The notes beneath the pieces were generated by a model. That model saw only the letters and a list, made by a program, of their open reading frames with translations. It made no database searches and was not told the DNA's origin. DNA of 57,968 nt from an uncultured Candidatus Saccharibacteria bacterium (GTDB taxonomy: Bacteria; Patescibacteriota; Saccharimonadia; Saccharimonadales; Saccharimonadaceae), in the NCBI GenBank assembly GCA_947165465.1, contig CAMVAM010000006.1, forward strand, positions 1-57,968. Direction: 5' to 3'. Shown piece after piece: positions 1-57,968 of this stretch; the first letter of the stretch is position 1, and each line of letters starts with the position of its first letter. Position numbers and translations under genes: made by a program.

Positions 1-54
1 CCAGTGACCTTACGAATGTGAATCGTACGCTCTAGCCAACTGAGCTAAAGATCC
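1..54 (-). tRNA. tRNA-Val(CAC), 3' part cut by window edge
   Basis: Read on the minus strand, the sequence starts GGATCTT at position 54, followed by a D-arm (AGCTCAGTTGGCTAGAGC) and an anticodon stem TACGA/TCGTA enclosing the loop TTCACAT, giving anticodon CAC (Val, reads GUG). The T-arm and acceptor 3' strand lie beyond position 1. The prfA promoter begins only about 10 bp from its 5' end, on the opposite strand. Confidence 0.9.
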
Positions 55-64
55 AGATTTATGT

Positions 65-70
65 TATAAT
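65..70 (+). promoter_or_regulatory. -10 box of prfA, predicting a leaderless mRNA
   Basis: A perfect TATAAT lies 6 nt before the prfA ATG, so transcription should start at or next to the A of the start codon. No Shine-Dalgarno sequence is present. The same arrangement recurs at nine or more genes in the window. Confidence 0.75.
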
Positions 71-76
71 TATAGC

Positions 77-1120
77 ATGGATATTCAGAAATATAAAGAC
101 GAATTAAAAGAGATAGAAGACTTCCTCGCGAAGCCAGACGCTTACAATTCCCCAGATTTTGCCGCAAAAAGTAAGCGCGGAAGTATGCTCCGGGAAATCA
201 TTGATTTAGATGCTAAGATCACGCAAATGAACGCCAATCTAGAAGAAGCCGAAGCGCTCGTAAATGATCCGGAACTTGGTGAAATTGCGAGAGAAGACGT
301 AAAGAATCTAAAAGAAGAAATCGAGAAATCCAAAGCAGAGCTCGAAGAATTAATGATTCCACGCGACCCAGAAGATGACAAACCGGCTATTATTGAGATC
401 CGTGCCGGTGCCGGTGGTGACGAGGCTTCCCTTTTTGCCGGCGAGCTTTACCGCATGTATGTGAAATATGCCGAGAGTCATGGTTTAAAAGCTGAGCTAA
501 TGTCTCAAAATGAAAACGAAGCCGGCGGCATGAAAGAAGTCATCTTCAAAATCAGTGGCGATGAAGCTTACGGCAAGCTGAAATTTGAAGGTGGTGTACA
601 CCGCGTGCAACGTGTTCCGGTCACCGAATCGCAAGGTCGTATCCATACTTCTACGGTGACTGTAGCCGTGCTTCCGGAAGCGTCCGAGCAAGACCTTGAA
701 ATCAAGCCTGAGGATCTTCGTATTGATATTTATCGTTCTGGCGGACATGGCGGTCAGGGCGTCAATACTACTGACTCCGCAGTCCGTATTACTCACCTTC
801 CAACCGGGCTAGTTGTAGCAATGCAGGATGAACGTTCACAGCAGCAGAACCGCATAAAAGCAATGAACGTGCTTCGCTCAAGGCTTCTAGAGCGTAAAAA
901 AGAAGAAGAATTAAAGAATGCTTCGGAAGCTCGCAAATCCCTCATTGGTACCGGCGACCGTTCAGAAAAGATTCGTACCTACAACTTCCCGCAAGATCGC
1001 GTCACGGATCACCGCATCCACTATTCGCGCAGTAATATCCCAGCAGTGATGGACGGTGATATCGACGACCTTATTCACGAGCTTACACTGCATGAACGCG
1101 AACTAAAGGCGGAAGAATAA
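77..1120 (+). CDS. prfA: Peptide chain release factor 1
   Basis: Class I release factor that reads UAA and UAG in the ribosomal A site and triggers hydrolysis of the peptidyl-tRNA ester in the cytoplasm. The 347-residue length is normal. The codon-reading tripeptide is PVT (residues 181-183) in the [14 protein letters not shown] block, which marks RF1 rather than RF2 (SPF). The catalytic GGQ is at residues 225-227 inside [15 protein letters not shown]. The N-terminal ~100 residues are a helical coiled coil, as usual. The gene runs directly into prmC, the methyltransferase that modifies this GGQ glutamine: the stop codon is followed at once by the prmC ATG. This is the classical prfA-prmC pairing. 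Translation is probably leaderless, from the -10 box at 65-70. Confidence 0.97.
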
Positions 1121-1924
1121 ATGAATATCGCGACCTGGCTAGACAAAGCAAAAACCAAAGTCCCGAGCATTGACGCTGAACTAATTCTTTTAAACATTCT
1201 TCGCGAGAAAGACCGCACCTATCTAATCTCCCACGATACCAGAGATTTAACTGAAGTTGAGGAAGAAAAAGCTAATTACTATCTAAATGAAAGAGCTAAG
1301 AATAAACCTCTCGCTTATATTTTGGGCAGTAAAGAATTCTATGGGCGTGATTTTTACGTAGATGAAAACGTCTTAATTCCCCGCCCAGAGACTGAAGATA
1401 TTATTGATGTAGTAAAAGCAATCGTCACAAAGAATCGATTCGAAAACCCAGTGATTTACGATGTCGGTACTGGCTCCGGCTGTATTGCGGTGACATTAAA
1501 ACTCGAAATCCCGAACGCTAAAATCGTAGCTATTGATAACTCAGATGGCGCGCTGAATGTAGCTAAAAAGAATAGCGATGAAAATCATGCCGATATTATT
1601 CTGCAAAAATCAGACCTGCTGAGCGATGCTACCGACAACAACATCGATATCGTTGTAGCGAATCTTCCATACGTTAATAAAGCTTGGGATTGGCTGGATT
1701 TTGAAAGCTTACAATATGAACCACTCTCAGCATTATATGCTTCGAACGATGGCCTTGCTCTTATCTATGAACTAATCAACGAAGTATCTGCGAGGCCAGA
1801 CGTGAAACATCTAGTTCTTGAATCTGACCCATCTCAGCACGAAAAAATTATTGAATATTGCAAGAAAAAAGGTCTCGAGCTAGTCGAGACCCGGAATTTC
1901 ATCCTTTATTTCGTTTCTTTGTAG
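1121..1924 (+). CDS. prmC: Release factor glutamine methyltransferase PrmC/HemK
   Basis: SAM-dependent N5-glutamine methyltransferase acting on the GGQ motif of release factors. Visible parts are an N-terminal helical domain (about 1-85), the IPRPETE block (86-92), the SAM-binding DVGTGSGCIAV (114-124) and the substrate-binding motif at 181-184, which reads NLPY instead of the usual NPPY. The 267-residue length is slightly short but complete. The start codon directly abuts the prfA stop, so translation is coupled. The 3' end overlaps the convergent HtrA-like gene by 19 bp, and codons for KKGLELVETR carry the terminator of that opposing gene. The P to L change keeps the Asn, Pro and Tyr that contact the glutamine amide, so activity is likely but not certain. 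Confidence 0.93.
   Translation: MNIATWLDKAKTKVPSIDAELILLNILREKDRTYLISHDTRDLTEVEEEKANYYLNERAKNKPLAYILGSKEFYGRDFYVDENVLIPRPETEDIIDVVKAIVTKNRFENPVIYDVGTGSGCIAVTLKLEIPNAKIVAIDNSDGALNVAKKNSDENHADIILQKSDLLSDATDNNIDIVVANLPYVNKAWDWLDFESLQYEPLSALYASNDGLALIYELINEVSARPDVKHLVLESDPSQHEKIIEYCKKKGLELVETRNFILYFVSL
1864..1891 (-). terminator. Minus-strand terminator embedded in prmC coding sequence
   Basis: Perfect 8-bp stem (GGTCTCGA / TCGAGACC, loop GCTAG) at 1871-1891, preceded on the plus strand by six A's, i.e. followed by a U-run on the minus strand. It sits 15-40 bp past the stop of the HtrA-like gene, within the last codons of prmC. Confidence 0.75.
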
Positions 1925-3162
1925 CCGGCAAGCTCAACTTTCACGCCGATTTCTTTACCATCACGAATGATGGTTAGAGAAACGGTGTCACCTGGTTTGT
2001 ACTCGCCTACCAGTGTCGAAAGTGAACCGGATGCGCCAATCTTAACACCATTCACAGCTGTGATGATGTCTTTGTCCTGGATACCGGACTTAGCGGCTGG
2101 ACTACCACTAAGGATAGCAGAGTATGAACTTTGGCTATATACATATGTACCGGAGGTTACAGGAAGACCATACTCTTTAGCATTACTTGCAGTAATATCG
2201 ACGCTATAAACACCGACATAAGCACGCTCGGCTGTACCGGTGGCAATTAGTTGGCTTAACATGCCCTTAACACTAGCGATTGGAATAGCGAAACCAACGT
2301 TTTCGCCACTAGATGAAGTTGCAGTATTTACACCAATCACCTGACCAGCTGCATTAATGAGTGGACCGCCGGAGTTGCCAGAGTTAATGGCAGCATCGGT
2401 CTGAATCATATCGGAAAGTTTTTCGTAAAAATTACCAGAGCTATCCGATGCAGTAAGCGAACGCCCAGTTCCGGAGATAATGCCGGAAGTGACGGAATTC
2501 TGATATTGACCTAAAGCGTTACCAATAGCTACAACTTGTTGCCCGGCGGAAATCGTCTTTGAATCGCCAAGCGTCACCGGCTTCAAATCGGATACACCAT
2601 TAATCTTTAGAAATGCGATATCGTTCAACGGATCAACAGCAGCGAGCTTCACATCGGTATAAGTTGTACCATCATGAAGCACAATTGAATAGGCACTAGC
2701 ACCTTCAGCAACGTGCTTGTTTGTGAGGACATAGCCATCTGCCGTCACAATCATACCGGTGCCGGCAGTACCGGAGCTATAAGATTGGCCCCACAGACCG
2801 CTGCCTCTTGACGAAGAAGTTGCCACAATCGAAACTACACCATCAGTGACTTTGCTTACAACATCAGCAATCGAACCTTCAGTAAAATTTGCCGAATTGC
2901 CATCAGTGTCGCTTGATAACACCGTGATTGGCTTCATCGCAGTATCAAGAGCGATGAAACCGAGCGCTAAACCACCGCCGCTAAGTAATAATGCTAGTAT
3001 TGCTAGCGCAGTTGCGAGCGAATTACGACTTCTTGGCGCTACAGTTCTCTCAACAGTTGCTACCGGTTTAACTTCTACCGGCTTTACTTCTACTGGTTTG
3101 ACTTCTTCTTTCTTCTCTTCTATGATTGCTTCAGAAATCTTGCCCTCTTCATTGTTTTCCAT
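1906..3162 (-). CDS. HtrA/DegP-like membrane-anchored serine protease with PDZ domain
   Basis: Envelope quality-control protease. The cytoplasmic N-terminus is Glu/Lys-rich with a PVEVK repeat (about 21-35). One membrane segment follows (about 48-72), then a trypsin-like domain with the triad His150 (TNKHVAEG), Asp181 (PLNDIAFLKI) and Ser264 (NSGNSGGPL). A C-terminal PDZ domain (about 315-410) contains SGSPAAKSGIQDKDIITAVNG. At 418 residues it fits the single-PDZ HtrA/DegQ-type architecture of Gram-positive-like cells. It has a strong ribosome site (AAGGAGG, spacing 5). It is second in an operon, 9 bp after the membrane protein at 3172-3954. Expression ends at the terminator inside prmC. Confidence 0.93.
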   Translation of the reverse strand: MENNEEGKISEAIIEEKKEEVKPVEVKPVEVKPVATVERTVAPRSRNSLATALAILALLLSGGGLALGFIALDTAMKPITVLSSDTDGNSANFTEGSIADVVSKVTDGVVSIVATSSSRGSGLWGQSYSSGTAGTGMIVTADGYVLTNKHVAEGASAYSIVLHDGTTYTDVKLAAVDPLNDIAFLKINGVSDLKPVTLGDSKTISAGQQVVAIGNALGQYQNSVTSGIISGTGRSLTASDSSGNFYEKLSDMIQTDAAINSGNSGGPLINAAGQVIGVNTATSSSGENVGFAIPIASVKGMLSQLIATGTAERAYVGVYSVDITASNAKEYGLPVTSGTYVYSQSSYSAILSGSPAAKSGIQDKDIITAVNGVKIGASGSLSTLVGEYKPGDTVSLTIIRDGKEIGVKVELAGYKETK

Positions 3163-3171
3163 ATGACCTCC

Positions 3172-3954
3172 TTAGATATTAAATATTGGATTACTAAAAC
3201 ATATTACGATTATTCCGACCAAGACAATCCCAAATAGGACCGGTCCGAGTATGTCTCGAAATCGGAAATCTTCCTGATATTTATACATTGCCTGTCTGGC
3301 ATAGTTATAAATAAAGGCAAAAATGGTGAGAATAATAGCGACTTGCGGGATTCTGATTCCGGTGTTACCAAACGTATAAACAATAGACCATGAATGACAG
3401 AGCCACGCGACTTCAGCAAACACTAGGCCACAAACTAGAGTAGTAAGAGTGAAGTTTTGTCCGCCGGTCTGCGACAAAACGTGACGGCTGGCAGCATAAC
3501 CAATTAAGAATGCGAGTACAACTGCAAAAATCGGATCGATACTAGCAGTCATAATTGTAGAAGCGGAAATACCAAGGAATACAGCTACAAGTGATTGTAC
3601 AAGTGTTGCAACTTCTGATGACATCGGCTTTAATACGAGTAGCCACAAAACATAAATTACCATCAGCAAGAAGTCGACCGGAAGCAGTGAATGTCCAGCG
3701 AAATAAGTAAGAATCACGATGCTAAGACCTACAATTAAATCCACTAGATTCGACTTAAGATTCAATAATAAATAGCGCCTACGTACAGCGAAAATGCGCC
3801 ACTTAGACATAAGCACAAGTAAAATGCCGAGGATTGGGCTTGCGCTAAACACAGTAATTAATACTGCAAGAATACCAAGCAGAATATTTAAAAATACATG
3901 CACAATACTACTTGCGATATTCCTGGATTTTCTTGCTAGTATGAAGTCTGCCAT
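3172..3954 (-). CDS. Polytopic membrane protein of unknown function
   Basis: 260 residues with about seven to eight hydrophobic segments (for example 16-50, 60-78, 85-110, 118-138, 142-158, 172-190, 200-216, 238-258). No enzymatic motif is recognised. A -10 box TATAAT on the minus strand (3963-3968) ends 8 nt before the ATG, suggesting a leaderless or near-leaderless message. It is followed after 9 bp by the HtrA-like protease on the same transcript, so a role in the envelope is plausible but unproven. Confidence 0.8.
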   Translation of the reverse strand: MADFILARKSRNIASSIVHVFLNILLGILAVLITVFSASPILGILLVLMSKWRIFAVRRRYLLLNLKSNLVDLIVGLSIVILTYFAGHSLLPVDFLLMVIYVLWLLVLKPMSSEVATLVQSLVAVFLGISASTIMTASIDPIFAVVLAFLIGYAASRHVLSQTGGQNFTLTTLVCGLVFAEVAWLCHSWSIVYTFGNTGIRIPQVAIILTIFAFIYNYARQAMYKYQEDFRFRDILGPVLFGIVLVGIIVICFSNPIFNI

Positions 3955-3962
3955 ACCTTCAT

Positions 3963-4004
3963 ATTATATCAAATTATTTAATATAAGCTTAAAAGTGCTA
4001 TAAT
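3963..4004. promoter_or_regulatory. Divergent -10 boxes for the membrane protein/HtrA operon and lepB
   Basis: A minus-strand TATAAT (plus-strand ATTATA, 3963-3968) and a plus-strand TATAAT (3999-4004) lie 30 bp apart. They end 8 and 7 nt before the respective ATG codons (3954 and 4012). Neither gene has a Shine-Dalgarno sequence. Confidence 0.65.
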
Positions 4005-4011
4005 ATTTTTC

Positions 4012-4680
4012 ATGAAACCAACATTTTTTCAAAAACACCCTTTACTAAAAGATATCTTAAGTCTTGGGTGCTTCGTAATCGCAATTGTACTTGGTACGCT
4101 TTTTCTTAATACCTATATTTACCGCTCATACAACGTGGTCGGCGTCAGTATGGAAGACACTCTGCATAATGATGATCGTGTCATTGTGAATCGTGCCGCT
4201 GTATCTTGGGCGCATTTCCTAGGCCAGGAATACATTCCAGAGCGCGGGCAAATTATCGTCTTTATGAACGAAAATGAAGCGTCCGTTGAGGAATACAAGA
4301 AGCAAGGTGTGGCTAAGCCAATGACTTGCACTGTACCAGAAAATGTAGCTGATCAATACATTATTAAGCGTGTGATTGCCTTCCCGGGCGAACGCGTTAC
4401 TGTAAAAGCCGGTGTTATGACTATTTACAATGACGAACATCCAGATGGCTTTAATTATGACGAAACCTGGCGCCATGCCGCCGATGATGGTCCAAAAGAA
4501 TATACCAGCGGCGAAGTTGATATTACAGTTCCGGATGGTGAATTATTTGTATCCGGTGATAACCGTGAAGGTTCGAATTCCTGGGACTCCAGAAATGGTC
4601 TTGGTACCATTCCATATTGCCGTGTCATCGGACCGGTAATCATGAGGTTATTCCCATTTGAAAAGATCCGTGGTTTTTAA
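4012..4680 (+). CDS. lepB: Signal peptidase I
   Basis: Membrane-bound Ser/Lys endopeptidase that removes signal peptides from exported proteins. There is one N-terminal membrane anchor (about 14-36). The nucleophile is Ser46 in GVSMEDTL, the general base Lys119 in YIIKRVIAFPGE, and the conserved box SGDNREGSNSWDSR lies near residue 183. The 222-residue length is typical of one-anchor SPase I. It probably processes the secreted proteins encoded elsewhere in the window. A -10 box 7 nt upstream of the ATG suggests a leaderless message. The 3' end overlaps the convergent spermidine-synthase-like gene by 4 bp. Confidence 0.95.
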   Translation: MKPTFFQKHPLLKDILSLGCFVIAIVLGTLFLNTYIYRSYNVVGVSMEDTLHNDDRVIVNRAAVSWAHFLGQEYIPERGQIIVFMNENEASVEEYKKQGVAKPMTCTVPENVADQYIIKRVIAFPGERVTVKAGVMTIYNDEHPDGFNYDETWRHAADDGPKEYTSGEVDITVPDGELFVSGDNREGSNSWDSRNGLGTIPYCRVIGPVIMRLFPFEKIRGF

Positions 4681-6194
4681 TCGAAATAATCAGTCGTAAT
4701 CAAACTATCAATCGGACAGTAGTCGTCAGTAAGGACGATATCTTTGTCGGTGATTTCAATGTCTACGGTCTTCGGCACATAGGTATCGCCATCGGTTGCA
4801 ATCACCATCCAGTTGATGTATTGGTTACTGGTGGCATTTTCATAAACAGGCATCACATACACATGTCTAAACACAGTCTTAAGCGTCTTTACTTCAGAGC
4901 GTAGGAATTTGCCACGATGACCACTCACAGCACCGAGCACGTTAGACATATAAACGCCATTCTTGTTAAGACGGTTACGAATAATTTTAGCGGCTTCAAC
5001 AGTAGCAAGTGTACCGACCGGTACTTCGCCCGAGAAAGCATCGTTCAATATCGCATCGTATTTCTTAGTAGAATCAGCCAAGAACACGCGGCCATCATCA
5101 TTATAAAGTCCAAGTCTACCGGTAGATTCGGTGTTAAAATCGCGAACCAAATCATCAAGATAGAAATAATTCTTAGCAATCTCTGTGGACATCGGATCAA
5201 TCTCAATCACATCCATAGATTTATCTTTGAAATTCGAAATATAGTATTTCGGATATTGATACGCGGCACCACCGATCATCGCGGTGTCAGTTACATCAAG
5301 GAATTTAAACATTTCATTATATTTTTTGAGATATTCAAAGACGAGGTCGTATTTCTTGTCCTCGGCAAGATAAGTAGCTGATGAATAAGCGCCACTCTGT
5401 TTGTAGTAGCGTACGGCGTCCTCGCCAATTGTCCCATCTTCAACAATAACACGGCCATATTCGGTATCAATGCTGATAGAGCCTTCAACCTGAGCAGTCA
5501 TACCATTCACAGTGATAGCAGATGCGACCGTCATAATGACAGCGAGCAGTAGAGCAAAGAAATAGCGCCATTTAAGCTTGATGCTCTTAATATCAGAATA
5601 CGGCATAAATAGCGGCACCATTAGAATAATAGTGACGGCAAGTACCACGAAAATCATTCTGGTACCAATCGCCGGAATAATCCAGAAACCGCCAATAAAG
5701 GTACCGAGAAGGCTACCGATTGCGATAATAGCCGTAATCGCGCCGGACTCTTTACCTTTATCCTCGCTCTTGCCGATTTGATCCTTCATAATTATTGGAG
5801 TAATGATGCCAAGAATCGTGGCTGGGACTAGGAAGAATATAATACTAGAAAATACCGATGAAAGCTGGACGCCGTTATTGCCAGCTTTAATCGCCGAAAG
5901 AATCGGTGCGTCCACCATTGGTGTGACGGCAAGGTAAACCGCGGCAAGAAGAAGCAACATAATAGTAATATATCTGGCATTTTTCTGGGCGGAAATTTTG
6001 CCACCAATCAAGTTGCCAAGACTACCGGCTAGCAGAATGATGCCGATAATTGCAGTCCAAACGAAGTTACTGTTGCCAAAGTATGGTGACATTAATCTTG
6101 ATGCTACGAGCTCCAAAATCATGCCGGCTGCATTCAGAACAAAAAGTACCGTATAATCTAGATTTTTTCGCGTAAGCTTGTCTTTTACTGTCAT
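4677..6194 (-). CDS. Membrane-fused spermidine synthase-like protein
   Basis: 505 residues: an N-terminal half with about six membrane spans (15-210) joined to a C-terminal spermidine synthase-like Rossmann domain (about 230-490). Recognisable positions are MIGGAAYQYPKYY (a degenerate SAM/dcSAM loop), VIEIDP (ribose-binding acidic residue), NDDGRVFL and NDAFSGEVP. This fusion is widespread and usually annotated as 'fused MFS/spermidine synthase'; polyamine synthesis has not been shown for most members. The ATG overlaps the rmuC stop codon (TAATG), so the two genes are translationally coupled. The 3' end overlaps lepB by 4 bp in convergent orientation. Confidence 0.85.
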   Translation of the reverse strand: MTVKDKLTRKNLDYTVLFVLNAAGMILELVASRLMSPYFGNSNFVWTAIIGIILLAGSLGNLIGGKISAQKNARYITIMLLLLAAVYLAVTPMVDAPILSAIKAGNNGVQLSSVFSSIIFFLVPATILGIITPIIMKDQIGKSEDKGKESGAITAIIAIGSLLGTFIGGFWIIPAIGTRMIFVVLAVTIILMVPLFMPYSDIKSIKLKWRYFFALLLAVIMTVASAITVNGMTAQVEGSISIDTEYGRVIVEDGTIGEDAVRYYKQSGAYSSATYLAEDKKYDLVFEYLKKYNEMFKFLDVTDTAMIGGAAYQYPKYYISNFKDKSMDVIEIDPMSTEIAKNYFYLDDLVRDFNTESTGRLGLYNDDGRVFLADSTKKYDAILNDAFSGEVPVGTLATVEAAKIIRNRLNKNGVYMSNVLGAVSGHRGKFLRSEVKTLKTVFRHVYVMPVYENATSNQYINWMVIATDGDTYVPKTVDIEITDKDIVLTDDYCPIDSLITTDYFD

Positions 6195-7309
6195 TAGATT
6201 TCTCCGATTAATTTAACTGATTCCGATTCAGGAAGCTCTTCTACATCTTTAAGCTTCTTTTCGATTTGACGCGAAGTAGTGCGAGCAGACTCAATTTTAT
6301 TGGCAGATTCTTCGAGTTTCTTCTGCACACCTTCAAGTAAATCACCGAATTTGCCAAATTGTGTTTTTACAGCACCAAGTGTTTGCCAAACATCAGCCGA
6401 ACGCTTTTCAATTGCAAGCGTTCTAAAGCCCATCACAAGACCATTAAGCATTACTGGCAATGTAGATGGTGAAGCAATCGTAATCTTTTGTTTCTTGCGA
6501 ATCTCATCCGATAGGCCTGGAATACGGATGATTTCCGCGTAAAGTGATTCGGTTGGTACAAACATAATTCCAAATTCCGTCGTCATTGGTGGTTCGATAT
6601 ATTTAGAAGAAATCTTTTTAGCTTGCTCTTTCACATCGTTAGCAAGAGCTTTTTTATAAGTAATAATATCGGCCTTATTCCCCTCGTCATAGGCGGCGAT
6701 GAGACGTGAATAATTCTCTACCGGGAATTTCGAATCAATCGGAAGATAGACATTTTCCTCCTTACCCGGCATTTTAATCGCAAATTCCACACGGTCAGCC
6801 GAATCGGGCTTCGTTGCGATGTTTTCTTCATATTGAGATTTGTTTAGCATATCGCTAATAATCGCACCGAGTTGTACTTCGCCATAAATTCCACGAGTTT
6901 TTACACCTTCCATCACTTTCTTCAGGTCACCAACTTCCGTGGCCATACTCTTCATTTCGCCAAGACCTTGATAAACTTGTGTTAGCTGAGTAGAAATCGA
7001 TTTGAAAGACTCATTAAAGCGTTTTTCAACCGAAGATTTTAACTTCTCATCAACCGTTTCGCGCATTTCTTCAAGCTTCTTTTCATTCCCTGCCTGGAGA
7101 CGTTCAAGATTGTCGGCAATTTCCTTGCGATTTTCACGGAAGTTACGATCAATCGAAGGATTAATCTCCTTGACTTGTCCTTCCATACGAATCAATCGTT
7201 CTTCCATCGACTTGAAATCTTGCGACTTCTCGCCCGACGGTTTTTTCACAATCAAAACGATTAACAAAATAATTATTATTACCCCCATTACACCTAAAAC
7301 TATATCCAT
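6194..7309 (-). CDS. rmuC: RmuC family DNA recombination protein
   Basis: 371 residues: an N-terminal membrane segment (about 3-21), a long coiled coil (about 30-130), and a PD-(D/E)xK-like nuclease fold with RGIYGEVQLGAII, LPIDSKFPVENY and FGIMFVPTES, which are the signature blocks of RmuC. RmuC limits DNA inversion at short repeats, and its exact biochemical role is unsettled. I chose the ATG at 7309 rather than one 30 nt upstream because the -10 box (7317-7322) would otherwise lie inside the gene; it leaves a leaderless start at MDIVLGV. The downstream gene starts on the last base of its stop. Confidence 0.9.
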   Translation of the reverse strand: MDIVLGVMGVIIIILLIVLIVKKPSGEKSQDFKSMEERLIRMEGQVKEINPSIDRNFRENRKEIADNLERLQAGNEKKLEEMRETVDEKLKSSVEKRFNESFKSISTQLTQVYQGLGEMKSMATEVGDLKKVMEGVKTRGIYGEVQLGAIISDMLNKSQYEENIATKPDSADRVEFAIKMPGKEENVYLPIDSKFPVENYSRLIAAYDEGNKADIITYKKALANDVKEQAKKISSKYIEPPMTTEFGIMFVPTESLYAEIIRIPGLSDEIRKKQKITIASPSTLPVMLNGLVMGFRTLAIEKRSADVWQTLGAVKTQFGKFGDLLEGVQKKLEESANKIESARTTSRQIEKKLKDVEELPESESVKLIGEI

Positions 7310-7316
7310 GAGAACG

Positions 7317-7322
7317 ATTATA
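7317..7322 (-). promoter_or_regulatory. -10 box of rmuC that decides its start
   Basis: Minus-strand TATAAT ends 7 nt before the ATG at 7309. The alternative upstream ATG (7339) would precede the promoter. Confidence 0.65.
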
Positions 7323-7408
7323 GCACAAAAAAACGGCATAGAAAAAGAGCCGATAGCTTTAGCTACGGCTTCAGACGACTAGATACGATGTGCAAAGAAA
7401 TGCATTCA

Positions 7409-7442
7409 TGGAGCCGACTGTGACTTCGTCACAGATGCTCCA
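7409..7442 (-). repeat. tRNA-Thr 3'-end mimic: acceptor tail plus CCA joined to a hairpin
   Basis: On the minus strand, positions 7421-7409 read ACAGTCGGCTCCA, identical to the last 13 nt of the tRNA-Thr(TGT) gene 84 bp upstream. In place of a T-arm there is a perfect 7-bp stem with a GAA loop (CTGTGAC GAA GTCACAG, 7418-7434). An outer stem (TGGAGC / GCTCCA, 7409-7414 with 7437-7442) closes the structure. It lacks D- and anticodon arms, so it is not a tRNA. See also 35030-35070 and 57923-57962. Confidence 0.75.
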
Positions 7443-7456
7443 CTCGGAAAAGCTAC

Positions 7457-7482
7457 AAAAAATGCAAGCATTTTTCGCTTGC
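7457..7482 (-). terminator. Terminator of tRNA-Thr(TGT)
   Basis: Stem GCAAGC / GCTTGC (7464-7469 with 7477-7482) followed on the minus strand by a U-rich run (plus-strand A-run 7457-7462). It lies 11 bp downstream of the tRNA 3' end and before the tRNA-tail mimic. Confidence 0.7.
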
Positions 7483-7492
7483 TTTTCTCTCG

Positions 7493-7568
7493 TGGAGCCG
7501 ACTGTCGGGCTTGAACCGACGACCTACGGTTTACAAAACCGTTGCTCTACCAGCTGAGCTAAGTCGGC
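7493..7568 (-). tRNA. tRNA-Thr(TGT)
   Basis: A 76-nt cloverleaf including encoded CCA. The acceptor stem is GCCGACT/AGTCGGC, the D-arm is normal, and the anticodon stem ACGGT/ACCGT encloses the loop TTTGTAA, giving anticodon TGT. The T-loop is TTCAAGC. Confidence 0.95.
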
Positions 7569-7627
7569 AATGAATGTATTATACCATACTTTTCGTGCTA
7601 TAATGAAGAAAATTAAAGGAGTAAAAT

Positions 7628-8176
7628 ATGGAACAACTAGAAGCATTGCTTGAAGGGTACACAAATACTGAATCCTTCATTGGCGGCTGCGTAGTCGGTG
7701 GAGTTGTTGCATTCTTTGCCGGAATTGCAATCATGTTCGCCGTCTTACAAATCATCGCGGCATGGAAAATTCTCGAGAAAGCCGGCGAAAAAGGCTGGAA
7801 GTGTTTAATTCCAGTCTATAATATATATATTTTCTTCAAAGTGCTTGGCATTAAGGAATGGTGGTTCTGGACTTTGCTCGGCACCATTATCATTACTAGC
7901 ATTATGACGTCTGGCCGCAGCGTAGAACTCGTCACAGTAGGCAAAGAGTTCGAAGTAGTATTTAAAGGCTATGATGATCCGGTCGGAATTATCGGCAATA
8001 CAGTCGGTTCTATAGTTGGCATAATCACTTTGATCTGGGTTGCAAGAAATGGCGCCAAAGCCTTTGGTAAAAGCACCGGCTTTGCCATTTGTCTATTCTT
8101 CTTCCCCGACATTTGCTGGCTGATTCTTGGTCTTGGCAAAGCTAAATATCATAAAAAAGCCGTCGAAGCAGAATAA
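7628..8176 (+). CDS. DUF5684-type membrane protein
   Basis: 182 residues with about four membrane segments (18-46, 72-92, 118-138, 148-168). The block KAGEKGWKCLIPVYNIY followed by KEWWFW matches the small DUF5684 family often found next to signal peptidases or sortase substrates. Function is unknown. It has a ribosome site (AAAGGAG, spacing 7) and its own -10 TATAAT (7599-7604). The gene is followed by a rho-independent terminator. Confidence 0.8.
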   Translation: MEQLEALLEGYTNTESFIGGCVVGGVVAFFAGIAIMFAVLQIIAAWKILEKAGEKGWKCLIPVYNIYIFFKVLGIKEWWFWTLLGTIIITSIMTSGRSVELVTVGKEFEVVFKGYDDPVGIIGNTVGSIVGIITLIWVARNGAKAFGKSTGFAICLFFFPDICWLILGLGKAKYHKKAVEAE

Positions 8177-8193
8177 ACATATATATAATATAT

Positions 8194-8223
8194 ATAGCCT
8201 CACTAATGTGGGGCTATTTTTTT
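8194..8223 (+). terminator. Terminator after the DUF5684-type gene
   Basis: 10-bp stem ATAGCCTCAC/GTGGGGCTAT with one G-U pair, loop TAAT, followed by a T-run. Confidence 0.8.
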
Positions 8224-8310
8224 AAAAAAACTATATATATAAACATAATGCATATGATAAAATGGTTTTAATAAAGGTTTATGCATCTGGATACTGAAGG
8301 AGGTAGTTAG

Positions 8311-11300
8311 ATGAAAAAAGTAAAACTTAAGTTTTTGCCATTGGCTACGGCTGTGGTAGCTTTTTTGGTAGCAGGCGTACTGCAGCTGATCGGGGCCAAA
8401 GCAACACACGCGGAAACGATAATTAATAGCATATACCTTTCTAGTACGACTGCGAGCGTAACGGAGGGTGAGTTGCCTGCATTCACAGTAACCAATTCAA
8501 CTGAAGGCACAGTAGCAGAACCATACGGTAGTAACACTACTTGGCTTTATTGGGCAGATGGCTATTCATCGTGGCACGGCTTCGGACAAAACACACCGAC
8601 GGCGGTAGCGGACGGCACAACCCACTATGGTCTAGATATTCTCCTAGAAGCAACGAGCAATGAGTATTCATTTGACGAAACCCCATCTAACTACACAGTT
8701 TATTTTAATGGCGAAGATTATACAAATATTGGCCACACAGAAGTGTCAGTTAATACAAATTCTATATCCGTCCGCATAGATCTCGGCACTGCCGAAGCAG
8801 CTCAACCAGTTGTAATGACTACCATCGACTTCCATGTCCTCCATAACGGCGAAGGCGGTACATATTCCGTAAACTTCACTACAGATGACCCTGATGAACA
8901 AGCAAAAATCAACACTGAATTATCCACCTCAAACAATTTCCTTTCAGTCGAACAAGATACTACGGTTACCCTTACGGCTACTCCAGAATTTGGCTATGCC
9001 TTTATGGGATGGTATACTGCTGATCCAAATATTGGTCCGGGAGAATCTTATTTCGGAGACCATGTATATACCACAGAACCTACTTATCAATTCATACCAG
9101 AAGGTGGTCAATACTTCGCGCCTAGATTCGTACCACAAGAAGACGTCGTCCACATCACGGTTGATGAAAACGGCGGTGACCCAATTCTGCCTACCAACGT
9201 TGTTTTTGGCATAAAAGGCCAAACAATCATGGAGGCATTGGCACTAACCAATATCCAGCCGACTCACCCAACCGAAGATATGCTCTTAGTCGGCGTCTGC
9301 TTCGATGCAGAATGTGACCAAGAACTTAACGGCGAAGAAATACTCGATGATGACGTTACGGTATATTTGAAATGGGTTCAAGGCGTCCCAACGGACTTTA
9401 CTTATAACCTAAACTTCTACAATAACCCAGAGCAAGACGAATCAACAGTTGTTGTGTATATCGGTTTTCCAGTTGATTTAGAAGAGCCGGATCCAATCGA
9501 AGGTTACACTTTTGATGGCTGGTTTAAGGACCCGGAAGCAACCGAGCCATGGGACTGGGAAGAAACTGTCACGGGCCCAACCACAGTATATGCTCACTGG
9601 CGTGAAAATCTAACATCGATGAGCTTCACACTCGAACCTCCAACAATCGGTGATGTGGTTACACTTACATACAACCAAGAAAATGACATGGACGAGCCAA
9701 ATATTGTCCCGAATGTTGCATCAGATGAAGAGGATAAATATCAAGCCGTCATGCCGGACTGGGTACAAGGTTTGTGTACGGGCGGCTCAGACGCATGCAT
9801 GGAGCTATTTGAAGGCGAAATCCTACCAAATACTACCTACTATGCCAGAATTAATATCCATGCCACTGATGACTATGCAATTACATATGAGACGTTAGAC
9901 AATATTACCGTAAATGGCTCGGAGCCAGATGAATACTTTAACGTCTATGAAAATATTGACACTTATATAATTGTCGCAATTACGACACCGGCAGCCCAAA
10001 CATTCACCTTAACCTACGATGTAAGAGGCGGTACTGCAATCCCATCCGTCACGGATGAAGCTGGTACAATTATTCAACTTCCAACTCCAGTGAAGGGCGA
10101 AACTGAATTCCTCGTTTGGGAAGAACTTGATGATCAAGGGCAAACGGTCGGTTCATTTAATGCAGGCGATGAATTTACACTTGATAGAAATGTAGAACTA
10201 CACGCCGTATGGAATGAAGGCGGCCCACAGGCTGGCCTCACGATGACATTCCTTCCAGGAGATGGAACTGGCGAAACATTTACCATCCCAAAGAATGATG
10301 GCGACGAACTTACCCTCCCAGAAAACGTTTTTGAAGCTCCAGCCAACAAAAAATTTGGATATTGGATGAGCGTTGAGGGATACTTTAAGCCAGGAATGGT
10401 AACTGAAGTTCATAATGATATTGAATTCACAGCGATGTGGATTGATGAAGATGCTATTAATGAATTTAGAGCTAGTATCTCAGCTCCAGTCGCCGGCAAT
10501 CCAATGGTAACGACAATCACTCCGGTAAACGAACATTATACAGTTTCAGTCCTAAAGTGGTACGAAGGTGGCACCGCTCAGACACCGGGCACTGAGATCA
10601 CCGACATGAGTACTACTTATGCGGAAAACACTACCTACATCTTAAGAGCGCATTTTACTGTTGACGAAGGTTATAGCTACGAAACGCCTGTTTGGATCTT
10701 TATTAATAATGAGAGAGCGGTTTGGATGAGCTCAACGCAGACAACGGTGGACGGCACGATTGCCTTTACGACTAACGCAGCTCCAGCCCCGGGTTCTTAC
10801 ACGGTAAGCTTTGATGGCAACGGTGGTACCGGCTCAATGCAAAGCGTAGACGTAGCGAGTGGCGATACTTATGAGCTTCCAATCAACGATTTTGAACCGG
10901 CTTGGAACAAAGTCTTTGACAAATGGAATGTTGAAGGAATCGGCTATAAGTATCCGGGAGAAGAAATCACAGTTAATTCCAATATCGTAGTAACACCTGT
11001 TTGGAGAGATTGGGTATTAAAGAATAAATACCAAACAGCAAAAGAACAAACTCAGAACATCACGGTTAGGTATCAAAACGACATTCCGGCTCTCATTGCA
11101 CAGAAAAAAACCGAATTTGACGAAGCAATGGGAAACAGCCCACTAATTGACAGCACACCGCTATTCTCTAATACCGAGCCATACAAATATGCCGAAAACG
11201 GTCATATAGAACAGGGTCTCGGTACACTAATCTGTGTAAATAGCGACGACGAAATCGTGGACGATGCAAAATGCCATGCTCATGGATATGACTCTGGCTT

Positions 11301-12606
11301 CCTCATGAATTACTATTACACTGAAGTAAATGTCACTAGATCAACGACTGTTGAAGTAGACTTCAATACCAATGGCGGTAGCGGCACGGAGCCACAAGAA
11401 GTAGTTGCGCTCGGTACGGCCACCGAACCACAGAATGTGACACGCGACGGTTATGAACTCGCTGGTTGGTCCAAAGATGAAGCAATCATCAATGAAAACA
11501 CGGGTGAAGTTGCTTCCGGCAAATCATATTTCGATTTCTCAACCGCACTCGACAGCGACATTATACTTGTCGCCAACTGGAAAAAGATTCATACTGTCAG
11601 ATTTGATGATGGTGGAATCCTGAGAGAAGACCTAAAGCCGGTCGACCAGCAAGTAACTGCAGGCAATCCGATTGCCCAGCCAAAAGACGCCGATGGCTAC
11701 GATCTTCGTGATTATTACAACGACTACGAACTCGATGGTTTCTACTATGACGCCAACTTTCAAACTGAATACACCAATCAGCCAATTACCAGCGATACAA
11801 CATTGTTCCTCAAATGGCACGATATTTACGACGACTATACAAATATTACGAGTGTAAATATTACAGTTACAGCTCCGGTTGCTGGCACAGAAATCACAAT
11901 GACTAACGTTAATGACCCAACGACACAAACTCCGCAAGTAACCGTAGAGGTACCGGCTAATTCAGAGTACGACGTTAATGGAGCACACTACAGTAACTGG
12001 TACACCTCCAGGAGTCTCGACCCAGAATACTTCACTGGCGCGCTGATTAAAGGAAACAAATATTACGCAGCAATCTATCTTGCTGCAAATGATGACCAAC
12101 ATGTATTTGCAAGAAACGTTTCCGTCACAGTGAATGGCCAAGTGCTTGCCACCGAATACGTCAACAATGACCTCGATCTCTTGAGGGTGTTCGTCGAAGT
12201 TACTCCTAGTCTTGTAGAATATGAAATTCTTGAAGGCGAGAATCAGACACACTCAGTAGTCGATAACAAAGATGATGGCCTTACTGTAAGAGGTAGTGGC
12301 GAATTAAACATTCTTGAAAGCGTCGCGGTAGATGGCACAATTATTTCGGAGGATAAATACGAAAAATCCGAAGGAAGCACCATCATTACCTTGAAGCCAA
12401 CATATCTTAATACATTGGCAAACGGCACACACACGCTTACCCTTAACTGGACCAATGGTAGTGCATCCACAACCTTCACTATCTCTGGCCAAAACAATAA
12501 CCCGACTACAGCAGATACGATCACTGTTTGGAACACAGTATTTGTAATCTCATTAGCAATGGCTACATTAAGCGTAGTAGGAATCAAAAAATCCTACAGA
12601 AAGTAG
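8311..12606 (+). CDS. Giant InlB-repeat surface protein with NPTTAD sorting signal
   Basis: 1431 residues. A Lys-rich signal peptide (1-35) has a likely cleavage after THA. At least six InlB/Listeria-Bacteroides-type beta repeats can be read, each ending in a Trp-containing strand such as TTVYAHW, VELHAVW, IEFTAMW, IVVTPVW, IILVANW and TLFLKW. Between them are beta-rich segments that recur (for example ISAPVAGNPMVTTITP and VTAPVAGTEITMTNVN). The C-terminus is NPTTAD (1397-1402), a hydrophobic span, then KKSYRK: the layout of a sortase sorting signal with a non-LPxTG motif. The immediately downstream gene is a class-B-like sortase. It is probably a wall- or S-layer-linked adhesin contacting the host cell; ligand unknown. 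It has a strong ribosome site (GAAGGAGGT). Confidence 0.9.
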   Translation: MKKVKLKFLPLATAVVAFLVAGVLQLIGAKATHAETIINSIYLSSTTASVTEGELPAFTVTNSTEGTVAEPYGSNTTWLYWADGYSSWHGFGQNTPTAVADGTTHYGLDILLEATSNEYSFDETPSNYTVYFNGEDYTNIGHTEVSVNTNSISVRIDLGTAEAAQPVVMTTIDFHVLHNGEGGTYSVNFTTDDPDEQAKINTELSTSNNFLSVEQDTTVTLTATPEFGYAFMGWYTADPNIGPGESYFGDHVYTTEPTYQFIPEGGQYFAPRFVPQEDVVHITVDENGGDPILPTNVVFGIKGQTIMEALALTNIQPTHPTEDMLLVGVCFDAECDQELNGEEILDDDVTVYLKWVQGVPTDFTYNLNFYNNPEQDESTVVVYIGFPVDLEEPDPIEGYTFDGWFKDPEATEPWDWEETVTGPTTVYAHWRENLTSMSFTLEPPTIGDVVTLTYNQENDMDEPNIVPNVASDEEDKYQAVMPDWVQGLCTGGSDACMELFEGEILPNTTYYARINIHATDDYAITYETLDNITVNGSEPDEYFNVYENIDTYIIVAITTPAAQTFTLTYDVRGGTAIPSVTDEAGTIIQLPTPVKGETEFLVWEELDDQGQTVGSFNAGDEFTLDRNVELHAVWNEGGPQAGLTMTFLPGDGTGETFTIPKNDGDELTLPENVFEAPANKKFGYWMSVEGYFKPGMVTEVHNDIEFTAMWIDEDAINEFRASISAPVAGNPMVTTITPVNEHYTVSVLKWYEGGTAQTPGTEITDMSTTYAENTTYILRAHFTVDEGYSYETPVWIFINNERAVWMSSTQTTVDGTIAFTTNAAPAPGSYTVSFDGNGGTGSMQSVDVASGDTYELPINDFEPAWNKVFDKWNVEGIGYKYPGEEITVNSNIVVTPVWRDWVLKNKYQTAKEQTQNITVRYQNDIPALIAQKKTEFDEAMGNSPLIDSTPLFSNTEPYKYAENGHIEQGLGTLICVNSDDEIVDDAKCHAHGYDSGFLMNYYYTEVNVTRSTTVEVDFNTNGGSGTEPQEVVALGTATEPQNVTRDGYELAGWSKDEAIINENTGEVASGKSYFDFSTALDSDIILVANWKKIHTVRFDDGGILREDLKPVDQQVTAGNPIAQPKDADGYDLRDYYNDYELDGFYYDANFQTEYTNQPITSDTTLFLKWHDIYDDYTNITSVNITVTAPVAGTEITMTNVNDPTTQTPQVTVEVPANSEYDVNGAHYSNWYTSRSLDPEYFTGALIKGNKYYAAIYLAANDDQHVFARNVSVTVNGQVLATEYVNNDLDLLRVFVEVTPSLVEYEILEGENQTHSVVDNKDDGLTVRGSGELNILESVAVDGTIISEDKYEKSEGSTIITLKPTYLNTLANGTHTLTLNWTNGSASTTFTISGQNNNPTTADTITVWNTVFVISLAMATLSVVGIKKSYRK

Positions 12607-12613
12607 TAAAAAG

Positions 12614-12642
12614 GGCGGTAGCAAAACTACCGCCTAATTTTT
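12614..12642 (+). terminator. Terminator/attenuator between the surface protein and its sortase
   Basis: Perfect 8-bp GC-rich stem (GGCGGTAG / CTACCGCC, loop CAAAA) followed by AATTTTT. It lies 7 bp after the surface-protein stop and 10 bp before the sortase start, so sortase expression probably depends on read-through. Confidence 0.85.
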
Positions 12643-12652
12643 CGGAAGTACT

Positions 12653-13417
12653 ATGAAACTAGAAGGAAGCAAAAGAAAAATTCTGAAATATATATTCATA
12701 ATTCTTTTGATTGCCTCCGGTGCAGCAGCAGTAATTTCAGGCTACAATATCATCAAATATCAAATCGACAAAGATAAGACTAATAGGAATCTGAATCTCA
12801 TCGAAAACTCAGTCGTAGTAAACGACGAAGCCGAACCAGAAGACAAATACGCTGTAGACTTTAAAGCCTTAAAAGAACAAAATGGAGACGTCGTCGCTTA
12901 TCTAAAAGTCTTTGGTACTAATATCGACTGCCCAATCGTCAAATCATACAATAATTCCTATTATTTAAAGCACAGCTTTGACAAGCAATATAATATCCTC
13001 GGCTGGCCATTTGCCGATTTTAGAAACAGTTTTAACGGTAATGACAAGAATATCATCGTGTATGGCCACAATTTAAACGATGGCTCTCTCTTTGGTTCGC
13101 TCATCAATGTGCTAAGAGCCGAGTGGCAAAACCAAGCCGAAAACCGTATTATTATCCTTGTCACACCAGAAGAAACTAAGCTCTACGAAGTCTTCTCGAC
13201 CTATGAATACAAACCGGAAGATTATTACCTCACTACCCAATTTGATAGCACCGAAGCTTATACTGACTTCCTAAACGAAATCAGAGCCAGATCAAATCGT
13301 AATTATGGCGTAGAAATAGGCCAAGACGATAAGATCTTGACCCTTTCTAGCTGTATTGGTACCGGCGAAGCTCGTGTGGTGCTTCACGCTAAAGAAATTA
13401 ATAATTCTCAGCCTTAA
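12653..13417 (+). CDS. Class B-like sortase
   Basis: Membrane transpeptidase that cleaves a sorting signal and attaches the protein to an envelope nucleophile. 254 residues: N-terminal anchor (about 10-32) and a sortase B-type domain starting at [18 protein letters not shown]. Catalytic residues are His139 ([12 protein letters not shown]), Cys234 ([10 protein letters not shown]) and Arg241 ([10 protein letters not shown]), all present. The neighbouring NPTTAD protein is the obvious substrate, because class B enzymes recognise NPxT-type motifs. The start has a GGAAG ribosome site just behind the terminator. The last 20 bp overlap the convergent rubrerythrin gene. Confidence 0.92.
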
Positions 13418-13934
13418 TTTCGAAATAGCTCTGTGGGTGGTTGCAAACCGGACAAACCTCCGGTGCCTTTTTCCCTACCACGATGTGGCCACAGTTGCGG
13501 CATACCCAGATGCACTCGCCATCTTTAGAAAAGACTTTACTATCTTCAATATTTTTTAGGAGTGCACGATAACGTTCCTCATGATGTTTTTCAATCTCAG
13601 CGACAGCCTCAAATTTCTTAGCCAGTTCTTCAAAGCCTTCCTCACGGGCGGTTTTAGCGAACTCGACATACATATCGGTCCACTCGTAGTTCTCGCCATC
13701 AGCGGCAGCACGGAGGTTTTCAACGGTAGATGGTACAGAACCACCATTTAGCTCTTTAAACCACATTTTGGCATGTTCTTTTTCATTCCCTGCGGTTTCT
13801 TCAAAGATAGCTGCAATCTGCTCGTAGCCATCCTTCTTGGCCTTAGAAGCAAAATAAGTATATTTATTGCGGGCCTGCGATTCGCCGGCAAATGCTGCTT
13901 TTAAGTTTTCTTCTGTTTTAGTTCCTTTGTACAT
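13398..13934 (-). CDS. Rubrerythrin
   Basis: Non-haem di-iron peroxidase that reduces H2O2. 178 residues when started at the ATG with a consensus AGGAGG site. The N-terminal ferritin-like four-helix domain has the ligand blocks [11 protein letters not shown] and [10 protein letters not shown], plus the second pair REEGFEELA and [10 protein letters not shown]. The C-terminal rubredoxin domain has two CxxC knuckles (VCRNCG, VCPVCN). It lies 13 bp after the SDR gene on the same transcript. Reducing partners are not visible here. An in-frame upstream ATG would overlap the SDR stop and has no ribosome site. Confidence 0.95.
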
Positions 13935-13947
13935 ATTCCTCCTTTTA

Positions 13948-14709
13948 TTAAATACAAGTGTAGCCACCGTCAACTGGCATTATTAAACCAGTTACATAAG
14001 ACGCTTCTTCTGATGCTAGAAAAACCGCCGCCGCATCTAACTCGCCAGGTTTACCATAGCGTTCCATCGGGACATGAGTCTTCGCGAATTCTTGGAACTT
14101 CTCAGTATCAAGTACAGATTTAGTGAGTTCTGTCTCAAAATAGCCCGGACAAATCGCATTACAAGTGATGCCGTCGGTCGCAAGCTCAGCCGCTACAGCA
14201 CGCGTAAAGTTCACCACAGCGCCTTTCGAGGCATGGTAAGCCACAGTATGGATCTCGGTATTACCAACTAAACCATACATCGAAGCGATATTGATTATAC
14301 GGCCATGATGATGCTTCTTCATAATCTTTGCGAAAGCCCGCGTCATCTTAAATACAGATGTTTCGTCGGTAGCAATGGTAAAATCCCATTCTTCATCGGT
14401 CATATCAAGCACGCCCTTGTCTTTTGATGAGCCGGCACAGTTTAATAGAATATCTACGCGTCCGAATTCTTTCTCGGCTTGCTCGGCAGCAGCATTGATG
14501 CTCTCGGTTGAAGTGACATCGCATTTGATTGGGAGAACCCGTGAAGCACCAGCCTTTTCTAGTTCCGGCTTGAACTCTTCTAGCCTCTCATAACGACGGG
14601 CCAAAATCACCAGGTCAGCGCCCTGCCTTGCAAACGCTAAAGCCATTTGCTTACCAAGTCCAGAAGAAGCACCTGTTACGACCGCTACTTTCCCTTTAAG
14701 ATTAAACAT
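13948..14709 (-). CDS. Short-chain dehydrogenase/reductase
   Basis: 253-residue classical SDR. NAD(P)-binding TGASSGLG is at 13-20, the NCAGS strand near 89, catalytic Ser in NIASMYG, and the Tyr-Lys pair in AYHASKG. The GYFETELT region and C-terminal [15 protein letters not shown] are typical of the gluconate 5-dehydrogenase / FabG-like branch. The substrate cannot be assigned. An Arg after the Gly-rich region (ARRYERLEE) hints at NADPH use. The ribosome site is TAGGAG and a -10 TATAAT lies about 28 bp upstream. It is the first gene of a pair with rubrerythrin. Confidence 0.88.
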
Positions 14710-14749
14710 TAATAACTCCTATTTAATTAACTCAATTATAGCATGAATA

Positions 14750-14775
14750 GAAAAAACCGTCTCGGTCGAGACGGT
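14750..14775 (-). terminator. Terminator of the small membrane protein gene
   Basis: Perfect 8-bp stem (ACCGTCTC / GAGACGGT, loop GGTC), followed on the minus strand by a U-run (plus-strand A-run 14750-14755). Confidence 0.85.
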
Positions 14776-14784
14776 AGGTAGAAG

Positions 14785-14967
14785 TTAGGTGTTTTTAGCA
14801 AGAGAAAGTACGATAACGACTGTGATGCAGCAGATAATGACAAAAATATTGACTACGTGTTCCCATTTTTCAGCGAAAAGAATATTCCGCATCCGGAGTT
14901 CCTGCATCAACATGATGACAAATAACAGAACAAACGCAATCGATACAGCTACATGCAGACTAAACAT
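14785..14967 (-). CDS. Small two-span membrane protein
   Basis: 60 residues with two hydrophobic segments (about 3-21 and 38-56) around a charged loop (QELRMRNILFAEKWEH). It has a clear ribosome site (AAGGGGG, spacing 6) and a strong terminator 10 bp after its stop, so it is a free-standing real gene. Family not recognised. The topology resembles small holin-like or regulatory membrane peptides, but nothing specific supports that. Confidence 0.7.
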   Translation of the reverse strand: MFSLHVAVSIAFVLLFVIMLMQELRMRNILFAEKWEHVVNIFVIICCITVVIVLSLAKNT

Positions 14968-15034
14968 AATATACCCCCTTTTAAAGTGCAGTTCTACCTG
15001 CGAAATATTATATCATAAAATCAAAGAAACACAA

Positions 15035-15262
15035 TTAAGAGTAGTAGATCTGCTCTTCAAACCACTCCGGTTCATCTAAATCCGGATCTACCTCAAAATG
15101 CGAGCGCTCCTTATTAATCTCAAACTCTTCTGCACCGACCATCTCATCGAAACCTTTTAAACTCATAAACGGCATAAATTGCCCAGCGCGGTCACGCATA
15201 CTCATATATGGTCGCCCTTCAGCATGAAAATGTGGCAAATCAATAATGTCGTCATATTTCAT
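15035..15262 (-). CDS. Small protein coupled to Y-family polymerase
   Basis: 75 residues, Asp/Glu-rich C-terminus. The core MRDRAGQFMPFMSLKGFDEMV resembles the short proteins commonly found directly after Y-family polymerase genes in Firmicutes (pattern RAxQFxPFxALxGYDE). Its ATG overlaps the polymerase stop (ATGA), so translation is coupled. That suggests a stoichiometric accessory factor for the polymerase. The biochemical role of the family is unknown to me. Confidence 0.75.
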   Translation of the reverse strand: MKYDDIIDLPHFHAEGRPYMSMRDRAGQFMPFMSLKGFDEMVGAEEFEINKERSHFEVDPDLDEPEWFEEQIYYS

Positions 15263-16614
15263 TCCTTATGTCCTCCAACCTGCGCATTCCTGTCACGCTG
15301 CGTAGCGCCTTCTTCAAAGTTTAGACCCCGAAGAATCGCATTTTTACCGTATCTACTCTTAATCTCCAGAATCGCTCTTTCACGTCTCGTATCCCTAGCA
15401 TCATCTTCCTTTTTCTTCTGATAATCCGTAAAAATCGACAGCTGATGAAGTGGCTTCTTTTCAAAATAGTATTTCACATGGTTTGCCGTAATATAAATCC
15501 TTCGAACCAATAAATCCGGATTCACAACCTTATCAAATAGCTCACCGGACCGCTCCATAAACTCCTTCTCAGACTCCGAATAACCATCTAAATTCACTGT
15601 CCCATGCGCATGCTTTGGTATCTTCCGGCCATAAGGGTCCTTCGCTAAATCACCGGAGTGATGCTTGGCGCTTGAAACATCATACTCAATCGTAATCACA
15701 AGCTGATTTGTCATCAATTTCTTCCGAATTAAATCGAGCGCGAGCTGATCCGCCATCTCAAGAAGCACTACTTTTGCTTCATCAAACTTATACGGCCGAG
15801 ACAATACCTGTCCAGAACAAATACAATGATTATCCGACCGATAACTCCTAATATCCTTCATCTCGACCGGTTCATAGCCCCAGGCGTGGTCAATCAGAAG
15901 CTCAGCCATAACGCCGAACTCTTTATATAAAATATCAGAGCCGGTAAGCGAATATCTCGCTACGTCTCCCATTGTATGAATCCCGAGCTTAGCTAACCTT
16001 TTAGAATACCCTCGTCCAATCCGCCAAAAATCCGTAATTGGCTCATGGTCCCAAAGCTCCTTTCGATAGCTCATTTCATCAAGCTCCGCAATTCTTACGC
16101 CATCCTTATCTGGCTCCATATGCTTGGCTTTGATATCCATCGCAATCTTCGCAAGATATAGGTTCGTACCAATCCCGGCCGTTGCCGTAATCCCGGTTTC
16201 TGAAAGCACTTTTCGAATCATTTTGAGAGCCAAATCTCTGGCCGTCATCTTGTAATGTTTAAGATATGAAGTCGCATCTATAAATACTTCGTCCACCGAA
16301 TAAACATGAATGTCCTCCGGTGCCACGAAAGTAGCATAAATCGAGAAAATCTTGGTAGAAATCTCCATGTATTTTCGCATTCTCGGCGGAGCGATAATGA
16401 AATCCGAGGTCTTCTGATAAACCTCATAAAGCCTAGCTCTCCCGGAAATTCCAAGCGCCTTTAGAGCCGGCGTCACCGCAAGGCAAATCGTTTTTTCAGT
16501 CCTCGATTCATCTGCAACCACAAGTCTGGCCGTCAAAGGGTCTAGCCCGCGCTCAACACACTCTACGCTGGCATAAAAAGATTTGAGATCAATGGCAATA
16601 TAGACCTTCCTCAT
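15259..16614 (-). CDS. Y-family (translesion) DNA polymerase, UvrX/DinB-like
   Basis: 451 residues. Palm carboxylates are Asp9 (AIDLKSFYASVE) and Asp108-Glu109 (YSVDEVFID). A helix-hairpin-helix thumb lies around FWRIGRGYSKRLAKLGI. The little-finger domain occupies roughly 245-380. After it, QLSIF at 391-395 fits the beta-clamp-binding consensus QLxLF, so the enzyme can dock on the replication clamp. The Arg/Lys/Glu-rich tail (399-451) is longer than in DinB. It sits upstream of, and overlaps by 4 bp, the 75-residue protein; in Firmicutes this pairing occurs on chromosomes and mobile elements. A TAAAAT box 6 nt before the ATG and an AGGA both precede the start. Confidence 0.93.
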   Translation of the reverse strand: MRKVYIAIDLKSFYASVECVERGLDPLTARLVVADESRTEKTICLAVTPALKALGISGRARLYEVYQKTSDFIIAPPRMRKYMEISTKIFSIYATFVAPEDIHVYSVDEVFIDATSYLKHYKMTARDLALKMIRKVLSETGITATAGIGTNLYLAKIAMDIKAKHMEPDKDGVRIAELDEMSYRKELWDHEPITDFWRIGRGYSKRLAKLGIHTMGDVARYSLTGSDILYKEFGVMAELLIDHAWGYEPVEMKDIRSYRSDNHCICSGQVLSRPYKFDEAKVVLLEMADQLALDLIRKKLMTNQLVITIEYDVSSAKHHSGDLAKDPYGRKIPKHAHGTVNLDGYSESEKEFMERSGELFDKVVNPDLLVRRIYITANHVKYYFEKKPLHQLSIFTDYQKKKEDDARDTRRERAILEIKSRYGKNAILRGLNFEEGATQRDRNAQVGGHKE

Positions 16615-16643
16615 ATTCCTATTTTACTACATCTGTAGCTATC

Positions 16644-16672
16644 TTGACAAAACACAAGAAATTTGATATAAT
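16644..16672 (+). promoter_or_regulatory. Consensus promoter of the VanZ-like gene
   Basis: TTGACA (16644-16649), 17-bp spacer, TATAAT (16667-16672). The predicted leader is about 45 nt with an AGGGGTG ribosome site. Confidence 0.85.
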
Positions 16673-16724
16673 TAAAGAACGGCTTTGGTACATTAAAAAA
16701 TCTTATATATAGGGGTGATAGTTT

Positions 16725-17192
16725 TTGAATTTAGCTCTTAAAAGATGGGTTAAATACGTCGCCATTTTGCTAGTAGTATTCGTACTTTGCTGGCAGAACT
16801 CCGCCGATTCAACCACCGTCACAAACACGACGGTGAGAATGGTACAGAAAATCTCCAATATGTTCGGGAAAGACCTCGAATACAGCGAGAATCTCTACTA
16901 CCTGATTCGAAAAATCGGTCACGGTCTTGTGTTTCTGGTTCTGGCATTTGCCGGACATCTAGCTATCGCAGAGACCGCGAGCACCATAAGAGCGGCAGTA
17001 ATTACTTCATTTACTATGAGTATCATCATCGCCATTCTAACCGAGCTCATGCAAGCCTATGCTTTTGACAGGCGCACATCTCTTGCCGATGCCGGCATCA
17101 ATGTCGCCGGGACAATCCTCGGCATCCTGCTTGGACTCCTCTTCGAATGGCTTCGTAAACTTATCGCAGCCAAAAAAGCCGAAACCGTCTAG
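16725..17192 (+). CDS. VanZ-like membrane protein
   Basis: 155 residues with four membrane spans (about 9-23, 62-80, 88-110, 125-148). The family hallmark blocks are present: WQNSADSTTV near the first span, RKIGHGLVFLVLAFAGH in the second, and a TELMQAYAFDRRTSLADAGINVAGTILG block at 105-132. VanZ relatives affect glycopeptide sensitivity in enterococci, but most are of unknown function in the envelope. It starts at TTG, placed 7 nt after AGGGGTG; there is no ATG nearby. The terminator overlaps the stop codon. Confidence 0.88.
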   Translation: MNLALKRWVKYVAILLVVFVLCWQNSADSTTVTNTTVRMVQKISNMFGKDLEYSENLYYLIRKIGHGLVFLVLAFAGHLAIAETASTIRAAVITSFTMSIIIAILTELMQAYAFDRRTSLADAGINVAGTILGILLGLLFEWLRKLIAAKKAETV

Positions 17193-17208
17193 AAATAGGC
17201 GGTTTTTT
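17182..17208 (+). terminator. Terminator overlapping the VanZ-like stop
   Basis: 9-bp stem AAACCGTCT / AGGCGGTTT (one G-U pair), loop AGAAAT, followed by T's. Confidence 0.75.
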
Positions 17209-17224
17209 CATTTATAATGTAAGT

Positions 17225-17641
17225 ATGATTATTTTCCAATATCGACGTGAACCGGCGATGTGGCCGTATGGCGACGATGAATTTTTCGAACTTAAAGTCG
17301 AATATACTGCCGAAAATAATGTCTCTGTTAAAGATTATGGCGAATACAGCACGCATACTTTACCAAAAGAATCTTTACTCCAGATTGTGACCATGATCCA
17401 GACCAATCCGAAGCTTATCAAGATGGAAAACCTCGAACAAAACGACAATTTCGACGGCGAAGAGTATGAATTTCTCTTTTGTGACGGCCTTAAATCCAAT
17501 AAGCTCTTCGGTTTTAATATCTTTGACTACAAAGAAGATGTGCCGCACCCACGCGTAATGCTCTGCATGGAGACGCTTTACCGCATCGTCGAGATCCTCG
17601 GCGAGAACAGCATCTTTGTTCATATCAAAAAGAAAGAATAG
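17225..17641 (+). CDS. Hypothetical cytoplasmic protein
   Basis: 138 residues, acidic, no signal peptide or membrane segment. It is predicted alpha/beta, with features such as WPYGDDEFFELKVEY, EYEFLFCDG and HPRVMLCMETLYRIVEIL. I do not recognise the family. A TATAAT (17213-17218) ends 6 nt before the ATG, giving a leaderless start. It is followed after 78 bp by the P-loop/CYTH gene, which has its own -10 (near 17658) and ribosome site, so the two may be separate units. Confidence 0.7.
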   Translation: MIIFQYRREPAMWPYGDDEFFELKVEYTAENNVSVKDYGEYSTHTLPKESLLQIVTMIQTNPKLIKMENLEQNDNFDGEEYEFLFCDGLKSNKLFGFNIFDYKEDVPHPRVMLCMETLYRIVEILGENSIFVHIKKKE

Positions 17642-17719
17642 TCTACTCTGTTATATGATATAATTATAGAGACAATATTTTTTGTCGCACTTTTACTTGT
17701 AGTTAAGGAGGGTTGAAAA

Positions 17720-18841
17720 ATGGAAATGAAAAGGATTGTCTTAACCGGCGGTCCTTGCGCCGGCAAAACCACTGCACTCAGCTGGATTACTAATTTCTTT
17801 AGTAAAAACGGCTGGAAAGTTATCGTTGTAAATGAAGCTGCCACCGAACTCATCACTTCCGGCATGTCGCCAGTCGATTTCACTAATCCCTTGGCCTTTC
17901 AGAAGCTCTTGATGGGCACTCAGCTCGACAAAGAAGACGCGATCGAAGTCTACGCACCATCCATGAAGAACAATGAAAAAGTTCTGGTTGTCTGTGACCG
18001 TGGCATTTGCGACAATCGCGCTTATCTTAGTAAAGAAGAATTCGAAGCAGTTTTAAAATACTTCGATTACGACATGACTAAGGCACTTGATCGCTATGAT
18101 GCCGTCTTTCATCTCGTCACCGCAGCCGATGGCGCCGAAGAATTCTATACCCTAGCAAACAATCAGGCCCGGAGCGAAGGCGTCAAGGAAGCCATCGAAC
18201 TGGACCGGAGAACCCAGAATGCCTGGGTTGGGCATCCACATCTTCGCATCATCAAGAATCAAGGCACCTTCGAAGACAAGCTGAAGCACCTGATGAGCGA
18301 AATCTCGAATTTCCTCGGCGAGCCGGAACCATATGAGATTGAACGCAAATTCCTCATTAAATATCCGGACGTGGAGCTACTTATGGCCATGCCGAACTGT
18401 GAAGAAGTCGAGATTTTGCAAACCTATCTGGTCTCCGAGCCGAATGTCGAAGTCAGAGTCCGCCAGCGTGGCTCAAACGGAAGCTACAGCTTCACCAAGA
18501 CTGAAAAGCGTTATACCGACGAGCCGAGCAAACGCGTCGAAATCGAAAAGCGCATCAGTAAAGACGAATACTTAAAGCTCCTAATGCATGCCGATCCGGA
18601 CCTTCATCCGGTCCGAAAAACCCGTTATTGCATTATGCAACGCGACTCCGGCCAATATCTCGAAATCGACATCTACGCCGGCGAAAAGGAATACGCTATC
18701 CTCGAAGTGGAGCTTCCGGACGCCGAAGCAAGAGTCGATATCCCGGGTTACCTCACGGTAATTAAAGAAGTTACCGATAATCCGGTCTATCGGAACGTCA
18801 ACATTGCAAGTCTTGGCCGTCTCCCGCACTCCCAAGAATAA
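17720..18841 (+). CDS. P-loop NTPase fused to a CYTH (triphosphate tunnel) domain
   Basis: 373 residues. An N-terminal AAA_28-like P-loop domain (1-195) has Walker A GGPCAGKT (10-17) and a nucleotide-kinase-like VCDRGICDNR (91-100). A C-terminal CYTH domain (204-365) carries the signature EIERKF (206-211), paired basic residues EVRVRQRG and KTEKRY, and the acidic strand ILEVELPD. CYTH enzymes bind triphosphate groups with Mg2+ (thiamine triphosphatase, tripolyphosphatase, class IV adenylate cyclase). The P-loop plus CYTH fusion also occurs in plant TTM1/2 proteins. The substrate here is unknown. It has a consensus ribosome site (AAGGAGG) and its own terminator. Confidence 0.88.
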   Translation: MEMKRIVLTGGPCAGKTTALSWITNFFSKNGWKVIVVNEAATELITSGMSPVDFTNPLAFQKLLMGTQLDKEDAIEVYAPSMKNNEKVLVVCDRGICDNRAYLSKEEFEAVLKYFDYDMTKALDRYDAVFHLVTAADGAEEFYTLANNQARSEGVKEAIELDRRTQNAWVGHPHLRIIKNQGTFEDKLKHLMSEISNFLGEPEPYEIERKFLIKYPDVELLMAMPNCEEVEILQTYLVSEPNVEVRVRQRGSNGSYSFTKTEKRYTDEPSKRVEIEKRISKDEYLKLLMHADPDLHPVRKTRYCIMQRDSGQYLEIDIYAGEKEYAILEVELPDAEARVDIPGYLTVIKEVTDNPVYRNVNIASLGRLPHSQE

Positions 18842-18856
18842 TCCCTAGCTACAAAG

Positions 18857-18882
18857 TCCGCCGCTTTAACGGCGGATTTTTT
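18857..18882 (+). terminator. Terminator of the P-loop/CYTH gene
   Basis: 7-bp stem TCCGCCG / CGGCGGA with loop CTTTAA, then six T's. Confidence 0.85.
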
Positions 18883-18886
18883 AAAA

Positions 18887-18911
18887 ATAAAAAGCCCCCG
18901 GAATCGGGGGC
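18887..18911 (-). terminator. Terminator of the SPFH gene
   Basis: 7-bp stem GCCCCCG / CGGGGGC, loop GAAT; minus-strand U-run from plus-strand A's 18888-18893. It is a separate structure from the plus-strand terminator 5 bp away. Confidence 0.85.
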
Positions 18912-18934
18912 AATGTGAGTTTTTAGATTGTGAT

Positions 18935-20572
18935 TTACATCACATCAGCGTCATCGTGGTCAACTACTTCAACATCGGAGTCGTCGTCACTTGGCGTAGT
19001 AGTTCCCTTATCCTTAGCATCAACCACTGAAGCAACCAAAGACCTAATCGTCTTGGTCAATTCTTCATCATTCAATGCCTGATTCTGCATATTTGCCTGA
19101 GCAAACAGCGTCGGAATTCTAGTGAGAACACTAGTCAAAAGATCGCCGGACTGACCTTCTTTGGCGCCACCACCGAAGTCGTAGAACTTAGCATTCTTGC
19201 CGACCTCGGCCATAACCGTTGCAATACTAGTTGCAACCTGCACACGAGTATTCTGCTCGATTTCAATCTTCTTCAACTCGAAGTTAACCTTGTCGTTAGC
19301 TGCCTGAGCATCCGAGAGTGCACGAGCCGCCTCAGCTTCAGCCTTACCTTTGGCTTCAATTGCTTCTGCCTCAGCTTTACCTTTTGCAGAAATTGCGGAC
19401 GCTTCCGCTTCGCCACGGGCTTTCACAGCCGAGGCGTCCGCTTCTGCTTGAATCTTTATGGCGTCAGCTTCTGCCGCCGCTTCAGTCTTGCGCGCCGAGG
19501 CTTTACCTTCAGCCTCGGTTTTGCGCGCTTCTGCCGTAGCATCAGCATCACGCATTTTCCTGACCGCCGCCGCTTCAGCTTCACCAGTCGCCTCTTCTTT
19601 CTTGCGCTCAGCTTCCGCCTGCGCCGAAATAATCGTCGTCCGTTTAGCCGTCTCGGCACGAGTCACTTCAACTTCCTGTTGCTTCAAAGCCGCCAGATTA
19701 GCCTGTTCAGCCTGCATTACGGCAACGGCGCCCTTCTTCTTTTCGAGCTCCTGAGTAATATCAGTCCGCTCGAGTTCGCCAGCCATTTCTGACTTTGCCT
19801 GCTCGCGCGCCGTCTCTGCTTGGAATTGAGCTCGTCTCACATCAGTGTCACGCTGCTTTTCCGCAATCATGACCTGCGCAGCCAGCTCTTTTTCCTGTGC
19901 TGCCCGATCAGTCTCGGCCTTTGTCTCACGAATCTGCTGATCATTTTCAGCCGTGATATTCGCCGCTTCACGACGTTTTGTCTCACGGTCTTTGGCAGCC
20001 AAATCGTGGAAGTAGGTCGAACCATTTGCATCTTCAACTTCGTGGATAGACAAAATCGCATTAAAGCCAAGGTCATGCATCTGCGTAGCAATGGACTTTT
20101 TGACGTTGTCGTCAAGCTGGTCCTTACCATTCATGACTTCCTCGGGCGTCATTCTAGAGATAACCGCACGGACGCCGCCGGAAACGATATCAAGAATAAC
20201 ACGCTCAAGGTCCTGATCATCTTTATCGAGAAAATTGCAAACCGCCTTCTGCAGGCTCTCCTCAGAAGTAATGTCCGGGCTGTATGCCACAGCCCAGTCA
20301 ATTGAAATCGGAACACCGCAGATAGTTTTGGTTACATCTCCCTCAACTTTTGCTGTACGAACACACAAGTCGAAATACTTTGCTTTTTGGATAAAAGGTA
20401 TTACGACTCTACCACCGGCGCGTTTAATCGTGGGATTACCGTTTTTATCGGTAGCACCAACGCCGGAAACGACCAAGGCTTCATTACCGTTCGCAGTCTT
20501 GATCATCGCAAAGATCAACACAATGAACAGAACGACAGCCACCGCAATGATAATGATGGGAATGATTGACAT
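18935..20572 (-). CDS. SPFH/flotillin-like membrane scaffold protein
   Basis: 545 residues. One N-terminal membrane segment (about 3-23), an SPFH/band-7 domain (about 30-210, containing NGNEALVVSGVGA and RVVIPFIQKAKYFDL), then a long Ala/Glu/Lys coiled coil (about 215-430) with repeated EAEA heptads. A C-terminal domain contains VATSIATVMAEVGKNAKFYDFGGG, and the tail is strongly acidic (DDDSDVEVVDHDDADVM). This order is typical of flotillins, which oligomerise on membranes and organise signalling platforms. The start was chosen at the ATG after AGGAGG, since upstream in-frame codons precede the promoter region. It is transcribed divergently from the pseudokinase-vWA-PurA-HhH operon with back-to-back promoters. 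Confidence 0.93.
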   Translation of the reverse strand: MSIIPIIIIAVAVVLFIVLIFAMIKTANGNEALVVSGVGATDKNGNPTIKRAGGRVVIPFIQKAKYFDLCVRTAKVEGDVTKTICGVPISIDWAVAYSPDITSEESLQKAVCNFLDKDDQDLERVILDIVSGGVRAVISRMTPEEVMNGKDQLDDNVKKSIATQMHDLGFNAILSIHEVEDANGSTYFHDLAAKDRETKRREAANITAENDQQIRETKAETDRAAQEKELAAQVMIAEKQRDTDVRRAQFQAETAREQAKSEMAGELERTDITQELEKKKGAVAVMQAEQANLAALKQQEVEVTRAETAKRTTIISAQAEAERKKEEATGEAEAAAVRKMRDADATAEARKTEAEGKASARKTEAAAEADAIKIQAEADASAVKARGEAEASAISAKGKAEAEAIEAKGKAEAEAARALSDAQAANDKVNFELKKIEIEQNTRVQVATSIATVMAEVGKNAKFYDFGGGAKEGQSGDLLTSVLTRIPTLFAQANMQNQALNDEELTKTIRSLVASVVDAKDKGTTTPSDDDSDVEVVDHDDADVM

Positions 20573-20673
20573 TTTTGAACCTCCTAAATTAGCAGTCTGA
20601 TCAAGTATGTTAAAGGGAGAAACAAAAAATAAAAACTCACAAAAATTTAATGTACTCACCCTAATACTTATGT

Positions 20674-20749
20674 ATTATACCACAAACAATATAAATAGTC
20701 AATTTATCCGGTGTTATAGATTGACGAAATTAAGCAATTATGCTAAAAT
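20674..20749. promoter_or_regulatory. Back-to-back consensus promoters between SPFH and the vWA operon
   Basis: Minus strand: TTGACT (20697-20702), 17-bp spacer, TATAAT (20674-20679), driving SPFH. Plus strand: TTGACG (20721-20726), 17-bp spacer, TAAAAT (20744-20749), driving the four-gene operon. The two -35 boxes are only 18 bp apart, so one bound regulator or local supercoiling would affect both. The plus-strand leader contains a six-codon ATG mini-reading frame (20758-20778). Confidence 0.8.
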
Positions 20750-20806
20750 AATAAACGATGCACCGGAGAAGTGCATAGATTTTTTTACATTTTGATTCAG
20801 GAGGGA

Positions 20807-21607
20807 GTGAGAACAACGAAGGTTAGAGATTTTGAAGTCAAAAACATGATTGGAGAGTCAGACAAATGCCGCGTTTACCTAGGCGAAAAAGCCAACAGCT
20901 CGTCAGTTATACTGAAAGTTGCCAAGACTTTTGAAAACGGCGACGTCTTAGCATTCGAGGCTGGAAAATTTAACATAATGAAAACCGTTGAATCAGAAAT
21001 TCGACGTTTTCAGAATCCGACCAAAGAAAATGATAGCCACTATGATTGGCTATTTGCTAAGCTCGAAGCGTCATTCATCGAACAATCGCAAGGTGGCCGC
21101 AGAATTAATGTCTACTCGCTTCCCGATGTTGACTTCGACAAACTAATCCCGCTATCAAAGTTGATGGCAAAAATCGAAGTAGACGCTAAAACTAGCGCCT
21201 GGATCCTTGGTCGAATCTTTAAACTGTACGGCTTTTTCGAGCTAATTGCAGTCGCAAACGACCAATCCACCATCGAATATCCAGTTTTTTCCATTGGCGA
21301 TTATCTAATCGAACCGGAAAAACACCGTGTCATTTTCTATAACTTTCCCGAAAAGAACGTCGATGTAGTTGCAAATGACTATGTTAAAGAAATTGCAAAG
21401 ACGTTTTTAGAATGGGCGGTAATAGAAGAGGAAGACAAAGCTTACCGAGAACTTCTCGAAAATCTAGCCAGAGATGGCAGTATGACCTTTGAAACTGCAC
21501 ACAAAATGATGTATGCCGTAATCGAAGAACTGTGGGGTAGAAAATACCACACATTTACCTATCGAGATAAAGGCACACTCATTTGGAAAAATTTGAAGGA
21601 GGATTAA
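20807..21607 (+). CDS. Protein kinase-like fold, probably a pseudokinase
   Basis: About 266 residues. The N-terminal KVRDFEVKNMIGESDKCRVYLG looks like a glycine-loop region, VILKVAKTF like the VAxK strand, a helical middle part contains DAKTSAWILGRIFKLYGFF, and then IGDYLIEPEKHRVIFYNFPE. The last block aligns in style with the catalytic/Mg loop of small kinases (HGDxxPxNIL...DF), but the DFG Asp appears as Asn (YNFPE) and the HRD-type His is absent, so phosphotransfer is doubtful. This is a fold guess from motif spacing only. The start is uncertain: a strong AGGAGGG (20799-20805) is only 1-2 nt before this GTG, an upstream in-frame GTG at 20771 is possible, and the next ATG is 39 nt downstream. 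It is the first gene of the operon. Confidence 0.55.
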   Translation: MRTTKVRDFEVKNMIGESDKCRVYLGEKANSSSVILKVAKTFENGDVLAFEAGKFNIMKTVESEIRRFQNPTKENDSHYDWLFAKLEASFIEQSQGGRRINVYSLPDVDFDKLIPLSKLMAKIEVDAKTSAWILGRIFKLYGFFELIAVANDQSTIEYPVFSIGDYLIEPEKHRVIFYNFPEKNVDVVANDYVKEIAKTFLEWAVIEEEDKAYRELLENLARDGSMTFETAHKMMYAVIEELWGRKYHTFTYRDKGTLIWKNLKED

Positions 21608-21608
21608 A

Positions 21609-22688
21609 ATGGGAGACAAACCTTTTTCCGTCGACAGCTATGTCAGTGCACGCCGTTCTTACGGCATCACGAGCGATAAGGACGTCACGAGAACTGCCGA
21701 AAGGCAAGCCCGTGCGACCGGAAAGCTCAACGAAATCGTTGACCCCGGGATTAACCCAATGCGCTATTCCAAGATTCGTTTGAATCCGCACCGTAAGATG
21801 TGGATTACCACCATGGGATGCCCGATGGACATTGAAGTCAGTTGTGACACAACTGGCTCGATGGGTGGTGAAGTAGATACGGAGATGAAAATTCTCCCGA
21901 AACTCTATGAAGCCATCGCCAGAGTCCTGCCTGGGTATGACCCGCAACTCTGTCTCGGTATTTTTGGCGACGTAGTGGACGACTTCGTCCTCTGCCGCCC
22001 GCAGTTCGAGATGGAAGCCGAGAAAATCGTACGCTACCTCAAAGAAATGGCCCCACAGCGCGCCGGTGGAGATTCTCCGGAAGATCCGCAATATGCAATG
22101 TTTGCGAGAGCCTACCTGACGAATGCCTACACCAACCGTATCGGCCTTAAAGGTTATCACTTTATCGTTACCGACGCGACCTGTCACGGTTCCATAAGGC
22201 GCCAAGATCTTCAGCGGATTTTCGGCAATAATGTTTTTGAGAATGATCTGAAAAACATGCGCGAAATCCCAAGTTTCAAGAAGGTCATAAAAGACCTGAA
22301 GGCGAAGACACATCAGTTTATTCTGGTGGTCGGTAGCCGCTCAAGCACTTATGAATACTGGCGTGAAGCCTGCGGTAAAAAGTCCGTGGTCAGAATTAGT
22401 ACTACTAGGCAGCTTCCGGAAGTGATTTCAGCTATCATCGGCCTGACTGAAGGCACCGTCGATATTACTGATATCGGAAATACTGTGGCTTGCCACTGCG
22501 ACTCGTCAACGATTTACGATCTGAACAATATCGAAATTGGCGCCCAGGCCAAACTCCGTCAAGCACTTCCCTTCCCAATCCCGAAAATCGGCGACATCTT
22601 CCGGACAAAAGAAGATTTGTGGCCGATTCAACCCGATGAAAAAGTTGGGGACGAAGAAAAGCCATCGACCGAAATCGAATACCTGTGA
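21609..22688 (+). CDS. vWA domain protein with intact MIDAS motif
   Basis: 359 residues, no signal peptide or membrane span, so cytoplasmic. The von Willebrand A domain runs about 70-290. The metal-ion site DxTxS is Asp80-Thr82-Ser84 (SCDTTGSMGGEVD), and a later acidic position is in HFIVTDATCHG. The N-terminal ~65 residues are basic and helical (SARRSYGITSDKDVTRTAERQ). vWA proteins with MIDAS usually act as metal-dependent adaptors, often with AAA or kinase partners (for example TerY). It has a strong ribosome site (GAAGGAGG) overlapping the end of the preceding gene, with start one base after that stop. Base composition is more GC-rich than the flanking pseudokinase and PurA-like genes. Confidence 0.85.
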   Translation: MGDKPFSVDSYVSARRSYGITSDKDVTRTAERQARATGKLNEIVDPGINPMRYSKIRLNPHRKMWITTMGCPMDIEVSCDTTGSMGGEVDTEMKILPKLYEAIARVLPGYDPQLCLGIFGDVVDDFVLCRPQFEMEAEKIVRYLKEMAPQRAGGDSPEDPQYAMFARAYLTNAYTNRIGLKGYHFIVTDATCHGSIRRQDLQRIFGNNVFENDLKNMREIPSFKKVIKDLKAKTHQFILVVGSRSSTYEYWREACGKKSVVRISTTRQLPEVISAIIGLTEGTVDITDIGNTVACHCDSSTIYDLNNIEIGAQAKLRQALPFPIPKIGDIFRTKEDLWPIQPDEKVGDEEKPSTEIEYL

Positions 22689-22730
22689 TCAAAATCTTTA
22701 ACAATTTAGTTTGCAGAAAAGAGGTGCGAA

Positions 22731-24044
22731 ATGCACGAAGTCATCATTGTGACCGACCTCGGTCCTGGCGACGGAGGTAAAGGTAACATTGTGCACACAT
22801 TGTCCTACGATAAGGACGCTAGCGTTATCATTAAACGCGGTGGCGCACAGGGCTCTCATGGCGTTCGCACCTCAAACGGAGATAGTTTCAACTTTTCTGA
22901 ATGGGGCTGCGGAACCTTTGAAGGGATACCGACATTTTTATCAGAACAGATAATCATTTCGCCGGTTTCTCTAGAAAATGAAGCCGAAGCCCTGAAACAG
23001 CATGATATCGCAAATCCCTTTCTTATGCTTCAGGCTGATCCAAATTGCCTTTGTGCCACACCATTTCACCGGATTGCCTCCGAACTTGAAGAAATCAAGC
23101 GAAAAGACAATCCTCGTGGAACAGTTGGTACCGGCGTTGGGCAAGCCTATCGGATGTATCAAAACTTAGGTGGAGAATACGTCATCAAAGCATCTGAGCT
23201 ATCCTCAAAAGAGATAATCCTAAAAAAGTTAAAAAGAGAGCTGGAATACTACCGACAATTATATCGGAACCTAAAACCAGAAGATGTTTTAAAAGACGAC
23301 GTCAATTGTTTAGAAGATAACCTAGCACTCTTAGATGACCCGGATTTTCTACCATATATTGTGGATTTATTCTTTAATATTGGTAGAAAACTTCGTCTCA
23401 CAACTTTAAAAGAAGTATTAAAACCAGACGGAACCGCTATCGTTGAATGTTCACACGGAGTACTAACCGACGCTGAAACTGGTTTAAAACCCCATGTCAG
23501 CGCCATTAGGACGCTCCCGATATTTAGCGAGCAAATGATTAGAAATGCCGGTTTTGACGGCGAAATCAGTCATCTAGCAGTTCATCGCGCCTATGAAATT
23601 CGTCATGGTGCCGGCCCAATGCCGACTTTTGACGAGAACTTCACCCGAACGATGTTGCCTGACAGTCATAAATCAAATAATCGCTGGCAAGGTAAAGTTA
23701 GGGCCGGTCCTTTAGATTTTTCTCTAATGAGATACGCTCTAGAATCTTGCAAAGAAACTAAGTTTCGTGGAATCTATTTAACTTGGTTTGATGAGATAGT
23801 AAGAAAGAAACAAGGCTTTAAGTATTCGACGGGCTATCAGAATAGCCCAAAAAATAGCGAAAGCTACACGGATTTCCTAAAAAACGCAATACCTATCATA
23901 GAAAGCAAACAAATTCCGGAAAACATTTCGAGCCAAGAACTCTTTTTAAGGGTAGGCGCCATCATAAAAAAGGAATGTGGACTGGAGCTTGAATGCTTGT
24001 CGATTGGACCTACGGAAGTAGAAAAAATTTATTTTGAAAAATGA
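22731..24044 (+). CDS. Divergent adenylosuccinate synthetase-like (PurA-like) enzyme
   Basis: 437 residues. PurA hallmarks are the P-loop GPGDGGKGNI (11-20; catalytic Asp14, Lys17), RGGAQGSHGV (36-45; catalytic His43 as in NAGHT), TVGTGVGQAYR (131-141), VECSHGVLTD (238-247), and RHGAGPMPT (291-299). The position corresponding to the guanine-recognition TKLD reads TWFD (351-354), so the nucleotide donor may not be GTP. The C-terminal SIGPTEVEKI matches the PurA end with the usual Arg missing. PurA joins aspartate to IMP. This copy sits in a vWA/pseudokinase/SPFH context and is far from housekeeping purine genes, which argues for a specialised role (modified-base, signalling nucleotide or protein ligation). 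The ribosome site is AGAGGTG. Confidence 0.82.
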   Translation: MHEVIIVTDLGPGDGGKGNIVHTLSYDKDASVIIKRGGAQGSHGVRTSNGDSFNFSEWGCGTFEGIPTFLSEQIIISPVSLENEAEALKQHDIANPFLMLQADPNCLCATPFHRIASELEEIKRKDNPRGTVGTGVGQAYRMYQNLGGEYVIKASELSSKEIILKKLKRELEYYRQLYRNLKPEDVLKDDVNCLEDNLALLDDPDFLPYIVDLFFNIGRKLRLTTLKEVLKPDGTAIVECSHGVLTDAETGLKPHVSAIRTLPIFSEQMIRNAGFDGEISHLAVHRAYEIRHGAGPMPTFDENFTRTMLPDSHKSNNRWQGKVRAGPLDFSLMRYALESCKETKFRGIYLTWFDEIVRKKQGFKYSTGYQNSPKNSESYTDFLKNAIPIIESKQIPENISSQELFLRVGAIIKKECGLELECLSIGPTEVEKIYFEK

Positions 24045-24058
24045 TATGGAGGACTATC

Positions 24059-25234
24059 ATGAGTGAAACTAAGAAAACGATCGAAAAGGTCGAAGAAGTG
24101 AAGGAAAATCCCGTGGTCGCCAAACTGAAAGAGTATGGCATCAATGTGGAAACCATCAAAAACATCGAGGAAAAACTCGGTGTCGAGACTCTCGAAGATC
24201 TCTACGTACTGGAGGTTGAAGACCTGACGGGTGTCGGCCTGAAACTGGCCAAAGCCCGCCGGCTCGTCTCTGATCTCAAAAAAGAACAGAAAGCAACCGT
24301 TATGTCCGAAGCAACCACAAAAGCAGCGGCCATTCCGCCGGCGCTTGAAATGCTGCTTCCTTCCGTTCCTACCGATGAATCTTGGCTCACCGCCTTGAAA
24401 ACTGGTGGAATCCTGAAAGTGGATGACTCGTCTTACATTGCAGCAATTAGAGCTGCTTTGGCAGATCGTGCCGGACTCTACAATGTACCGGAAGCTCTCG
24501 CGAAAGCCATGGAAAAATATGCGGACGAGACCGAAGAGCAAGTTGATCCGACCTTCTACGCACTCCGTAAATCTCTGACCCGCCGGGCCTATGGCGACAT
24601 CTTTGCAGCCATTGATGGCCTCGACGGCTCCTTCATTACTGAAGGTCGTCGGAATGAATTTCTGGGGCGTATTCGCACCACTCTCTGGCCGGCCATCGCC
24701 GAAAGTTATCAGGCACTCGATGCCTGGTATGAAACCAGAAGAAGCAATTTGCTCGACCCGAGCATGCTGTCGGCATCAATTGTTGGTGCCCTGAACGGTT
24801 CCTCGGCTGTCGGAATGCTTCCGCCACCGGATACTTCGCCGCTTCATGATGCGGCCGATACCTTGGTTAACTCGATTAACCGCGTATTTCGTGGCACCGG
24901 CGTTCAGATTGTTGCCGCTATGGCCTATGAAGCCAACAACATCAGAAATACTCTCGAAGATCCCCGTTTGCCGTCAATGGTTGGCGTGAAGAATCGCGAG
25001 CTGATGCTGAAGAAAATCGGCGCCAGTGTCTCCAGTAATTATGTCCGGCTCGAACAGAACTTGGTCAAATACGTCCTTGGTTTTGTGAAGCACGACACCA
25101 TCACTTCCGATGCGGAAGTAGATTACTTTGTCGCGCTCTGGCAGCTCGGTTCGCAAATCAACTGGAGCGAACTGGGCGTAGCAAAACCTGAACGCGGTAG
25201 CGTAAAAGGTCTGACCGGAAAAAACATTCTGTAA
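24059..25234 (+). CDS. Helix-hairpin-helix N-terminal protein of unknown function
   Basis: 391 residues, cytoplasmic. An acidic/basic N-terminal helix is followed by an HhH/SAM-like domain (about 20-75: GVETLEDLYVLEVEDLTGVGL then KLAKARRLVSDLKK), of the kind that binds DNA or mediates oligomerisation. A large mostly helical C-terminal region (about 95-385), rich in Ala/Leu with PSMVGVKNRELMLKKIGASVSSNYV, is not recognised. The start is the ATG 5 nt after TGGAGGA; an overlapping upstream ATG inside the PurA-like gene lacks a site. It is the last gene of the operon and ends at a strong bidirectional terminator. Confidence 0.75.
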   Translation: MSETKKTIEKVEEVKENPVVAKLKEYGINVETIKNIEEKLGVETLEDLYVLEVEDLTGVGLKLAKARRLVSDLKKEQKATVMSEATTKAAAIPPALEMLLPSVPTDESWLTALKTGGILKVDDSSYIAAIRAALADRAGLYNVPEALAKAMEKYADETEEQVDPTFYALRKSLTRRAYGDIFAAIDGLDGSFITEGRRNEFLGRIRTTLWPAIAESYQALDAWYETRRSNLLDPSMLSASIVGALNGSSAVGMLPPPDTSPLHDAADTLVNSINRVFRGTGVQIVAAMAYEANNIRNTLEDPRLPSMVGVKNRELMLKKIGASVSSNYVRLEQNLVKYVLGFVKHDTITSDAEVDYFVALWQLGSQINWSELGVAKPERGSVKGLTGKNIL

Positions 25235-25245
25235 ATCGCACATTA

Positions 25246-25275
25246 AAAAGAGGCCCCGAGTTAGGGGCCTTTTTC
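25246..25275. terminator. Bidirectional terminator between HhH and nucleotidyltransferase genes
   Basis: 7-bp stem AGGCCCC / GGGGCCT with A-run before (25246-25250) and T-run after (25271-25275). It serves the plus-strand operon and the convergent minus-strand gene, whose stop codon lies at its edge. Confidence 0.85.
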
Positions 25276-26446
25276 ATGCCTGTGGTAACCAGACATATTT
25301 ATAGAATAAAACTGTTGCAATCTTACGGAAGTCGTCATCATAAAAAGGTGAATCTCCGTCGAATTCCGGATGTGAACTAGTATTAAAACTAGTTTTACCG
25401 GTAAATCTACTATAACCTTTGTGGAGCAAGCGATACTGAATCAGATTCGATTCGATTCTTTCGAGCGTCAATCTCCGTTTCCCATTCTTTCGATACCGCC
25501 AGGCCGCCGAGATAACATAATCTTTAATATTGAAGACTCTTTCGCCAGGAAGCCACGCGGAATTAAAGAATAGATGTGCTTGGTTCGGATCACCGATATA
25601 GAACTTACTATCTTTCTTAAAATCACTATAACGCACAATATCAAGGTCCGAATCGGTTGTACCATAGCCTCTTAAGAAAGAACCGCCAACGAGTGCAATA
25701 TCAAACGGATCCATTTCTTTTTGATAAGCCGTCAATCGGTCCATAATTGCATCTAAATTCGGATAAAATGGACCAGTTAAACAGGCGTTTGGTGTCACTA
25801 AACCACCTAGCGGTTTATCTTTTTCTTCCAGCCATTTGGCTCGATTTGGCGAAATATAGAGTGGCTCTAGACGCGTAAAATCCGGAATATCTTTTGTAAG
25901 GGCAACCAACTCATCCAGCTGCTCTGGCTTTAAGATATTTCGTTCGGAAATAATTCCCCAAGTTTCTTTGAAACTACGAACTAATACTTCGTGGTGAATA
26001 TTCTGCGAGATTAAATCGTGAACTTCACTTGTTGTGATGTAGCCATAATCAAGTAGCCAAGGTGTAAGATGAGCACACTTTACGACTCGTGGTAATTCCC
26101 CATTCGGTCGGGCATCCGGCTCCATCATGTCACCTTCGTGAAAGTTCTCTCTCACGTCCATCGTGCCAAGCATACTGTACCAAGTGTCAAGATACACTTC
26201 TCGAAACCAAAGCGGTGCATCTTTTAAGACCTCAAACGGAATGTATAAAATAATCCGCTTCGAATCTTCGTGATCAAGAAGCTGCGCTAAAGCTAAGTAT
26301 ACTAGCTCCGGTACATGTGCAAATTTGACGCCGGCATACTTATCAAAGAATTGTTCCAACATTAAAGCGTGCCTAGCCCGGGCCAAACCATGCTTCATAG
26401 CAAACTCAAACTGAGATTCTATAATCGGCTTTCTAATTTGCAACAT
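25274..26446 (-). CDS. Nucleotidyltransferase-domain protein with long helical N-terminus
   Basis: 390 residues. The C-terminal part holds a pol-beta-type nucleotidyltransferase core: GGSFLRGYGTTDSDLDI (254-270), i.e. Gly-Ser plus the Asp265/267/269 metal cluster. The N-terminal ~240 residues are helical with many aromatic and acidic residues, and I do not recognise them. The tail is basic (YRKNGKRRLTLERIES). Minimal NTases serve as antitoxin/toxin AMP-transferases, aminoglycoside transferases or uridylyltransferases; this size fits none clearly. It has a strong ribosome site (GGGGGGA). It is convergent to the vWA/PurA-like operon and shares its terminator, so its link to that system is only positional. 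Confidence 0.75.
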   Translation of the reverse strand: MLQIRKPIIESQFEFAMKHGLARARHALMLEQFFDKYAGVKFAHVPELVYLALAQLLDHEDSKRIILYIPFEVLKDAPLWFREVYLDTWYSMLGTMDVRENFHEGDMMEPDARPNGELPRVVKCAHLTPWLLDYGYITTSEVHDLISQNIHHEVLVRSFKETWGIISERNILKPEQLDELVALTKDIPDFTRLEPLYISPNRAKWLEEKDKPLGGLVTPNACLTGPFYPNLDAIMDRLTAYQKEMDPFDIALVGGSFLRGYGTTDSDLDIVRYSDFKKDSKFYIGDPNQAHLFFNSAWLPGERVFNIKDYVISAAWRYRKNGKRRLTLERIESNLIQYRLLHKGYSRFTGKTSFNTSSHPEFDGDSPFYDDDFRKIATVLFYKYVWLPQA

Positions 26447-26574
26447 TTTTATCCCCCCTTTCTATTTTAATGTACTATACATATATTATATAATATTCTT
26501 AGAATAATTTCAAGATAACAGAGATGGCGATTTTGTGGTACTATAGAGGTAGAACAGAGTGATTGGAGTTAACA

Positions 26575-27423
26575 ATGAAGATTAATATTACTGATTCGGC
26601 AGACAAAAAATACTATAACGAATTTTACTGGATACTACTTAATTACGACTTCCTGCACGAAGAGCCTCATTCTCGCGTGCATTTTGCCACCACCAGACCT
26701 CTTGTCTACGCAATCGTGTCTGTCGCAATGATTATCATCTTCACGCTCTCATTTCTCATCAATCATCACATCATTAACGTCTACCCAATCATTTTCTTCT
26801 CCATCGTTCTCATCATCAGCACGTTCTATTTCTTTTATGTCCGTCGCCAAATCAATAAATATCACGCCATCAAGGGTAAACGCAGTCTCCAAATCGCCAA
26901 ATACTTCATCGAAGTAAGAAACAGTAGTGGCAAATATCGCTTGCTTTGGAAAGACACTAAATCCGTCATCTTCAACCATTACACCATCTGCTTCATTCCA
27001 AAAGATCCAACCAAGATTCTTATCTCTACCCGTATTGAATATAAAAAACAAATCAAGAAGGCTATCCGCGAATACAGCAAGCGCCGCCTAGTCGTGGATA
27101 ATACTAAGCTCTACGAAAAGAAACCAAAGAAGACTCCAGAAAAAGAATTGACCGAAGCTTTGAACGAATTAAAACCGGAAGCAAGAGAGCTAGAAGAGCC
27201 GATTGTAAAGGCACCGGCAAAGAAAGCTATCGCAAAATCTGCCAAAAAGGCCTCTGTTAAAGCTACTACTAAGCCAAAGACTGGCAAAAAGTCGAGCGCG
27301 GTGAAAACCTCCGGTAAAAAGACTGTTGCTAAGAAAACAGCTGCTAAAAAGACTACAACTAAGAAAACTACAGCCAAAAAATCTACTAAGAAGAAAGTAT
27401 CTAAAACTGCAAAGGCAGAATGA
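26575..27423 (+). CDS. YcxB-like membrane protein with histone H1-like basic tail
   Basis: 282 residues. Two membrane segments (about 38-58 and 64-85) are followed by a YcxB-like cytoplasmic domain (about 90-165: YFIEVRNSSGKYRLLWKD and KILISTRI). The C-terminal ~65 residues consist of KKxxxKK/AKKTT repeats with almost only Lys, Ala, Thr and Ser, as in bacterial histone H1-like proteins. This would place a nucleic-acid- or polyanion-binding tail on the inner membrane face. The start is at the ATG 8 nt after GGAG. Its stop overlaps the ADP-ribosylglycohydrolase ATG (ATGATGA region), giving coupled translation. Confidence 0.8.
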   Translation: MKINITDSADKKYYNEFYWILLNYDFLHEEPHSRVHFATTRPLVYAIVSVAMIIIFTLSFLINHHIINVYPIIFFSIVLIISTFYFFYVRRQINKYHAIKGKRSLQIAKYFIEVRNSSGKYRLLWKDTKSVIFNHYTICFIPKDPTKILISTRIEYKKQIKKAIREYSKRRLVVDNTKLYEKKPKKTPEKELTEALNELKPEARELEEPIVKAPAKKAIAKSAKKASVKATTKPKTGKKSSAVKTSGKKTVAKKTAAKKTTTKKTTAKKSTKKKVSKTAKAE

Positions 27424-28514
27424 TGAAATATCAAGATAAAGCGCGTGGGATGTTGGTCGGCCTAGCCGTCGGCGACGCTTTGGGTGCACCGGTGGAATTT
27501 CTCCCGGCACCATCAGATTTTTATATTAAAGAAATGGGCGACAAAATCGCGCACTACCACAAGAATACCCGCCTACCGGCCGGAGTTTGGACCGATGATA
27601 CTTCAATGGCACTTTGTATTGCCGACAGTTTGCTTGAAAACAAAGGTTACAATTCTTACGACATCATGGACAAATTCATGAAATGGGCCTACGATGGTTA
27701 TCGTATGCACCCGCAAGGCGTATTAGATGTGGGCAATCAAACACTCCGCGCCTTAGATGAATACGAGAAGTCCAAAGTTGTCCAAAAAAGCACAGAGAAG
27801 ACTGAATCCGCCGGCAATGGTCCCATCATGCGCCTGGCGCCAATCATTATCGCAAATACTTTTATTGATAAAAACTATCCAACACTTAAAGATGGTTATG
27901 AAAGTGGAGCCCTTGTCACCAAACCGGAAGATGAAGAAAGTGAATTCATCGATAGTAAAGAAATCGCACCGACACTCAAAATGGCCGAACTATCCTGTCG
28001 TGAAACACATGATAGTATCGCAGCCATCACGGTCACAGAAATGTTCACTACAACGCTCTACTGCGCCCTCCACGGCCTTGAAAAGCGCAATATATTAAAC
28101 TATGCGTCCCGTTGGATGGTAGGCGAAGAATACGATAAATATTGGCTAGAAAATATCGACGCTCTGATGGGACGCCCAGTTAAAAAAGATGAAAACCAGT
28201 TCGTAGATTTAGGTGGCTACATCGTCGATACTTTCGCCATTGCTCTCTGGGGATTATTAAATTTCCATACTTTTGAGGAAGGTATGCTCGCCGTAATTCG
28301 TCTCGGTGGCGATACAGATACCAATGCCGCCTGCTACGGTCAGCTCGCCGGTGCATATTATGGTTACGAAGCTATCCCTGAAGAATGGCGAAAAGATGTC
28401 TATCTTTCGGACGAACTCGTCGAAATCGCCGATAAATTACTCGAAATGGACGAATGTCCGATAAGAGCTACCCGTTTCGAAGACGACGACTTTTTCAAAG
28501 AGCCACAAAGATAA
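27420..28514 (+). CDS. ADP-ribosylglycohydrolase (DraG/ARH family)
   Basis: 364 residues. Enzymes of this family remove ADP-ribose from proteins, nucleic acids or small molecules using two Mg2+. Metal-binding positions are visible: VGDALGAPVEF near the N-terminus, WTDDTSMAL (about 58-66), GNGPIMRLAPI (about 136-146) and LGGDTDTNAAC (about 300-310). The internal region with ISxETHDSI-like CRETHDSIAAI is also typical. It is translated from overlapping codons of the preceding membrane protein and overlaps the next, HD-type gene. Substrate is unknown; no ADP-ribosyltransferase partner (such as DraT or a DarT-like protein) is evident in the window. Confidence 0.92.
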   Translation: MMKYQDKARGMLVGLAVGDALGAPVEFLPAPSDFYIKEMGDKIAHYHKNTRLPAGVWTDDTSMALCIADSLLENKGYNSYDIMDKFMKWAYDGYRMHPQGVLDVGNQTLRALDEYEKSKVVQKSTEKTESAGNGPIMRLAPIIIANTFIDKNYPTLKDGYESGALVTKPEDEESEFIDSKEIAPTLKMAELSCRETHDSIAAITVTEMFTTTLYCALHGLEKRNILNYASRWMVGEEYDKYWLENIDALMGRPVKKDENQFVDLGGYIVDTFAIALWGLLNFHTFEEGMLAVIRLGGDTDTNAACYGQLAGAYYGYEAIPEEWRKDVYLSDELVEIADKLLEMDECPIRATRFEDDDFFKEPQR

Positions 28515-29014
28515 GCATATTTGACATTTTATACTTCAAGACTCCATATATCGTTCACCCTCTTGAAGCACTAGGGATCGTCGCCGGCATTACGGAAGAC
28601 GAAGAAGTTTTGGCTGCCGCAGTTTTACACGACACGGTCGAAGATACCGAAGCCACCACTGAAATAATTGAAAAGAAATTCGGCAAAAGAGTAGCCGAAC
28701 TAGTCGCCGCCGAAAGCGAAGACAAACGTGAGGATCAACCAGAGGCCGACACTTGGCAAATCCGTAAAGAAGAGACCCTTCGCGACCTAAAAACTGCGAA
28801 CACCGATGCCCGTATCGTCTGTCTTGGCGATAAACTATCAAATATTCGCGCAATCGAAAGAGACTACGAAAGAATCGGTGAAGAGTTTTGGAATAGGTTT
28901 AATCAAAAAGAAAAAGCTAAGCACGCCTGGTATTACAAAGGTATCGCCGAAATCCTCGGCACCGATGAATTAATCAACAAACCCCGGCTTACCGCGAATA
29001 CAAACAGCGAGTAG
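28454..29014 (+). CDS. RelA/SpoT-type HD hydrolase, N-terminally truncated
   Basis: Resembles the small MESH1/SpoT hydrolase domain: TPYIVHPLEALGIV, then the HD pair in AAVLHDTVEDTEAT, then CLGDKLSNIRAI. The family normally begins with an HxGQxRK block that supplies the first metal-binding His just before PYIxHP. Here the codons before TPYIVHP give an unrelated sequence (SIFDILYFK), and that His is missing. The only ATG in frame (28454) lies 61 bp inside the ADP-ribosylglycohydrolase gene and has no ribosome site. Either the gene lost its 5' end when it became fused to its neighbour, or it is translated from a non-standard start. Possible pseudogene. Confidence 0.6.
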   Translation: MSDKSYPFRRRRLFQRATKISIFDILYFKTPYIVHPLEALGIVAGITEDEEVLAAAVLHDTVEDTEATTEIIEKKFGKRVAELVAAESEDKREDQPEADTWQIRKEETLRDLKTANTDARIVCLGDKLSNIRAIERDYERIGEEFWNRFNQKEKAKHAWYYKGIAEILGTDELINKPRLTANTNSE

Positions 29015-29034
29015 AAGCTGTATTTGGGGCATAA

Positions 29035-32000
29035 TTATTGCGTAATATACGACGCAGCCGGGCGAGCGATACAACGAATTGGAAGACCCATATCGCGATC
29101 GTAGCCGCCAGTCCCTACGTTACGGCTGTTATCTGAAGAAAAGTCAATATAGTATGCACGGTCTGCGTTCTTCGCGCCAGTCGCCCAGAAAGCTCCGGTA
29201 TAGCCAACCATATCATACGAACCACTCCAAGTACCAGTAAGTGGCAAATAGGTAGGAGAAAGCCAAAGATTACCTGAATATCGGTAAAGAAGGTCATAAT
29301 AAGTGGATGGCCCATAACCACCACGAGGAAGCGTCCAACCAGCCGGACAAATAGACTGGTCGAGTAGCACACCTGCCGTAGTGTAACTCGAGCTATCATT
29401 AAGGGCTACAGCCGCGGTCCAGTTGTAATAATTCCCCAAGCGATATTGCGTCGTACCGGATGTACTAATATAAGAAGTGCTGCTACCGCTACCACTATGT
29501 GTATTACCGTTCCAATATCTAACACCCGGATTATAAGACTGCGGGGTAGTAGTTGTAAAATTCCAAGTTGAGTTTGTATAAGTAGAAGAGGAAGGAGTCC
29601 AGTTAGCCGAAATATCCGTATTGGCCGGTGTTAGTGTTTTGCTAGTACTAAGATCAAGATCAAGATTCTGCGTCATCCAAACATTACCATCAGATAGTTT
29701 AGAAATGTAATAATAATTATTATCGCGATTGTCCATAAGCTGATACTGCGTTCCCACAGACATTGAGTTAAATACACCTTTGCGAGCGGCATTCGTTAAT
29801 GTTGCGAAATCTTGCATATAAGTTAAATCAGAAATCTTTGATTCATCCAAGACACAACGAATTAAATTGCCACTAGCACGATCAATACAGGCATCATTAT
29901 AAACAGTAGAACTATTACTAGTGAACTGCAACCCTAGCATTTTACCATTTCTAGAGAAACAACCGGTATCAGCCGCACTTGACGACCAATAACTTCCTAA
30001 CCAGTCTAGAGATGTTGGCGTAGAGCTAGTAAAGGTACCACTAAGCGTCATACCAGCACCGCCAGCAGCAACAGAAGTATGGAGCAATGTATTGGTACTA
30101 TAATAATTTACAAAATCCGGAATCTCGCCAGTGTTTCTGGTAGCAGTTGGCAATCTCCAACCGGCCGGGCAGATATCGTATTCAGCATCAGCAGAATTAG
30201 TTGAGCTAGTGATAGTACCACCTGAAGCGGCATAATAATTATATAGAATACCATAAGGCGAATAGCTAACCGAATCAGTACCAGAGACGAAAATGTATTC
30301 ACCAGCAGTATACGTATTGGAACCGGAAGTCTTCCTCCAGCCATTAAATATAGTTGCTGTAATGGTAGTAGCAATATTTGTATTGGCAGACGTAAGACTA
30401 ACGCTAAGATCCGTAGCACCAAGCTGAAGATTTTCAACCATCCAACAAACGCCATCGCTCATCCTCTTAATAGTATAAACATGATTATCTCTGGTATCTA
30501 ATGCTAGTCTTGCCGTAGACGTACAATCACTGGCAGTAAGGTTTTGCATAACTGGACCATTAAATACAGCATTGGCAGTTAAAGTGGCATTTGAAGTGCC
30601 GATTTTGTAAGTAGTGGTTTGCGTATTAGAAGAACCGATTGTGCCAGATGTAGCAGACCAACTACTAAAGACATAATTAGAAGCAGGACTCATAGTGATT
30701 GAGACAGCAACGCCTTCTTCGAGAGTAATAGACCCGCCATTCGACACAGATTGCCCATTTATCATAACACTAGACACGGTAGTGCCATAAGAAACCGTAA
30801 GAGTATGGGCTGGTTTTTTCAGTACGCACCGTATAGCGAGCCCGTTGTAGCGGCCGAAGCTATCGGCCGGATTGACACCCGACGTATAGAGGTACAGGCC
30901 GTACATACCCGAGTCATTGAACCTAGTAGAAGACCAGTAGTCGCCGTAAGACCCCTGACCCACCGGAGCGGCACTGAGGAAGCCGCCAGCGAGAGCGAAA
31001 GCAGCTCCGGAATTCTCAATTGATGCTCTCATGAGAGCGTTGGAGTTATACTCGGCGTAAAGAGCCTGGAATTCTCCGGAGCTTCCGCCGGTTGGGAGAC
31101 GCCATCCGACAGGGCAAATATCATAACTGGCATTGTTGCTGTTAGAACTACCAGAAATTGTTCCGGCAGAAGCGGCATAGTAATTGTAGAGAGTGCCATA
31201 GGCTGTGCCGGAAGTGGAGTCTGTGCCAGAGACACTAATAAATTCACCGGCATCATAGGTAGCGGATCCGGCTGTTTTCTTCCAGCTATTGAAGGTAGAA
31301 GCGGTAACAGTGGTGACTAGATTGGTGTTGGCGGACGTGAGATCTGTTGTAATGCCGGTACGTCCAAGATCCAAGTTTTCCATCATCCAACAATTACCGT
31401 CATTGAGGCGCTGGATAGTATAGGTATGCATATCACGACTATCATAAACAGTAGATGCAGCGGAAGTACAATTCGAAGAATCAAGATTCTGAATATAAGT
31501 ACCGGTGAATGTAGCAGTAGCCGTAAGAGTTGCGTCAGATGAAGCCATTGTATAGTAGGACGACGCAAGGCCCGTCCAAAAGAGCGAACCAGCGGTAGCA
31601 GACCATCTATTAAAAGTATAATCAGAAGACGTAGTCGCATTGATAGAGTATCTAACTCCTTGTTCAAGGCTAATTGTACCACCATCTGCGATTACTTGTC
31701 CGTTAATCTCCACACTAGATATGCCGGTTCCATATGAAATTGTAAGAGTAGAATAGGGATTCTTTGCCACGCAACGTACAGATTGGCCACGAGACGTTTG
31801 CCATCCAGTTCCCGTTGATACACGTGATTCATCTATATCTAGAGTCCATGCTGATCCATTCGACGTATACGTAGAAGTCCAATAGAGACCTCTTGTACCA
31901 ACATCATAAGGAGAGCCACTAGCAAAGAAACCGGCAAATGCAATAGCCGCGCCAGAATCCGCGATAGGTGATCTCATGAGGGCAACGGAATTATATTGTG

Positions 32001-33438
32001 CGTATAGATTAGTAAAACTACCATAAGAATTATAATTAGGCAGTCTCCATCCGGCCGGACAAATATCATATATCGCATCACCACTATTGGTTTGCCCAGA
32101 AATAGTCCCGGCAGTAGTGGTGTAGTAATTATAAAGGGTACCATATGGAGTACCGGAAGTAGAATCGGTGCCGGAGATATTGATGAATTCACCAGCATCA
32201 TAAGTCGAGGAGCCGGAAGACTTCCTCCAGCCGTTAAAAGTGGCGGCGGTTACGGTGGTAGAAAGATTAGTGTTAGAACTCGTTAGATCAGAGGCAAGGT
32301 TTACTCGCCCCAAATCCAAATTGTCTGTCATCCAAACCACACCGTCTAAGAGCTTTGCAAGATGATAATATGTACCATCACGAACATCAATCAAGCGATA
32401 GTTCACCCCTGTGGACATTGTGCTCGCAATAGTTTCATTCATATCTTGGATACAAACGGCATCCGTAACGGAATTATTCGTCGCAATAGTAGTGGCAGAG
32501 GTGTTACAAGTAATATTCAGTGTCCAGATGGCGTAAAGAATAATTCCGGTATTATTTTTAGTATAATCTATCGCATATATATCACCTGCAGCATAAGTCG
32601 TGCCAGAACAGGTTTCATTACCACCGGTTCCTCTAGTTGGGGCAACCGTGCACCAACCGGCAAAGGAGTGGTTCTGTCGTACCGGAATTGTATTCGGAAG
32701 TGTAATAGCGGTTGCAGTTACAGCTTCACTACTCATAGTGCTCGGAAGATATGTCACAGTGTCATCGCCGCCGTTCCCATTAAATACGATTCTATACGGC
32801 ACGGCATTAGCCGTTGCTTCCAAAGTAAATACAGTATTGACATACGAACCATATGGGAGACTCAAATCTATTCTTGCACCTAGCGAAATACTATAACTTT
32901 TGGCAGTGCTATTTGCCGCGGAAGTTACATCAAGAATTGTGCCAGAGGATGTTGGCGAAGGAAGATAATTAGAATTTGAAGCAGAATTAAGATAGTTTGG
33001 TTTATAGCCCCAACGATTACTAAGCGGCGTATTTCCGGAGCTTGCGAATTGTTCCGCGGTTACAGCAGAAGTAAGAGTCGGCAAAGAATCATTCCCTTTA
33101 TCAAGGGTAGTTTTAGATGAACGAGCCGTTAAAGTGTAGCCTGTATAATTAGTTGTCGCGATAATAAATCTAATATCATCCTTTCCGGATGTTGTTACAA
33201 AAGCGCCTACTCTGCTCGGGTTAACCGTAATCGAAGCGACATTGTTTAATTCCGTAAATGTGATTGTGCTTGGAATAGTCGGATCCACAACGGCAGAAAC
33301 ATCATCTTTCTCCTGAGAATACGGCACAAAGATATAAATACTAATAAGAATCAAAATGATAACAGAAAACGTTTTTAAAAACCGTTTTGCTCTGCTTGGA
33401 CCAATACGAAATCTATTTCTTCGTTTTCCTAAAAACAT
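29035..33438 (-). CDS. Giant FISUMP-repeat surface protein (1467 aa)
   Basis: A basic N-terminus and hydrophobic segment (about 21-41, signal peptide or anchor) lead to a ~190-residue N-terminal domain (TLTARSSKTTLDKG, NTPLSNRWGYKPNYLNS). One InlB-like repeat (YRIVFNGNGGDDT to LYAIWT) follows, then four FISUMP modules separated by two repeats with a recurring YGTxxSSVxINGQ motif. Each FISUMP module has the order D.RDNxxYxIxKLxDGNCWMxENL, a YNYYAA turn, YDICPAGWRLP and a closing IRCV. There is no C-terminal sorting signal or membrane span. The protein is Ser/Thr/Asn/Tyr-rich and nearly Lys-free in the modules, as expected for an extracellular adhesin. It is a paralogue of the 3515-residue protein downstream. 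The ribosome site is weak (CGAGG, 2 nt before ATG). Confidence 0.92.
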   Translation of the reverse strand: MFLGKRRNRFRIGPSRAKRFLKTFSVIILILISIYIFVPYSQEKDDVSAVVDPTIPSTITFTELNNVASITVNPSRVGAFVTTSGKDDIRFIIATTNYTGYTLTARSSKTTLDKGNDSLPTLTSAVTAEQFASSGNTPLSNRWGYKPNYLNSASNSNYLPSPTSSGTILDVTSAANSTAKSYSISLGARIDLSLPYGSYVNTVFTLEATANAVPYRIVFNGNGGDDTVTYLPSTMSSEAVTATAITLPNTIPVRQNHSFAGWCTVAPTRGTGGNETCSGTTYAAGDIYAIDYTKNNTGIILYAIWTLNITCNTSATTIATNNSVTDAVCIQDMNETIASTMSTGVNYRLIDVRDGTYYHLAKLLDGVVWMTDNLDLGRVNLASDLTSSNTNLSTTVTAATFNGWRKSSGSSTYDAGEFINISGTDSTSGTPYGTLYNYYTTTAGTISGQTNSGDAIYDICPAGWRLPNYNSYGSFTNLYAQYNSVALMRSPIADSGAAIAFAGFFASGSPYDVGTRGLYWTSTYTSNGSAWTLDIDESRVSTGTGWQTSRGQSVRCVAKNPYSTLTISYGTGISSVEINGQVIADGGTISLEQGVRYSINATTSSDYTFNRWSATAGSLFWTGLASSYYTMASSDATLTATATFTGTYIQNLDSSNCTSAASTVYDSRDMHTYTIQRLNDGNCWMMENLDLGRTGITTDLTSANTNLVTTVTASTFNSWKKTAGSATYDAGEFISVSGTDSTSGTAYGTLYNYYAASAGTISGSSNSNNASYDICPVGWRLPTGGSSGEFQALYAEYNSNALMRASIENSGAAFALAGGFLSAAPVGQGSYGDYWSSTRFNDSGMYGLYLYTSGVNPADSFGRYNGLAIRCVLKKPAHTLTVSYGTTVSSVMINGQSVSNGGSITLEEGVAVSITMSPASNYVFSSWSATSGTIGSSNTQTTTYKIGTSNATLTANAVFNGPVMQNLTASDCTSTARLALDTRDNHVYTIKRMSDGVCWMVENLQLGATDLSVSLTSANTNIATTITATIFNGWRKTSGSNTYTAGEYIFVSGTDSVSYSPYGILYNYYAASGGTITSSTNSADAEYDICPAGWRLPTATRNTGEIPDFVNYYSTNTLLHTSVAAGGAGMTLSGTFTSSTPTSLDWLGSYWSSSAADTGCFSRNGKMLGLQFTSNSSTVYNDACIDRASGNLIRCVLDESKISDLTYMQDFATLTNAARKGVFNSMSVGTQYQLMDNRDNNYYYISKLSDGNVWMTQNLDLDLSTSKTLTPANTDISANWTPSSSTYTNSTWNFTTTTPQSYNPGVRYWNGNTHSGSGSSTSYISTSGTTQYRLGNYYNWTAAVALNDSSSYTTAGVLLDQSICPAGWTLPRGGYGPSTYYDLLYRYSGNLWLSPTYLPLTGTWSGSYDMVGYTGAFWATGAKNADRAYYIDFSSDNSRNVGTGGYDRDMGLPIRCIARPAASYITQ
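29050..32470 (-). repeat. Four tandem FISUMP modules within the 1467-aa protein gene
   Basis: Module order along the protein: about 32450-31760, 31500-30825, 30545-29857 and 29815-29060. Linkers after modules 1 and 2 encode a shared ~80-residue beta repeat (SYGTxxSSVxINGQ). Modules 3 and 4 are joined directly. Boundaries were read from the conserved Cys codons and are approximate. Confidence 0.8.
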
Positions 33439-33493
33439 AACCTCGTTATGTCTTTATTTTATAAAAAATATGAGCGTGTGTAAACAACAAAAA

Positions 33494-33569
33494 TGGAGCC
33501 GCGAACGAGATTTGAACTCGTGACCTCATCCTTACCATGGATGCGCTCTACCAACTGAGCTATCGCGGC
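33494..33569 (-). tRNA. tRNA-Thr(GGT)
   Basis: A 76-nt cloverleaf with encoded CCA. Acceptor stem GCCGCGA/TCGCGGC; anticodon stem CATCC/GGATG with loop ATGGTAA, giving anticodon GGT; T-loop TTCAAAT. No tail mimic follows it. Confidence 0.94.
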
Positions 33570-33613
33570 ACTAAAAATATTCTATCACATCGAGCTCTAT
33601 TTTTCAATAAAAT

Positions 33614-34330
33614 CTATTCCTCGGCCGAATCGTCAATTTCTGGCAAGTTCTCGGCTTCTTTTTCGCCTTTGATCGTATGGACAATTTCTTTGCCATCCTC
33701 AATCGTGCCACGAATATTCTCACGTGTAAGGGCATTAATCACCTCAATTACACCAGCAATCGACGTCAGAGCTCCCATTACAATATAACCATTAATATCA
33801 ATCGAAGTACAACAAATGAGGAAGTATGGCCCAAGGATAAGTTCACACACCATCAGAACAATCATAAACTTCCAACGGAAATCCTTGTTGTCGCGTTTCT
33901 TGATAGTAGAAATAATGTTAAGCACACCGTTAAGCGTAGTGAAGAAACCGGACATTAAATTAAGCACAATATTTGTAAAGTCACGATTTATCAAGAGAAA
34001 AATCCCGAGTCCAGCCACGGCGCAGTATAACAAAGATTCTGCAATCTGGAGCCAGAATAGCTTTTTCCCTACTACTTTCTCTTCGCGCTCGTTGTCTTTG
34101 AGATTATCGAGATTTGATTTCAGATATCCAAGGCGATAGAGCGCCCAAAATGCCAACCCAGCACCAACTAGCGTAATCGCGAGTGGCAAAGTCATTGTGT
34201 CATTTCCCTTGCCCTGAAGAGCGCCAATGAACATCATTATGCCACCCATCAACATCATGATAGATGAAGCAATCCTGTTCTTGATAAAGATTAACCAAAC
34301 ATTAAATCCACGTTTAACTAGCTTATTCAT
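33614..34330 (-). CDS. DUF308/HdeD-like membrane protein
   Basis: 238 residues with about six membrane segments (for example 14-36, 46-66, 88-108, 113-135, 148-168, 174-196) and a charged C-terminus ending in EAENLPEIDDSAEE. The pattern of paired short spans with FNVWLIFIKNRIASSIMMLMGGIMMF and a central GVLNIISTIKKRDNK loop resembles the DUF308/HdeD group. Function unknown. A TACAAT box (34337-34342) 6 nt before the ATG predicts a leaderless message. Confidence 0.72.
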   Translation of the reverse strand: MNKLVKRGFNVWLIFIKNRIASSIMMLMGGIMMFIGALQGKGNDTMTLPLAITLVGAGLAFWALYRLGYLKSNLDNLKDNEREEKVVGKKLFWLQIAESLLYCAVAGLGIFLLINRDFTNIVLNLMSGFFTTLNGVLNIISTIKKRDNKDFRWKFMIVLMVCELILGPYFLICCTSIDINGYIVMGALTSIAGVIEVINALTRENIRGTIEDGKEIVHTIKGEKEAENLPEIDDSAEE

Positions 34331-34366
34331 AATTCCATTGTAGCAAAAATAGAAAAATAATAAATA

Positions 34367-35014
34367 TTAGTCGTTAGAGCCGTGAGAATGGTCGGACTCG
34401 AGCGGATGATGATGGTGTCTAGTAAGATCCGGGAACAAGAATTCAAGACCAATTTTAAAGATGATGAGGGCTACGCCAATCGAAATATAAGCCTCAATGT
34501 CGACCTTAAAAATCATATAAACGAGAATCGAAATAAACACTGCGACCGAAATCAGCATGTCATTCATTGTTTCGGCGGAAGAGGCACTAAGAACATCTGA
34601 GCTATACTTCTTGCCATTTCGTCTTAAATATAAAGAGAGCCAAAGTTTTGCAATAATGGAGCCAATCAAGACTACAACGGTCCAGATAGAATAATCTACT
34701 TCTTCCGGCTCGATAATTTTTTCAATCGCCTCAACCACAATATGAACACCGGCAGCAATAATAATAAACGCAATAATCGAAGTCGCGATTCGCTCGATTC
34801 GTTTTCTTTTATTGCTAAATTTACCATGCTTTAATAGTCTTTCACAGCCAACGATAATAAACCCAGAGGCGGCATCAATTAAACTGTGCACAGCGTCTGA
34901 AGAAATTGCAATTGAACCGGAGAGAAGTCCCACCACCAAATTAAAGACAGCCAAAAGAAAGTTCGTCAGAATGAAGATAAACCCAGACCTAACAATAACT
35001 TTACTTCTATCCAT
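34367..35014 (-). CDS. Short cation diffusion facilitator (CDF) transporter
   Basis: Proton-coupled divalent metal exporter family. 215 residues with six predicted membrane spans. It lacks the usual ~80-residue C-terminal cytoplasmic domain and ends instead in a His-rich tail (HHHHPLESDHSHGSND). The transport-site motif in span 2 is HSLID (His43, Asp47). The span-5 motif, normally HxxxD, reads ETMND (Glu148, Asp152). This mixed site departs from Zn exporters and suggests different metal preference. No linked metal-responsive regulator is seen. The start ATG follows a weak TATTAT directly, so the exact 5' end is uncertain. Confidence 0.88.
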   Translation of the reverse strand: MDRSKVIVRSGFIFILTNFLLAVFNLVVGLLSGSIAISSDAVHSLIDAASGFIIVGCERLLKHGKFSNKRKRIERIATSIIAFIIIAAGVHIVVEAIEKIIEPEEVDYSIWTVVVLIGSIIAKLWLSLYLRRNGKKYSSDVLSASSAETMNDMLISVAVFISILVYMIFKVDIEAYISIGVALIIFKIGLEFLFPDLTRHHHHPLESDHSHGSND

Positions 35015-35024
35015 AATAGCCTAC

Positions 35025-35070
35025 AAAAATGGTGCTGGAAGTAGGACTCGCTCGCATAGCGCGAGTCCGT
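35025..35070 (-). repeat. tRNA-Tyr 3'-end mimic: T-loop-to-CCA copy on a hairpin
   Basis: On the minus strand, a 26-nt stretch running from the T-loop (CGAGT) through CCA into a T-run repeats the 3' end of tRNA-Tyr(GTA), exactly 60 bp downstream of the original. The rest of the T-arm is replaced by a perfect 8-bp stem (GGACTCGC / GCGAGTCC, 35044-35051 with 35061-35068). There are no D or anticodon arms. The hairpin core is almost identical to that at 57936-57962. Confidence 0.8.
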
Positions 35071-35089
35071 AACTCACATCATATAAAAA

Positions 35090-35176
35090 TGGTGCTGGAA
35101 GTAGGACTCGAACCTACGAAGCCCGAAGGCGAGAGATTTACAGTCTCTTGTCATTGCCACTAGACGATTCCAGCAC
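35090..35176 (-). tRNA. tRNA-Tyr(GTA)
   Basis: An 87-nt class II tRNA with encoded CCA. Acceptor stem GTGCTGG/CCAGCAC; anticodon stem AGAGA/TCTCT with loop CTGTAAA (GTA); a long variable arm CGCCTTCGGGCTTCG; T-loop TTCGAGT. It is followed by a T-run and then by the tail mimic. Confidence 0.94.
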
Positions 35177-35233
35177 AAATTGCACTGCAAAAAGCAGTAT
35201 TCTCATTATACATTAATCTAACCCAAAAATCAA

Positions 35234-36001
35234 CTAAATTCGTTTGCGTTTAACACCAAGGGACTTACGAACCGGAGCTTTAGTTGGAGCCTTAGTAACC
35301 GGTTTTGCAACAGTACGGCGGATCGGTGTGAGTTTTTTCTTAGCTTCACTCGCGAGTTTTGAAGCACGCTTTTTCTTAGCTTCATTATCTTTAACAATCT
35401 GCTCCTCAATACGAGCCGTCACCGCCGTAGCAGCTTCGGTGTCACCGGTCGTTTCATAAATCGCTAAAATCTGGCGAAGTGTTGCGACATTAGGATCAAG
35501 CTCATAGGCATTCTCGAGCGCCTCCACGGCTTTCTTCATATTCCCCATCTTCTCCTCAGCCTTGGCGAGCGCCATATACCTTGTCGCTACGTCACCTTCA
35601 AGCTGAATCGCCTGGAGGAAAGCCATCTCGGCCTTCTCATATTCACCAGTCTCAAGGTAAATTAGGCCAGCATTATGAATCGAAGCCGGATTATTATCGA
35701 GCGACTGTGCAATTTCAAAACATTCTACAGCTTCATCATACTTCTGATCCTTCGCATAAAGAATTCCGAGACGATTATAGGCTGCAGCGTTCTTTTCATC
35801 GAACTTCAAAATCGTGAGCAGCGCTTTCTCAGCTCTGAACGGCTTCCTTTCTTTCATTGAGGTTTGCGCCACTTGCCAAAGCTTTCGCATCTGGGCAGTA
35901 TATTTCGGTGAGCGCTCTTCTTTCTCTTTTACCTTCTCTTCCATCGGAAATAAGAAACAAAGATAGACCACGAAAATAAGAATAGCAAAAATTGCAATCA
36001 T
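35234..36001 (-). CDS. Membrane-anchored TPR protein
   Basis: 255 residues: an N-terminal membrane segment (about 2-18), a charged linker, then about five tetratricopeptide repeats (50-200). Typical TPR spacing is seen in AAAYNRLGILYAKDQKYDEA, ASIHNAGLIYLETGEYEKA and EALENAYELDPNVATL. The tail is Lys/Ala/Pro-rich (KKKLTPIRRTVAKPVTKAPTK region), like the tail of the protein at 26575-27423. It is likely a protein-interaction scaffold at the membrane. A TAGAAT box (36008-36013) lies 6 nt before the ATG, predicting a leaderless start. Confidence 0.85.
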   Translation of the reverse strand: MIAIFAILIFVVYLCFLFPMEEKVKEKEERSPKYTAQMRKLWQVAQTSMKERKPFRAEKALLTILKFDEKNAAAYNRLGILYAKDQKYDEAVECFEIAQSLDNNPASIHNAGLIYLETGEYEKAEMAFLQAIQLEGDVATRYMALAKAEEKMGNMKKAVEALENAYELDPNVATLRQILAIYETTGDTEAATAVTARIEEQIVKDNEAKKKRASKLASEAKKKLTPIRRTVAKPVTKAPTKAPVRKSLGVKRKRI

Positions 36002-36027
36002 GCTTTAATTCTAGCATAGTTTAAGCC

Positions 36028-36687
36028 TTATATCAAATCGGCAACAATATGAGTTTTAATATGGCCGTTTCGCTCAATGCTCTCATAGAGAGTGAGAAAG
36101 CTCGGGATTTTCTTGATGAAAATATCTTTTTTCGTAATGAAATATGACTTATAAAGCATTTCAATTGCCGTCCCAACAATTAGCAGCGTTCTTTCTTTAG
36201 TACCTTCTTTTACTTTACAAATTTCTTCAGCGAGGTCCGGAAGTTCAGCTGGTTTCGCAACCATCAAACGTTTTGCAATCGTCTTAATATCTTCATCCGC
36301 ATCAATACCGCTATTAATTGCTGGCTTCGTTTTTAAAAAATAAACCGAAGAACGACTTAAAATCGTCGGGAGCAAGTTCGACGGCGAATCGGTCACTAGA
36401 ATGAAATGGACCTTATCCTTCGGTTCCTCAAGACTTTTAAGAAGAGCATTGGCTGCTTCAAGTCCAAGTAACTCTGCCGGACGAATAATAATAAACCTAT
36501 CCGATTTCTGCTTAGTGCCGAGCATCTTTAAAAGTTCCTGGACCTGTTCTATTGAAATTACCGTCTTTTCCGGCGTCACCATAATGGCATTTTTAATCTC
36601 AAAATCCATATTTTTCGGCAGCACAAAAACTGAACACCCAACTTTCGAAGCAATTGGCTGGATTTCCTCTACCGAATTAAAAAACAT
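36028..36687 (-). CDS. DNA polymerase III delta'-like clamp-loader protein
   Basis: 219 residues from the ATG that follows AAGGA. It resembles HolB/DnaX AAA+ cores: ISIEQVQELLKML, SDRFIIIRPAELLGLEAANALLKSLEEP and HFILVTDSPSNLLPTILSRS. No Walker A lysine is present, as expected for delta'. The SRC motif of sensor 1 reads SRSS, losing the Cys. It is shorter than canonical delta' (about 300-330), and the collar domain is reduced. The gene overlaps the end of the RluA-type gene by 11 bp; together with trpS they form an operon. Confidence 0.8.
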   Translation of the reverse strand: MFFNSVEEIQPIASKVGCSVFVLPKNMDFEIKNAIMVTPEKTVISIEQVQELLKMLGTKQKSDRFIIIRPAELLGLEAANALLKSLEEPKDKVHFILVTDSPSNLLPTILSRSSVYFLKTKPAINSGIDADEDIKTIAKRLMVAKPAELPDLAEEICKVKEGTKERTLLIVGTAIEMLYKSYFITKKDIFIKKIPSFLTLYESIERNGHIKTHIVADLI

Positions 36688-37555
36688 CCATGAATTCCTT
36701 TGGCATTTTTGATTCGAAAGTCGTGCGCTTGCCACCCGGAAGCGTAATTTCTAGTTTACCAGCGTGAAGATAGAGTCTGTCAGCTTTCTCTTCACCATAC
36801 ACATCATCGCCCACAATCGGATGACCGATATATTTCATATGAACTCTCAGCTGGTGCGTCCGACCAGTCTTTGGTTTTAATTCAACTAGAGAATGTTTAT
36901 CATCAGTTTTAATCACTTCATAATCAGTCTCTGACGGCTTGCCATTCGCATCCACCCGGAAAGTTGTTGGGCGCTTCAAATCACGCGCAATCGGAAGATC
37001 AATCTTGGCTTTATCGAGCTTCGGACGACCTTCAATCACTGCATAATAAGTCTTATGCGTAGTTCGATCCTGGAACTGACGACGGAGGAACGATTGTACT
37101 TCCGGATTCTTAGCGAGAATCACCACGCCAGAAGTATCACGGTCTAATCTATGCACGAGTAAACCATAATCTTCAAGCGTCACTTCCGGGCAATACTCAC
37201 CCTTCGCCATCGAGAGTAGCCCCGCCGGCTTATTAAGGACAATTACATCATCATCTTCATATAAAACATCCGGTTTAAGATCCGAATTCTTCAAATCAGT
37301 CGGTACATTTAGCTCAATCTTGACGTCTTTCACAAATTTCTGGTTCGGTTTTTTGGCCACTTCCCCGTCCACCTTCACAAAACCGCTTTCAATAAACTTT
37401 TGGAGAGACGAACGATTGTAGCTCTTATATTTTTCAACCATCAAATGGTCTAGGCGAAACTTCTCTTCTTTTTCTTCTTCGCCTTTTAATTCAATGTCGC
37501 CATTAATCACCCGCGACATTTCCGGTTTGCTGAATTTTTTACCGGTAATAAACAT
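36677..37555 (-). CDS. RluA-family rRNA pseudouridine synthase
   Basis: 292 residues. An S4 RNA-binding domain (about 33-80: LDHLMVEKYKSYNRSSLQKFI) precedes the catalytic domain (95-285). The active-site motif is HRLDRDTSG (135-143), with catalytic Asp138. The ELKPKTGRTHQLRVHMKYIGHPIVGD block is standard for RluC/D-type enzymes that convert uridines of 23S rRNA; the exact position cannot be assigned. It starts 2 nt after the trpS stop with a GAGG site and overlaps the next gene, so the three are co-translated. Confidence 0.93.
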   Translation of the reverse strand: MFITGKKFSKPEMSRVINGDIELKGEEEKEEKFRLDHLMVEKYKSYNRSSLQKFIESGFVKVDGEVAKKPNQKFVKDVKIELNVPTDLKNSDLKPDVLYEDDDVIVLNKPAGLLSMAKGEYCPEVTLEDYGLLVHRLDRDTSGVVILAKNPEVQSFLRRQFQDRTTHKTYYAVIEGRPKLDKAKIDLPIARDLKRPTTFRVDANGKPSETDYEVIKTDDKHSLVELKPKTGRTHQLRVHMKYIGHPIVGDDVYGEEKADRLYLHAGKLEITLPGGKRTTFESKMPKEFMDVF

Positions 37556-37557
37556 AT

Positions 37558-38568
37558 TTACCTCAAATGAAATGCTTTTTGCACTTCAAGTAATTTCTTA
37601 TTCGCGACAGTATTTGCGTATTTTTCGCCTTCATCGAGAAGATCATAGACATAGCCATCGGAAATTGAGGCCAGCTTACTCTGGAAGACGGTCAACATTT
37701 CAGAAACACTATCCGCTACCTTAGCCTTAAGTTCGCCATAGCGAGTTTCGCCATTCCAAGTTGCGATTACATCCTGAAGCGGAGTATCCGTAACAAGTGC
37801 TTCAATCTGAAGTAAGTTGGAAATGCCAGGTTGATTAAACATATCAAATCTAACCTTACCAAGCGAATCAGTCGTTGCGGACATGATTTTCTTGGCGGCT
37901 TTCATCGGATCGTCATCAAGCATAATCTTGGAGCCTTCGGCCATCGTGGATTTACTCATCTTCTTCTCCGGATTTAGGAGATCACGAATACGAATCGCAT
38001 TCTCAACTTCCATGAATTTCACTTGATCGGCAGTTTTTGCTGGAATCGTGAAAATTTCACCATATTTGTTGTTGAAACGCATCGCAATGTTGCGCGTAAG
38101 TTCGATATGCTGGAATTGATCTTCGCCGAGTGGGATATATTCGGCATCATAAAGCAAAATATCGGCCGCCATCAAAATCGGATAATCGAAGATACCGACA
38201 TTGCAAGATTCTTGGCCTTTAGATTTTTCCTTAAACTGAATCATACGTGAAGTCTCACCCATCGTCGCAACACAGTTTAGAATCCAGCAAAGCTCAGAAT
38301 GAGCCGGCACATAACTTTGGCGATAGATATGAACATTATCATTAATCTCAAGTCCAGCCGCAAGATAGTATTTAATAGTGCGAATCGTATTCTCGCGGAG
38401 ATCACCATCCACTTCGGAAATAATCGAATGGAGATCCGGCACAAAAATGTTTACTCTAAAATCCTTTGAGTGCTCATTCGCCAGGCGAACCATCGGCAAA
38501 AGCGCCCCAAGATAATTCCCAAGCGTAAGTACTGAGTTTGATCTAATTCCAGTTAAAATCGTTTTCAT
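37558..38568 (-). CDS. trpS: Tryptophanyl-tRNA synthetase
   Basis: Class I aminoacyl-tRNA synthetase charging tRNA-Trp. 336 residues, the normal bacterial length. The HIGH-equivalent lies in TLGNYLGAL (about 16-24), the KMSKS loop in PEKKMSKSTM (about 204-213), and the Trp-pocket region in NIFVPDLHSII and LLYDAEYIPLGEDQFQHIELTR. A TACAAT box (38575-38580) ends 6 nt before the ATG, predicting a leaderless message. First gene of trpS-rluA-holB-like. Confidence 0.97.
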   Translation of the reverse strand: MKTILTGIRSNSVLTLGNYLGALLPMVRLANEHSKDFRVNIFVPDLHSIISEVDGDLRENTIRTIKYYLAAGLEINDNVHIYRQSYVPAHSELCWILNCVATMGETSRMIQFKEKSKGQESCNVGIFDYPILMAADILLYDAEYIPLGEDQFQHIELTRNIAMRFNNKYGEIFTIPAKTADQVKFMEVENAIRIRDLLNPEKKMSKSTMAEGSKIMLDDDPMKAAKKIMSATTDSLGKVRFDMFNQPGISNLLQIEALVTDTPLQDVIATWNGETRYGELKAKVADSVSEMLTVFQSKLASISDGYVYDLLDEGEKYANTVANKKLLEVQKAFHLR

Positions 38569-38604
38569 ATCTATATTGTACCATATAATACTTTAGAAAC
38601 GATT

Positions 38605-41600
38605 CTAATACTTACCGATACAGCGAATATTAATAGCATTGCCACGATCAGTTTGCGCATCAGCCAGTGATGAGGCATCGAGATTCCAGGTTTTCATCAT
38701 AGTGCTGCTAGAATATGTTGAAGCCCAATAGTTACCATAAGTCCCACTATACTGGATTAAGCTGCCACCAGTCATCAAGCCACCAAGCACGAAGGCGGCA
38801 CCTCCCGAAGAGACCGGGCTAAATAATTCGGTCGCGGTCTGATATTTAATACCTACACCATACAGCTCATATGAAGAACCCCATCCGGAAGTTGGTAATC
38901 TCCATCCCGCCGGACAAATATCGTAAGATGCATTTGCCGAACCAGAACTTGAGCAATAGGTACCAGCAGTAGCAGCACAGTAATTATACATTACACCATA
39001 TGGAGTTCCGGAAGTAGAATCAGTTCCAGAAACTGCCACAAATTCACCGGCAGTTCTGGTAGGTGTGATTGAAGTCTTCTTCCAAGCATTAAATGTAGAG
39101 TAAGCAACTGTAGAGGAGATGTTTGTATTCGCGCTCGTAAGATTCGTAGAAAGTGTCGTGCTACCAAGATTAAGATTTTGTGTTATCCAGATATGATCAT
39201 CTTTAAGCTTTGCTACATCATAAGTCTGGTTATCTCGATTATCTAGGACCTTATAGACTTTATCGTATGGCATCGTATTTAAGACTGCTGTTCTTTGTGC
39301 AGAAGTGAACGAATTATAGTCTTGCAAATACTTCAGCGAGCCAATACTTGTTTCCTTCAGAACGCATCTAATTGAATGCCCGCCATTGCGAATGACAGCG
39401 GCAGTAGGCTGAACAGACGGCTTATAATCAACATAGAAGCCATAGCGATACGAAGAGTTATAGACAGTCGACGACCAAAGCGTACCACTCCAAGAAAGCC
39501 AACCATTAGTTGTACTCGAGCCACCGCCGACCCAGCCAGCTTGTGCCATTGCGGCGCCACCACTAGTATAAGGAGCACGTAAACTGCTATAGGTAGTGTA
39601 ATATAGATTTAATCTGGACAAATCGCTATTCGTACCGCCAGTTGGGAGCCTCCACCCTGCCGGACAAATATCATAGGTTGCGTTAGTTGAATTGGAATCG
39701 CCGGTAATAGTCCCAGCAGTTGCAGCATAGTAATTATAAAGTGCACCATATTGAGTATTTGAAGTTGAATCAGTGCCAGATTGCAAGAAGACTTCACCTG
39801 CCGCATTCGTAGATGCACTCGAAGTAACCTTCCAGCTATTGAAAGTAGAATAAGTCACAGTCGTCGATAGATTCGTATTGCTACTAGTAAGATTATTGTA
39901 GAAACTCGCTGCGCCCAAGTTTAGGTTATCCATCATCCAACAGTTACCATCATCCAGCCTCTTTACATAATACGTTTGCATGTCTCTACTGTCATATACT
40001 TTAAGCGGCGTCGTCGTACATGAAGAACTACTGAGATTCTGCATATAAGTGCCAGTAAATGTCGCATAGCCGGTTATCGAAGCCGTAGTTCCAGTTCCAA
40101 GGGTAAGAGTAGTAGATTGTGACGAAGAGCCAACAGTAGCACCAGAAACATTCCAAGAACTAAATGCATAATCGGCTTTGAGATACATTACGAGTTGGAC
40201 TGTGGCACTTTGATCAAGCCGTACTTTACCACCGCTAGGCACAGTACTACCATTAACAGTAATCGCAGAAACGCCAGTACCATAATATATCGTCAAATCA
40301 ACACGAGGTTTATCATAGACACATTTTAATGGGTTCAAATTAGTCCTACCGGTCTGATAACCAGACGACCAAGTGGTGCTCGTAAGATAAGGACCATAAA
40401 CATTGTTAGCTGCGGCGGTCTGAGTCGAATAATAAACAGTGGATTCATTAACAGAACTATAATCGCCGTTAATCAAAAGGCCAGCACCACCAGAAACTAC
40501 CGATTTTCTCGCTAAAGCACTTGTGTTGTATCCGATATTATACAAACCACCAAGATCTCCGGCATTATAACCACCAGCAATCATCTTCCATCCTTTAGGA
40601 CAGATGTCATAAGCCGCATTTGTAGTTGACGTATCGACGCACATCGTATTTGCCGTTGCAGCACAATAGTTGTAATTCACAACATTTTTCCTATAAAGTG
40701 TATCGAGGTGTTCCACGGCAGCAGCAGTTGCGGTTGCGGTTGTTGTTGTTGTCCTCCAACCATTAAATGTTGCAGCAGATATAGTAGTCGACAAATTAGT
40801 GTTACTGCTAGTAAGATCTGTTGATATATCAGAAAGACCCAATTTCAAATTATCCGTCATATAACAGTTACCATCCGCGAGCCTTGCTACTACATATACT
40901 CTATTATCACGGTTATCAGTCAACGCTGTAACATTTGATTTATTTGATACCGCAACATTTACTGATGGCTGAGTAAGGCTATTACATCCAGTCCAGGTCT
41001 GAAGAGTGCCAGCAGATTGGATCCAGATGGCATACAGCTTCACATTCCCCACCGCATCTGCATAGGTATTTAACGTTGAAACATTAACCGTTTCATTCGC
41101 GCCGTAGATCGTGCCCGAACCATCCGAAGTAGGACTCCAACCCAAGAAACCATAACCAGCACGCTCAAATGTCGGAGATCTAAGCACAACAGAAGAACCA
41201 GTTAATCTCGTAAAGCCAGCCATATCACCCGAAGTTGCACCATTGCCATCATACATAACCGTAGGACTATATACGCACCTCAATCTGTGACCAATAGATT
41301 TCGATTGACCATAAGCAATTCTGACATAATCGTTGGTAAAACCAAAGAAGTATTTATAATAAGTTGTTCCATTATTCCAACCATCACCAACAGAATAATA
41401 GCCAACGTTTCTATAATCGTATGTAGTCGTACCGTACGTGTAGCCACTATATAAGAGATTAATAGGGAAGCTCCTTAATCTTGCAGATAAAGTGGCGGCG
41501 GTTGGAGAAGAAGTAGTAGTGTAATTAGTAGCGGAACCACCAATATTGGAAAGGAGAATATTGTATTCACCAGCAGAAGCATAACCACCGGTCGGCATAT

Positions 41601-44600
41601 GCCAACCAGCCGGACAGATATCCGCTCCAAATGAACTGTTATTGGCATGGAAACCATTGCCAGCAGTCGCAACGTGCCAACCATAATATGTACCTCTAGA
41701 TTGATCTAGACCATTCGAATAGATAATCGATTCGTTGCAAGCCTGTGCGTTACTAGTACAGGTGGATGGCGTACCGGTCCTATTAGACAAGAAGGCGGCA
41801 GTAGGATAGTTAGTATTGGCCTTAGTGATAGTGTCAGAACTAATATTAAATCTCGCGTCTTCAATCATCCAACAATTACCACCAGGAAGTCTAGCAATCG
41901 CATATGTATTTGCAGTAGTGCCACGAGTATCCGTAAGTGCAATGAAGCTTCCCGGAGTAATTGTACCGGTGCTACTATCGTATGCAGAGGTAGTTAAACT
42001 ACTACACCCCTTCCAGTTTTGGAACGTACCAGTAGCTTTAACCCAGACGGCATACAGCGTCACATTGGCAGGAGCACTTGCGCCAAGGTTTGTTGAATTT
42101 GCCGCAATAGTCTGATTTGGTCCAAAGACTTTTGCATTTGCAATTAGCGTTGCGGCATTAGATGCATCTGGATCGATTTGCGTCGCTGACCATCCAAGGA
42201 ATCCATATCCATCCCTTATAAAGTTGTTAGCAAACAGCACTATTTCATCGCCATTTAGCACGCCGGTATGACTCATTGAGTTCATATTAGTAGTACCGGT
42301 TGCATTGTTGCCATTATACGTAATAGTATATGCTGGTGACCATTGCGCATAGAGAGTGACATTACCTGTCGGAGTTATTGAAGTATAGCTTGTACCGGTA
42401 CCACCAGTCGCTGTATTCCATGAAGTAATCTTATGATTTTCATATCCAAACACATCAGTTGGAAGAGTGACAGCTGTTCCACTCGCCACATATATACGAG
42501 CAACTTTTTCATTTCCATCATTGGAATTTAATGTAATAGTTACGCCAGTGTTTGCTATACAACGTACGGAGTCACCAATAGATCTGTAAACGCTACGGCC
42601 AACATTTACACTGGTTGGACTAACCTGGTATTCAAAGAATCCGCTACCAGAGCTTGAAGTACCAGACGTGTATTGTCCATAAGTCCCGCGACCACTAACC
42701 GCCCCAGTCCAAACATATCCAGAATATATAAAGTTATTTGGAAAACTTCTTATGCCAGTTGATGAAGTAGTTGAACCAGAGTTGGCAGCAGTATTCAAAG
42801 CTTCATATTCTTTCCCCGCACCACTAGCGCCACCGGTTGGAAGTCGCCAACCTTTAGGGCAAATTGACGTACCAGACCACTCAGAAGACGCGGCGGTCGC
42901 TATTTCTCCGGTGTTTGCCATAGCCGCAGCGAAATTATAATAATTACCATACGAATAAATAGTTTGAACATTTGAAGTTTGCGAAGCAACAGCACTGGAA
43001 GAAGCGTCATTAAACCTCGGAATTCTATATTGGAGATTGTCCCCACCAGAAATAACATTTAGCGAAGAGGATGATATATCAGTAGTATAAAGCGAGTTCG
43101 CAACAGTAGACGCCATAAATGAGGCCAATTCAGAATTTGGGAGGCCCATAAATGCGCCACCAAAACCTTGCGCTTTGCTATTATCGGTAGAGTTTGTAGA
43201 ATTTAAGCGTAAATTCTCAATCATCCAACAATTGCCATCAGCAAGCTTTGCTACGGCATAAACTTGATTATCACGAGTGTCCTTAAGAGCAGTTACACTT
43301 CCCTGTGACAACGAAGAACAACCGGACCAATCTTGTAAATTACCAGCGGATTTAATCCAAACAGCATATAGCGTTAAATCACTAGTGATGGTGCTTGGTA
43401 AAGTGATTGTCTCCATTGGGCCATATATTGTAGCATTAGCTATTTCTGTTGCGGCATTCGCGGAATCAGGGTTAATTTGCGTAAATGACCATCCCGCAAA
43501 ACCATAACCTTGGCGTTTATAGTTAGATGCAAAAAGGGTAATTGAGGCGTTAGGAGCCGCATCGTGCGAAACTAGCATACTATATCCAGAGTCAGCACCG
43601 TTTCCATCATATTTAACCTGTTTAGATTTTTTCAGACAAACAAGCGAAGTCCCCCTGTATGCATTCGTGGAGCTAGCATACAAAACAGAGGAAGAGCTAT
43701 ATGATCCATAATAATTATATTTTTCACTAGAACCAGTCGACAAAACACCTCGCATAGCAATTCCGCCATAAGAACGATATAGCTGAACGGCACTACCATT
43801 ATAATAACCATCTAAACGAAAATTATTTGGAAATGTACGAAGTCTAGCAGATAAAACGCTAGCCGTCGGGCTCGATGAGGTAGTCGCCCCAGTCGCACTA
43901 CCGCCGAGTGAAGTATTAAGAGTAGCAAATTCAGAGCCAGAAGGGCTCGGAGAATTCCAACCAGATGGGCACAAATCACCTAAGACACCATCCGTAGTAG
44001 CTGTAGAATAAGAACTATTTCCCGCAGTGGAAGTATAATAGTTATACATATAACTGGCATTAACATAAGTACCCAACACTCTATCAACGCAGTCTTCAGA
44101 ATAAGTGCTACACCAAGAATAGCTCGACGTTCTTTTAGTCAAGAATTCCTGCGTAGGATGATTTGTATTCTCGGCCGTAATGTTAGCATATCTTGGATTC
44201 GTTCGCATTGGCTCAATGATCCAACATCTTCCATCACTCAGTTTCGCTACTGCATAAGCAATATTATCTCTAGTATCAGTAAGCGCAATAATATCGCCCG
44301 CAGTAATAGTCCCGTTGCTATAAGTTGCTGCCGTCATAGCGTCACAACCATTCCAATCTTGCAGATTACCAACAGGCTTAACCCAAACAGCATACAAAAC
44401 AACAGTAGCAGGCATATCTTCACCAAGTGTCGAACTATTAGTGACAATGTTTTCATTTGGCCCGAAAATTTTTGCATTGGAAATTAGAGTAGATGCATTT
44501 GCGGCATCCGGATCAATCTGTGTAGTAGACCACCCAGCGAATCCATATCCACTTCTAGTATATAAACTCGAATTTAGCATAATGGAGACTCCCTGATCTA

Positions 44601-47600
44601 CATTGTAACGATCATATGACTTCATCGCAGACATATTAGATGCACCATTCCCGTTGTAGACAATCGAATATTTAGACGCCCATTGTGCGTATAGGGTAGT
44701 ATTAGAAGAAAATGTATATGAAGAAGTGTAAGAAGTACCAGAGCCGTTAGATGCAGTATTCCAAGAAGAAACAGTCTTATTCTCTTGTGCAAACGACGTG
44801 GTGGTAGGCAAAGTTACAGATTCGCCAGATGTTCCATAAATACGCGCTATGCGGCCAGAGCCGTCGTTGGCATCTAGTACAACCTCAATGCCAGAAGCTA
44901 CAACGCATCTTACTGGCAAACCGACAAATTTATCGCGAGTGGTTGCTAAATGGGTAGAAGTGGTACTATATGAAATATAATAAAACTTACTTGCATCATA
45001 AGCCGTACCAGACAATATGTAGCCAGCCTTACCCCTACCGTTCGGCATAGACATACCACTGCCAATATATCCGTCCCAAATGAAATTATTTGGATATGTC
45101 CTGAGTGCAGTATCAGAATTAGTGGCACCGGAATTAATAACCCTAATGACTTTATTTAAATCTTTTGTAGAAGTCGTATTAGATGATGGATCACTGGTTG
45201 GCAATCTCCACCCAGCAGGACAAATCGATGAACCTATATTACTCGAATTTGAAGCACTATTAATTTCGCTTGTATTAGCTATTGCAGAAGCATAACTATA
45301 ATAATTACCATACGAATAGACATTATAGTCACCACTCATCATAGTGGAGACGGCATATTTTGTGTTCAAGTTTTCATAACGTGGCAAACGATATTGTTGG
45401 TTCGAGCCAGCAACAATATTTAGTTCCGTATTGAGTGGATCTGCAGTGTATAGGCTACTGGAAACCGTATTAGCGGAAAAAGAGCTCACACCAGTAGCTG
45501 TAGGTAAGCCAACAAACACGCCACCAAAACCTTGCGCTTTTGTCGAATCAGACGAATATTCCGAATCAAGTCTGAGATTTTCAATCATCCAACAGTTTTC
45601 ATCGGCCAATTTTGCAACACCATATACTTGATTATCGCGAGTGTCTTTGAGCGCTGTTACTGCACCAACCGACATCGAGGAACATCCGCTCCACCCTTGA
45701 AGATTTCCGGCCGATTTAATCCAGACAGCATAAAGAATAAGATCGTTATTGATGACGCTTGGCAAAGTTATTGTCTCGTTCGGACCATAAATTGTAGCAT
45801 TAGCAATAAGCGAAGATGCGTTCGCAGCATCAGGGTTAATTTGCGTAAATGACCAACCAAGGAAACCATAACCGTCACGTTTATAATCTGATGCAAATAG
45901 AGTAATTGATGAACTAGAAACGGCATCATGAGTCACGGCCATCTCTTGTCCGGCATCAGCACCGTTCCCATTATATCTGACACGATAATTAGAATCTGCC
46001 AAACAACGAACCGAACGACCAGTAGCCTTACCGGAAGCCATATCCATAGAAACGCCAGTCGAAGTCATACTATATGAATAAGCAGATTCTTGATATACGT
46101 CATACGACAACCAATAATAGCCACCTAAGCCTTGCGAATAAATGGAAGAATTTGACAAATATCCAGCATGAACGAGATTATTCGGATAAGCCGAAAGCCT
46201 CTTATTGACAACTTCGCCAGTCGGAGAGGTGGTAGCACTATAAGATCCCCTCGAAACACCGCTCAAAGTATTGACCAATGAATAGAACACATTCGTCGAC
46301 GACGAATCCGTTGTGCTATACGGTAAAGACCAACCATGTGGACAAATTGAAGTGTTTTTCCCGTAATTTCTTACCATGCTCTCGGTATTTGCCATAGCAG
46401 CCGGCCAGTTATAATAATTACCATAGGAATAAATATATTGATTCGAGGCAGTCATATCCGAAACGGTGCTAGCAGTATTTATAGAATTGTAACGAGGCAA
46501 ACGAGTACCAACATAATCGCCGGTAATATTGCTACTGCTATATTTCGAGTTTGCAGTAGTATTATTTGAAAAAATATTTTCAGATTCTGTCGCTAACCCA
46601 GAAAATACCCCGCCAAAACCTTCCGCCATAGAAGAGTCTGATGAATGAGCACCATCTAGTCGCAAATTCTCGACCATCCAGCAATTACCATCGACCAATC
46701 TTGCAACAGCATAAGTATTACCATCCCTTGAATCAGTAAGCCCAATCACGCCACCTGGAGTTATCACGCCATCAGAGATAGTCGAGGAAGCAAGAGAACT
46801 ACACCCTTTCCAATCTTGTATAGTCCCGGATGATTTAATCCAAACGGCGTAAAGCGTTATGTTGGCCGGTGCTGATACTCCCAATGTGCTACTATTTGTA
46901 ATAATACTTTCATTTGGACCAAATATTTTCGCATTTGCGATGAGCGTAGATGCGTTTGCCGCATCCGGATTAATCTGTGTAGTTGACCAACCAAGAAAAC
47001 CATAACCAGTTCTTGAATAGTTCGATGCGTAAAGCGTTATCTCTTCATCCGCTACAGCCAAGTGAGAAACAGACATAGAAGTGCTACCCGTAGATCCATT
47101 GCTGTTATATACTATCTCGTAAGCCGGTTCCCACTGCGCATAAAGAGTAATTGTATTCGTTGTCCCAACAGGTAGATACAGACCATCACTGAGCTCATAT
47201 CTGGTACCCGTACCATCAGCTTTCGTGTTCCAACTGCCTATTTTATTAAGAGGTTTCACGAAGTCATGGTCAGAAAGACGGACTGCATAACCGCTATCGA
47301 CGACAATGTCGTCTTTTGATCCAGAAGTTGCTCCGTTCCCATTGAATCTAACAGTAGTTTTCCCATAATTAGCCCTAGCAACACATCTAAGCGGAGCGCC
47401 ATAATCAGTATACAATGAAGATTTCAAATTAAAATATGATGAGTTAAAGCTATTAGTAAATGCATAAGACGAACTAACGAGTGTACGAGTCCAAAGATAG
47501 CTCGCGCCGATAACCTGACTGGCATTACTATAATAATAACCAGACCGGGCAAAGAATGTCGGATCAGAGCGAAGACTATTTAATATTTCAAGGTCAATCA

Positions 47601-49152
47601 CAGATGAACCACTATCGGAATAGACATCCACATAATTATATAATTTTGCTAAATGATTATATTCAGAATAAGTATTTTGCGTCAAACCATCAGTAAGCCT
47701 CCAACCAGCTGGGCAAACCGAATCCGGCATTGTGTCATATTGTTCAAAACCAGTTTTATTCTCTGCAATCGCGGCATTGTATTTATAATATACACCAGCT
47801 TTATAATGAGGACATAATTCAGTATTAGAACAAGCGGTGGCGGCGTATTCAGAAGAAGTGCTGTTAGTAGTGTAATAATGAAATCTATCCTGATCAATAG
47901 ATCCGGCAGCACCAGACGAAGACCAACCCGTTGTAGTTGTAATTGAAGATGTAGTAGGGGTCCACGTCCTAGATGTATCATTATTAGTATACCCTAAATC
48001 AGTAGTGTAATGAGTTAAAGTAGTCGATGAGTTTAATACATAGCCAAGATTCTGAGTCATCCAAACTTTACCGTCGATTAATTTGGAAATGAAATATTCT
48101 TTGTCATCGCGTTCGTCTTTTAGTTTGTACTGGGTGCCGGTCGTCATACTGGCAATAACATTATCATTAATATCCTGCATACAAACAGCATCTGTAGCCA
48201 CAACGCCAGTATTAATAGTTGAAGCACCACGGTTGCAGCTCTTATTCGATGTCCAGACGCCATAAAGAATAATATTACCACTTTGAGTGTTATTAATTCC
48301 GTAAGTATCTCCGGGATTAACAGTTGTGCCAGAACAAGATTGCCCACCGGCAATTTCGGTAGGAACGACATCACACCAAGAGACAAAAACATGAGCATCT
48401 CTAGTAGGGACATTGTTTGGGATATCAACAGACGTAAGAGATGACGATTGGCCAGTAATATTATTCGGTACATTAGAGACTATATCGCCGTCGGCAGCAA
48501 CAAATGAAACGGTATATGGAACCGGATTAGCAACATATTCTAGAATGAGAGTATTGTTTTCATAAGTACCAGACGGAATCTCGTAATTGACTCTAGCACC
48601 CAATGAAATCGTATAAGCTTTCGCGGTAACGTTAGCAACGGTTGTTTTATCTAGTATTACAGCAGTTGTCGTTGCTGGATAATATCTCTCTTCATTAGCG
48701 GATGAATTATAAAAATTTGGTTTGTATCCCCATCGGTTGCTCAGAGGAGTATTACCTGAGCTAGCAAATTGCGTAGCTGTCACAGAAGACGAGAGAGCAC
48801 TGATATAAGCATCGGAAGCACGATCAAGTGTAGTTTTAGTTGCTCTAGCAGAAAGCGTATATCCAGAATAATTATCAGTTGTAATATTGAAACTTATATC
48901 TGCATCGCCGGATGTAGTACCAAAAGTACCAGTCGCAGAAGGGTTAATGTTTAAAATTGCATGATTATTTGTAGAGACAAATGAAATAGAACTATCGACC
49001 GCCGCTCTCGCAACTACCGCATCAACGTCATCATGTTCGACCGATATTGGAATCATGAAACCACACAGCAAAAACGCCAACGCAAAATACGAAGCAAAAG
49101 CAATAGCACGGAATCGCCTAAGGCGCTTAAAACGTAAATTAAAACCTCGCAT
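38605..49152 (-). CDS. Giant FISUMP/InlB-repeat surface protein (3515 aa)
   Basis: The largest gene in the window. A basic N-terminus plus hydrophobic segment (about 14-37) is followed by a ~190-residue domain shared with the 1467-residue paralogue (NTPLSNRWGYKPN). Then come nine FISUMP modules, most separated by InlB-type repeats with GYGFLGWSxTQINPDAANAS and LYAVWIK; the last three use other linkers. Each module usually carries four Cys (after the GC start, in NCWM, in CPAGWRLP and in RCV), suggesting two disulfides per module. There is no C-terminal sorting signal. It is probably an exported adhesin or fibre on the cell surface. The ribosome site AAAGGAG is about 18 nt before this ATG, and a different-frame ATG lies between, so the start is the least certain part. 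Downstream, trpS follows after a short gap. Confidence 0.92.
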   Translation of the reverse strand: MRGFNLRFKRLRRFRAIAFASYFALAFLLCGFMIPISVEHDDVDAVVARAAVDSSISFVSTNNHAILNINPSATGTFGTTSGDADISFNITTDNYSGYTLSARATKTTLDRASDAYISALSSSVTATQFASSGNTPLSNRWGYKPNFYNSSANEERYYPATTTAVILDKTTVANVTAKAYTISLGARVNYEIPSGTYENNTLILEYVANPVPYTVSFVAADGDIVSNVPNNITGQSSSLTSVDIPNNVPTRDAHVFVSWCDVVPTEIAGGQSCSGTTVNPGDTYGINNTQSGNIILYGVWTSNKSCNRGASTINTGVVATDAVCMQDINDNVIASMTTGTQYKLKDERDDKEYFISKLIDGKVWMTQNLGYVLNSSTTLTHYTTDLGYTNNDTSRTWTPTTSSITTTTGWSSSGAAGSIDQDRFHYYTTNSTSSEYAATACSNTELCPHYKAGVYYKYNAAIAENKTGFEQYDTMPDSVCPAGWRLTDGLTQNTYSEYNHLAKLYNYVDVYSDSGSSVIDLEILNSLRSDPTFFARSGYYYSNASQVIGASYLWTRTLVSSSYAFTNSFNSSYFNLKSSLYTDYGAPLRCVARANYGKTTVRFNGNGATSGSKDDIVVDSGYAVRLSDHDFVKPLNKIGSWNTKADGTGTRYELSDGLYLPVGTTNTITLYAQWEPAYEIVYNSNGSTGSTSMSVSHLAVADEEITLYASNYSRTGYGFLGWSTTQINPDAANASTLIANAKIFGPNESIITNSSTLGVSAPANITLYAVWIKSSGTIQDWKGCSSLASSTISDGVITPGGVIGLTDSRDGNTYAVARLVDGNCWMVENLRLDGAHSSDSSMAEGFGGVFSGLATESENIFSNNTTANSKYSSSNITGDYVGTRLPRYNSINTASTVSDMTASNQYIYSYGNYYNWPAAMANTESMVRNYGKNTSICPHGWSLPYSTTDSSSTNVFYSLVNTLSGVSRGSYSATTSPTGEVVNKRLSAYPNNLVHAGYLSNSSIYSQGLGGYYWLSYDVYQESAYSYSMTSTGVSMDMASGKATGRSVRCLADSNYRVRYNGNGADAGQEMAVTHDAVSSSSITLFASDYKRDGYGFLGWSFTQINPDAANASSLIANATIYGPNETITLPSVINNDLILYAVWIKSAGNLQGWSGCSSMSVGAVTALKDTRDNQVYGVAKLADENCWMIENLRLDSEYSSDSTKAQGFGGVFVGLPTATGVSSFSANTVSSSLYTADPLNTELNIVAGSNQQYRLPRYENLNTKYAVSTMMSGDYNVYSYGNYYSYASAIANTSEINSASNSSNIGSSICPAGWRLPTSDPSSNTTSTKDLNKVIRVINSGATNSDTALRTYPNNFIWDGYIGSGMSMPNGRGKAGYILSGTAYDASKFYYISYSTTSTHLATTRDKFVGLPVRCVVASGIEVVLDANDGSGRIARIYGTSGESVTLPTTTSFAQENKTVSSWNTASNGSGTSYTSSYTFSSNTTLYAQWASKYSIVYNGNGASNMSAMKSYDRYNVDQGVSIMLNSSLYTRSGYGFAGWSTTQIDPDAANASTLISNAKIFGPNENIVTNSSTLGEDMPATVVLYAVWVKPVGNLQDWNGCDAMTAATYSNGTITAGDIIALTDTRDNIAYAVAKLSDGRCWIIEPMRTNPRYANITAENTNHPTQEFLTKRTSSYSWCSTYSEDCVDRVLGTYVNASYMYNYYTSTAGNSSYSTATTDGVLGDLCPSGWNSPSPSGSEFATLNTSLGGSATGATTSSSPTASVLSARLRTFPNNFRLDGYYNGSAVQLYRSYGGIAMRGVLSTGSSEKYNYYGSYSSSSVLYASSTNAYRGTSLVCLKKSKQVKYDGNGADSGYSMLVSHDAAPNASITLFASNYKRQGYGFAGWSFTQINPDSANAATEIANATIYGPMETITLPSTITSDLTLYAVWIKSAGNLQDWSGCSSLSQGSVTALKDTRDNQVYAVAKLADGNCWMIENLRLNSTNSTDNSKAQGFGGAFMGLPNSELASFMASTVANSLYTTDISSSSLNVISGGDNLQYRIPRFNDASSSAVASQTSNVQTIYSYGNYYNFAAAMANTGEIATAASSEWSGTSICPKGWRLPTGGASGAGKEYEALNTAANSGSTTSSTGIRSFPNNFIYSGYVWTGAVSGRGTYGQYTSGTSSSGSGFFEYQVSPTSVNVGRSVYRSIGDSVRCIANTGVTITLNSNDGNEKVARIYVASGTAVTLPTDVFGYENHKITSWNTATGGTGTSYTSITPTGNVTLYAQWSPAYTITYNGNNATGTTNMNSMSHTGVLNGDEIVLFANNFIRDGYGFLGWSATQIDPDASNAATLIANAKVFGPNQTIAANSTNLGASAPANVTLYAVWVKATGTFQNWKGCSSLTTSAYDSSTGTITPGSFIALTDTRGTTANTYAIARLPGGNCWMIEDARFNISSDTITKANTNYPTAAFLSNRTGTPSTCTSNAQACNESIIYSNGLDQSRGTYYGWHVATAGNGFHANNSSFGADICPAGWHMPTGGYASAGEYNILLSNIGGSATNYTTTSSPTAATLSARLRSFPINLLYSGYTYGTTTYDYRNVGYYSVGDGWNNGTTYYKYFFGFTNDYVRIAYGQSKSIGHRLRCVYSPTVMYDGNGATSGDMAGFTRLTGSSVVLRSPTFERAGYGFLGWSPTSDGSGTIYGANETVNVSTLNTYADAVGNVKLYAIWIQSAGTLQTWTGCNSLTQPSVNVAVSNKSNVTALTDNRDNRVYVVARLADGNCYMTDNLKLGLSDISTDLTSSNTNLSTTISAATFNGWRTTTTTATATAAAVEHLDTLYRKNVVNYNYCAATANTMCVDTSTTNAAYDICPKGWKMIAGGYNAGDLGGLYNIGYNTSALARKSVVSGGAGLLINGDYSSVNESTVYYSTQTAAANNVYGPYLTSTTWSSGYQTGRTNLNPLKCVYDKPRVDLTIYYGTGVSAITVNGSTVPSGGKVRLDQSATVQLVMYLKADYAFSSWNVSGATVGSSSQSTTLTLGTGTTASITGYATFTGTYMQNLSSSSCTTTPLKVYDSRDMQTYYVKRLDDGNCWMMDNLNLGAASFYNNLTSSNTNLSTTVTYSTFNSWKVTSSASTNAAGEVFLQSGTDSTSNTQYGALYNYYAATAGTITGDSNSTNATYDICPAGWRLPTGGTNSDLSRLNLYYTTYSSLRAPYTSGGAAMAQAGWVGGGSSTTNGWLSWSGTLWSSTVYNSSYRYGFYVDYKPSVQPTAAVIRNGGHSIRCVLKETSIGSLKYLQDYNSFTSAQRTAVLNTMPYDKVYKVLDNRDNQTYDVAKLKDDHIWITQNLNLGSTTLSTNLTSANTNISSTVAYSTFNAWKKTSITPTRTAGEFVAVSGTDSTSGTPYGVMYNYCAATAGTYCSSSGSANASYDICPAGWRLPTSGWGSSYELYGVGIKYQTATELFSPVSSGGAAFVLGGLMTGGSLIQYSGTYGNYWASTYSSSTMMKTWNLDASSLADAQTDRGNAINIRCIGKY
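38610..48250 (-). repeat. Nine FISUMP modules with InlB-type spacers in the 3515-aa gene
   Basis: Approximate module positions in protein order: 48250-47380, 46820-46000, 45700-44900, 44360-43640, 43330-42560, 42010-41270, 40990-40310, 40030-39360 and 39320-38610. Spacers 1-5 carry the GWSxTQI(N/D)PDAANAS segment, spacer 6 a shortened form, spacer 7 an YGTGVSAITVNGS-type beta repeat; modules 8 and 9 are directly joined. Longer double spacers alternate with short ones (after modules 1, 3, 5 versus 2, 4), suggesting duplication of a two-module unit. Confidence 0.8.
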
Positions 49153-49482
49153 CTCTATTGATTAACATAACTCCTTTGAGAAAATTTTAGCAATAAGCGG
49201 AATAAAATTCAAGAATTGTAATCACAAAAAATCATTATTTAATACACTTTTTTACATACTATAACCAAATACAAAGAATATCATTTGACAGTCTTACAAA
49301 ATGGTCCGAAAATAGCGACAACAAAAATGTAATTCTGTCGTCTAAACGATACGTTTGTACCCGTTCTAAACGATTTGCCGAAAGTGACACGCGGTGACAC
49401 GCTTTTTCTAAAATGACACGCCCTGTGCCAAAGAACATAGTACAGGTCAAATTGCTATATTAAAATATATATAAGGAGATTT
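49153..49482. other. AT-rich intergenic region with short direct repeats before the transposase
   Basis: 330 bp without a convincing gene. It contains TCTAAACGAT twice (49341-49350, 49365-49374) and TGACACGC three times (49385, 49395, 49414). The latter are spaced 10 and 19 bp, resembling phased binding sites for a transposase or regulator. The transposase ribosome site (AAGGAG) ends the region. The left part holds the upstream sequence of the 3515-residue protein gene. Confidence 0.6.
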
Positions 49483-50646
49483 ATGAGGCATAAAGAATCA
49501 TACAAAGAAATAATCGTGGGCGAATATTATCAAGGAAGAAGCATAAAAGACATTATAGAGAAAGAAAAGATTCCTCGCAGTACCATTTATTCATGGCTTA
49601 AAAAATACCATAGACATACTACTAAATACGGCACTGCAACCCCCAAAATGTTGCAAGACGCGAATAAAAGAATCAAGAAACTAGAAAAAATCATAGAAAT
49701 CCTGCAAAATTCAGAAACATTTAGTAATTTAACTACCGCGCAGAAAGAAAAAGAAATAGATCTACTTTACAAGCATTACGACATCCGCACGCTCTGTGCG
49801 GCTTTTTTGCTGCCTCCCGGCACGTATTACAATCACATCTTCAGAAACAAGGGAGATAAAAGCAAATTTGCAATTAGAAGAAGTAATCTAAGAGACAGGA
49901 TCTACAAACTTCATCAAAAGAACCCGGATTACGGCATTAGACGGATAAAGGCATCACTCGTAAATGAAGGTGAGTTTATCAGCTCTACCATGGTGTCCAG
50001 GCTCATGCAAGAACTCGGGATATCCGGCGATACCAGCCTAATTAAAAAGCAGAATAAAAGGCTGGCCGCATACGAAAGGCGGCTTAACCTTCTAAAACAA
50101 GACTTCAAAGCAAAAGGTCCAAACGAAGTCTGGCTTGGAGATATGACAGTAGTTGCCATCAATAACGTGCACTATTATATCAGCGCCTATCTGGATTTGT
50201 ACTCCAGAAAAATAGTTGCTTATAGAATCGGAAGAAGCCCCTCAACGCATCTTGCTATGGAGACTTTAAGAATGGCGATAAAAAATGAAAATCCTGCTGC
50301 TTGCCTTATCATCCACACAGACAACGGTTCTGCTTATGTCTCGTATTCAATGAGAAGGCTGATTCGCCATTACGGATTCACGCAATCATTTTCCAGACCG
50401 GGCAAGCCCCATGACAATGCACCAATGGAGTCCTTCTATAACACTATTAAACGTGAATTTATATACCGGAAAGAGTTTAAATCTCTGGATAGTTTTCGCA
50501 TAGAGCTCGTAAAGTACATAGATTACTACAATAATGAAAGAATCCAAAAGAGCCTTAGCAACAGATCTCCCATATCCATACACTCTCCGCTAAATCTAGT
50601 TACGGGAAAAATCCAACAAAAAACAGAGGTAAGTTCCGTAATATGA
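49483..50646 (+). mobile_element. IS3-family transposase, single reading frame
   Basis: 387 residues. An N-terminal helix-turn-helix (about 1-45: GRSIKDIIEKEKIPRSTIYSWLKKY) is followed by a coiled coil (60-85), a HTH_21-like segment (NPDYGIRRIKASLVNEG), and an rve integrase core. The DDE residues are Asp in WLGDMTVV, Asp in IHTDNGSAYVS, and Glu in HDNAPMESFYNTIKREF. IS3 elements usually split this into orfA/orfB joined by frameshifting; here both parts are in one uninterrupted frame. I could not find matching terminal inverted repeats or a target duplication, so element ends are undefined. It lies between a giant adhesin gene and tRNA-Ala. Confidence 0.9.
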
Positions 50647-50783
50647 CCCGTTCGAAAGTCTTAAATTTTTAAAATCTCACACGGTTTTTTTCATTTTTTC
50701 ACACGAACAACTCTTGACTCTCACCTCTGTTAAATTGGACAAATCCAATAAAAAAATATGCAAATTTCTTTGCACGTATCATC

Positions 50784-50859
50784 TGGTGGAGCATACGAGA
50801 TTCGAACTCGTCACCTCTTCCATGCCATGGAAGCGCTCTACCAAATGAGCTAATGCCCC
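50784..50859 (-). tRNA. tRNA-Ala(GGC)
   Basis: A 76-nt cloverleaf with encoded CCA. Acceptor stem GGGGCAT/ATGCTCC (one G-U), anticodon stem CTTCC/GGAAG with loop ATGGCAT (GGC), T-loop TTCGAAT. The transposase gene lies about 140 bp beyond its 3' end. Confidence 0.94.
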
Positions 50860-50884
50860 GCCTCAGATTATTTTACCACAATTT

Positions 50885-51358
50885 TTATTCCGCGTAAACA
50901 CTCACGAGTTCAGGAATAGTTTGGAGATCCCAATAGAAACCTTTTCTTTCTACTACCTTCGCTACCATTACCACGCGCGTACCATCTGCCGGATAAGTTA
51001 CGTCATCGCCTTCAATGGTAAATTTAGTACCAATACTTTCAGTGTCTTCGGCATTTCTTTGCATGATGCTATAAGACGAACCGACTTTAGTAACCGTGCC
51101 ATCAATTTCGACGATTTTACCATTGGCTTCGCCGTTTTGAATAGCTTTCGAAAGTGTAAACATCGCATCGTAATCGCCAAATTCAATTGACTGCTCAATC
51201 GGTGTAAAATCACCAGCCGTGAGCACCGAATTCGGAGTCGGTTCGCCACCATTATCGCCACCACCACGTGTAGCAAGAGCGACAATCACACCTACAATCG
51301 CAGCTACAGCTACAGCAACACCAATGCCGATGTAAAGATTTTTATTATTTTTTGCCAT
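50885..51358 (-). CDS. Single-span membrane protein with OB-like extracytoplasmic domain
   Basis: 157 residues: N-terminal membrane anchor (about 8-28, very Ala/Val-rich), a Gly/Asn/Pro linker (GGGDNGGEPTPNS), and a small beta-rich domain (about 60-157). Features such as NGKIVEIDGTVTKVGSSYSIMQ and GTRVVMVAKVVERKGFYWDLQ suggest an OB-fold or similar barrel. No specific family is recognised. It has a consensus ribosome site (AGGAGGT). Last of four minus-strand genes for envelope proteins. Confidence 0.75.
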   Translation of the reverse strand: MAKNNKNLYIGIGVAVAVAAIVGVIVALATRGGGDNGGEPTPNSVLTAGDFTPIEQSIEFGDYDAMFTLSKAIQNGEANGKIVEIDGTVTKVGSSYSIMQRNAEDTESIGTKFTIEGDDVTYPADGTRVVMVAKVVERKGFYWDLQTIPELVSVYAE

Positions 51359-51389
51359 TAATACCTCCTATTATTTGTTTAATTATACA

Positions 51390-52127
51390 CTATTTTACTT
51401 TGATGGCGTCAAGACCACCTTTAGTCAAATTCACTACATTATAGTCGATGAAGGTTTCGCCTTGATAGCCTTGCAGTTGTCCATGATCGTTGTACTGCCA
51501 AATCGTCCAGTCGTCGCCAACATCAATCCAGACCGGATAAAAGACGTTGCGAACCCATCTTGGATAATCTTTAAAATCATCCGCAAGGTATTTGTCGTAA
51601 TAATCCTTTTGCGAGTAAATGATTGGCTTCACGCCATATTCTTCTTTCACTACGCCAATAAAGGCCTTGAGCCCACGCACCACATCGTCCTTGTCTGGTG
51701 GATTGTAAACTTCCGCCATCGTGAGTTCCATATCAATCGCCGGGATTAGTTTACCTTTTAGCTTCCCTACCGTTTCGATATAATTCTTTGCCTGTTTAGT
51801 ACCACTGCTTTCATAAGAGAAATAATGATACGCGCCCACGAGCATGCCAGCGTCCTCAGCATCCTTCCATTTTTGTCTAAAGCTCGGATCTACATGGCTG
51901 CTGCCTTCGGTCGCCTTGATATAAGCAAACTCGACACCCTGGTCTTTCAACTTATTAAAATCCGTGCGTTCCTGATAAGACGAGACGTCCACGCCAAATG
52001 GATTTCCACCGACGAACCAACCATTAATATTGAACCAGCGCTCTTTAAAGCCAGTATACCCAAGCCAAACCAAGCCACCAATGATGAGTAGTATAGTTAA
52101 ATACTTAAATAGCTTGCTTCTCTTCAT
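51390..52127 (-). CDS. GH25 family muramidase (lysozyme), membrane-anchored
   Basis: 245 residues. An N-terminal anchor (about 8-26) precedes a glycoside hydrolase 25 barrel (42-240) that cleaves the MurNAc-GlcNAc beta-1,4 bond of peptidoglycan. Active-site carboxylates are Asp46 (FGVDVSSYQ) and the Asp132/Glu134 pair (PAIDMELTM). FAYIKATEG, GAYHYFSY and WTIWQYNDHG are standard GH25 blocks. It may remodel the cell's own wall or act on the host's wall during epibiotic contact; the sequence cannot tell which. A TATAAT (52134-52139) lies 6 nt before the ATG, predicting a leaderless message. Confidence 0.93.
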   Translation of the reverse strand: MKRSKLFKYLTILLIIGGLVWLGYTGFKERWFNINGWFVGGNPFGVDVSSYQERTDFNKLKDQGVEFAYIKATEGSSHVDPSFRQKWKDAEDAGMLVGAYHYFSYESSGTKQAKNYIETVGKLKGKLIPAIDMELTMAEVYNPPDKDDVVRGLKAFIGVVKEEYGVKPIIYSQKDYYDKYLADDFKDYPRWVRNVFYPVWIDVGDDWTIWQYNDHGQLQGYQGETFIDYNVVNLTKGGLDAIKVK

Positions 52128-52171
52128 ATCAAAATTATATCATAGTTACGCTTAAAACCTGGGTACAAATT

Positions 52172-53449
52172 TTACGAACCGTATTCCTCATCAAAATGTT
52201 TAAAGCGCTCCGAAATCCAATTCATCAAAGACTCGATTTCAGAATAATAATCATCAAAATTTAATCTACTATTGTCATACAATACTTGGTCTTTTATCTC
52301 TGAAACTTGCGACTTTATAAACGCCAAAATCTCATCATCCTTTCCCATCAACCTATCACGATAAATTGTCTTCACTTCGCTCAAAAACTCCGGCATATCA
52401 ATTAGGTAATAAAGCAGTTTCGAAATGTTTTCATTTGCTTCCAAAACACCCGATGCGCCACTAGTCTTATCGATATATTCCGAACCACCAAAGGCCCAAC
52501 GTCGCTGAATCTGTTTAAATGATGGTGAATAGAAATCAACTTCCTTCGCCCAAGACCATTTTTTATTGCCAAAAGCAAAATCAAAATCCCAGCCCGGCCC
52601 GGCATGAATCTTATCATCCTTACCATCCTTATAGAAATAAAAACTCGACACATAAGCGTCCGGATTTACTGAAAATTCACTAAGAAGATAATAAATCGCG
52701 AGCGACTCTACGTCTGCAATTTTCTTCACTGTCCTATAATCGCCATCCTTTGCCGCCCCCATCAACGCATCATACGACTTCATGAAATCCGCCATTGCCC
52801 CTTTTTCATTATCGTCAGAAACCAAATCCGAAACCGTGATACAACCACCCGATTTTGGCGTGTAACACTTTTTGTTCTCATTATGAACTGTATCATATTC
52901 CGCAATCACTCCTAGTGGGTCGCGAAGATCCACCCGCTCTTTCGCAATTTCAATCTTTGGCGTGAGGTAATAAAGCCCGAGCTTTTGGTTATTATAATAT
53001 AGCTCCACAAACCGGCCATCTAGAGCATATTTTTCACCTAGCAAGCGTTCAATATAAAAGGCCACGCTATTTCTAACCTCCGTACTATCGTAATAATTGG
53101 CGAGGAGAATCCATTTTTTAGATTTTCCCATCCCGAATAAATCAACTTTTTCCGGGAATTTTATCTGAAACGGCATTTTTTCCTTAAGAAAAGTCGTATT
53201 GCCACGCCCCTTCAGCTGCACCTCACTATAAAGGTCATCATTTACAAAATACACCACTCCTTGGTACCTGGACTCCTTACCATTCTCATAAATATCATCA
53301 ATGGAGACAGACGAAGACAGCTCAACTACCGGAAAAGGCGTTCCAATCTGGATTTTTACCCCGGAGACAACAATCGAATTGCAGACAAAAACAATACTAA
53401 GGACCGAAATAAAGACGGTCAAAAGAATCGTTTTCCTCCACTTTTTCAT
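52172..53449 (-). CDS. Secreted CotH-family protein kinase-like protein
   Basis: 425 residues with an N-terminal signal/anchor (about 8-28). CotH blocks are VQLKGRGNTTF (the N-lobe region), KKWILLANYYDSTEVRNSVAF, YNNQKLGLYYLTPKIEI, and the C-lobe NPDAYVSSFYFYKDGKDDKIHAGPGWDFDFAF, whose DxD supplies metal ligands. CotH proteins are atypical secreted kinases (Bacillus CotH phosphorylates coat proteins). The cluster here holds sortase, muramidase and an OB-like protein, and the window has very Ser/Thr-rich exported proteins that could be substrates; that link is inferred. Confidence 0.9.
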   Translation of the reverse strand: MKKWRKTILLTVFISVLSIVFVCNSIVVSGVKIQIGTPFPVVELSSSVSIDDIYENGKESRYQGVVYFVNDDLYSEVQLKGRGNTTFLKEKMPFQIKFPEKVDLFGMGKSKKWILLANYYDSTEVRNSVAFYIERLLGEKYALDGRFVELYYNNQKLGLYYLTPKIEIAKERVDLRDPLGVIAEYDTVHNENKKCYTPKSGGCITVSDLVSDDNEKGAMADFMKSYDALMGAAKDGDYRTVKKIADVESLAIYYLLSEFSVNPDAYVSSFYFYKDGKDDKIHAGPGWDFDFAFGNKKWSWAKEVDFYSPSFKQIQRRWAFGGSEYIDKTSGASGVLEANENISKLLYYLIDMPEFLSEVKTIYRDRLMGKDDEILAFIKSQVSEIKDQVLYDNSRLNFDDYYSEIESLMNWISERFKHFDEEYGS

Positions 53450-53466
53450 GCCCCCATTTTAACAGA

Positions 53467-54228
53467 TTATATTTTGTTTGCAAAGAGAACAAGGCGCTGA
53501 GTGGCGTTACCATTGCCAAGAGATTGACCATGGCAGGTCATCAGAGCGAGATCATACTGGGTTTTAGCACCAGTCATAGCGTTATAATCAATACCCTTGA
53601 TGATACGAAGATGATAATTAGTCACTTCATCACCAGGAAGGCGAAGTGTACCATTACCATTAGCCGTAGACTCATAGTTATAGATCACACGGCTACCGAC
53701 ACGATAAGTACTAGTCACACCATCAATCGTCATCGTAAAAGTACTACCGACGCCGAGATTTTTAAGGCCCGCAAAGACGTTAGCAGAGTTATGGCCATAG
53801 ATGAATTTGCCATTCCAATAGAGATTTGCATGATTACCGGCATCAACGCTAAGATCTTTAATACCAGTAGTTACCGAAATCGTACGACCGGCAATATTAA
53901 TCTGATTTGGCTTTACAGCCGGAGCAGGAGTTGGCGCTGGAGTTACAGCGGGAGCAGGGGTAGTAGTCTGGGCCGGAGCCGCCTGAGTTACAGTGGCCTT
54001 CGTCTTAGTAACCGGCTTCGTAGCAGTCTGCGTAGTAGTAGCTTTAGGCGTACTAGTAGTAGCCACAGTCGTACTAACAGAGGTACTAGAAACTGTTTCG
54101 CTTGAAACTTCAGCGAATTTTACATCCGCAATCGGCGCTTCGTCAGCTGATACCAAAATATCTGGCACTGCTGTAATGCCGAAAAAGCTAGACAAAAAAA
54201 TAATAATCAGGCGTTTTCCTATACTCAT
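53467..54228 (-). CDS. Secreted sortase with Thr/Pro-rich stalk
   Basis: 253 residues: a signal peptide (about 1-28), a long Thr/Ala/Pro/Ser stalk (about 40-106, including APAVTPAPTPAPAVKP), then a compact sortase domain (108-253). Catalytic residues are His146 (FIYGHNSANVF), Cys232 (ALMTCHGQ) and Arg245 (ATQRLVLFA). The family resembles the class D/F-like enzymes; it is distinct from the class B-like enzyme at 12653-13417. An N-terminal export signal with a stalk, rather than a close anchor, would place the enzyme away from the membrane. No obvious sorting-signal substrate is adjacent. Confidence 0.87.
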   Translation of the reverse strand: MSIGKRLIIIFLSSFFGITAVPDILVSADEAPIADVKFAEVSSETVSSTSVSTTVATTSTPKATTTQTATKPVTKTKATVTQAAPAQTTTPAPAVTPAPTPAPAVKPNQINIAGRTISVTTGIKDLSVDAGNHANLYWNGKFIYGHNSANVFAGLKNLGVGSTFTMTIDGVTSTYRVGSRVIYNYESTANGNGTLRLPGDEVTNYHLRIIKGIDYNAMTGAKTQYDLALMTCHGQSLGNGNATQRLVLFANKI

Positions 54229-54364
54229 AAATAAATCCCAATGACCTAATTACTTTAATTATAGCACATATGCTTAAAAAAGTCAAGTATAAGAGCATCA
54301 AAAACCCCTCATTTCATCTCTTTTTTACCCTTAAACATGCTATAATTATTAAAACGGAGGTTAA

Positions 54365-55330
54365 ATGAGCAAATTCGACGAACAGTATATTGACTTGTGT
54401 CGCAAAATTTTAGAGCACGGAGAAAAAATCACTAACTATAAGAAGACCGACAATCGCAAAGCCTCGGTCACTTCCGCCATTCCAGATCACGCCGCCCAGG
54501 GCGCTTCCTCTGCGAGTACTATTCGTTTACCTCATCAAATCCTCCAATTTGACCTCGAAGAAGAATTTCCTATCCTAGTCTCAAAGAAAGTCGGTTTTAA
54601 AACCGCAATCCTCGAGATTCTCTGGATTTATCAAGTCGCTTCAAACGATGTCCGCTGGCTACAGGAAAGAAACGTCAAAATCTGGAACGAATGGGAAGCC
54701 GACGAAAACGGCGTCTATCTCGGTCGTAACCTCAACGAAATCTTCAAGAAAAATCACCCGGGCGAAAAGCCGGAAGACTTCGCTCATACCATCGGCACCG
54801 CCTATGGCTGGATTGTAAACCGCTACCACTTAATCGAGAATCTAATCGAGACTTTGAAAAACAACCCAGGCAACCGCCGCATGGTTTTATCTCTCTGGCA
54901 AAATGAGTGGCTGGAAACAGCAGCTCTGCCTTCCTGCGTCTGGAATTCCCAGTGGAACCTCATCGACGGCCGTTTGAACCTCTTGGTTACATCGCGCTCA
55001 TCAGATGTGCCTCTTGGTTTGCCATTTAATGTAGTCCAATACGCTACGCTTTGCCATTTAATCGCTCACGTTATCGGCGCGAAACCGGGCCAATTTACCT
55101 TTATTACAAACGATGCACACATCTATGAGAACCAAATCGACGGCATCAAAGAGCAAATCGCCCGCTATGACGAAGCTAAGAAAAACGGCACTCTCCCGAA
55201 AGCTCCAACGCTCTGGCTAAACCCAGAAGTTAAAGATTTCTTCAAATTTGATAATTCTCGCGCCCTGAATGATATTAAACTAGAAAACTATGAAAATCTC
55301 GGCACCATTAAGATGCCGGTTACGGAGTAA
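54365..55330 (+). CDS. thyA: Thymidylate synthase
   Basis: Converts dUMP and methylene-tetrahydrofolate to dTMP and dihydrofolate. 321 residues. The catalytic Cys191 lies in ALPSCVWNSQW (the usual PPCH is PSCV here), preceded by the phosphate-binding RRMVLSLWQNEW and followed by VTSRSSDVPLGLPFNVVQYA. The N-terminal region has the standard Arg/Trp folate-site residues (DVRWLQ, IWNEW). It is the first gene of thyA-folA-glyA, which regenerates the cofactor. Ribosome site CGGAGG; -10 TATAAT near 54341. Confidence 0.95.
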   Translation: MSKFDEQYIDLCRKILEHGEKITNYKKTDNRKASVTSAIPDHAAQGASSASTIRLPHQILQFDLEEEFPILVSKKVGFKTAILEILWIYQVASNDVRWLQERNVKIWNEWEADENGVYLGRNLNEIFKKNHPGEKPEDFAHTIGTAYGWIVNRYHLIENLIETLKNNPGNRRMVLSLWQNEWLETAALPSCVWNSQWNLIDGRLNLLVTSRSSDVPLGLPFNVVQYATLCHLIAHVIGAKPGQFTFITNDAHIYENQIDGIKEQIARYDEAKKNGTLPKAPTLWLNPEVKDFFKFDNSRALNDIKLENYENLGTIKMPVTE

Positions 55331-55331
55331 A

Positions 55332-55805
55332 ATGAGCTTTAGTTTAATTGCGGCCATCGGAAAAAACGGAGAACTCGGAAAAAACGGCGAGCTTATCTTC
55401 CATATCAAAGAAGACATGCAATTTTTCCGCGAAACTACCACCGGGCATAAAGTTGTCATGGGCCGAAAAACTTGGGAATCCTTCCCTGGCAAGCTAAAAG
55501 ACCGCGAAAACATTGTGATTTCCCGTAGCGAAGTCAAAGGCGCCGACAAAACCATTCACGACATCGACAAATTCATCACCGAAAACGAAAACACCGACGA
55601 AGAAATCTTCATTATCGGTGGCGGCCAAATCTACGAAGCATTCTTACCACACGCAAAAACGCTTTACCTCACTGAAATCGACGCCACATCCGATGCCGAC
55701 ACTTATTTCCCTACCTTTGATAAGTCTAAATACGATAAAGAAATAATTAAGAAAGGACAAAGCCATGATCTAATCTATGCCTTCGCGAAATATTCATTAA
55801 AATAA
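55332..55805 (+). CDS. folA: Dihydrofolate reductase
   Basis: NADPH-dependent reduction of dihydrofolate released by ThyA. 157 residues from the ATG one base after the thyA stop. Features are SLIAAIGKNGELGKNGEL (substrate loop), HIKEDMQFFRETT (acidic active-site residue), VVMGRKTWESFPGKL (NADPH binding), IFIIGGGQIYEAFL (dinucleotide loop), and a C-terminal YLTEIDATSDADTYFP. An upstream in-frame ATG inside thyA was rejected because family similarity begins at MSFSLIAAI. Confidence 0.95.
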   Translation: MSFSLIAAIGKNGELGKNGELIFHIKEDMQFFRETTTGHKVVMGRKTWESFPGKLKDRENIVISRSEVKGADKTIHDIDKFITENENTDEEIFIIGGGQIYEAFLPHAKTLYLTEIDATSDADTYFPTFDKSKYDKEIIKKGQSHDLIYAFAKYSLK

Positions 55806-55813
55806 GGAGAATT

Positions 55814-57199
55814 ATGAAAGATTTAGTTTTTAGTCTGATTGACAGTGAAAAAGTTCGCCAAAGCGAAGGTTTAGAATTAATTCCGAGCGAAAACTACGTT
55901 TCGCCGGAAGTTTTAAAGGCCATGGGCTCGGTTTTAACCAACAAGTATTCCGAGGGCTACCCGCATTTTGATGGTGTCGGCGTCGGCCGTGGCGACAACA
56001 AGGATTTTAAAGAGTGGGATGAGGATAAAATCGCTAAAGAAGTCCTGCCAAACTATCGCTACTACGGTGGCCAGCCAAACGTCGACCGCATTGAGCGCCT
56101 CTGTATCGACCGCGCATGCCGTCTCTTCAACGCTGACCATGCCAACGTGCAACCACACTCTGGCGCGAACGCCAATGAAGCTGTCTATTTTGCCTGGTGC
56201 GAACCAGGCGATAAGATTCTCGCCATGAGCCTGCCGGCCGGCGGCCATCTCACCCACGGTTCCCCAGTTACCCGTTCCGCGAAGATTTACAATTTCATCT
56301 CTTATGGCGTGACGGAAGATGGCGACATTGACTATGACGAGCTTGAGAAAAAGGCTCTCGCTGAGAAGCCACGCATTATCCTAGTCGGCTATTCCGCCTT
56401 TATGAAGATTCCGGATTTCAAGCGTGTCGCCGAAATTGGTAAGAAGATTCCAAATTGTCTCTTGATGGCGGATATGGCTCACGTGGCTGGCCTTATCGCT
56501 GGTGGTGTTCATCCAAATCCACTCGACTTTGGCTTCCATGTCGTTACCACTACTACCCATAAGACACTCCGTGGTCCACGCGGTGGTCTTATTCTCTCAA
56601 AGGGCAACGTCGCCTCCCCGCTCAAGAAACCAGAGAAAACTCTCGAGAATATCCCAATCTTAATTGACCGTGCTGTCTTCCCTGGCACCCAAGGTGGCCC
56701 ACTCGAGCACGTCATCGCAGCAAAAGCCGTCGCCTTCGGCGAAGATTTGAAACCAGAATTTAAGACCTACGCAAAAAATATCGTCGAAAACGCCAAAACC
56801 CTCGCTGATGAACTGAAAAAACACGGCTTCATTCTTCAAGGCGGTGGCACTGAAAACCATCTAATTCTCGTAAATGTCAAAGACAGTTTTGGCTTTGACG
56901 GTAAAGTCTACGAAAAGGCCCTTGATATGGTTGGGCTCACCTTAAACGCTAATTCCCTCCCAACCGACAAAGGCGCCGCCTTCCGTCCGTCTGGCGTCCG
57001 TCTCGGCACTCCGGCTATCACCACTCGTGGCCTCGGTAAAGCTGAAATGAAAATTCTCGCCGGCTGGATGAAAGCTGTCGCCGATATCTGCGTCAAAGCC
57101 AAAGATGAAGAAGGTTTACCGAAATACGCTAGTGACCTCGAAAAAATCCACGCTGAGGTCAAGGAATTAGCTCTCAAATTCCCCGTCCCGGCCATCTAA
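55814..57199 (+). CDS. glyA: Serine hydroxymethyltransferase with an N-terminal insertion
   Basis: PLP enzyme interconverting serine and glycine while making methylene-tetrahydrofolate, the one-carbon donor for ThyA. 461 residues, longer than the usual ~415-420. PLP Lys250 is in VTTTTHKTLRGPRGG; LIPSENYVS, QPHSGANANEAVY and DMAHVAGLIAGG are standard. Between NKYSEGYP and YRYYGGQPNVD, where most enzymes read YPGKRYYGG, there is an insertion of about 28 residues (51-79). Ribosome site AAGGAG; terminator after the gene. Confidence 0.96.
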   Translation: MKDLVFSLIDSEKVRQSEGLELIPSENYVSPEVLKAMGSVLTNKYSEGYPHFDGVGVGRGDNKDFKEWDEDKIAKEVLPNYRYYGGQPNVDRIERLCIDRACRLFNADHANVQPHSGANANEAVYFAWCEPGDKILAMSLPAGGHLTHGSPVTRSAKIYNFISYGVTEDGDIDYDELEKKALAEKPRIILVGYSAFMKIPDFKRVAEIGKKIPNCLLMADMAHVAGLIAGGVHPNPLDFGFHVVTTTTHKTLRGPRGGLILSKGNVASPLKKPEKTLENIPILIDRAVFPGTQGGPLEHVIAAKAVAFGEDLKPEFKTYAKNIVENAKTLADELKKHGFILQGGGTENHLILVNVKDSFGFDGKVYEKALDMVGLTLNANSLPTDKGAAFRPSGVRLGTPAITTRGLGKAEMKILAGWMKAVADICVKAKDEEGLPKYASDLEKIHAEVKELALKFPVPAI

Positions 57200-57213
57200 A
57201 AATAAACGAAAAT

Positions 57214-57239
57214 AGCTCCGGCAAAACCGGAGCTTTTTT
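57214..57239 (+). terminator. Terminator of thyA-folA-glyA
   Basis: 8-bp stem AGCTCCGG / CCGGAGCT, loop CAAAA, then six T's. The stop of the convergent sortase-like gene lies in its T-run. Confidence 0.88.
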
Positions 57240-57825
57240 ATGCCAAAAGGATTCTTTCTATAAAGTGAAGCGGAGTTGGATTTGCTAGTTTCCAGTAAGT
57301 GATACAGACCGGAACCTCATCGCCATCCATCTCACCCTGGCAGGTATACATGCAAATACCACCACTATTTGCGAGATTTACAGCATCACCCCATTCATCA
57401 GTAATACTGCAAAGATGATCAGCGCCATAGGTGATTTTGCCATTCCCGACATAAGTACAAACATAGTAGTCCGTATACACCGGAGTAATAATACACGCTT
57501 TGGTTAGCCCGGGTATCGCATCCGGAAGATAATAAAAGCTTTGCGAACGATGATCTACAATCGCATTTTGATTCTTCCAGTTGATAAAAGCCGCTGAGTC
57601 GATTTCGTCTACGATCGTCTGAGAGTCATTACCGTGGGAATTATAAACAGCCACATCAATATTAAGAGACGGGATCGACAACCTGCCATGAGTACCATAC
57701 GGAGTCTCATTGAAAGCATAAATCGCCTGTTCGCCAAGAATAAAAATCGCAAGAAACATTGCAATGCTAAGCCCTATTGAAATGAATAATTCCTGGAATA
57801 AACGCCCAAAACGGCTCTTTCTCAC
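57238..57825 (-). CDS. Sortase-like membrane protein lacking the catalytic Arg
   Basis: 195 residues: an N-terminal anchor (about 11-36) and a small beta-rich domain. GRLSIPSLNIDVAVYNSHG, IVDHRSQSFYYL (His92) and GGICMYTCQG (Cys162) correspond in order to the sortase entry strand, His motif and Cys motif. The following strand, where sortases place Arg, reads VPVCITYWKL without Arg. Similar proteins without the Arg are known from Firmicutes as uncharacterised sortase-like domains. Six Cys in the exported domain could form disulfides. The start is GTG with AAGGAGGGG upstream, and a consensus promoter precedes it. Confidence 0.7.
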   Translation of the reverse strand: MRKSRFGRLFQELFISIGLSIAMFLAIFILGEQAIYAFNETPYGTHGRLSIPSLNIDVAVYNSHGNDSQTIVDEIDSAAFINWKNQNAIVDHRSQSFYYLPDAIPGLTKACIITPVYTDYYVCTYVGNGKITYGADHLCSITDEWGDAVNLANSGGICMYTCQGEMDGDEVPVCITYWKLANPTPLHFIERILLA

Positions 57826-57875
57826 ACTTACCCCTCCTTTTTTAAGCTACAATAAAAAAATCCCTATCTCTTATT

Positions 57876-57904
57876 ATTATATCACACTTACGCTAATTTG
57901 TCAA
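57876..57904 (-). promoter_or_regulatory. Consensus promoter of the sortase-like gene
   Basis: Minus strand: TTGACA (57899-57904), 17-bp spacer, TATAAT (57876-57881). Confidence 0.85.
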
Positions 57905-57922
57905 TTTTAGAAGCATAAAAAA

Positions 57923-57962
57923 TGGTGGAGTAGAACGGACTCGTTCGCGAAGCGCGAGTCCG
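57923..57962 (-). repeat. Third tRNA 3'-end mimic on a hairpin
   Basis: On the minus strand, an 8-bp stem (CGGACTCG / CGAGTCCG, 57936-57943 with 57955-57962) is followed by TTCTACTCCACCA and a T-run, i.e. an acceptor 3' strand with CCA. The hairpin core differs from that at 35044-35068 at 3 of 25 positions. The parental tRNA would lie to the right of the window. Confidence 0.65.
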
Positions 57963-57968
57963 GAGGAA

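Follow-up and report, generated by a model that had tools for sequence, protein, structure and literature searches.

A hairpin and a displaced 3' end beside tRNA-Tyr

We analysed a stretch of 57,968 nucleotides (the window) from the genome of an uncultured Candidatus Saccharibacteria bacterium, G000, together with related genomes; all the sequences are assemblies, and several of the contigs are MAG-derived. An intact tRNA-Tyr gene in the window is followed by a hairpin and a second copy of its own 3' end. We call this arrangement a module, and its parts are the following.

35090-35174, minus strand: intact tRNA-Tyr (GTA) with encoded CCA, then TTTTT (ARAGORN and Rfam RF00005)
35051-35084, minus strand: 34-nt insert separating the two 3'-end copies (ATATGATGTGAGTTAC, the 5' arm and the inner part)
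35062-35068, minus strand: 5' arm GGACTCG, complementary to the T-loop/T-stem 3' strand CGAGTCC of its own tRNA
35051-35061, minus strand: inner part CGC-TAT-GCG-AG, with a 3-bp inner helix, a triloop and a 2-nt 3' bulge
35044-35050, minus strand: 3' arm CGAGTCC, the 7 nt with which the displaced copy begins
35025-35050, minus strand: second, displaced tRNA-Tyr 3' end, an exact 26-nt repeat running from T-loop position C56 along the 3' strands of the T-stem and acceptor to CCA and T5

The 26-mer CGAGTCCTACTTCCAGCACCATTTTT, which begins at T-loop position C56 and takes in CCA and the T-run, is present at 35110-35085(-) and again at 35050-35025(-), with a spacing of exactly 60. This confirms the exact repeat described in the earlier note, namely a 26-nt duplicate of the tRNA-Tyr tail lying 60 bp downstream behind an 8-bp hairpin. 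Even when 2 mismatches were allowed, the 21-nt core of the copy had two sites only in the 785-kb genome. The hairpin itself (GGACTCG-CGC-TAT-GCG-AG-CGAGTCC, 35068-35044(-)) had 8 bp paired in RNAfold; taken alone, its stability was only modestly above that of shuffled sequences (z -2.45). The layout of its inner part recurs in other modules, with covarying 3-bp helices.

A scan of the window against Rfam at the gathering threshold returned tRNA as the sole match, and an exact search for the hairpin in viral contigs gave none. The hairpin had also been proposed to be a backup terminator. That proposal was not borne out, as no terminator-like site is present at 35025-35068; the stem and the T-run are 14 nt apart, whereas an intrinsic terminator has a GC stem running straight into its T-run. 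The locus is flanked by genes for two very large secreted-looking proteins of 1467 and 3515 aa (29035-33438 and 38605-49152, minus strand), both made of repeated domains with motifs such as 'ICPAGWRLP'.

Copies of their own tails beside other tRNAs of the genome

Two further modules lie in the window.

7409-7442, minus strand: second module, hairpin TGGAGCATCTGTGAC-GAA-GTCACAGTCGGCTCCA; the last 13 nt of its 3' strand repeat the 3' end of tRNA-Thr(tgt)
7493-7568: tRNA-Thr(tgt), partner of the second module
57923-57961, minus strand: third module, hairpin GGACTCGCGCTTCGCGAACGAGTCC plus a copy of the tRNA-Ala(cgc) 3' end

The tRNA-Ala(cgc) gene of the third module is found on contig C3 (73-148), which overlaps the window end. 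The overlap of ∼55 nt, shared by window positions 57914-57968 and the start of C3, falls within the Ala(cgc) module and makes it probable that these contigs adjoin. At its other end (1-54, minus strand), the window holds a tRNA that is cut off by the contig start and lacks its 3' end (Rfam RF00005).

We surveyed all 39 tRNAs recovered from G000 for copies of their own 3' ends, at least 15 nt long and not more than 300 nt downstream, and observed such copies at 10 of them. The tails of other tRNAs, used as a control, gave 0 of 1404, and own-tail copies upstream were seen at 1 of 39, which excludes chance. The earlier note had left it possible that the copy was unique to tRNA-Tyr, and this genome-wide check established that it is not. 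Exact 20/20 copies were located downstream of Tyr, Ala(cgc), Asn, Gly(gcc) (twice), Pro(cgg), Ser(cga) and Ser(gct), and shorter ones near Cys, Gly(tcc), Leu(caa), Thr(tgt), Val(tac) and others. Typically, the copy was preceded by a hairpin whose 5' arm complements the T-loop/T-stem of the same tRNA.

A decayed tandem tRNA-Tyr gene would likewise leave behind a copy of the tRNA 3' part. However, the 5' two thirds of such a gene have left no trace in the window module; many modules start precisely in the T-loop, and a hairpin of shared design stands where the remainder of a gene would be expected. The comparison of orthologous loci gave no appearance of tandem tRNA-Tyr decay either, in answer to a doubt that the earlier note had raised. 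We consider this origin extremely improbable.

A common hairpin design with arms fitted to the neighbouring tRNA

We folded 53 modules from the genus and found a common layout in most of them; the family is genus-wide. The copy starts at or near C56, and it is preceded by an arm complementary to the T-loop/T-stem 3' strand of its own tRNA, for example GGACTCG for Tyr, AGACTCG for Asn and GGATTCG for Gln and Ile. Between the arm and the copy lies a small core consisting of a 3-bp helix, a short loop and either a 1-2 nt 3' bulge or a G.G mismatch. The 3-bp helices covary (TTC/GAA, CGC/GCG, GGC/GCC, ACC/GGT, ATC/GAT, TAC/GTA and TTT/AAA).

Among the 33 modules with a full 21-nt copy, to which the count was restricted, 16 have a 7-nt arm fully complementary (7/7) to their own tRNA. 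Arms of other modules pair in part as well (17% reach 7/7 with G.U allowed); the contrast between own and other arms is therefore a matter of degree, because T-loops are alike. In G048, the 20-nt core GACCTCGCTAAAGCTCGGTG is identical beside Gln(ttg) and Trp(cca), and the arms match the respective tRNA in each case. Such own-specific arms are not explained by the simple insertion of a fixed element. The length of the copy varies as well (16-30 nt in the tabulated modules), its 5' limit ranging from the T-stem to the acceptor.

These features bear on the possibility that the modules are mutational by-products, in which fold-back template switching or slippage yields an inverted and a direct copy of the tRNA end and the pieces linger. 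An antisense arm beside a sense copy is the product expected from such events, and both the variable 5' limit and the existence of tandem units agree with it. Template switching alone explains the simplest modules; it does not explain the identical core at different tRNAs with matching arms, nor the conserved three-helix core described below, which is found order-wide exactly in the T-loop and covaries. As a general account of the family we think it quite unlikely.

Differences between closely related genomes

Within one genus, the number of tRNAs with copies of at least 15 nt ranged from 15 of 41 in G048 through 5 of 39 in G001 to 0 of 33 in G034. The sibling species G048 and G039 have two Tyr modules and an Ala(ggc) module in common. 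A Glu(ctc) module of G048 is missing from G039, where the flanks are almost identical; conversely, G039 alone of this pair has a His module and a hairpin module at Gly(tcc). Since the tRNA 3'-end repeat borders the segments in which these two species differ, recombination between repeats could have removed a unit precisely, and this is no less possible than insertion. In the second Tyr module, the two species differ at three arm positions, and at each of them the pair is kept on the sense strand (G.U included). In another pair, G052 and G028, the loci are 99.7% identical, and one of them is without 70 nt of a longer core. We also observed, in G026 (L033, 2760-4150), a 1.2-kb stretch with a copy of the 3' half of the Tyr hairpin on either side, which resembles a gene-bearing cassette and holds a membrane protein gene of about 320 aa.

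A larger three-helix core elsewhere in the order

In G094 and G064, which belong to other families of the order, the displaced fragment is split in the T-loop by a structured core of ∼95 nt. Ten such cores, aligned without the use of structure, yielded three helices, and for 26 of the 35 base pairs one sequence or more had both partners changed. A covariance model built for this core (R1) detected it in 76 of 198 genomes of the order and in 60 of 122 genera, with up to 24 copies per genome and a best E of 5e-24, covariance-model E-values being rough. No R1 match was obtained in the genus of the window. In a phylum-wide sample of 287 genomes, seven were core-positive and all seven came from this order.

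When 63 matches were aligned by fitting to the R1 model, 31 of the 35 pairs covaried. Double changes numbered 395, compared with an average of 100 in shuffles, and the signal collapsed in slid controls. One G.U pair was conserved in 41 of 45 sequences; this suggests that it is the tRNA-sense strand that folds. On ten loci of G094, Rfam at loose E-values gave tRNA and sub-threshold noise only, with no match to RtT. The three-helix core appears to be undescribed.

Core identity was ∼0.71 within genomes as well as between them. This indicates that there was no burst of recent copies, and it suits long-lived copies under selection equally well. Near-identical cores do occur beside different tRNAs, Gln(ctg) and Gln(ttg) of one genome sharing 99% and a Met/Lys pair 93%. 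Vertical inheritance tRNA by tRNA was rejected, as cores at the same tRNA in different genomes were on average no more alike than others.

The small hairpin of the window's genus and the three-helix core have a closing stem from their own T-arm, a core in the T-loop and their own acceptor end thereafter. From this common position and design, though not from sequence, we infer that the two are homologous. We also noted at least two more core types beside tRNAs (L219, L222, L224 and L232; L216 and L258), which read GAAGCTACCTC..TAGYTTCGAG and TTGCTTGGCCGA..GAGC.

Position and orientation of the cores

We examined 88 cores that had been chosen by the core itself, with no use made of the tRNA neighbourhood. 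A tRNA on the same strand lies within 400 nt of 82 of these, and none has an opposite-strand tRNA alone. Two forms were observed. In form (a), an intact tRNA is followed, usually after a terminator, by an antisense T-arm, the T-stem 5' strand, the core, the T-stem 3' strand and the tRNA's own acceptor end, the core starting mostly 63-89 nt past the tRNA. In form (b), the 5' part of the tRNA with its anticodon arm comes first, then the core, the T-stem 3' strand, an antisense T-loop and the intact tRNA; the core ends ∼34-41 nt ahead of most tRNAs, 17-22 nt ahead of Ser, and in a few cases farther away. Hence the downstream fragments are 3' ones and the upstream fragments 5' ones, and their distances often fall in a narrow range.

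Of 103 cores, 59 were scored as having a strong copy of their own tRNA, and for the rest the fragment at the nearby tRNA is degraded or went unrecognised; seven were without any tRNA in the stretch examined. In L229, L282 and L302, cores were nested within broken copies, in the region of either the D-loop or the anticodon loop. Upstream of a tRNA-Arg(tct) of G137 (L279, 891-1306) we saw three tandem 190-bp units, which repeat the promoter and the 5' part of the tRNA with an altered D-arm (GCGGAAGACGGATTAGAGC).

These data can also be read in terms of a functional RNA, with the modules acting in maturation, in quality control or as small RNAs after being co-transcribed as folded tRNA trailers or leaders. 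This is the main rival to the reading that we prefer below. The strong covariation, the conserved G.U pair on the tRNA strand, the sense orientation, the mostly narrow spacing, the preservation of sense-strand pairing by all three arm changes in the sibling species and the survival of copies at ∼70% identity with their folds intact are consistent with it, and RtT provides a precedent (PMC4986893). On the other hand, the distribution is patchy (no tRNA of the 33 in G034 against 15 of 41 in G048), and sibling species differ in the tRNAs used. A terminator often stands between the tRNA and the downstream module, nested insertion in the loops of broken tRNAs would be odd for a regulator, and an internal loss of 70 nt is tolerated between loci that are 99.7% identical. 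Taken together, we judge a functional RNA to be somewhat unlikely.

Search for a mobilising enzyme

The recombinase count in G000 came to a single PF00589 protein, a Xer-type tyrosine recombinase, and Y1 transposases (PF01797) were absent from the module-bearing genomes G000, G001 and G048. RAYT-like Y1 genes do occur in several genomes of the order (L265 and L267-L274), where short palindromes of their own adjoin them (e.g. AAAGGTCCGTCCTTTT). At ten Y1 loci of the order that we checked there was no R1 match, and other palindromes were present. Across 23 order-level genomes, Y1 was weakly associated with the presence of the core (p 0.03, core-negative membership being assumed), and the loci gave no support to this association. 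Y1/RAYT enzymes were rejected as movers, since they are missing from the module-bearing genomes of the genus and are flanked elsewhere by other palindromes.

Integrases were considered in connection with the view that the modules are attachment-site scars, left at the T-loop after the insertion and later loss of ordinary tyrosine-integrase elements. Fragments from the T-loop to the 3' end, in this layout, are the normal mark of tRNA islands (PMC4383910), and the gene-bearing 1.2-kb stretch of G026 between two copies would suit such a history. However, genuine integrase elements of the genus use a different site. In close relatives of G055, two different elements break the anticodon loop of tRNA-Thr(ggt) (L142, 11595-12500, and L144, 11551-12453), each with a tyrosine integrase adjoining the break. 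In the integrase neighbourhoods of G001, the integrase was not bounded by tRNA 3'-end duplications of the module kind. The lone recombinase of G000 is Xer-type, and the intervals of 60-190 bp have recurring contents. The fragment logic behind the scar proposal of the earlier note stands, but a dedicated integrase, an element or a remnant was not found, and we regard scars of this kind as very unlikely.

Comparison with known systems

tRNA-targeted islands carry a 3' fragment downstream or a 5' fragment upstream, in the same orientation as the intact tRNA (PMC4383910). The modules share with such integrative islands (Islander; T-loop and T-acceptor junction class) the intact tRNA and its own displaced fragment in the same orientation. 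Islander islands are at least 2 kb long, whereas most module intervals are ∼60-190 bp and the Tyr insert is 34 nt. The modules also differ from them in having no integrase in the interval, a folded core at the cut, an arm complementing their own T-arm and a presence at many tRNAs per genome.

Integron attC sites are recognised as a folded single strand. They resemble the modules in being folded sites with bulged bases that occur in arrays, but the window hairpin lacks the RYYYAAC/GTTRRRY box pair, its closing arms being GGACTCG and CGAGTCC, and the modules are located in tRNA T-loops. One PF00589 protein was seen in G000, and no integron integrase was identified. REP/BIME sequences are similar in that they are short, multi-copy, imperfect hairpins of intergenic DNA; in contrast to REP/RAYT systems, the modules of G000, G001 and G048 have no Y1 in their genomes, and the ten Y1 loci checked have palindromes of another kind and no R1 match. 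A MITE or transposon with a target-site duplication does not fit either, as the copy length is not fixed and the arms match the target tRNA.

In E. coli, the 178-bp repeats of tyrT carry the tRNA-Tyr 3' end. The RtT RNA of E. coli tRNA operons is released from the transcript (PMC4986893) and has been discussed alongside a relation to BIME repeats (PMC2965389). By analogy, RtT may be regarded as the nearest named relative of the modules in spirit, both having repeat units within a tRNA operon. Unlike RtT, the modules have no Rfam match, their arms fit each tRNA, and they occur lineage-wide at many tRNAs. We also considered the TIGR-Tas arrays known in this phylum, which have repeats of 8-12 nt and 9-nt spacers (PMC12045711), and rejected them because these sizes are unlike those of the modules.

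Each known family that we tested failed on a defining feature, and for this reason we rate the module family as a new kind; no earlier description was found in a search of the openly licensed literature, outside which most subscription papers lay.

A model of T-loop cassettes and its implications

Our preferred reading, held tentatively and at slightly less than an even chance, is that the modules are short non-autonomous cassettes of the T-loop, which are recognised through the fold of their tRNA-sense strand and whose complementary arm assists in matching the T-arm. It builds on the anatomy, the matching to the own tRNA, the covariation, the lineage restriction, the unit-precise presence and absence and the occurrence of the same core at different tRNAs, all of which were observed directly. 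In such a cassette, the first part would be a displaced piece of the adjacent tRNA, severed in the T-loop at about U55/C56, with the 3' end placed downstream or the 5' part upstream. The second would be a folded core exactly at the cut, from the 3-bp hairpin in the window's genus to the three-helix 95-nt core elsewhere in the order, and the third, an arm complementing the own T-arm, would close the fold. Whole units would be gained and lost with the tRNA left intact, as with tRNA-targeted islands, yet at 60-190 bp and with no integrase.

On this reading, the units would arise by insertion rather than by template switching, the recognised form would be the tRNA-sense strand, as RNA or single-stranded DNA, and a host or trans-acting factor would move them. 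Against mobility stands the observation that no mobilising enzyme was seen, G000 having one Xer-type recombinase and no Y1. A guide-directed system, in which the arm would pair with the target tRNA (gene or transcript) and direct the core into the T-loop while the displaced half is copied so that the tRNA survives, seems to us unlikely. The interpretation given in the earlier note is partly supported. Among its four ideas, the miniature mobile unit fits best, to which we add that this unit belongs to a large family.

A conserved folded element that is present in more than one third of the sampled genomes of the order, sits in the T-loops of displaced tRNA fragments and has no counterpart in Rfam is something new that calls for an explanation. 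If the units are mobile, they would move without any recombinase found here and match themselves to each tRNA, which to our knowledge no known tRNA-targeting element does. If the guide-directed reading were true, this would be a target-templated, integrase-free mobile element of RNA or single-stranded DNA, confined to one bacterial order. If they are RNA, many tRNA genes in these reduced genomes have a new structured trailer or leader. Saccharibacteria are tiny parasitic bacteria, and for the annotation of their genomes our results carry a warning, namely that tRNA fragments need not signal genomic islands.
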